Source of the DNA: Candidatus Saccharimonadota bacterium
Lineage (GTDB): Bacteria; Patescibacteriota; Saccharimonadia; Saccharimonadales; Saccharimonadaceae
Length of the DNA: 33,238 nucleotides
Direction: 5' to 3'
NCBI GenBank assembly: GCA_024682595.1
Contig: JAIKZA010000029.1
Location: forward strand, 1 to 33,238
Positions within the stretch are counted from its first letter, which is position 1. Every line of letters begins with the position of its first letter. Both the position numbers and the translations under genes were made by a program. Shown here piece by piece: positions 1 to 33,238 of the stretch. Under the pieces are notes generated by a model that had not been told where the DNA came from, did no database searches, and saw nothing but the letters and a program-made list of their open reading frames with translations.

Positions 1-2
1 AC

Positions 3-128
3 GTGAGTTCTAGGTTATCCTGCGAAGACATAAACTCTAAGCTCCGTGATTACCTTGACTACTACAACTTTAGGCGCCATCATATGGGCATAGAGTTCAG
101 GACACCTATCTCAATGTTGCATAGGTAG
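3..128 (+). mobile_element. C-terminal end of a DDE/rve-type transposase (IS3/IS481-like), cut by the window edge
   Basis: Frame 3 reads ...LRDYLDYYNFRRHHMGIEFRTPISMLHR*, resembling the integrase-core C-terminus (YN..R.H...G..TP). Confidence 0.7.
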
Positions 129-364
129 AGAGCCTTCTACGCACATGCATCGAATTGCCGCTATTTTATTAAAAAATAATATCCATTTTTAATTATCGTC
201 TTTGCAAAAGCTAAAAAATCTGTTAAAAACCGCACTAAATTGCCTATTTTATACCACATCTTCACAAAATAACAATAAGCATTTTCACCCCTGTAATTTA
301 CCTGCTAATCTGTTGCAAAATGGCCACTTTGCCGTAGTTTTTACAAAAAAAGATGTGAAAACTA

Positions 365-393
365 TTGCATAAATTGCAAATCCGTGCTATAAT
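365..393 (+). promoter_or_regulatory. Sigma-70-type promoter for the downstream structured RNA
   Basis: TTGCAT (365-370), 17-nt spacer, TATAAT (388-393). Confidence 0.6.
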
Positions 394-399
394 CAAAAC

Positions 400-698
400 A
401 GTTTTGGTCTGAAAGGACCAAAAAACCGCACCTAAAAATTTTAGAAACGTTGCTGAATTTATTTTAGCAATTGTTGCGTGCTTTAGAAACCCTTTCGGCC
501 TTCAAATTTCTCCTATAGTTTGAAGTGAAAAGTATTACCTCCACTTAGAAAGATCATTTCTAAAGCTAGCAATCCCTATAACCGGCGGACCCCATGTGTG
601 AGGTGGGTCACGCTTCCGGAGTTCTCCGGATGCCTTAGGAGGTGTGTTGTAGGGCCAAATAGCCCCAGGTGATGCCCACCCTTACCTGGGGCTTTTTG
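400..698 (+). ncRNA. Structured non-coding RNA of unknown family (about 300 nt)
   Basis: Promoter directly upstream, intrinsic terminator at the end, no ORF, and a series of perfect hairpins (TTTTGGTC/GGACCAAAA, TTGCT/AGCAA, CTTCAAA/TTTGAAG, TTAGAAA/TTTCTAA, TCCGGA-GTTC-TCCGGA) plus a long-range stem 574-582 / 646-654. Confidence 0.6.
661..698 (+). terminator. Rho-independent terminator
   Basis: AGCCCCAGGT ... ACCTGGGGCT perfect 10-bp stem followed by a T-run. Confidence 0.85.
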
Positions 699-759
699 GT
701 GTCCTAATAATCCTTACAACCCCGTCAAAGCGGTGGTATTCTTATGCTAAAATATAGAT

Positions 760-2062
760 ATGCGAAATGCTACTCTAGGTAAAATTCTTTCAAAAATCAC
801 CAAGGGGATGGTAGTAGCAATAGCATTGACCGCCATCGTCTTCGTTCACGGCGCCAGCGCAAAAACCGATGAAGAAAGAGCCAATTTTCGCAACGTTCAA
901 GCGGGCGGCATGGGTAAGAATGTACTATATAGAAGTGCGCATCCAGCTAGACCCACCGACAGCGGCAACACTGCTCGCGCAAAAGCCGCAAATAAACTTA
1001 TGCAAGCGCACGGAATACAGGCTGTCCTAAATTTCGCCGACACAGACTCCGATCTTAAAAGCAATTTTAAAAAAGTGGGCGCCACGCCATCAACTTACTA
1101 TTACATGGGACTATATGAAAAAGGTAAAGTCAGACCGTCCTATATGAGGGGCCCAGGCAAAAGCACCCGAAATTCTTCCTATCGCAAGAAGATAGCCACC
1201 GCCATGAAGTTCTTTACCACAAACGAAGGCCCGTACCTGATACATTGCGTGATTGGTCGAGATCGTACTGGAATAACTATAGAAATCCTCTTAGACCTAA
1301 TGGGGGGCACCCTACGACTACATACTCGAGGATTGGGCTAAAACTGATCAGAACTTGTATGGCAGTAGTAAAAGCTCTGCCATGCGTAAAGCTAGAGATC
1401 GCCTAGACGATGACCTCGAATTCATAACGGGGAAAAACCTACACGATGACGAATGGGGGGAAGTTAGCTTTGCCCCATATGTCGAAGAATTCCTCAAGAA
1501 AGGCGGGATGTCATCCAGTGAAGTTGAAAAATTAAAAAGTAACCTATCGAAGTCATACGCAGACGACGGCAAACCAACTAACGGCAACAGCGGGGGGCGG
1601 AGGAGGCAACAGTAGCAGTAGCAGCAAGGACGGAGCGGGTAATGATGGAGACAATAGCAGCAAAGAAGCCGACAAAAAAGCAATGATCCTGGCCCAGAGC
1701 CCGATATTACTATTAAGCCCGAAAAAGAAGCCAAATGTACTTCAATCCTCAACTCGTCACTATGCGATGAAGGAAATGGCGAAGATAGTATTATTTACAT
1801 CCTAAAATTTATAGCAAATACCATTACAGTAGGAATCGTGACGCTAGGCACAATTGGTATCATTTATAGCGGTTTTATTATAATCACCGCGAGTAGCGAC
1901 GAAGGAAAAGTTAAAAAAGCTAAATCGCGTATACTCGAAATAGTTATCGGTTTTATACTTTGGGCGCTATTCTATATGATACTAGGCTTATTCCTACCAG
2001 ATACTCCAAATATCGAGGCAACTTCACCAAGCAAATCTTCGTCTCTTGTAGCTAAAAAATAA
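760..2062 (+). pseudogene. Frameshifted gene: N-terminal TM/signal + tyrosine-phosphatase-like domain (HCVIGRDRTG) + Gly/Ser linker + C-terminal pilin/VirB2-like two-TM domain
   Basis: ORFs 760-1341, 1355-1615 and 1838-2062 join into one reading frame if G6 at 1302-1307 and G6 at 1592-1597 each lose one G and A6 at 1674-1679 gains one A. Confidence 0.7.
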
Positions 2063-2102
2063 CCCATCCGAAACTAAGACTGCTAGAAAATCCAAACCTT
2101 CA

Positions 2103-2131
2103 GGCCACACATCACTACGTGGCCATTTTTT
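2103..2131 (+). terminator. Rho-independent terminator
   Basis: GGCCAC ... GTGGCC + ATTTTTT. Confidence 0.7.
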
Positions 2132-2176
2132 GCACTTATGCTTTGTTGCAAAGTTTTGTATGATATTATATAGCAC

Positions 2177-4450
2177 ATGAGTAAAAACTTAGTTATCGTA
2201 GAGTCCCCAGCTAAAGCTCATACTATCGAGAAGTATCTCGGCAAAGATTTTGTGGTATTAGCTTCCGTTGGACATATTCGCAAAGACACGAAGGTCGATA
2301 AGAATACTTTTGACGTCACCTACGAAGTTGACCCTGGGCACAAAAGTGTTATTACTGACCTTAAGAAGGCTGCCAAGGCTGCCGACAAAATCTGGCTCGC
2401 AACAGATGAGGACCGCGAAGGCGAAGCTATCTCTTGGCACCTATGCGAAGTACTAAAACTACCAAAGGATACTGCTCGCATCACTTTTCATGAAATTACC
2501 AAATCCGCGCTTGAAGAAGCCATTAAAAGTCCTCGTACCGTCGACATGAACATGGTTTCGTCACAGCAGGCCCGCCAAACTCTCGATATGCTAGTCGGTT
2601 TCGATCTCTCGGGCGTCGTGCGCAAGAAAGTTCCTGGCGCCGTTTCGGCTGGGCGCGTCCAAAGTCCCGCTCTCCGCCTAATCGTTGAAAGGGAACAGGC
2701 TATCGAAAAATTCGCTAGCAAGTTTACCTATAAGGTTTCTGGCGATTTCGGATTCGATGCTAAACTTAATCATGAATTCGAGACCGAAGACGAAGCGCGC
2801 GCTTTCCTCGAAAAACTAATCAATGCAGACTTTGCCGCTAGCGCCGTCGAGACCGCCCCTGGTACGCGCAAACCAGCTCCACCTTTCACGACCGCCTCAA
2901 TGCAAATTGAAGCCAACAGCAAGCTTGGCTATTCTACGCGCACTACTATGCAGGCCGCCCAGTCTCTTTATCAAGCCGGCCTTATTACTTACCACCGCAC
3001 CGACAGCCTCAACCTTAGTAAGCAAGCGATCGCTAGCATGGCTAGCTATGTAGAATCCAAATACGGCAAAGAATATGTCAAAGTACGCAACTTCAAGACT
3101 AAGTCCGCTGGCGCCCAAGAGGCACACGAGGCCATTCGCCCAACCGACGTCAACCGTGAAACTGCTGGCAAAAACGATTACGAAAAGCGCCTCTACGCTT
3201 TAATTCGTGGCCGCGCACTTGCTACGCAAATGGCCGACGCTCGCATCGAAAGTACTACTATTACCATAGCTACGCCAACCAAATACAATTTTATCGGCAA
3301 GGGAGAAATCGTAACCTTCGACGGCTTTCTGAAAGTCTATGGCCGCATTAAAGAGAATGAGCTCCCACATTGCAAAGTCGGCGACAAACTCACAGCTCAC
3401 AGCATCATCGCTCGCCAAAGCTTTGCTAAACCACAAGCGCGCTATACCGAAGGTTCACTGGTCAAGAAGCTTGAAGAGCTCGGTATTGGCCGTCCAAGTA
3501 CTTACGCTAGCATTATGACCGCAATTCAAGCTCGCGGCTACGTCGTAAAGGGTGAAAGCGACGGGGAAGAGCGTGAGGTTGCCGAGTTAAAGCTAGAAAA
3601 TAATCAAATCAGCAAAGAAACCGTCAAAGAAAAGTTCGGTGCCAACAAAGGCAAATTACTACCAACGCCAATTGGCGAACTTATCTCGGGCTTTCTGACC
3701 GACAATTTCAAGAACATCGTCGATTACAAGTTTACCGCTAATATCGAAAAAGACCTCGACCTAATCGCCGACGCAAAGCTCGACCGCGTCAAAATGCTTC
3801 GCGATTTCTACGGACCTTTTAATGACGAAGTTCTGGCTAGCGAAGGCATCGAGCGCTACAATAACGCTCGTTTGCTTGGGCACGACCCTAAAACCGGCAA
3901 AGCCATCTACGCGAAAGTGGGCAAAAATGGCGGTTTTATCCAGCTAGGCGAAAACGAAAAAGAATCCGGCGAAAAACCCGTCTTCGCGCCATTACCAAAA
4001 CGCAAAAGCGTCAAAACCGTCACCCTAGAGCAAGCCCTCAAGCAACTCGACCTGCCACAATTACCACGGCTACTCGGCAAAGCAAAAGATGGTGCTGAGA
4101 TTATTGCCGCCGCTGGCCCATTCGGTCCGTATCTAAAAGGTGGCAAATATAATATCCCACTCGGCAAAGAATTTAATCCATACACCATTACACTGGAAGA
4201 AGCTGAGCCGCTCTATGAGAAAAAGCGCGACTCCTACATTGCCGATTGGGGAGAAATTCAAATCATAGAAGGCGCCTACGGACCATACGTCAAAGGCCCC
4301 GGCCGTCGCAATTTTGTACGTATCCCTAAAGATATTGATCCGAAAACCGTCACAAAAGAGCAGGCGGAAGGATATCTCGCCAACAAGCCCAAAAAGACGC
4401 GCCGTCCAACCAAACGCCGAACGACCACAAAAAAATCAACGAAGAAATAA
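2177..4450 (+). CDS. topA: DNA topoisomerase I (type IA)
   Basis: MSKNLVIVESPAKAHTIEKYLG, TDEDREGEAISWHL, active-site region LITYHRTDS; C-terminal GPFGPYLKGG-type repeats and a K/R-rich tail. Confidence 0.97.
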   Translation: MSKNLVIVESPAKAHTIEKYLGKDFVVLASVGHIRKDTKVDKNTFDVTYEVDPGHKSVITDLKKAAKAADKIWLATDEDREGEAISWHLCEVLKLPKDTARITFHEITKSALEEAIKSPRTVDMNMVSSQQARQTLDMLVGFDLSGVVRKKVPGAVSAGRVQSPALRLIVEREQAIEKFASKFTYKVSGDFGFDAKLNHEFETEDEARAFLEKLINADFAASAVETAPGTRKPAPPFTTASMQIEANSKLGYSTRTTMQAAQSLYQAGLITYHRTDSLNLSKQAIASMASYVESKYGKEYVKVRNFKTKSAGAQEAHEAIRPTDVNRETAGKNDYEKRLYALIRGRALATQMADARIESTTITIATPTKYNFIGKGEIVTFDGFLKVYGRIKENELPHCKVGDKLTAHSIIARQSFAKPQARYTEGSLVKKLEELGIGRPSTYASIMTAIQARGYVVKGESDGEEREVAELKLENNQISKETVKEKFGANKGKLLPTPIGELISGFLTDNFKNIVDYKFTANIEKDLDLIADAKLDRVKMLRDFYGPFNDEVLASEGIERYNNARLLGHDPKTGKAIYAKVGKNGGFIQLGENEKESGEKPVFAPLPKRKSVKTVTLEQALKQLDLPQLPRLLGKAKDGAEIIAAAGPFGPYLKGGKYNIPLGKEFNPYTITLEEAEPLYEKKRDSYIADWGEIQIIEGAYGPYVKGPGRRNFVRIPKDIDPKTVTKEQAEGYLANKPKKTRRPTKRRTTTKKSTKK

Positions 4451-4451
4451 T

Positions 4452-4479
4452 AAAAAAAGCCGCGCATCACACGCGCAGC
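4452..4479 (-). terminator. Terminator of the minus-strand gene 4516-5244
   Basis: Minus strand GCTGCGC-GTGTGAT-GCGCGGC followed by TTTTTTT. Confidence 0.6.
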
Positions 4480-4515
4480 TTGTTTGAATGGATAAAACGA
4501 ACGGTAGCCCGCCGA

Positions 4516-5244
4516 TTACTTGTCGGACATCAATATCCTCGCCACACCAACAACAAAGTCGGCAGTATATAAAAAGTAATCATAATACACCGTATCGCCA
4601 AGCAGATATCTTTTATTACTACGACAAAAGTATGGATATGCGTTTCTATAACCGCTCCATATGTGGCTCCTCCAGTCAGCACCGTAATACTCGGGATAGA
4701 CCTCAGTCGCTTCCACACCCTTCGCGTCCATCCCAATTCGCACAAGGAAGCTAGCACAATCTTCGGGCGGCATATAGCTCAAATCGCGCTCAATTCGAAA
4801 CTGGCGCCGTATTGCATCTTCGTCGTAAAGATCGACTCTTCCAGTTGCGCCACGCTTGCGATAAATCCTGACGTAGTCAAAATCCGAAAGGCTACAGTAA
4901 GAACACCCCTTCGCCTCCTCGCCATAAACGCTACCTAAATCTTCAAAAAGAAGTGGACGCCTAATGAGGTTTCGCTCGACCATTATAGGAGTCACGCCAA
5001 ATATTACATCCGGCGACTCCGTAGGTGGCAGACTTATAGAAGCAACTTCATCGAAACTCCATCTTGCTTCATTTTTACCGTCTTTCGCTCGCTCCTGAGC
5101 AGTGCCGATCAGTTCTACTGCCGAAGTCATATTCGGACTCGCATAGTAAATAGCCGCCCAGTCCCGCCTCAATTCAGGGCCAATATCCTCATCCAAATCG
5201 CAAGAATGAGGCAAAATAAACAATGCCAATCGTTTTCTATCCAT
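4516..5244 (-). CDS. Hypothetical protein (242 aa), paralog of 5384-5923
   Basis: Intact ORF with RBS AGGAG before ATG; shares VR.YRK, PP, PEYYG and RY.LGD blocks with the neighbouring ORF. Confidence 0.75.
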   Translation of the reverse strand: MDRKRLALFILPHSCDLDEDIGPELRRDWAAIYYASPNMTSAVELIGTAQERAKDGKNEARWSFDEVASISLPPTESPDVIFGVTPIMVERNLIRRPLLFEDLGSVYGEEAKGCSYCSLSDFDYVRIYRKRGATGRVDLYDEDAIRRQFRIERDLSYMPPEDCASFLVRIGMDAKGVEATEVYPEYYGADWRSHIWSGYRNAYPYFCRSNKRYLLGDTVYYDYFLYTADFVVGVARILMSDK

Positions 5245-5336
5245 TTTTTATCTCCTAAAGAGCATGTAATAAAGTTACAATAGTTTCGACTATACAATAA
5301 ATATCGCTAGCGGTCAAATAAAACACTCTTAGAAGC

Positions 5337-5364
5337 CATAAAAAGGCCACGCTACTGCGTGGCC
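5337..5364 (-). terminator. Terminator of the minus-strand gene 5384-5923
   Basis: GGCCACGC-TACT-GCGTGGCC with a T-run on the minus strand. Confidence 0.8.
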
Positions 5365-5383
5365 GTGACTACTGGAGCTATGC

Positions 5384-5923
5384 TCAACGAAGGCTATAGA
5401 CTCTGCCTATCACCTCCTCGAAGATTTTCCTCCGTCCCTCAACGCCATCACATATAACCAGATCGCCGAGATAGTACCGAGGCCATCCATGCTCTTCTGC
5501 GTAGTGGTCCTCGACGTCACCGAAGGGAGCGTGTACAAATACGTACACGTTATTAGGATTGCTGCCGTAATACTCCGGAATCATCAGGGCCATATCAGGG
5601 CATACGAGCCAGCTCTCCACCTCTGCCGGAGGAGTTTCTGATGGATTCCCCTCGATCACAATACGCCGTCCTTTCCTGTAGGCGCGCACGAAACCATAAC
5701 TCGCGAGCTCGATCGTAGTCCCACGCGGAGCTCCGAATGCCGCCGAAGAGCACGGAATCCCGTATATGGTCCTGAGAACAGTATTCCCACATGCGTCGCC
5801 GTGAACCTTGTAAATCAGCTTCGCCACGTGGCTGCTCGAAGTATCTAACGCAAACATCACCGGCTTGCGCGGTCTGAAGAAGTTAATAGCATCAGACATA
5901 GCATCAAACATAGCTTTAATCAT
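5384..5923 (-). CDS. Hypothetical protein (about 179 aa), paralog of 4516-5244
   Basis: RBS TTAGGAGG is placed for the internal ATG (MIKAMFDAM...) rather than the ORF-track start at 5950. Confidence 0.7.
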   Translation of the reverse strand: MIKAMFDAMSDAINFFRPRKPVMFALDTSSSHVAKLIYKVHGDACGNTVLRTIYGIPCSSAAFGAPRGTTIELASYGFVRAYRKGRRIVIEGNPSETPPAEVESWLVCPDMALMIPEYYGSNPNNVYVFVHAPFGDVEDHYAEEHGWPRYYLGDLVICDGVEGRRKIFEEVIGRVYSLR

Positions 5924-6160
5924 CTTTTTTCCTCCTAAACTACTTTGCATCGTGCAACATTAATATTATATCACAAAACGTGAAAAAAAGCAAGTAACAG
6001 CGCCTTTTTGCTCAGTTTTGACTATTAAACCACGTCTCAAAAACCAAAAAGCGCAAGCTTTTCATCATAATTAAGCTCAAGCTTATAGTTTTATATACTT
6101 TTTTCGAAATGATGCCAAAAATATGGTACAATTATTTCTAAGTGAAAGTCATTTTACTTG

Positions 6161-6189
6161 TTGACAACGTGTGATAGTCATGTTATTAT
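6161..6189 (+). promoter_or_regulatory. Sigma-70-type promoter
   Basis: TTGACA, 17-nt spacer, TATTAT, upstream of the CDS at 6247. Confidence 0.65.
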
Positions 6190-6246
6190 ATTTAAAAGTC
6201 AAGATATTAAACCTAAGTAGACGGAGAAGTAAGGAAAAACAGCAGC

Positions 6247-7278
6247 ATGAATAATGCGGAAGCAATTACTAAGGCTATTTCTAGTAGCCTCAGCATCATC
6301 GAACAAGAGCGCGAAAGGGAAATCATCTCTCGCCGATTCGGCCTAAACGGGCACAAAGAAACACTAGAACAAATTGGCGAAATGCTTTCAATCACGCGCG
6401 AACGTGTTCGTCAACTCGAAAAAGCAATTCTTATCCGTCTCCGCATCGCTGCAGAAGAAGGCAAGATTAGCGACCTAGCACCAGCCGAAAAACTAATCGT
6501 GCGAAACTTAACCGAAATGGGCCGCATCGCTCGCACCTCTGACCTAGCGCAAAAAATTCTCAACCACGAAGCAAGCGCTGTCGAAAAAGCCAACTTTAGC
6601 TTCCTCGGCGAAATCTCGCCAGTCTTGACTATCATCTCCGAAAACGACAAATACCACAACGCAATCGGCATCGCGGAATACGGCGACGAAAAAGCCATTC
6701 GCGGCAAAGTCGACGAAATCGTTGCGCTCGTAAAAAGCAATAAAAAGCCGATGAGCATCGATGAGCTCGACGAAAACCTCAACTATGAACACCCTAGTCA
6801 TATTGAAGCAGTCGCACATGTTAGCAAGCTACTTTCTACTCTAAATGGTCAATGGGGGCTTACGAAATGGCCAACCGTTAATCCAAAGAATATTCGCGAC
6901 AAAATCTACGTCGTACTCGAAGAACATAAAGAGCCAATGCATTTTAATAACATCGCCAGAGCAATTAGCTCTTCAGACTTCAAGCGTAAAGATGTTACTG
7001 TTCAAGCTATTCATAACGAGCTCATCAAAGATTCACGCTTCGTCCTAATCGGCCGTGGCATCTACGCGCTAGATAGCTGGGGTTATCAAAAGGGAACCGT
7101 ATCGGATATTATTACCAAAATTCTTAGAAAAGCTGGCGAAGAGGGTCTTTCGCGCAAAGAAATCGTCAAACAGGTTCTCAAAGAGCGTAAGGTAAAAGAG
7201 ACCACAGTCCTATTAAATCTTCAGAACAAAAAGCTCTTCACTAAAGTTGGCCGCGACGGCTATAAATTAACAAATTAA
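6247..7278 (+). CDS. Sigma-70 region-4 HTH protein with HARE-HTH-like domains
   Basis: EREREIISRRFGLNGHKETLEQIGEMLSITRERVRQLEKAI is sigma-70 region 4; the C-terminal half (MHFNNIARAI..., RKEIVKQVLK...) resembles HARE-HTH/RNAP delta winged helices; no region 2 present. Confidence 0.8.
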   Translation: MNNAEAITKAISSSLSIIEQEREREIISRRFGLNGHKETLEQIGEMLSITRERVRQLEKAILIRLRIAAEEGKISDLAPAEKLIVRNLTEMGRIARTSDLAQKILNHEASAVEKANFSFLGEISPVLTIISENDKYHNAIGIAEYGDEKAIRGKVDEIVALVKSNKKPMSIDELDENLNYEHPSHIEAVAHVSKLLSTLNGQWGLTKWPTVNPKNIRDKIYVVLEEHKEPMHFNNIARAISSSDFKRKDVTVQAIHNELIKDSRFVLIGRGIYALDSWGYQKGTVSDIITKILRKAGEEGLSRKEIVKQVLKERKVKETTVLLNLQNKKLFTKVGRDGYKLTN

Positions 7279-7280
7279 GC

Positions 7281-7315
7281 AAAAACCGACTAGTAGTAGA
7301 AACTAGTCGGTTTTT
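7281..7315. terminator. Bidirectional terminator
   Basis: AAAAACCGACTAGT ... ACTAGTCGGTTTTT between convergent genes. Confidence 0.85.
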
Positions 7316-7321
7316 AAATCC

Positions 7322-7927
7322 TTAGACTCGGCTAGTGTAGTTAATTTTAATATTCCTTGAAATATCCTTGTATTGTTTGCGAGGCACTAAATTCCATTCA
7401 CCCAGTATCTCCGAAATGCGCTCTAGTACATCTTCCGGCGTACCCATGCCATTCACTTCGCGGACCAATACGTCCTCCATGCTCAGCGCACGAATCATGC
7501 CAGTAATTGATCGGTCGTATAGGTCCTCGCGCCGCTCAATCGCTGCGCGCGTATCATCGACGCGTTTACGTTCCATTAATCGTTTCCAAAGCTCACCATG
7601 TGGCACGCGCAAGATAATTGCACCAGTTAAGTTAGATATCTCTTTATTATCAATCATCCAACGCACTTGACGATAGCTAGAAGGGAAGCCATCTAGAACT
7701 ACTCGATTTGTGCCGCGCGCATGCGCTCTTCGCATTACATCGCTCATCAAGGAATTCATCGTATCGTCATCGACAAACATGCCGTGATCTAATTTGTACA
7801 TAATGTCTTTGTTGTGCATGCTCGAAAGCATATCGCGCGAAGAGTACCACGTCCAACCATACCGACGAGCCAGCAGCTCGCCTTGCAGACTTTTGCCACT
7901 ACCAGGAGCACCAAAGAGTGTTATCAT
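7322..7927 (-). CDS. Adenylate kinase-like nucleoside monophosphate kinase
   Basis: P-loop GAPGSGKS, VVLDGFPSS, R...DD.R..IERR; no zinc lid. Confidence 0.8.
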   Translation of the reverse strand: MITLFGAPGSGKSLQGELLARRYGWTWYSSRDMLSSMHNKDIMYKLDHGMFVDDDTMNSLMSDVMRRAHARGTNRVVLDGFPSSYRQVRWMIDNKEISNLTGAIILRVPHGELWKRLMERKRVDDTRAAIERREDLYDRSITGMIRALSMEDVLVREVNGMGTPEDVLERISEILGEWNLVPRKQYKDISRNIKINYTSRV

Positions 7928-7949
7928 ACCATCATTCTACCATAAAGCT

Positions 7950-8481
7950 TTAACTCTGGATTTCTTTAAGCATTTCCTTGTACTGCCACTCAGCCAATTC
8001 ATTTTCTTCATCAGCGCACTAAGTCCACCCGGAAGACCGATTGAAGAAATATCTTTTCTTAGATAAGCCTTTGCTACCGCCATTCGGTCCTCGTGACTAA
8101 GGCCATCTGGCTGCCCTCTGGATAGCGACCAAAATCCATATCGGGCTTCCGACTGCCAGAATCACCAACATCCCGTTGGTCTTCAACGATGCCCTTCAGA
8201 AAGCTAGGCTGAGGTTCAAAATCCTCCTCAACCTCCAATACTTCATCACCCCTCCTGCTAGACCCTAGAAGCCTATCAAGTCTTCCTTTGATATCTTCTA
8301 TCTCATCAAGTACTGCTTGTTCAACATCTCCACTAGCCTCACTACTATCGCTAAGACCTTCTAGCATTCTTTGCATGTCCGCAATAACGTCACCTAGCCT
8401 TTCGGTACGCCTGCGACTCTCTCTGTCCGCCTCGGGCGTCTCCAAATTTCTCGAATAATCACCCTCTAAGCGCATCTTCAT
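7950..8481 (-). pseudogene. Hypothetical protein gene with two apparent 1-nt deletions in its 3' part
   Basis: ORF 8074-8481 continues as ...YPEG|QPDGLSHEDRMAVAKAYLRKDISSIGLPGGLSALMKK|NELAEWQYKEMLKEIQS* after adding one base near 8114-8116 and one near 8002-8005; the corrected stop lies about 23 bp before the next gene. Confidence 0.5.
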
Positions 8482-8543
8482 AATATCTTCATTCTATCAT
8501 AATCTCACCGCCGTTTTTATTGCATTTATGTTAAAATAACAGT

Positions 8544-11402
8544 ATGGAAATTCTTCGCTTTTTTATGATGCCAATCGTCTGGATTCCAATCGTCATCGTC
8601 CTAATTATTTTGACCGCTCGCAATTACCGCAAGGTTAATCGATTACAAGTCCTTAATGTCGATAGCGTCCTTTTAATGATGGAAATACCTAAAGACAACG
8701 ACAAAAAGGAATTAGCCGCCGAACAGCTTTTCGCATCACTACACGGCATCTTACGCGACGCCAACGAGTTAAAGAATTCAGGTGGCGTCCAAGAGCATTT
8801 GTCTTTCGAGATCGCTTCTAGTGGCAATCAAATCCGCTTCTTCGTATGGGTACCAAAAGTCTTGCAATCATTCGTAGAAGGCCAGATATATTCCCAGTAT
8901 CCAAGCGTACAAATCTATCGCATGAAAGAAGATTACGTCGATCGTCGCGCCAAATATCCCGTCGCCTACAGTGCCGAAGTAGCCCTCACCGAAAATGAAG
9001 CACTTCCGATTAAAACTTTTGAATCCTTCGAAGTAGACCCTCTCGCCGGCATTACTGGTACGCTCGCAAAATTAAATCCAAATGGCGGGGAAGAGCTATG
9101 GATTCAAATCTTAACTAGGCCGGTCGCCGATAGTTGGCATCAAAAAACCGATGCATGGGTAAAATCCGTCAAAGCAGGGAAGACTTGGGATTTCTTCCAT
9201 CTAGATTGGCAATGGTTTGCCCAAATCATCGCCGCACTCTGGCGACCACCAGAGGGCGGGAGCGAACAGCCCATTAAAGTAGAATTATCCGAACGCGACA
9301 AAACCCGCGTCACAAAAGCAGAGGAAAAAGCCACTAAACTTGGCTACGAAGTCAAAATCCGTTTAGCCTATGTTGGCCAAGATGAGGTTAATGCCAAGCT
9401 AAACATGCAAGCCCTAGTCGGCACCTTTAAACAGTTCAACTCTACAAACCTCAACGGCTTCAAGATGCTGGGCGGCACCTTTGATAAAAGCGCTCTTGAC
9501 GCCTACAAAGAACGCCAATTCACCGATAATGGTTTTATTCTAAACATCTCCGAGCTTGCCTCCGTCTATCATTTGCCACACACAAACGTTGAAACGCCGA
9601 ATATTGTTTGGGCGTCCAGTAAGACTGCCGAGCCTCCCGCAAAGTTACCAATGCTCACTGGCGATCCTAGCTTCGACGAAAATATCTCCGCCTTCGGCCT
9701 CACGGATTTCCGTGGCATCAAGCACCAGTTTGGCATGTATCGCCGCGACCGTTCTCGTCACGTTTATATTATTGGTCAGACTGGTTCTGGTAAATCTGGT
9801 CTCCTAACCCTCTTCGCGCTTAGCGATATTTATCACAACCAAGGGTATTGTATTATTGACCCACACGGCGACCTTGCAATGGATAATCTAAAGTTTATCC
9901 CTGAAAGCCGCATCAAGGACGTTGTCTACTTTAACCCTGCCGACACGCAATACCCAATGGCCTTTAATCCGCTTGAGGTCTATGACCCAGAACGTAAACC
10001 AAATATCTCCTCTGAGGTTATTGGCGTATTAAAGCGTATGTTCGGCGAATCTTGGGGTCCACGTCTCGAGCATATCTTGCGCTACACCCTACTTGCCCTT
10101 CTCGATCGCCCTCAAACAACCATGCTTGATATCTCGCGCATGCTGACCGATAAAGACTTCCGTAAAGAGACTCTCGAATATTGTAAAGACGTTACGGTCT
10201 TGCAATTCTGGAAACAAGAGTTCGGCTCATGGGGCGACAAACAAGTTACCGAATCCGTTGCGCCTATTCTTAATAAGGTCGGTGCTTTTACGGCCAACCC
10301 GATTATTCGTAATATTATCGGCCAGCCAAAATCTAGCTTCGACGTACGCAAAATCATGGACGAAGGCAAAATTCTCGTCGTTAACCTGTCCAAAGGTCTC
10401 ATTGGTGAGGATAATGCCGCTATTCTTGGCGCTTTCCTCGTCACAAAAGTACAGCTAGCGGCTATGAGTCGTTCCGACATTCCGAACGTCGAAGATCGTC
10501 GACCGTTCTATCTCTACGTAGACGAGTTCCAAAACTTTGCCACCGACTCTTTTGCGGTCATCCTCTCCGAGGCGCGCAAATATGGTCTCAACCTAACCGT
10601 CGCCAACCAGTACACTAGCCAGATGACAGAATCTGTCCGCGACGCCGTTTTCGGCAACGTCGGTACCACTATTAGCTTCCGCGTTTCCGCCGACGACGCG
10701 CCTATCCTTTCTAAGCAATTCGAGCCAATCTTTGAAGCTCAAGATTTGCTAAACCTAAATAACCGCCACTTCGTCCTTTCGATGATTATTAATGGCGAGA
10801 AGACTCCAGCCTTCTCTGCCACTACTCTCAGCATCCCAAAACCGCCGAACGATTTAACTCCACGCATCATTCGCAATTCGCGCCTAGTCTACTCGCGCAC
10901 GCGCGAAGAAGTTGAAAAAGAAATCAGCGCCAACATCGAAGCGGCGGAGAAGTGGAAGAAAGACCTATCCGATTCTGGTCGCGAAGCGGGAATGCGCGGC
11001 TCGCAGGCACAAGAAAAAGAAAAAACCACCTATTCATTTGTACCAACCCCACAGGCTGACTTTCGCAAGCAAAAGATTTCCCCTAATGCCGCTCAAGGCG
11101 AAGAAAGCACTGGCAATGGCCTAAAGGATCTTGGTAAACTTCTCGGCGAAAAAGCCCGCAAGGTCGAAGCCGAACAACACAAAGAGGTTAAACCTCTAGT
11201 TAGTCCCAACATCAAAAATGCCGTCGTCGAGAACGAAGTAGCTCAGGATAAAAGCGTGGAAGAATCTCTCAGTAGTCGCCCAATGATCACCTCGTCCAAT
11301 AACGGCAAAGCAAAGGTCACAGAAGCTCCTAATTCGCACTCTAATGGCTATAAAAAGAAAAACCGCAATCGTAACCGCAATAAGAATAAAAACAACGCCT
11401 AG
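8544..11402 (+). CDS. VirD4/TraG/HerA-like type IV secretion or conjugative-coupling ATPase
   Basis: N-terminal TM, Walker A IIGQTGSGKSGLL, YCIIDPHGDLA, Walker B FYLYVDEFQNFAT, N/K-rich C-terminal tail. Confidence 0.85.
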   Translation: MEILRFFMMPIVWIPIVIVLIILTARNYRKVNRLQVLNVDSVLLMMEIPKDNDKKELAAEQLFASLHGILRDANELKNSGGVQEHLSFEIASSGNQIRFFVWVPKVLQSFVEGQIYSQYPSVQIYRMKEDYVDRRAKYPVAYSAEVALTENEALPIKTFESFEVDPLAGITGTLAKLNPNGGEELWIQILTRPVADSWHQKTDAWVKSVKAGKTWDFFHLDWQWFAQIIAALWRPPEGGSEQPIKVELSERDKTRVTKAEEKATKLGYEVKIRLAYVGQDEVNAKLNMQALVGTFKQFNSTNLNGFKMLGGTFDKSALDAYKERQFTDNGFILNISELASVYHLPHTNVETPNIVWASSKTAEPPAKLPMLTGDPSFDENISAFGLTDFRGIKHQFGMYRRDRSRHVYIIGQTGSGKSGLLTLFALSDIYHNQGYCIIDPHGDLAMDNLKFIPESRIKDVVYFNPADTQYPMAFNPLEVYDPERKPNISSEVIGVLKRMFGESWGPRLEHILRYTLLALLDRPQTTMLDISRMLTDKDFRKETLEYCKDVTVLQFWKQEFGSWGDKQVTESVAPILNKVGAFTANPIIRNIIGQPKSSFDVRKIMDEGKILVVNLSKGLIGEDNAAILGAFLVTKVQLAAMSRSDIPNVEDRRPFYLYVDEFQNFATDSFAVILSEARKYGLNLTVANQYTSQMTESVRDAVFGNVGTTISFRVSADDAPILSKQFEPIFEAQDLLNLNNRHFVLSMIINGEKTPAFSATTLSIPKPPNDLTPRIIRNSRLVYSRTREEVEKEISANIEAAEKWKKDLSDSGREAGMRGSQAQEKEKTTYSFVPTPQADFRKQKISPNAAQGEESTGNGLKDLGKLLGEKARKVEAEQHKEVKPLVSPNIKNAVVENEVAQDKSVEESLSSRPMITSSNNGKAKVTEAPNSHSNGYKKKNRNRNRNKNKNNA

Positions 11403-11442
11403 CGCAATATAGACAGCTTCTAGAACTTATCGACCACGCTTT

Positions 11443-11467
11443 AAGCCCCGCTCGCGCGGGGCTTTTT
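11443..11467 (+). terminator. Rho-independent terminator
   Basis: AAGCCCCGC-TCGC-GCGGGGCTTTTT. Confidence 0.9.
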
Positions 11468-12511
11468 GATAACCTTTTGTCATTTTTAGTCAAAATTAAC
11501 AGAGGTCCAACAGAGGTGAAAAAGGGTAGGGGAAGTAGAAAAATGGCCGCTGGGGGGCTCTTTTAGGGTTCTTGAACACCCGTGCAGACATCCGTCAAGA
11601 AACTTTTACGATAATCTCGACCTCAAAATAACAGATGAGATGAAAGCGGAAATAAAAACCGTGAAATTTTTTTCACACAATTTTTTCACAAAAACTTCCG
11701 AAAATCGGCGGGGGAGCGCAAATTTCAAAAAACTAGTCCCCTACCCCTGTTATACAGATTAACCACCCCTTTCCTACCCCTGTTACACCAACGCGCACCT
11801 CTATAGTCGGCGTCTTTCAATGCCAGAATACATACAAAGACATAAAACGCACCAGGAGCCGTAAAAGTGCCGGAATAGTATACATAAGCGTCTTTGGGGC
11901 TAAAAAGGCCATACAGCGCAAAATAGGGCGTAAATACGACAAATAAATCCCACAGCCTCAAAAACTAAGCATAAACAAGACGGGCGTATAATCAACTTTT
12001 CGCCATATTCCTAATGTCGCACAATACATATTTTACGACGTATACATATTTGAATGCCAGTTATATGAATAATCGTAGCCAGACATACAATAATGTACGC
12101 GGAACCCTACTAAATAGGCATCTCTTCCTTTACGCACATCCATAAAGACGAAGCTGCCCCTGATCATCAATAACGGAAAATAGGGGGGATCCCCCGAAAA
12201 ATCATCCGGGGGAGCGCAGCCGAAAAAACGATTTTGACAATATATCGACAACTTATGCGCCACGACCCCTGTAAATTCACATATTGCAACATATCTTGTC
12301 GCCAAAATCCGCATTTTACGCCCGTGAAATCTCTATTTATTTGACTTTTCACGGTTTTATTTTTTACTCCCCCTACTCCCCTTACCTACCCATTCTTCAA
12401 ACATTGCGAGCTTAATCAGCGCACTCTCTTTAAAAACCTGCCATTTTTTCGACCGAACAAAAACCGAACACTTAGGGAACTCGGGGGAGTAGGCCGCCGA
12501 CTTAGACTTAT

Positions 12512-13126
12512 CTACTTATAAAACGCTTTCCCCTCTACGCGCAAATCCACGTAAGTAGCCCTAACCTTTTTCTTATCAAGATAGCGAATCATTCGCGCCA
12601 TATCCTCCGCCTGTACGGCACTACTGCGATCTATTGTCATCTTGTAATACTCTTCACGTTCTTTAATGAATATATGTATTTCGCGCACCTTATTTAATGG
12701 CAATATTACATGATCAACCCGATAACCCTCCGACTGCGCATCATCTTCTAGACGCGCCACAAACTCTTTTACGCGCGGGCTAATCTCCGTATCGGCATTC
12801 TCATCCGAAATATCTACGGTCGGCTCAGGTTTAGGTGCTACATATTTTTTAGCCTCTTCTTCGGCAATTATGTCCGCAACATAATGGCCAATTACAATCG
12901 CTACCAGTATTACTAGCACGATCACGCCAAACACAACCGTAACATTTTTACGCTTCGTCTTTTTGCGCTCTCTTAATCGCTCTAGCTTATTTTTTCGCTC
13001 GTCAGAAAAAGCTTCGCCCGCAATCGTACGTCCAATTCGAAAACTCTCGTTCTGGCGCCCCTGGCGGCGCGCCGGAACTGGCTTTATCTCCTCAATCTGC
13101 TTTTTTCTGCCACCCAGTAGCCTCAT
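12512..13126 (-). CDS. Single-pass membrane protein, possibly a divergent FtsQ-like division protein
   Basis: Basic N-terminus, one TM (VTVVFGVIVLVILVAIVIGHYVA), C-terminal RYLDKKKVRATYVDLRVEGKAFYK resembling the FtsQ C-terminus; lies near division genes. Confidence 0.5.
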   Translation of the reverse strand: MRLLGGRKKQIEEIKPVPARRQGRQNESFRIGRTIAGEAFSDERKNKLERLRERKKTKRKNVTVVFGVIVLVILVAIVIGHYVADIIAEEEAKKYVAPKPEPTVDISDENADTEISPRVKEFVARLEDDAQSEGYRVDHVILPLNKVREIHIFIKEREEYYKMTIDRSSAVQAEDMARMIRYLDKKKVRATYVDLRVEGKAFYK

Positions 13127-13135
13127 CTACGCTCC

Positions 13136-14212
13136 TTAGCGATCTTGTAGCACTTCCAGGCCTGGCAACTTCTTGCCCGACAACAACTCTAGACTAGCAC
13201 CGCCGCCAGTAGATATTAAATTATACTCTAGCCCCTCATTATTCTTCATGACCGACTCAACAAATCCGGCCGTATCACCACCGCCAATCACTGTGAAACA
13301 ATCTTTTTGTTTACCGAGAGCCATGGCGGTCATTTGCGACGCCTTTGCAAAGCGAGGATCTTCAACCATACCCAAAGTACCATTCCAGATAACTGTCTTC
13401 GATTTAAAAATCATCGCGGCTATCTCGGCGGCATCCATCATCGATACATCAAGCTTGTTACCGTTTTCATCCACCTCAAAGTCTTTCGCCACGTAAACTT
13501 TTTCATTATCCGAAGTGTAACCATCGGCCGCAATTTTGCCACCCACTACGATACGATCAGCAATCGGCAAGAATTTATCAATCAATGGTTGCTTGTCTTC
13601 AACCTTAGCACCGCCAATAATAACCAAGAGTGGATGCTCCGGATTAGTCATTACGCCTTCTAGATTTGAAACCTCTTTCTCGACTAGGAAGCCAGCCACG
13701 GCAGGAAGTTTTTTTGCAATTGCATCCGTAGAAGCATGCGCACGATGAATAACCGCAAATCCATCCTGAACAAAAACTTCTGCGCCCGTGGCTTCAATGA
13801 TTTGGTTGGCAAACTCGCCTGAATTCGCTTCTTCATCTGGCGAAAAGCGTAAGTTTTCCAATACTACAATGCCACCCACTGGCAACTCTGCTATTGCCTG
13901 CTTTACCTCATCGCCAACTGTCTGACCGACAAAACGCACATCTTTCCCTGGCAGTAATTCACCAAGACGCTTTGCACACGGTGCTAGCGAAAACTCTTCC
14001 GCCGGCTTCCCTTCTGGACGACCCAAATGCGAAATCACTACAATCTTCCCCGCACCATTATCAAGCAAGTACTCAAGAGTCGGCAAACTGGCGCGGATTC
14101 TCATATCTTCCGTAATCTGCCCGTCTTTAATAGGCACGTTGTAATCGACGCGCACTAACACCGTCTTCCCTGCTACATCAATATCACGAACCGTCTTCTT
14201 GCGAAAATCCAT
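13136..14212 (-). CDS. pgk: Phosphoglycerate kinase
   Basis: VRVDYNVP, SHLGRPEGK, LENLRFSPDEE, GGAKVEDKQPLI, GGGDTAGFVE. Confidence 0.97.
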   Translation of the reverse strand: MDFRKKTVRDIDVAGKTVLVRVDYNVPIKDGQITEDMRIRASLPTLEYLLDNGAGKIVVISHLGRPEGKPAEEFSLAPCAKRLGELLPGKDVRFVGQTVGDEVKQAIAELPVGGIVVLENLRFSPDEEANSGEFANQIIEATGAEVFVQDGFAVIHRAHASTDAIAKKLPAVAGFLVEKEVSNLEGVMTNPEHPLLVIIGGAKVEDKQPLIDKFLPIADRIVVGGKIAADGYTSDNEKVYVAKDFEVDENGNKLDVSMMDAAEIAAMIFKSKTVIWNGTLGMVEDPRFAKASQMTAMALGKQKDCFTVIGGGDTAGFVESVMKNNEGLEYNLISTGGGASLELLSGKKLPGLEVLQDR

Positions 14213-14240
14213 TTTACCTCCTCTTTTGTCTTCTCTGTTA

Positions 14241-15677
14241 TTAAATCTTACGAATTTGAATCTGGTTTGTGCCGCCCTCTTCGTCGCGCAAGCCAGACAC
14301 TACCACTACCGTGAGATTGTCTTTGCCTTCTGACACTTTTAGATAGCCGCTCGCCTTCAACTCTTGAGCCGCATCTACGGCATAATTATCGCCAAATTCG
14401 CGCACATACGCCGAGTTTGCATACGTCAAAGCCAATTGTCCCGCCACGCGCGGATTACTCGTAATCGATACCATCGGAATATTCGGACGCTGTGCCGCAA
14501 TCGCCTCGGCGGTTGCCCCACTCTTGGTGGCCGTCACAATTAAGTCAGCGTCAATTTGTTCTGCCAAACGCACCACCGCACGCGAAATCGCATCATAATT
14601 CTTGTAGTTACCCGTCGTTTCCTTCTCAATTGGAAGAATACGTGAATTATCCTGTGTATAAAGAATCACCTTCTTCATCTCTTTAATTGCCTCAATCGGA
14701 TATTTGCCGTTTGCAGTCTCGTCCGAAAGCATCACCGCATCGGTACCAAGCAATACCGCCGTGGCGACATCTGAAACCTCAGCACGAGTTGGACGCGGAT
14801 TATCTACCATCGAACCTAGCATTTGTGTTGCTACAATGCAAAGCTTCGAATACTGGCGACAAAGCGCAATAAGCTTACGCTGCACGATCGGAACAATTTC
14901 TGCGCCCGCTTCGTAGGCTAAGTCGCCACGCGCTACCATAATACCATCAGTCGCCTTCACGATTGCTTCCATCGTCTCATCGTTTTCTACTGCTTTTTTG
15001 GTCTCAATTTTCGCAATAATCTGCGCCGTTGAACCATGTGAAACCAAAATTTGACGCAATTTATCGATATCATCTGCGCTCTGAATGAAGCTCATTGCCA
15101 CATAATCAAAATCGCGGCTTGCGCCAAATTCTATGTCTGCCAAATCCTTCTCGGTAATAATGTCACCACCCATATCCGTATCTGGCAAATTGATACCCTT
15201 GCGACTCATCAAGAAACCGTCGTTCTGCGCCTTAATCTTAATCGCAGTCGAGGACACAATCTCAGTAGTAATGCCCTCTACTTTTCCGTCAAATAAAAGC
15301 ACCGGTTCGCCAACTTTTACCTTTTCGGCTAAATTATATTGTATAGGCAGAATCTTCCCGCCATCATGCTCTTTGCAAGCATAATCCAAAGTTAATTCAT
15401 CACCAGTCTTCACATCTAAATGGTTATCCTTTAAATCTCCCAAACGAATCTTTGGACCCTGCAAGTCTTGCACAATCGCTACCGACTTGCCACGCTCTGC
15501 AGCATAGCGCCTAATCGTTGCAATTTGCTGATCGCGTTCGTCATAGGTGCCATGACTAAAATTTAAGCGAAAACCATTTACGCCCGCATATACCATTTCT
15601 TTCAACTTCTCTTCTGCAAATACGGATGGGCCGACCGTTGCCAAGATTTTAGTGCGTTTAAATAACTTTGTACTCAT
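14241..15677 (-). CDS. pyk: Pyruvate kinase
   Basis: KILATVGPSV, FRLNFSHGTYDER, LQGPKIRLG, MVARGDLAYEAG, ATQMLGSM. Confidence 0.97.
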   Translation of the reverse strand: MSTKLFKRTKILATVGPSVFAEEKLKEMVYAGVNGFRLNFSHGTYDERDQQIATIRRYAAERGKSVAIVQDLQGPKIRLGDLKDNHLDVKTGDELTLDYACKEHDGGKILPIQYNLAEKVKVGEPVLLFDGKVEGITTEIVSSTAIKIKAQNDGFLMSRKGINLPDTDMGGDIITEKDLADIEFGASRDFDYVAMSFIQSADDIDKLRQILVSHGSTAQIIAKIETKKAVENDETMEAIVKATDGIMVARGDLAYEAGAEIVPIVQRKLIALCRQYSKLCIVATQMLGSMVDNPRPTRAEVSDVATAVLLGTDAVMLSDETANGKYPIEAIKEMKKVILYTQDNSRILPIEKETTGNYKNYDAISRAVVRLAEQIDADLIVTATKSGATAEAIAAQRPNIPMVSITSNPRVAGQLALTYANSAYVREFGDNYAVDAAQELKASGYLKVSEGKDNLTVVVVSGLRDEEGGTNQIQIRKI

Positions 15678-15738
15678 ATCTTTAATTATACCATTAGATA
15701 GCTTGCGACATAAACTCTTTAATCAATGAAAAGGACCA

Positions 15739-15762
15739 TAAAAAATCCCCCCGTCGGGGGGG
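15739..15762 (-). terminator. Strong terminator of the unit upstream of pyk
   Basis: Minus strand CCCCCC-CGAC-GGGGGG-ATTTTTT. Confidence 0.85.
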
Positions 15763-15909
15763 AAGAGGTGCGCCATAACCGGCGCCTAAAGCTTTGGAGC
15801 GGACGACGAGCTTTCAGCGGTGCAGTCTGACTGCTGTGCTTACTTGCGCAAGAGTTGTCGCCGCTCCAATGATCAGAGTTTGGAGTGTGGCCGCCATTGG
15901 CGGCTTAAT

Positions 15910-15918
15910 CTAGAGCAT
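15910..15918 (-). CDS. Start-stop minigene ATG-CTC-TAG (Met-Leu)
   Basis: GAAGGAGG-CGCCG-ATGCTCTAG on the minus strand. Confidence 0.35.
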   Translation of the reverse strand: ML

Positions 15919-16052
15919 CGGCGCCTCCTTCCTACGAAGAGAAAGCTCGTGAAGTCCTGGATCCGGCCGGCGTCGCTGACAACGCAAAGGCGCATATAAC
16001 TTCCGACGAGCGGTTAATTGCGGCATTCGCCACGCGTTGCGCGTGGCCCCAT

Positions 16053-16061
16053 CTAGAGCAT
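16053..16061 (-). CDS. Start-stop minigene ATG-CTC-TAG (Met-Leu)
   Basis: AAAGGAGG-CACTC-ATGCTCTAG on the minus strand; same codons and spacing as 15910-15918. Confidence 0.35.
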   Translation of the reverse strand: ML

Positions 16062-16266
16062 GAGTGCCTCCTTTCGCTAAAAGTTTCCGCGAATAAATGC
16101 CCAAGGGCATTTAAGCTCACCTGTTGGGCGGCCTTTCGCTATAATTCTTCAAGCGCCAACCTCCTTTCACAGATTTTTAAAACCCTCGTGGCCCTCTCAG
16201 ATCGGCAGCCGCAAAAGCGGCAAAGCGCACGGGCAAACGGGGTCGGACGGTCGTCAGGATCAGGAA

Positions 16267-16317
16267 TTAATTGTTACTCCGGGTGTTCCGGAGCGAGTAA
16301 TTGCCATGCTTTTTCAT
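16267..16317 (-). CDS. Short leader-like peptide MKKHGNYSLRNTRSNN
   Basis: SD AGGAGGAG 6 nt before ATG; first ORF of the promoter-driven unit. Confidence 0.4.
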   Translation of the reverse strand: MKKHGNYSLRNTRSNN

Positions 16318-16366
16318 GTTTTACTCCTCCTCTATAAATGTGCGGGTTTTGTTGACCAATATCCCT

Positions 16367-16395
16367 ATGCTATCATACATTTGACTATCTGTCAA
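16367..16395 (-). promoter_or_regulatory. Sigma-70-type promoter of the unit upstream of pyk
   Basis: Minus strand TTGACA, 17-nt spacer, TAGCAT with extended -10 TG. Confidence 0.6.
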
Positions 16396-16414
16396 CACTT
16401 TTTCTATTTCATAC

Positions 16415-16442
16415 AAAAAACACCCTATTACAGGTGTTTTTT
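16415..16442 (-). terminator. Terminator after tRNA-Glu
   Basis: AAAAAACACC ... GGTGTTTTTT directly downstream of the tRNA. Confidence 0.75.
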
Positions 16443-16454
16443 AAAATCTAAACT

Positions 16455-16530
16455 TGGTGATCACGGCGGGATTCGAACCCGCGATTGCCAGGATGAAAAC
16501 CTGGAGTCCTAACCACTAGACGACGTGACC
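16455..16530 (-). tRNA. tRNA-Glu (UUC), encoded CCA
   Basis: GGTCACG...CCAGG-TTTTCAT-CCTGG...GCGGGTTCGAATCCCGC...CCA. Confidence 0.95.
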
Positions 16531-16604
16531 AGTGCCACTATTTTAACAAGTTCTCTGCTTTTTAGCAAGTCGTTTAAAAATCGCATTCTTTAATTTACTA
16601 AATA

Positions 16605-16634
16605 AAAATAGGGCGTCCCACCAAGGGGGCGCCC
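16605..16634 (-). terminator. Terminator at the end of the murG 3' region
   Basis: Minus strand GGGCG(CCCCCTTGGTGGGA)CGCCC-TATTTTT. Confidence 0.55.
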
Positions 16635-16866
16635 GAGAATGAGGAGAACGGCCGTCCTCCTCAAATAATTATGCTACGAGCCAGACATTGTGCACGCTTA
16701 GCCATACGTTTCCCCCTCTGTGCATCGCACACAAAGGCGTGGCGTGTGACTAACCATACAGGCCTATCTTTCGTCTACCGAACCAGCGACGAAAGATTTT
16801 AGCCAACTTCTGTCTTATCGTACAGAAGCCAATAAATATCCAGCTCAACAAACGTTCAAATTGACA

Positions 16867-18051
16867 TCAACCGTCAACTCTACCGCCCGCAATTCCAATC
16901 ACTATCTTTGCTAAGTTCTCTGCCGCATGTTCTTTCGTAAAACTATGCAGATTCACCGCTAACCGCTCGCACTCGCGTTCGCTTTTTAATAAATGCACAA
17001 TTGCATCCAATAAGAGCTCTGGTTTCTTCATCATTTTCGAATCCGACACTGCCACGGCGGCCTCCGCCTTTTCATAAGCCTTCGCATTCTTTACTTGATG
17101 ACGCCCTGGCAATTCTTCATTTGGTACCATAATAACCGCCTTTGCCATGCTAGATAGCTCGGTCATCGTAGAGGCGCCCGCCCGCGAAATCACAATGTCC
17201 GCTGCCCCAAACAATTTCCACATTTCGCTCGAAAACTCCACCATCCGAAAATTAGACTTCAATACACCGTCTTCCCATACCTCATAATCTTTCAGATCAA
17301 TCATTTCCGGATAACGTTCGCGCCCAGCCACCAGCATAGCTGAGCTCTTTTTAAGCAACTCTGGGAGAATCTTTCGCATGGTCAAGTTGATATCCTCCGC
17401 CCCCAAACTACCGCCCGTCGCTAAGACAAGCTTTTTCTCAGGATCAAATCCTAATTCTTTCTTTAGACGCTTCTGTTTTGACTCGGAAACCGGCCTAAAC
17501 TCCTCTCCAATTGGAATCCCCGTCCATTCCGCCTTTTCTTCTGGATAAGAATAGTAGCTAAGCGGCATCCCCGTCGCTATTTTCACAGCTTTTTTCGCCA
17601 GTAATCGGTTTGTCAAACCTGGCACCGAATCGCTATCATGAATCACGTATGGAATTCGCAAAATCCGCGCCGCCAAACCTACCGGCAAACACACATAACC
17701 ACCTTTTAGAAATATTGCATCCGGACGATGCGCAACCAATCGGAAAAAACTCTGGAAAAAGCCACCAATAGTCCTGAAAAAATCCGCAAAATTATGCAAA
17801 ACTATATCAAAATGCTTCAAATAATCGATGAATTTAAAACCAGCATAGCGACGCAACTTACCCGAAGCGACTTTCTTTATATCTACATCCATCCCATTTT
17901 CAATGGTGATTTTGCGAGCATTCTTGTAATATTTTTTGTCAGTCCAAAAATCAATCCTCGCCCGCGGACGAATTTTCCAAATCTCACGTACGACGGCGAC
18001 TACCGGCGTAACGTGTCCCCCGCTGCCCCCGCCTACTACTAGAATTCTCAT
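16867..18051 (-). CDS. murG: UDP-N-acetylglucosamine--N-acetylmuramyl-(pentapeptide) transferase
   Basis: MRILVVGGGSGGHVTPVVAVV, VIHDSDSVPGLTNRLL, GGSLGAEDIN, SRAGASTMTEL. Confidence 0.95.
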   Translation of the reverse strand: MRILVVGGGSGGHVTPVVAVVREIWKIRPRARIDFWTDKKYYKNARKITIENGMDVDIKKVASGKLRRYAGFKFIDYLKHFDIVLHNFADFFRTIGGFFQSFFRLVAHRPDAIFLKGGYVCLPVGLAARILRIPYVIHDSDSVPGLTNRLLAKKAVKIATGMPLSYYSYPEEKAEWTGIPIGEEFRPVSESKQKRLKKELGFDPEKKLVLATGGSLGAEDINLTMRKILPELLKKSSAMLVAGRERYPEMIDLKDYEVWEDGVLKSNFRMVEFSSEMWKLFGAADIVISRAGASTMTELSSMAKAVIMVPNEELPGRHQVKNAKAYEKAEAAVAVSDSKMMKKPELLLDAIVHLLKSERECERLAVNLHSFTKEHAAENLAKIVIGIAGGRVDG

Positions 18052-19168
18052 CGATTGCCTCTCTCTTTGTCCATCTAGATATTTGTAATGTCATACCCAC
18101 AGCAAACGAAACGAACATCATGCTCGTACCGCCGTGGCTTAAGAACGGCAACGTGATACCCTTCATCGGCATCAGCGCTAGCATTCCACCTACATTAATT
18201 ATAACATGAGCAAAAATCCAGGTAAAAACACCTACCGTGAACAGATTCTGCTCATCATCCTCCGTGCAACGAGAGACATTTAGAATGCGTATCAACATCA
18301 CCGCATAAGCAATCAGTATAATTACCGCCCCAAAGAAACCCCACGCTTCCCCCACTACCGAAAATATCGAATCACTCGGCGCTTCTGGTAGATAACCGGT
18401 AGTCTGAACGCTATTGCCCAAACCCACACCAAAAGCTCCACCCGTACCGAAGCCAATCAATGAATTCATAATATGGAAATCATCCCCTTTGCCACTAAAG
18501 CTTGCTAGACGATCCAATCGGTGCGGCGCCACCTTAATCAATACCACAACACACGCAAGAATAACTAACGCGAAAATACCCAGTTGCTTCCACGGCATCT
18601 CGCCCACAAACATCATTGCCGCCAACATTAAATAAATTACTGCCGTACTCCCTAAATCCTTCTCCAGAAACGCCACTACGAAAGCCACCGCCGCAATCAC
18701 TAACCCCATCGGAAGCCAAAACTCACTCTTTGCCAGTTGCTTCTTCTTGCGCCGATCCGAAATCAACCAGGCGCCGTAAAAAAGTACCGCAATCTTCAAG
18801 AACTCGGCCGGCTGGAAACTTCCCAGTAACGGGAAATTCAAAGCCCTACATGCACCCTCATCACAAATAACAAAACTACCACCAATCCCCGCGCGCCCCA
18901 ATGCCGCCGTCAGAAAACAGAGCGCAAACGCAATAATAGTCAGCCATTTACTATATGTACCAATCAGCTTGTATGGCAAAAAAGCACCAATCCCCAAAAC
19001 CGCCAACGATGCAAAAATCGCTTTTAAGTGCCCGGAAAAATAATAATCACTAGAGAAGCCCTCGGACTGTGCCGTGCGCGGACCAATTGCATAGACAATA
19101 ATCAACCCCGCCGCCATCAAACCTAGCGTTATCAATAAAATTGAAAAATCGGGCCGGTGCTTTCTCAC
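17984..19168 (-). CDS. ftsW: FtsW/RodA/SpoVE family lipid II glycosyltransferase
   Basis: Polytopic protein with QPAEFLKIAVLFY, EKDLGSTAVIYL, GFGTGGAFGVGLGNSVQ, LPFLSHGGTSM; overlaps the murG start by 68 nt. Confidence 0.93.
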   Translation of the reverse strand: MRKHRPDFSILLITLGLMAAGLIIVYAIGPRTAQSEGFSSDYYFSGHLKAIFASLAVLGIGAFLPYKLIGTYSKWLTIIAFALCFLTAALGRAGIGGSFVICDEGACRALNFPLLGSFQPAEFLKIAVLFYGAWLISDRRKKKQLAKSEFWLPMGLVIAAVAFVVAFLEKDLGSTAVIYLMLAAMMFVGEMPWKQLGIFALVILACVVVLIKVAPHRLDRLASFSGKGDDFHIMNSLIGFGTGGAFGVGLGNSVQTTGYLPEAPSDSIFSVVGEAWGFFGAVIILIAYAVMLIRILNVSRCTEDDEQNLFTVGVFTWIFAHVIINVGGMLALMPMKGITLPFLSHGGTSMMFVSFAVGMTLQISRWTKREAIDENSSSRRGQRGTRYAGSRRRT

Positions 19169-20196
19169 TTAATAATGCCCCCACCCATTGCCAAAAATAT
19201 CCCAAGCATCGCCGTCACGCCACCAATAATCCAAAAACGCATCACAACCTTGCTCTCTTCCCAACCCTTCGCCTGCAGATGGTGATGTAAAGGTGCCGAA
19301 ACAAAGATTTTTCGATGGAAGAATTTCTTTGAGCAAATCTGAATCAGTGAGCTCCCCGCCTCAACCACAAACAGCACGCCAATCACCGGTAGTAATAAGA
19401 ACGAATTAGTCATCATCGCAACGACCCCTAATCCCGCACCAAGCGCAAATGAACCAGTATCCCCCATCATAAAGCGCGCCGGATAAACATTGAACCAAAT
19501 GTACGATAACAACGCCCCTAGCACAATAAAGCAAAAACCTGCTAAGAACCATTGTTCCTGCAATAAGGCAATTACACCGTAAGAACCATATGCCAACATC
19601 GCTAAACCGCCAGCCAAACCGTCTAGCCCATCCGAGATATTAACCGCATTGCCCGTTGCTACCACCGCAAACGCAAACAATACTATCATCCCAACTACGC
19701 CAATATTAATTGCACCCATAAATGGCACCGCCACCGATGTCCAGCCGAGTTTTACCGCAAAGAACCACCCCAAGGCCGCGCCTAAGGCCGTAATCATTGC
19801 AAATTTTACCGGTGCCCGCAAGCCCGCGGCTGCATTCTTGCCAAACAAGTTAATTACGTCATCAATAAAACCAATTAGCCCACCGCCCACAAACGCCGCA
19901 ATCGGCAGCCAAGTCTGACCACGGTTCAGACAATTGCAAGCAATTAGCACCACCGGTACTGTCACTAGCATAATCATCCCCGCCATCGTCGGGAAATGGC
20001 GCTTTATCTTATCCTTGTGGAGCTTGTTCATTACTGTCAATTCCGCGCCAGTCACATCTACACTTTTTTGCCGCTTCCAAAGCTTATGCTTGTATGCAAA
20101 AGTCGTATAAATCGGCGTTAAAAACATCGACAGCAAGAAAGCCCCCAACGCCAAAATTAGCTCGTATCCAATATTAGAATTTATATCCGCTAACAT
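19165..20196 (-). CDS. mraY: Phospho-N-acetylmuramoyl-pentapeptide-transferase
   Basis: FPTMAGMIML, GLIGFIDDVINL, NISDGLDGLAGG, MGDTGSFALGA, HHHLQAKGWEE. Confidence 0.96.
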   Translation of the reverse strand: MLADINSNIGYELILALGAFLLSMFLTPIYTTFAYKHKLWKRQKSVDVTGAELTVMNKLHKDKIKRHFPTMAGMIMLVTVPVVLIACNCLNRGQTWLPIAAFVGGGLIGFIDDVINLFGKNAAAGLRAPVKFAMITALGAALGWFFAVKLGWTSVAVPFMGAINIGVVGMIVLFAFAVVATGNAVNISDGLDGLAGGLAMLAYGSYGVIALLQEQWFLAGFCFIVLGALLSYIWFNVYPARFMMGDTGSFALGAGLGVVAMMTNSFLLLPVIGVLFVVEAGSSLIQICSKKFFHRKIFVSAPLHHHLQAKGWEESKVVMRFWIIGGVTAMLGIFLAMGGGIIK

Positions 20197-20212
20197 TCCG
20201 ACATAATCCTTT

Positions 20213-21958
20213 CTATTTTATCGGCTCTATCCTTAAATATTCTAACAAATAATTACTAATCTCAGTAAACACTGGCACCGCATCAAGTGACCCCCACAGC
20301 AAGCTACTGCCGTCCAGGCGCACCATCACCACATATTCCGGCATTGAACCCTGCTGGTTTTTGCGACCATACCCAATCACGCTAGCTATTGTCGCATCAG
20401 ACGTATATTTACCGCTCGCATCATAGGTCTCCGAAGTACCAGTCTTAATTCCAATCTTATAGCCAGCTTTATCACCAGACCGCGGCACTTCCTTGCTGCG
20501 CACCTCTTCTAACATCGAACGCATCTGCTCGCTAGTATTTTCCGAAACAGTCTGGCGCAGAGCCTTCTTATTTTCGTCCTTGTAGAATGCGTCATTCTTC
20601 ATTGTCCCCGCGATTATAGTTGGCTGATAGTAATCGCCGCCATTCACTAACGACGAGAATGCCGCCGCCACTTGGATCATCGTTAGGTTCATCCCCTGCC
20701 CGAAAGTCATATTTGCATAACGTACCGCATTACCTTCATCTTCTTCTGGGCTAATAATTATCCCCGGCGCATCATTCAACTCAATACCAGTACGCTTCCC
20801 CAGGCCAAAATTGTCCGTCAGGTAACTATACAGCTTCGTTCGCGCAGCCTTAGTAATCTTACCCCCGCCCAAACGGCGCAACGCTTCAATAGAACCAGTA
20901 TTAAATGAATAGTCTAAAGCCGTTCGAAAAGTAATCTCGCCCAAAGCCGTATTTGTTAACGCATTCTGCATTCGACGATCTTCGACGTACGTGTAACCCT
21001 TATTATAATAGGTGTCGGTTGGGACCATTGCCCCTTCATTGATTGCCGCCGCATAAGTAAAAGTCTTACACACCGATGCTGGCTCATATGGCGATTCAAT
21101 TACGCGATTAGTAAACAGGCTCGCATCCTTTACCTGATAATATTTCTCCGGATCAAATGTCGGATAATTCGCCATCGCCAAGACTTTTCCCGTATTTGGG
21201 TCCATCACGATGGCACTGGCAGCCGTTATTGCCTTGTTATTGTCCATACGCGTTTTTAGAATCTTCTCAACCTTCCTTTGTATGTTTTCATCTACCGTTA
21301 ATACGATATTTTCGCCGTCTTGCGCCGGTATTTCTACATTATCATCACCAATCGAGAGCGGAATATCATGCACGTCGGTTACAGTCTTCAATAGCCCATC
21401 CTTGCCAGACAGCCGATCATTTAAAGCACCCTCAAGCCCCGTACCTACATTTTCCGCATTAATAAAGCCCAATATTTGCGCCCCCAACTGCCCTGCCGGA
21501 TAGACACGCCGCGAGGTTTCTTTCTGGCCAACACCCTGCAAATTTGCCTCCCTGACTTTCGTAACCGTCTCATAATTAACATGCTTCGCAACCTCAACGT
21601 ACCCGCTCTTCATGTTAGACCAAACTTTTTTCCAAGTCGTAATCATCTGGTCGCCGAGTATATTGGTTAATTGCGCCTGCACTTTATCTTTATCTGCCAC
21701 ATAGCTCGGATCTACAAAAATCAGCCAAGTCCTTTCATTCATCACGACTGGAGTTGTCGAATTCTTGCCATCCATCATATGCACTTCACCCCTTTTTGCC
21801 AGCAAAGAATATTTAGAAATACGCAACTCACTAGCCGCATCGACGTATTTACGATGGTCGATAATTTGTACCAAAAACAGCCTAGCAACTGCAATAAAAA
21901 ACAGCACAAACAATGCGACATATATCAATAAATAACGCGACTTACGCGACATAAACAT
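20213..21958 (-). CDS. ftsI: Penicillin-binding protein 2/3 (FtsI-type transpeptidase)
   Basis: SVCK (SxxK), YSFNTG (SxN), KTGTSE motifs; N-terminal TM. Confidence 0.93.
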   Translation of the reverse strand: MFMSRKSRYLLIYVALFVLFFIAVARLFLVQIIDHRKYVDAASELRISKYSLLAKRGEVHMMDGKNSTTPVVMNERTWLIFVDPSYVADKDKVQAQLTNILGDQMITTWKKVWSNMKSGYVEVAKHVNYETVTKVREANLQGVGQKETSRRVYPAGQLGAQILGFINAENVGTGLEGALNDRLSGKDGLLKTVTDVHDIPLSIGDDNVEIPAQDGENIVLTVDENIQRKVEKILKTRMDNNKAITAASAIVMDPNTGKVLAMANYPTFDPEKYYQVKDASLFTNRVIESPYEPASVCKTFTYAAAINEGAMVPTDTYYNKGYTYVEDRRMQNALTNTALGEITFRTALDYSFNTGSIEALRRLGGGKITKAARTKLYSYLTDNFGLGKRTGIELNDAPGIIISPEEDEGNAVRYANMTFGQGMNLTMIQVAAAFSSLVNGGDYYQPTIIAGTMKNDAFYKDENKKALRQTVSENTSEQMRSMLEEVRSKEVPRSGDKAGYKIGIKTGTSETYDASGKYTSDATIASVIGYGRKNQQGSMPEYVVMVRLDGSSLLWGSLDAVPVFTEISNYLLEYLRIEPIK

Positions 21959-22031
21959 AAGAAAATTATACTACACTTAAAAACAAAAAACTCCGGCTTG
22001 CCCACCGGAATTCTTGTACAAGAAAAATGGA

Positions 22032-22397
22032 TTATTCTTTTACAAAATCCGCACTATTTGCGTCAACCATTGTTGCCGCAACTTTATTCTTGTCCTCGTC
22101 AGCCGCCGCCGCGGTTATTTTCGCATTTTCCACCGCTAAAGCATCGCGCTGCGCTTCGAGGTCTACTATCTCACTATCTACCTTGGCTATTTCGACGTCA
22201 TAGTTCGTAACTTTCGTACTCTGCGTCAGAAAGATTAAGCCGGTCAGTAACACAATTAAAACAATCGCAATTGTATGATTAACTGGCCCCAGGACAATTT
22301 TCGAGTTATGGCGTACTGCATTACGATTACGCGCCCACGTACTCGACGATGCACTGCTCGATCCTGTCATTCTCCTAGTTGCATAATATGCTGGCAT
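22032..22397 (-). CDS. FtsL-like small single-pass protein
   Basis: One TM (TIAIVLIVLLTGLIFLT) followed by a short coiled-coil-like segment, between rsmH and ftsI. The start at MPAYYATRR is preferred because the ORF-track extension reads through a terminator-like hairpin. Confidence 0.65.
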   Translation of the reverse strand: MPAYYATRRMTGSSSASSSTWARNRNAVRHNSKIVLGPVNHTIAIVLIVLLTGLIFLTQSTKVTNYDVEIAKVDSEIVDLEAQRDALAVENAKITAAAADEDKNKVAATMVDANSADFVKE

Positions 22398-22446
22398 CAA
22401 AATATCCTGTTTGTTTTTACTATTCTTTGTTTTTATCTCTACATGC

Positions 22447-22503
22447 AAAAAGCTTTGGTGGTAGACCGAGCGCCAAGAGAAGAAACGCCCAGTCTCACCA
22501 AAG
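22447..22503 (-). terminator. Terminator/attenuator hairpin in front of the FtsL-like gene
   Basis: Minus strand CTTTGGTGAGACTGGGCG ... CGCTCGGTCTACCACCAAAG-CTTTTTG, about 50 nt before the start codon. Confidence 0.65.
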
Positions 22504-22818
22504 AAGGTCAAAAATGTTTTTTAGGTCTTACACACTCCGCACTAACTACACCTACTGTAGAGGCACCCCGAGACCGGGGCATATAGGTTAGTCTCTGCGT
22601 ATTAAATAATAAGCATTAAAAAGATATTTACCGGTCAAAATAAAAATCTTTAATTGGTCAAGATATTGCCGATTATTTAGCGGAAGTGAACTTTTACCTG
22701 TTGTGCACGGCTTCTATTCGTAACGATAATCTTCGCCATACTGTTTACTCCTTTTTGTTTTTTTATTTTTATTACGATGACGCTCGCCCGTTCCGCTTTA
22801 AGCGCCATCAAAGATTGG

Positions 22819-23694
22819 TCAGATCCTTTTTGCCACTCTTAGCTTTGCGCTGCGCGCGCGTGGATTATTAACAATTTCCGTATTATCCGCAACAATCGGT
22901 TTCTTAGTTACTATACTTAATGTCGACTCTAATCCTTTGCTACTCTCATCCTTAAAAAAATTCTTGATGAGTCGATCTTCCAGACTATGAAAAGTAATTA
23001 TCGCTACCCTTCCGCCCGGATTTAATAACTTCGGCAATAAAGGCAATGTCCGTTCGATGATCCCCAATTCATCATTAACAACAATCCTTATCGCCTGAAA
23101 AATCCGTGTCGCCGGATGCGTATGCGAGTACGGTGATTTTGACTTTATTAAATCAGCGAGTTCGGTAGTTGTTTCGACTGGCCGATTCATGCAGATTTCG
23201 CGGGCTAGCAATTCAGCACGACCACGTCGTTCCTCTGCGTATTTCTCAAAAATATCCGCTAATTTTCGTTCGCTCCATCTATTAACAATCGTCCAAGCGT
23301 CCAAATCTTGCGACTCATCCATTCGCATATCGAGCCGCGCCTCTTTATTGAACGAAAATCCCCTTTCAGGTCTATCTAGTTGCGGCGAAGAAACTCCAAA
23401 GTCCGCCAGAATCATATCGAAGCTAATTTCACTCTCCACAAGTCGTAGCGCAGTACTATAAAAATCATCATGCATCAATTTCGGCTTCACCCTTTGGTAC
23501 TTCGCCTCCAAGAAATCTATCGCATTCTGATCACGGTCATTTAGGACCGCACCATTATAGTTCCGAGTTACTTCCAAAATTTTATCAGCATGCCCACCAT
23601 ATCCCGCCGTAAGGTCTAAATATGTTTCACCTTCTGCCGGCTGCAGATACTTTAATACATCCGATAATAACACTGGAATATGAACTTCATTCAT
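22819..23694 (-). CDS. rsmH: 16S rRNA (cytosine(1402)-N(4))-methyltransferase
   Basis: HIPVLLSDVLKYL, DLTAGYGGHADKIL, DFGVSSPQLDRPERGFSF, HSLEDRLIKNFF, NPRARSAKLRVAKRI. Confidence 0.96.
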   Translation of the reverse strand: MNEVHIPVLLSDVLKYLQPAEGETYLDLTAGYGGHADKILEVTRNYNGAVLNDRDQNAIDFLEAKYQRVKPKLMHDDFYSTALRLVESEISFDMILADFGVSSPQLDRPERGFSFNKEARLDMRMDESQDLDAWTIVNRWSERKLADIFEKYAEERRGRAELLAREICMNRPVETTTELADLIKSKSPYSHTHPATRIFQAIRIVVNDELGIIERTLPLLPKLLNPGGRVAIITFHSLEDRLIKNFFKDESSKGLESTLSIVTKKPIVADNTEIVNNPRARSAKLRVAKRI

Positions 23695-23700
23695 TTCTTC

Positions 23701-23706
23701 ATTATA
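23701..23706 (-). promoter_or_regulatory. -10 element (TATAAT) 6 nt before the rsmH ATG, suggesting leaderless transcription
   Basis: Minus strand TATAAT-GAAGAA-ATGAATGAAG; no good -35. Confidence 0.45.
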
Positions 23707-24496
23707 TCTTAGTTCGAACCCGAGCATCTAGAAATTTCAGGTTTTTGTGTTTTTTGTTGTTTATTTTGTCCTTAACACATTTAAGAATCCACAATTACTG
23801 CTAGCATTTAGCCAACACATTAATTATGGAGTTGAGAGACTTAATTTGTGTGAGGTGAGTTATATGTTTGGGAGGTGTGTATTTTAATGAATGTACCTGC
23901 GGTTTCTGTTTCGCGTATCCTAAACGCGCCCAAAACTCCTAGATGTTCGGATTCGAACGTTTTTAACGTGCTTTAAAATAAATACCAATTATTTCTTTGA
24001 CAACGTAATAATTTGGTAGCCTTGCGACTGGTCCTTTAATTCGATCTTCTTTTTCATTTTTGCTTTTCCAATCGTTCCTTTGGTTTTATTTTTGTTTCGT
24101 GGTTTTTATGTTGTTTCCACTTGTCCTTAGTTTAGACAACAAATTCGTATATTGCAAGACCCATTTTTGCACAGTTTTCCACATTCCGGTGCAAAACTAC
24201 CCACCCTAACAGAGAAATAACCGAACAAAAAAATTGTTCCGCTCATGCTTTTCCACACTTGCACATTTTTATATCCCATTCTTTAATAACCGAACATACA
24301 AGCTATTGCATTTTATGCAATATATTTTGAAACATGCGCACTCCCCTCCATTGACTAATCTGTACAAACATTATATGATAATAATAATTAAGATACTATG
24401 GACAGTATTATATATACATCCCTATCGTCTTGTAGCTCATTAATAATTTCATTCGTATATTCGCAAATTTACACACAGGAGGTTTCAAAAGTATTG

Positions 24497-24720
24497 AGAA
24501 GAGTAATAAGAGATTATTGGAATTGTAACTATTGCGGCACGACAGGCATTGCAGGTAATGTCTATACTTGCCCCAGCTACAAAAAAGCACGCGGCAAAGA
24601 TGCAGTCCTTCATATTGCCCTGCGCGACGACATTGCCCCCGTCCCTGATACTATTCCCGTCATAGATATAGATACTACATCAGCATTATTACGGTAATTA
24701 TCCTTGCAATAGCCTACATT
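24497..24720 (+). pseudogene. Small zinc-ribbon protein with a C-terminal TM helix in a shifted frame
   Basis: AGGAGG then TTG start; RRVIRDYWNCNYCGTTGIAGNVYTCPSYKKARGK...; a -1 shift near 24675 yields ISIITVIILAIAYILSS*. Confidence 0.5.
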
Positions 24721-24780
24721 CTAAGCTCCTAATCCCGAATGGTCGCACGATTATCTTATACGAATGAAAAAATAGCAAGA

Positions 24781-24810
24781 GACCCGGGAATTCCTTCCCG
24801 GGCTTTTTTA
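24781..24810 (+). terminator. Rho-independent terminator
   Basis: GACCCGGGAA-TTCC-TTCCCGGGC-TTTTTT. Confidence 0.85.
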
Positions 24811-24867
24811 ATCTAATGTTCTCAATTTAATCATCCTCTTGGTATACAAAAGGACGATTCTTCAAAA

Positions 24868-24896
24868 TTGACATAAATATTAATATATGATAAAAT
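24868..24896 (+). promoter_or_regulatory. Sigma-70-type promoter
   Basis: TTGACA, 17-nt spacer, TAAAAT, upstream of the CDS at 24951. Confidence 0.65.
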
Positions 24897-24950
24897 AGAG
24901 AGATACATTGCACCTAAACATTTTTTGTCTATCTGTAAGGAGGTACTTAC

Positions 24951-25733
24951 ATGCGAGATAGTAGTAAAACTTTCATCTATCGCCTTATCGCCAACGTCAT
25001 AGGCTTCGCGGCCGGGTTATTCTTCGCTGCCATTTGCATACATTTTCTCCTTGGAACAACCGCCAGCCATGTCGCCACGACTACCACTACACTATCTATG
25101 ATCAAGGCGCCTGCCATGTTTTTAACCGCGAGCATTATTACGTGTATCATTATCGCTAAGAGTACGACAGTAATAGCACTAGATGCAGCTATAGGATTTA
25201 TAGCCATGCCATTCTTATGGACTTACATCAAGATAACAGACACACTCAATCTGCGCCCCGTAATGTCACCAACTTCAGCTATTGCTACAATAGAGATGGT
25301 TATCGTCGGGGCTATAACAGCCACGGTTCTGCGCAAGTTCGCCGAAAGAGAAACATTATATCGCAACATCTATCGCGCATCATTCCTGCTAGTTCTTCCC
25401 CTCGCAAACACATTTACCAGATCAAACGTACATGTTTTGAGCATTCTCTCTGGCTACATACTGACGTATGTTTATCTGAACATAAGTCAGCAACGGAGTG
25501 ACGCCACAGTCGACACAGAAGATGACGGTCAATTCTCCGTAGCCCCCAACGCAATCACATATCTGGATCAGCAGGAAGACGCCGTCGCAATCACGATGAT
25601 TGTGGCAAATAATGCATCGGTCGCATCGTTTAAAAATAGCTCTTCAAAAAGCAGAGTTAGGAATAAACGGAAAAAGACCAAAAGATGGCGAGAGCTCAGA
25701 ATGTGGAGACGCAGAAGCAAAAGAAGCCGTTAA
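24951..25733 (+). CDS. Hypothetical multi-pass membrane protein with a K/R-rich tail
   Basis: AAGGAGG before ATG, several hydrophobic helices, own promoter and terminator. Confidence 0.75.
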   Translation: MRDSSKTFIYRLIANVIGFAAGLFFAAICIHFLLGTTASHVATTTTTLSMIKAPAMFLTASIITCIIIAKSTTVIALDAAIGFIAMPFLWTYIKITDTLNLRPVMSPTSAIATIEMVIVGAITATVLRKFAERETLYRNIYRASFLLVLPLANTFTRSNVHVLSILSGYILTYVYLNISQQRSDATVDTEDDGQFSVAPNAITYLDQQEDAVAITMIVANNASVASFKNSSSKSRVRNKRKKTKRWRELRMWRRRSKRSR

Positions 25734-25775
25734 AAACTGCACCACCGCTAGACAAAAAACGCACCTTCGACGCAA

Positions 25776-25806
25776 AAGGCCCGGATATACAATCCGGGCC
25801 TTCTTT
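25776..25806 (+). terminator. Rho-independent terminator
   Basis: AAGGCCCGGAT-ATAC-AATCCGGGCCTTCTTT. Confidence 0.8.
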
Positions 25807-25823
25807 CGTGTAAGTGTCTTGCC

Positions 25824-26429
25824 TTATTGACCCAGCGGACAAAAGACCCAATAGTTCTCAGTGCAAAATACTACATGATAGCATTTCTCATTAGGGTATT
25901 CCTCTTTCTTCCAGCCCTCCAAATCGAATCTATACTCGTCCCCGTTCGGCTGTACGAAAATTGCCAACTTCTCACCGCTTTCACTATCCTCATCTATTCG
26001 ATCGAAACGGCCAATCACTGGCGCAACGTTCTTCTCGTACTGCACTCTAAAAACGCCACCTATTAACCACCCAGTTTGGCAGCCATAACTTATCGCGTAA
26101 TATATATGCAACGGAAATGGAGCCATTGGCAGTATTTTGGCTAAGAGTAGGAATAATAATATATACCCTACCAAATAGAATAAAAAACTTATCGCCGTGC
26201 GAAACGTCACATTCAATTCACACGCTCGTTTGTTACATCTCTCATAATAGCCACACCCCATGCCGTCCTCTCTCAGATATGACACTACGAAGCCTACAGA
26301 ACGTCCATAAAACTGCAACAACATTATAAGTTTGCCTGACAGATCTGCTACCACCCATAAGATAATTCCACAAGCCAAAAACACACCAACTACACTTACA
26401 ACTGTTTTAAGCATCAACACGCCAGTCAC
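25824..26429 (-). CDS. Hypothetical membrane protein (about 200 aa)
   Basis: Two or more N-terminal hydrophobic helices and a C-terminal soluble part; exact start uncertain (GTG at 26429 or the internal ATG). Confidence 0.6.
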   Translation of the reverse strand: MTGVLMLKTVVSVVGVFLACGIILWVVADLSGKLIMLLQFYGRSVGFVVSYLREDGMGCGYYERCNKRACELNVTFRTAISFLFYLVGYILLFLLLAKILPMAPFPLHIYYAISYGCQTGWLIGGVFRVQYEKNVAPVIGRFDRIDEDSESGEKLAIFVQPNGDEYRFDLEGWKKEEYPNEKCYHVVFCTENYWVFCPLGQ

Positions 26430-26505
26430 CCCCTTTCCATCAAAAACTACTTAGCCGTGTCTAATTTATTGTCTAAGAAACGCTTACTTGCGTCAAGCGT
26501 AAGAG

Positions 26506-28326
26506 CTACATCTGGTGATTGCGTTGGCGCTTGCGCATAGTTGGGTTCAGCTCCTTCTTGCGTAGGCGCAAAGACTTTGGAGTAACCTCAAGAAGCTCAT
26601 CCTCCATCAAGAAGTCCAAACACTGCTCCAGCGATAATTGCGTATATGGAGTTAATTGAATCGCTCCATCCGACGCATGCGTGCGCATATTTGTCAGCTG
26701 CTTCTCGCGACAGACATTAATGTCTAGCTCATCCTTCTTCGACAAACCAACAATCATTCCCATGTAGACATCAACCTGCGGCGGGATATAAAGCACCCCT
26801 CGCGCCTGCGCTGCATCAAGTGCATAGGCCGTGCTCTGACCTGCCTCTGACGCCACCAAAGCACCGTTCCGTTCTTGACGATAATGCGACATTACTGGCT
26901 GGTACCCTTTTGGTAACGTATTCATAATTGCCGTTCCCTTAGTCTCGGTCAATAGGCTATTACGCAAACCAATCAAAGCCGCAGTCGTAATATTATAGCG
27001 AAAACGCACCGCGCCGGTCGTAGTCATTTCTTGCTCAATTAGTTCCGCCTTACGTACGCCTAACTCCTGCGAAACTGCGCCCACAAACTCCGACGCTACC
27101 TCGACCGTTAATTCTTCAACTGGCTCCATTTCTACGCCGTCTTCCACCCTATAGACAACTTCTGGACGACCAACTTCCATCTCGTAACCTTCACGACGCA
27201 TCGTCTCAATCAAAACCGACAAGTGGAGCTCGCCGCGCCCAGACACTTTATAACCAAGCCCTTGTGGCTCTAGGCGCAAGGCAATATTTGTTTCCAGCTC
27301 TCGCTTCAAGCGATCGCCAATCTGGCGAGAAGTTGTGAACTCGCCTTCGCGCCCTTTTAGCGGCGAAGTATTTGGTCCAATATAAATACTCAATGTTGGC
27401 GCTTCAAGCTCAATCGTCGGCAAAGCTTCGGGGCTATCGCCCGTCGCAATCGTATCGCCAATCGAAGCCGCACCGAGACCAGCCAACGCTACGATATCGC
27501 CCGCAATCGCCTCAGTAACTTCTTCGCGCCCAAGGCCGCGGTAAGTATACAAACTATCAATTTTACCCCTCATGGTTGAGCCGTCTGTCTTCATGATCGT
27601 AACGGCTTCATTCTTTTTCAGTTTGCCACGAAATATTTTGCCAATAGCATATTTTCCAAGGTAGCTATCCGCCGCCAAGGCCGCCACCAAAAGCTGCGCA
27701 CCCTTCGAGCTATCCGTATCTACCTGCGGCTCTGGAATCTCATTAATAATTGCATCAAAAATTACGTGTAAATCATTATCCAACTCTGGCGTTTTGCCTG
27801 CTTTGCCATCACGCGCAACCGCATAGTAGGTTGGGTACTTCAATTGCTCTTCATTGGTCGCTAGTTCCAAGAAAAGATCGCCAATTTCATCTTCAACTTC
27901 ACCCAAACGCGCTGCTGGCTTATCGATTTTATTTACGACTACAATCGGAGTCAAGGATAGCTCCAAAGCCTTTTGTAATACGAACTTCGTCTGCGGCATC
28001 GGCCCTTCCTGAGCATCCACAATCAAAAGCACACCATCCGCCATGTTTAGCGTACGCTCCACTTCCCCCGAAAAATCTGCATGCCCCGGCGTATCGATAA
28101 TATTAATCTTGTAGCCATTATAAAAAACTGCCGTCTGTTTTGCCGTAATCGTAATACCACGCTCATGCTCCTGATCACCGGAGTCCATAATCAAAGTCTG
28201 ACCCATTTCGGCCTGATTTTCGCGGAAGGTATTGCTCTGCTTCAGAAGCGCATCTACCAAAGTAGTTTTGCCATGATCGACGTGCGCTATAATCGCCACA
28301 TTACGAATTTTACTCTTATCTTTCAT
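26506..28326 (-). CDS. typA: GTP-binding protein TypA/BipA
   Basis: NVAIIAHVDHGKTTL, DSGDQEHERGITITAK, IDTPGHADFSGEVER, VVNKIDKPAA; TypA C-terminal domain. Confidence 0.96.
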   Translation of the reverse strand: MKDKSKIRNVAIIAHVDHGKTTLVDALLKQSNTFRENQAEMGQTLIMDSGDQEHERGITITAKQTAVFYNGYKINIIDTPGHADFSGEVERTLNMADGVLLIVDAQEGPMPQTKFVLQKALELSLTPIVVVNKIDKPAARLGEVEDEIGDLFLELATNEEQLKYPTYYAVARDGKAGKTPELDNDLHVIFDAIINEIPEPQVDTDSSKGAQLLVAALAADSYLGKYAIGKIFRGKLKKNEAVTIMKTDGSTMRGKIDSLYTYRGLGREEVTEAIAGDIVALAGLGAASIGDTIATGDSPEALPTIELEAPTLSIYIGPNTSPLKGREGEFTTSRQIGDRLKRELETNIALRLEPQGLGYKVSGRGELHLSVLIETMRREGYEMEVGRPEVVYRVEDGVEMEPVEELTVEVASEFVGAVSQELGVRKAELIEQEMTTTGAVRFRYNITTAALIGLRNSLLTETKGTAIMNTLPKGYQPVMSHYRQERNGALVASEAGQSTAYALDAAQARGVLYIPPQVDVYMGMIVGLSKKDELDINVCREKQLTNMRTHASDGAIQLTPYTQLSLEQCLDFLMEDELLEVTPKSLRLRKKELNPTMRKRQRNHQM

Positions 28327-28532
28327 ATATATTTCCTCACCCATGTTCAGGTTTTCTATTGAAGACTTCGCCTCTTTCCGATACGGCTAAAATCGTCGAA
28401 ATTGGTGTTTTCTTCTTTTCTATTCAGAGAATTAGGGTTGTCTAGCTTGGTATTTTCTTTATGCCTAGCGCGGTTATTGACCGAGCTATGGCAGAAAAAA
28501 ATGCCGAGATAGGCAATCATAATCTCTGAATA

Positions 28533-28609
28533 TGGTGGGCGGTATAGGATTCGAACCTATGACCTCGTCTACGTCAAAGACGCGCTCTAGCCAACTGAGC
28601 TAACCGCCC
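28533..28609 (-). tRNA. tRNA-Val (GAC), encoded CCA
   Basis: GGGCGGTTAGCTCAGTTGGCTAGAGCGCGTCT-TTGACGT-AGACG...GGTTCGAATCCTATACCGCCCACCA. Confidence 0.95.
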
Positions 28610-28635
28610 ATAAAGTCTGCACCTATCTTAGCATA

Positions 28636-29703
28636 TTACTCTTGCTTCTGCAAGCGCGCTAGCATATTCCTAGCATCTCGATAATACGCCGCATCTAGCC
28701 CATCCTCGACTTTTGCTGGGTCGTATTCACCATTTTCAATCTTCGCATACATCTCGGCCATCTCTGCGACTTTTTCTGGATGCCTATCTAAATAGTCCAT
28801 CCTAAAGAACGCCCCCATCTGGTTCCCCACGTACCGAGCTTGCTGCTCTACTAGCTGAGACCTGTACGCCGCATAATCATTTTTGCTACCTATGTAGTAA
28901 ATATTATTAATATATAGTTGCTGCGCCAATTCGTCGCCTTCGTAGTCTTTATCCATGGCCTGCCTACGATGCCATAATTCATGAGTAACCGTATTTGCAA
29001 CCTCGGACAAAGACGTGTGGCTATTTATGTCTACCTTAATTGCGTTATCGACCGTCGATGCCGACCCCTCGTTGTGACAATAAACTTTATGACGCACATC
29101 ATTCGATACAGTTACGTTTACTTCGGGAACGCTTTCCAGCCCCATCTTTTCCGCAACCACTCTTACGAAATTCTCTATAACTGGCGTAACCTCTTCTATG
29201 TCTAAATGGGCAAAGTCTATCGATCCCTCAGGCAAAGCATCGAATATTCTTCTATCCAACCCGGGTTTCTCTGGGTCGCGCAGTAGATTTACGACATCCT
29301 GTTTTATTCCATTTTTTACGGCTTGTTCATCCGGCCTATAGATATCCGGCCTCTTCTGAGCTAAAAAATCTGCCCATTTCTTATCGATTATATCTATAAC
29401 CAAATAACGCAAAACATCTTGCCTCAACGACAGCGAGTCGCGTTCGCCACCAATATACTTAGCGACACTATCCTCTACATAAGCACTTCCTTCGGGACTG
29501 CTGGTAAACTCCGCTAATTCTTCCCTCAATTTATCTCTAGCACCCCTGCTATCCATCAACTCATCCAAAACCGAATCCAACTGCTCTTCGTCTCGCCATT
29601 TCGGCTCCTCCCCCACGCCAACCAGATAATCTACAAAGCTCTTATGTAAATCCTCTCCCGAAGATTCGACTTCGCTACGACTAAAACTCTCTGCGTGACT
29701 CAT
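28636..29703 (-). CDS. Putative zinc metallopeptidase-like protein (HExxH)
   Basis: EVANTVTHELWHRRQ contains HELWH, with a downstream Glu in VEQQARYVG. Confidence 0.55.
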   Translation of the reverse strand: MSHAESFSRSEVESSGEDLHKSFVDYLVGVGEEPKWRDEEQLDSVLDELMDSRGARDKLREELAEFTSSPEGSAYVEDSVAKYIGGERDSLSLRQDVLRYLVIDIIDKKWADFLAQKRPDIYRPDEQAVKNGIKQDVVNLLRDPEKPGLDRRIFDALPEGSIDFAHLDIEEVTPVIENFVRVVAEKMGLESVPEVNVTVSNDVRHKVYCHNEGSASTVDNAIKVDINSHTSLSEVANTVTHELWHRRQAMDKDYEGDELAQQLYINNIYYIGSKNDYAAYRSQLVEQQARYVGNQMGAFFRMDYLDRHPEKVAEMAEMYAKIENGEYDPAKVEDGLDAAYYRDARNMLARLQKQE

Positions 29704-29746
29704 TACTCTAATCCTACCTTATTTCCGTAACTTTGCGAAATAGAAA

Positions 29747-30919
29747 TCAGCTCGCCCACTCAACTTCAAAACCAAAGTTCAGCTTGCCAAGCTTCTCCTG
29801 ATAAACCGCCACTACGCTATTATTGTCGAGTGTATTATTAGATTCCAAATAAACAACGTAAAGCTTGTCGCCCGGCTTCACATTATTAAAACTTGCGCGA
29901 TTAAGATTAACGGCACGACCACTCGCGAGACGAATCGGCATTAATCTATGTATATCCCTAAAGTTAAGACCATTATCGTAATCTTCCGTAGCTTCAACAG
30001 TTTCTAGGACCACCCGATAATGCCTCGCTAAAATCTCCTTCTTTTTTCTTCGGACATCCATCGTCGAGAGCCAATGAATTAAGACCGTTGGCAAACATGC
30101 CCCTAAAATCATTATCACATATCCCGTAACTATCGTAGGTGCCGTAGAAAGAAACTCCTCCAACAAAACACCATCCTCCGACAATGCCATATAAACCGGC
30201 ACTAAGGCCACCGCTGATGTTGCCAGTGTAAAAATGATCGGAAAATATTTTCTTTTCTTCTTCCCCTCCCCCTCTTCATAAATATACATATCTTCAACTA
30301 TCTGCTCGGGAGTTATCTGCTTTACGCCATCGTGAACCTTCACCGGCTTCTCTTCGGGCGCACGCCAACGCCAATGCGCGAATTTACCCAAAGCGCGGGC
30401 ATCCGTCACGACAGCCCGCCGGACAGCATTCGCCAATTCATACGACTTTACAGGATATATCCGCGTGCTTAATTTACCGTTAATGATTCCAATATAATAT
30501 TTTTCGTTTTCAATCGAGGAATCGTAAATCTTCTCCGAAACCTCCATCCTTTTTGCGTACTTGCCGTAAATCTGCTCAAAGTACAAATAGTAATAATAAG
30601 TATCCCTCGTACGACCGTTGTCGTCTGTATCCGTTACTACTTTCACTTCTTTATCACGCAAAAGATCCTCAAATACAATTACTCTACCAAATAACCCCAC
30701 TATTAATTTGTACAGACTAACTACAAACAAAATCGACAACACAACCATAACCGTCATCGGCGTAAATAAAGTCGACGCATCCCGCCGAATCATTGCTACA
30801 TCCTTAGTTGATTGATTCTCATATAACCAAAAAATCGCAAAACCCAAAACGGTCATCCATAATGCCCGGAGAACCATCGCCCCATAACGTCTAAAACTAG
30901 AAAAAGAAAGTGTTTTCAT
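29747..30919 (-). CDS. Hypothetical membrane protein (390 aa)
   Basis: Intact ORF with two pairs of hydrophobic helices. Confidence 0.7.
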   Translation of the reverse strand: MKTLSFSSFRRYGAMVLRALWMTVLGFAIFWLYENQSTKDVAMIRRDASTLFTPMTVMVVLSILFVVSLYKLIVGLFGRVIVFEDLLRDKEVKVVTDTDDNGRTRDTYYYYLYFEQIYGKYAKRMEVSEKIYDSSIENEKYYIGIINGKLSTRIYPVKSYELANAVRRAVVTDARALGKFAHWRWRAPEEKPVKVHDGVKQITPEQIVEDMYIYEEGEGKKKRKYFPIIFTLATSAVALVPVYMALSEDGVLLEEFLSTAPTIVTGYVIMILGACLPTVLIHWLSTMDVRRKKKEILARHYRVVLETVEATEDYDNGLNFRDIHRLMPIRLASGRAVNLNRASFNNVKPGDKLYVVYLESNNTLDNNSVVAVYQEKLGKLNFGFEVEWAS

Positions 30920-31008
30920 ATCACAATTATACTATTTTTGCGCGCCATGCATGCATAGATTATCCCTAAGCTTGATTTTATCTCGATTTGGCGTATAATA
31001 AGTGCATT

Positions 31009-31085
31009 GGGTCCGTAGCTCAGCCGGTTAGAGCACCTGCCTTTTAAGCAGGGTGTCGTGAGTTCAAGTCTCACCGGACTCACCA
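31009..31085 (+). tRNA. tRNA-Lys (UUU), encoded CCA
   Basis: GGGTCCGTAGCTCAGCCGGTTAGAGCACCTGC-CTTTTAA-GCAGG...GAGTTCAAGTCTCACCGGACTCACCA. Confidence 0.94.
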
Positions 31086-31260
31086 TTTTTTTGTTTTAAA
31101 AAAATGAGTCCGTAGCTCAGCTGGCTTGAATTAGATACGGCACCTGCCTTCTTGCCCATTTGGGCAAGGTCGTGAGTTCAAGTCTCACCGGACTCACCAT
31201 TTTTTGTTTTAAAAAAATGAGTCCGTAGCTCAGCTGGCTTGAATTAGATACGGCACCTGC
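31081..31260 (+). repeat. Tandem repeat of rearranged tRNA-Lys-derived sequence (about 66-nt unit at 31081 and 31195)
   Basis: CACCATTTTTT(T)GTTTTAAAAAAATGAGTCCGTAGCTCAGCTGGCTTGAATTAGATACGGCACCTGC occurs twice, 114 nt apart. Confidence 0.85.
31106..31199 (+). pseudogene. tRNA-Lys-like pseudogene with disrupted D-arm and anticodon arm
   Basis: Acceptor and T-arm identical or nearly identical to tRNA-Lys, but the D-loop is expanded and the anticodon arm is replaced by CTTGCCC-ATTT-GGGCAAG. Confidence 0.7.
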
Positions 31261-31271
31261 AATAATCAACC

Positions 31272-31302
31272 AAGCCCACAAAGATATTCTCGCGGGCTTT
31301 TC
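31272..31302 (+). terminator. Rho-independent terminator
   Basis: AAGCCC...GGGCTTTT. Confidence 0.5.
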
Positions 31303-31313
31303 CCTTTCCCGAA

Positions 31314-32336
31314 CTACAATTCGTCATCTTCGGGTTCGGCATCGGCGGGCTTCTTTTTTGTCTTCTTCGCAGTCTTTTTACCTTTTTTATGATGTATTTT
31401 TATCACAATAATCATCACAATTATTAGCACGACTACGCCACCCGCAATAGCCAACCCCCACCATGGCAAATTAACGACAGCATGGCTCAAAATTGACTCT
31501 TTCTGCTTTCCCTCGGCGTCAATATAGCTAATTCTCTGCTCAACCGTATACACGCCATAACCAATTTTCGCGCGCGTCTCATCCGTAATCGTAAATGGCT
31601 CTTCGGCACCCGGAACGACATCACGCATTTCTTCGGCCGCCTGTTTCCATTCGTCTAGACCGAAAGCATTCTTATATTGCACAATGTAGTGCGATGAGAA
31701 ACCGGCCGTACCACCATTCTTAACCTTTGCAGACGCGCCGATTTTCTCACCAAAGTTAAAGAAACCAATATTTTGCGAGGTCACTTTTCCGTCATACTTA
31801 TAGTCTTCGTTTACAACATCTGCACGGATTTTTACATATTGCGTGTCGTTATCGTCCCCATTAGAAACCTTTACTCTTGCGTAATAAGTACCGCCTTTGG
31901 CGTTCGTCGGCACCATCAGGCGTACACCAACCTGAATTTTTGCACCAGGGTTGACGTCAAATTTACGCTTACCACCTACAAAAGCAATCCAATCAACGAC
32001 GGCTTTTTGTTCATCGGATAAAGAATCTGACTCATATTCTACCGCCTCAATGCGCATCGTAACTTTTTGGCTCGCAGCATTCTCTATTACAAGACTCTTC
32101 GTATAACTACGCCCCGCCTCAGTAATTCGGCCATAGGACAATTCAGTCGTATCTAAACTAATATGGGGGCGATCAACTAGCCCCTCGTCCACCACGTCAA
32201 CTATGCAATTTGTTTTTCCAGACGAATCACCAATACAATTCGTTCTCGCCTCTTCGGCAAAAGTCATAGAGCTTACGCTTGCGCAAAATATCATCACGAA
32301 AGCTACTGCGCCAAACCACAATTTTTTATCCATCAC
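31314..32336 (-). CDS. DUF916-like secreted/surface protein with a C-terminal TM anchor
   Basis: Signal peptide, beta-rich ectodomain (ISLDTTELSYGRITEAGRSYTKSLVIENAASQKVTMRIEAVEY...), TM (LAIAGGVVVLIIVMIIVIKI), Lys-rich cytoplasmic tail. Confidence 0.65.
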   Translation of the reverse strand: MMDKKLWFGAVAFVMIFCASVSSMTFAEEARTNCIGDSSGKTNCIVDVVDEGLVDRPHISLDTTELSYGRITEAGRSYTKSLVIENAASQKVTMRIEAVEYESDSLSDEQKAVVDWIAFVGGKRKFDVNPGAKIQVGVRLMVPTNAKGGTYYARVKVSNGDDNDTQYVKIRADVVNEDYKYDGKVTSQNIGFFNFGEKIGASAKVKNGGTAGFSSHYIVQYKNAFGLDEWKQAAEEMRDVVPGAEEPFTITDETRAKIGYGVYTVEQRISYIDAEGKQKESILSHAVVNLPWWGLAIAGGVVVLIIVMIIVIKIHHKKGKKTAKKTKKKPADAEPEDDEL

Positions 32337-32462
32337 TCCTCGCTTTTTACTATATTAATAATATCACAAATCTTCATAATAATTATGCATAAATTATTAT
32401 AGAATACGTTTCTGCATCGCTAGCTAAAACCAGCTCGACTAACAGCTAAGTATCTTTTTCGA

Positions 32463-32493
32463 CCTCTGAGATTATCATCTCAGAGGTTTTTTT
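32463..32493 (+). terminator. Strong terminator, no plus-strand CDS upstream
   Basis: CCTCTGAGAT-TATC-ATCTCAGAGG-TTTTTTT. Confidence 0.85.
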
Positions 32494-32523
32494 GATGCCA
32501 TACCCTCCTAAAAGAAAAACAAG

Positions 32524-32541
32524 AAAAAATGCCCAGATGGG
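32524..32541 (-). terminator. Minus-strand terminator
   Basis: Minus strand GCCCA-TC-TGGGC-ATTTTTT. Confidence 0.5.
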
Positions 32542-32639
32542 CGATTTTATCTACAATTCTCTGGTGCACCATAGTGCACGAAGTTCGAACCATAATCGTT
32601 CGTGATATTCTCGATAGTTCAGGGCGGAAGGAGGTTAGC

Positions 32640-32648
32640 ATGGCGTAG
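32640..32648 (+). CDS. Start-stop minigene ATG-GCG-TAG (Met-Ala)
   Basis: GGAAGGAGG-TTAGC-ATGGCGTAG, same layout as the two minigenes upstream of pyk. Confidence 0.35.
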   Translation: MA

Positions 32649-32692
32649 CTACTAGTCTCTTTTTGATAACTTTAACAACGAAAGGTCTTAAG

Positions 32693-32791
32693 ATGATTGT
32701 AATTCGCGACAACGAAGTAAAACAAGAGTGCAGCATATGTAACCACGAAACACGAATAAAGCTCACGGACGAGGAATTAGAGGCTTACTGA
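32693..32791 (+). CDS. Small CxxC protein (32 aa): MIVIRDNEVKQECSICNHETRIKLTDEELEAY
   Basis: Protein-like composition, CSIC motif, GAAAGG upstream; below the ORF-track length cutoff. Confidence 0.5.
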   Translation: MIVIRDNEVKQECSICNHETRIKLTDEELEAY

Positions 32792-32886
32792 GATAATTTG
32801 TAGCGAATAGGAGCGAGCGCGAGTGCTAATACTCTGTGGACTATGTATATATAGACCTTCAAAATCAAAATAACACAGACATGAAG

Positions 32887-32912
32887 AAACCCCCGGCAAG
32901 CCGGAGGTTTTT
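32887..32912. terminator. Terminator between convergent units
   Basis: AAACCCCCGGC-AA-GCCGGAGGTTTTT. Confidence 0.75.
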
Positions 32913-32927
32913 GGTGCTATCTCGCCA

Positions 32928-33200
32928 TCAAGGGCGAATTGCGCGGTTTCCCGTGTATTTGACCAAGGGGATGATCAATTCTGTCACCAAGAATCCCGCG
33001 CAGCTTACTACGCATAGCGCATTCGGGTTCAGCTCAGGAGCTGTGATGGCGAAGAACGCGGTGATTGCGATGCAGACGAACGCAAGAGCGCCCCAGAACA
33101 GACGGGGATGACTCAGCTCTGCCCATTCGATGCAGTCCATCAGTCTGCTCACCGCATTTCTGGGGGCCAGATCGTACACCTCGTGCGTCTCCCCCTTCAC
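32928..33200 (-). CDS. Hypothetical small membrane protein (two TM helices)
   Basis: LFWGALAFVCIAITAFFAIT and NALCVVSCAGFLVTELIIPL; GTG start at 33200. Confidence 0.55.
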   Translation of the reverse strand: MKGETHEVYDLAPRNAVSRLMDCIEWAELSHPRLFWGALAFVCIAITAFFAITAPELNPNALCVVSCAGFLVTELIIPLVKYTGNRAIRP

Positions 33201-33238
33201 TACAACGCTCCGACGCCCCTCGGTATAGAAGGGGTTTT

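Follow-up and report, generated by a model that had tools for sequence, protein, structure and literature searches.

A candidate ribosome-engaging structured RNA with tandem two-codon minigenes in the tRNA-Glu/pyk slot of Saccharibacteria

Results

A bounded unit lies between tRNA-Glu and pyk

The window, that is, the whole 33,238-nt stretch of contig JAIKZA010000029.1 that was analysed, carries on its minus strand a unit of ∼620 nt that is bounded by a promoter and a terminator and lies between tRNA-Glu and pyk (Table 1); the neighbouring genes examined were pyk and a glycosyltransferase-28 gene. The promoter TTGACA-17-TAGCAT, the two SD-ATG-CTC-TAG modules, their hairpins and the terminator that an earlier note on this DNA had described were all located as claimed. 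The −35 hexamer TTGACA occupies 16395-16390 and is separated by 17 nt from the −10 hexamer (16372-16367), which is a weaker TAGCAT in the window and TAATAT in three relatives. A search of the window's own genome for TTGAC-N15-TGNTANNAT returned 56 sites, the promoter of the RNA among them, compared to none for the reversed-pattern control; when these 56 strong promoters were inspected, no ORF-poor one resembled the RNA. The terminator (15762-15740) ends the unit 63-85 nt ahead of the pyk ATG (15677). Both promoter and terminator are retained in the relatives, with changes in the loop and arms of the terminator.

Table 1. Features of the tRNA-Glu/pyk locus, in the order in which they are read on the minus strand.
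Feature	Coordinates	Strand	Basis
tRNA-Glu(UUC), upstream bookend	16455..16530	-	
Promoter of the RNA (sigma-70 type), TTGACA-17-TAGCAT with TG extension	16367..16395	-	sequence
Stand-alone structured RNA (predicted), about 620 nt	15740..16360	-	fold, conservation, no coding bias
SD (AGGAGG) and micro-ORF 1, ATG 16317, MKKHGNYSLRNTRSNN-stop, 16 aa	16267..16331	-	sequence, relatives
SD (AAAGGAGG) and micro-ORF 2, TTG 16152, LKNYSERPPNR-stop	16117..16167	-	sequence, relatives
Minigene 1, AAAGGAGG-CACTC-ATG-CTC-TAG	16053..16074 (ATG 16061)	-	sequence, conservation, pattern search
Hairpin after minigene 1, GCCACGCG-CAA-CGCGTGGC	16029..16047	-	sequence, fold
Minigene 2, AAGGAGG-CGCCG-ATG-CTC-TAG	15910..15930 (ATG 15918)	-	sequence, conservation, pattern search
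Hairpin after minigene 2, GCCGCC-AAT-GGCGGC	15890..15904	-	sequence, fold
Intrinsic terminator, C7-GAC-G6-A-T6	15740..15762	-	sequence; kept in relatives
Extended −10 promoter of pyk, TGGTATAAT, 7 nt ahead of the pyk ATG	15685..15693	-	sequence; conserved without the RNA
pyk (pyruvate kinase), downstream bookend	14241..15677	-	

Tandem minigenes and micro-ORFs follow strong Shine-Dalgarno sites

Both minigenes have the form AAGGAGG-N5-ATG-CTC-TAG, with the same 5-nt spacing between SD and ATG, and in each the stop codon is followed after 5 nt by a strong GC-rich hairpin. Upstream of them lie two micro-ORFs that the earlier note had overlooked, and all four AGGAGG-type SDs of the unit lie on its sense strand, the opposite strand having none. 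Micro-ORF 1 is an intact 14-aa frame (MKKHGILLAPEHPE-stop) in the relatives, whereas the window copy is frameshifted by a 1-nt deletion. Also missing from the window copy is a 12-nt CCCGAAAGGG hairpin that three relatives retain.

Pattern counts in the window showed that GGAGG-N3-9-ATG-NNN-TAG occurs three times, two of them within the RNA at 16071-16053 and 15928-15910, compared to 0.16 in shuffled sequence, and that AAGGAGG is found three times in the 625-nt RNA and twice in the other 32.6 kb. Among 45 genomes of the same genus we detected 26 matches to AGGAGG-N3-8-ATG-NNN-TAG. Nine of these fall in the RNA and its homologues (two each in G000, G036 and G031, three in G026) and the other 17 are dispersed singles, many within or ending open frames; in these 45 genomes tandem SD-ATG-NNN-TAG copies occur only in this RNA and its homologues. 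When one genome per bacterial or archaeal species was searched for GGAGG-N3-7-ATGCTCTAGAT, two to three copies per contig were found only in three Saccharibacteria, and the single matches scattered across many phyla are chance.

The minigenes are conserved in close relatives

The earlier note had asked for conservation of the minigenes in relatives, and three species of the same genus (G036, G031 and G026) keep the SD and ATGCTCTAGAT in a unit that is ∼86% identical to that of the window over its whole length. SD and ATGCTCTAGAT are invariant in all nine SD-bearing copies of the four species, while the 4-5-nt spacers vary (CACTC, CACCC, TAGCT, CATTT, CGCTC, CGCCG and CGTC), a drift around fixed elements that is as would be expected for a ribosome entry site. 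In G026 a module of ∼146 nt has been duplicated whole, giving a third SD-bearing copy, and G036 and G026 have an additional ATG-TTT-TAG or ATG-CTT-TAG copy without an SD. Conservation of the minigenes covers these four species only, and beyond them the body of the RNA is wholly different. No further homologue came up when 392 genomes of the order were searched at the DNA level, and in the sister genus g27 no such RNA was found at pyk.

The RNA is predicted to fold and has no coding signature

Open frames of 62-66 aa are present in the GC-rich parts of the RNA. In agreement with the earlier claim that there is no long conserved ORF, substitutions among relatives showed no bias by codon position (11/17/17 in the 66-aa ORF and 13/11/15 in the 62-aa ORF), the long ORFs had no match in Pfam, and indels among relatives disrupt these frames.

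The minimum free energy of the window RNA was −235 kcal/mol, with z = −3.7 relative to shuffled sequences and z = −2.2 when wider bounds were taken. The four-species consensus fold contains 187 pairs, five of which vary on both sides and 23 on one side, with 28 of 748 cells breaking the pairing; covariation is therefore thin, and the predicted fold is supported, not proven. Predicted folds pair most of the SDs, whose unpaired probability ranges from 0.0 to 0.44. Rfam searches at the gathering score with the window RNA and the loci of ten relatives found only tRNA, and at relaxed E-values they gave chance-level scores and no ROOL, GOLLD or OLE. No match to phage or plasmid DNA was found. A possible pairing of CUCUAGAU with an upstream AUCU(G)AGAG was noticed by eye.

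pyk has its own promoter

Because the extended −10 element TGGTATAAT lies only 7 nt before the pyk ATG, the start site of pyk is probably at or adjoining the ATG and the pyk mRNA probably leaderless. Such a promoter is still present in genus members that have no RNA, in which tRNA-Glu is located about 70-90 nt from pyk, and a promoter of this kind is likewise seen in relatives that carry the RNA inverted. A −10 box ∼6-10 nt before the ATG, with no SD, was also seen at several gene starts of the window (760, 7927, 8544, 15677 and 21958); leaderless mRNAs look common in the window, and strong SDs look exceptional.

The same slot holds predicted RNAs of the same plan and different sequence

Predicted RNAs were found in the tRNA-Glu/pyk slot of nine out of nine members of a pyk clade with 100/99 support, and also in G005 and G015. 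In three species (G003, G024 and G014) a comparable RNA is placed in the opposite orientation. The slot units of genus members measure 380-820 nt and have a promoter, SD micro-ORFs and a terminator, and most of their bodies align neither with the window RNA nor with one another, with similarity that is weak or none. G005 and G015 are near-sister species (pyk tree branches of 0.007 and 0.009); their RNA bodies are 0.44 identical (shuffled, 0.42) and their flanks 0.77 and 0.67, and the G005 body is 0.54 identical to that of the distant G067 (shuffled maximum, 0.46). From these three species we infer that the body may have been replaced as a cassette between fixed bookends. Searches with the RNA bodies from G003, G067 and G020 revealed no second locus; two weak matches that were read proved to be coding DNA.

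Folding energies were below those of shuffled sequences in 12 out of 12 slot RNAs (z from −2.2 to −8.2). SD-plus-start sites in these 12 RNAs numbered 22 on the sense strand and one on the antisense strand, compared to 4.3 ± 2.0 in shuffles, with a maximum of 11 (n = 300). SD-ORFs across the locus tended only weakly to be shorter than those of shuffles (median 9.5 vs 14 codons, p about 0.1), and two-codon ORFs as such are in no clear excess over SD-ORFs in general. The non-alignable RNA of G020 contains a separate SD-ATG-TGT-TAA, which a hairpin follows at a distance of 4-5 nt, and the RNA of G004 in the same slot contains the five-codon SD-ATG-AAA-CGA-TTA-CCG-TAG directly followed by the window's 20-nt hairpin. 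Alignments of two or three RNAs (G067, G005 and G020) had energies below those of shuffles and no excess of covarying pairs, the alignment itself being unreliable.

Other contents of the slot were also recorded. In G008 (L147, L114) the slot holds an insert of ∼4.3 kb and no RNA, and the insert has a repetitive surface-protein frame of WDTSKVTNM type, labelled BspA-like by eye from its sequence; this insert is a sign of an insertion hotspot. In G017 (L126) and G028 (L128) the slot is occupied by small genes on the reverse strand that have a promoter and an SD of their own.

Discussion

The data are consistent with a free-standing gene for a structured, hypervariable RNA of ∼620 nt that engages ribosomes, and we put the chances of this reading at about even. 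It builds on the bounds of the unit, its conservation and fold, the enrichment of SDs on its sense strand, the absent coding signature and the independence from pyk, all of which can be read in the DNA. If transcribed, the RNA would begin at its own promoter and stop at its own terminator, and at least four strong SD sites would load ribosomes onto frames too short for protein, first two peptides of 11-16 codons and then two ATG-CTC-TAG minigenes. A ribosome that initiates at a minigene would form a single peptide bond before it arrived at UAG with its mRNA entry site up against a hairpin. There it could be held in place, or the product could be released as fMet-Leu-tRNA. In this way the RNA might capture ribosomes, or ribosome occupancy might keep the RNA folded and stable, and either might be of some benefit to the cell.

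At this locus related species have RNAs that are built alike but have exchanged bodies, so the plan (numerous sites for ribosome entry, a strong fold and no protein) looks selected and the sequence does not. The suggestion of a ribosome-occupying RNA made in the earlier note is reasonable for a discrete, structured, non-protein-coding unit with conserved minigenes, although conservation of the minigenes reaches four species only. A wider claim, which we make tentatively and with the balance tilted against it, is that these RNAs form a new class of stand-alone bacterial ribosome-trap RNA, with serial modules of SD, micro-ORF and hairpin, found at one locus across a Saccharibacteria clade and swapped in sequence like an arms-race cassette.

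Two-codon minigenes are familiar from phage, from laboratory cases and from leader elements. The lambda bar minigenes are reportedly two-codon ORFs (Hernandez-Sanchez 1998 and Ontiveros 1997, as listed in PMC8012679), and the likeness drawn in the earlier note holds for the strong SD, the ATG, the single further sense codon and the stop. The window minigenes differ in that they stand in tandem, are conserved and apparently chromosomal, and have a hairpin after each of them, all within a long structured RNA. Their second codon CTC is not rare, and since it is an ordinary codon (10.3 per 1000 codons in the window ORFs) tRNA starvation, that is, a depletion of a rare tRNA as in lambda bar, is unlikely. 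From work on minigenes, termination against a hairpin after a single peptide bond would be expected to promote either drop-off of peptidyl-tRNA or slow termination (PMC8012679). The leaders of EHEC LEE1 ler and LEE4 espADB and of axe-txe also combine an SD with a mini-ORF, and there ribosome occupancy alters RNA stability or downstream translation (PMC8708949); a ribosome retained at a window minigene might similarly shield its RNA. These leaders affect in cis a gene further along their own mRNA, whereas the window unit ends at a terminator with no downstream gene. Leader-peptide attenuators of the trpL, tnaC and erm/cat type likewise place an SD and a short ORF beside competing hairpins, but the window RNA has no regulated gene before its terminator.

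Among large structured RNAs, ROOL and GOLLD measure about 600-800 nt and are often near tRNA genes (PMC12286853, PMC5643018), and ribosome binding of GOLLD has been reported in pull-downs (PMC12286853). The window RNA resembles them in size, in fold and in the tRNA-Glu directly upstream. Their structure is kept over long distances and they are located in phages or prophages, whereas the window RNA looks chromosomal and is found in one genus, with a body that turns over and no match to an Rfam model. OLE RNA, structured and about 600 nt long, has a reported link to a ribosomal protein (PMC12054373); unlike OLE, the window RNA has neither an Rfam match nor associated protein genes.

The alternative that survives best, although we regard it as fairly unlikely, is that the slot is a hotspot for a hypervariable RNA cassette of arms-race or selfish nature, for example a phage-related decoy or a strain-exchanged RNA, with its function in the fold and with SDs that do no more than titrate 30S subunits, or that arose as by-products. 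The chance-level identity of the G005 and G015 bodies between alignable flanks, the closer similarity of G005 to distant G067 and the other inserts of the slot (the BspA-like frame, the reverse-strand genes and the inverted RNAs) all point that way. Against it, SD-plus-start sites lie far above shuffles, no phage or plasmid match and no associated protein gene were found, and there are no copies elsewhere in the genomes searched.

Less probable still is a polycistronic micropeptide gene whose peptides are the product and whose fold controls their translation. It would account for micro-ORF 2, in which six of the variable columns are at third, two at first and one at second codon positions, and for C-termini that recur in different RNAs (EHPE, SHPQ, SHPP, HPHPL and LHPNQR, and in the inverted type W-x-x-P-G-[GD]-L or SGFK, each directly before the stop). 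Proline is found within the last five residues in 8 of 17 cases compared to 23% in shuffles (p 0.03), but this motif was spotted post hoc and its statistics are weak; in addition, the best-conserved ORFs encode only fMet-Leu, and the window copy of micro-ORF 1 is disrupted.

The other function put forward in the earlier note, that of a translation-sensing leader, or else an attenuator, for pyk, would suit an RNA on the same strand directly upstream with a terminator ahead of pyk. Since the RNA has its own terminator, pyk has a separate, conserved promoter after that terminator, species without the RNA retain this promoter and three species have a comparable RNA in the reverse orientation, a pyk leader is not supported; this reading is largely refuted and we consider it very improbable. 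A decayed protein gene, to which the 62-66 aa frames might be attributed, is hardly credible for an RNA that folds strongly and whose frames lack codon-position bias and Pfam matches and are broken by indels between relatives.

In genomes of ∼1 Mb, 600 non-coding bases are costly. If the preferred reading of a ribosome-engaging RNA is true, a chromosomal RNA with several serial minigenes and no regulated gene would be a natural ribosome-capturing RNA, and its strong turnover between fixed bookends poses a testable question, namely what selects a plan without its sequence.

Additional observations

The 1-base deletion that breaks micro-ORF 1 (∼16300, minus strand) is seen only in the window genome assembly when compared with the relatives' loci L002-L004. 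In G020 (L145), two complete RNA units and a shorter third stand in tandem from tRNA-Glu to pyk, and each tandem unit has its own promoter and a GGCGCC-type terminator. In the inverted RNAs of G024, G003 and G014 (L139, L140 and L141), micro-ORFs end in W-x-x-P-G-[GD]-L or SGF[KT] before the stop, and some of these stops are followed by a hairpin of the GCUGGGC-GC-GCCCAGC type; the inverted RNA of G014 contains an internal duplication of 159 nt.

The third SD-ATG-NNN-TAG of the window (32629-32648, plus strand) was rejected as a free minigene, as it ends an upstream reading frame and overlaps a terminator-like hairpin. Five or six species have similar AGGAGG-N-ATG-NNN-TAG sites located upstream of an ORF for a tiny CxxC protein (counterparts at loci L241, L245, L246 and L247), and the counterpart in G011 has a terminator-like hairpin, GAGGCTAG..CTAGCCTC-T5.
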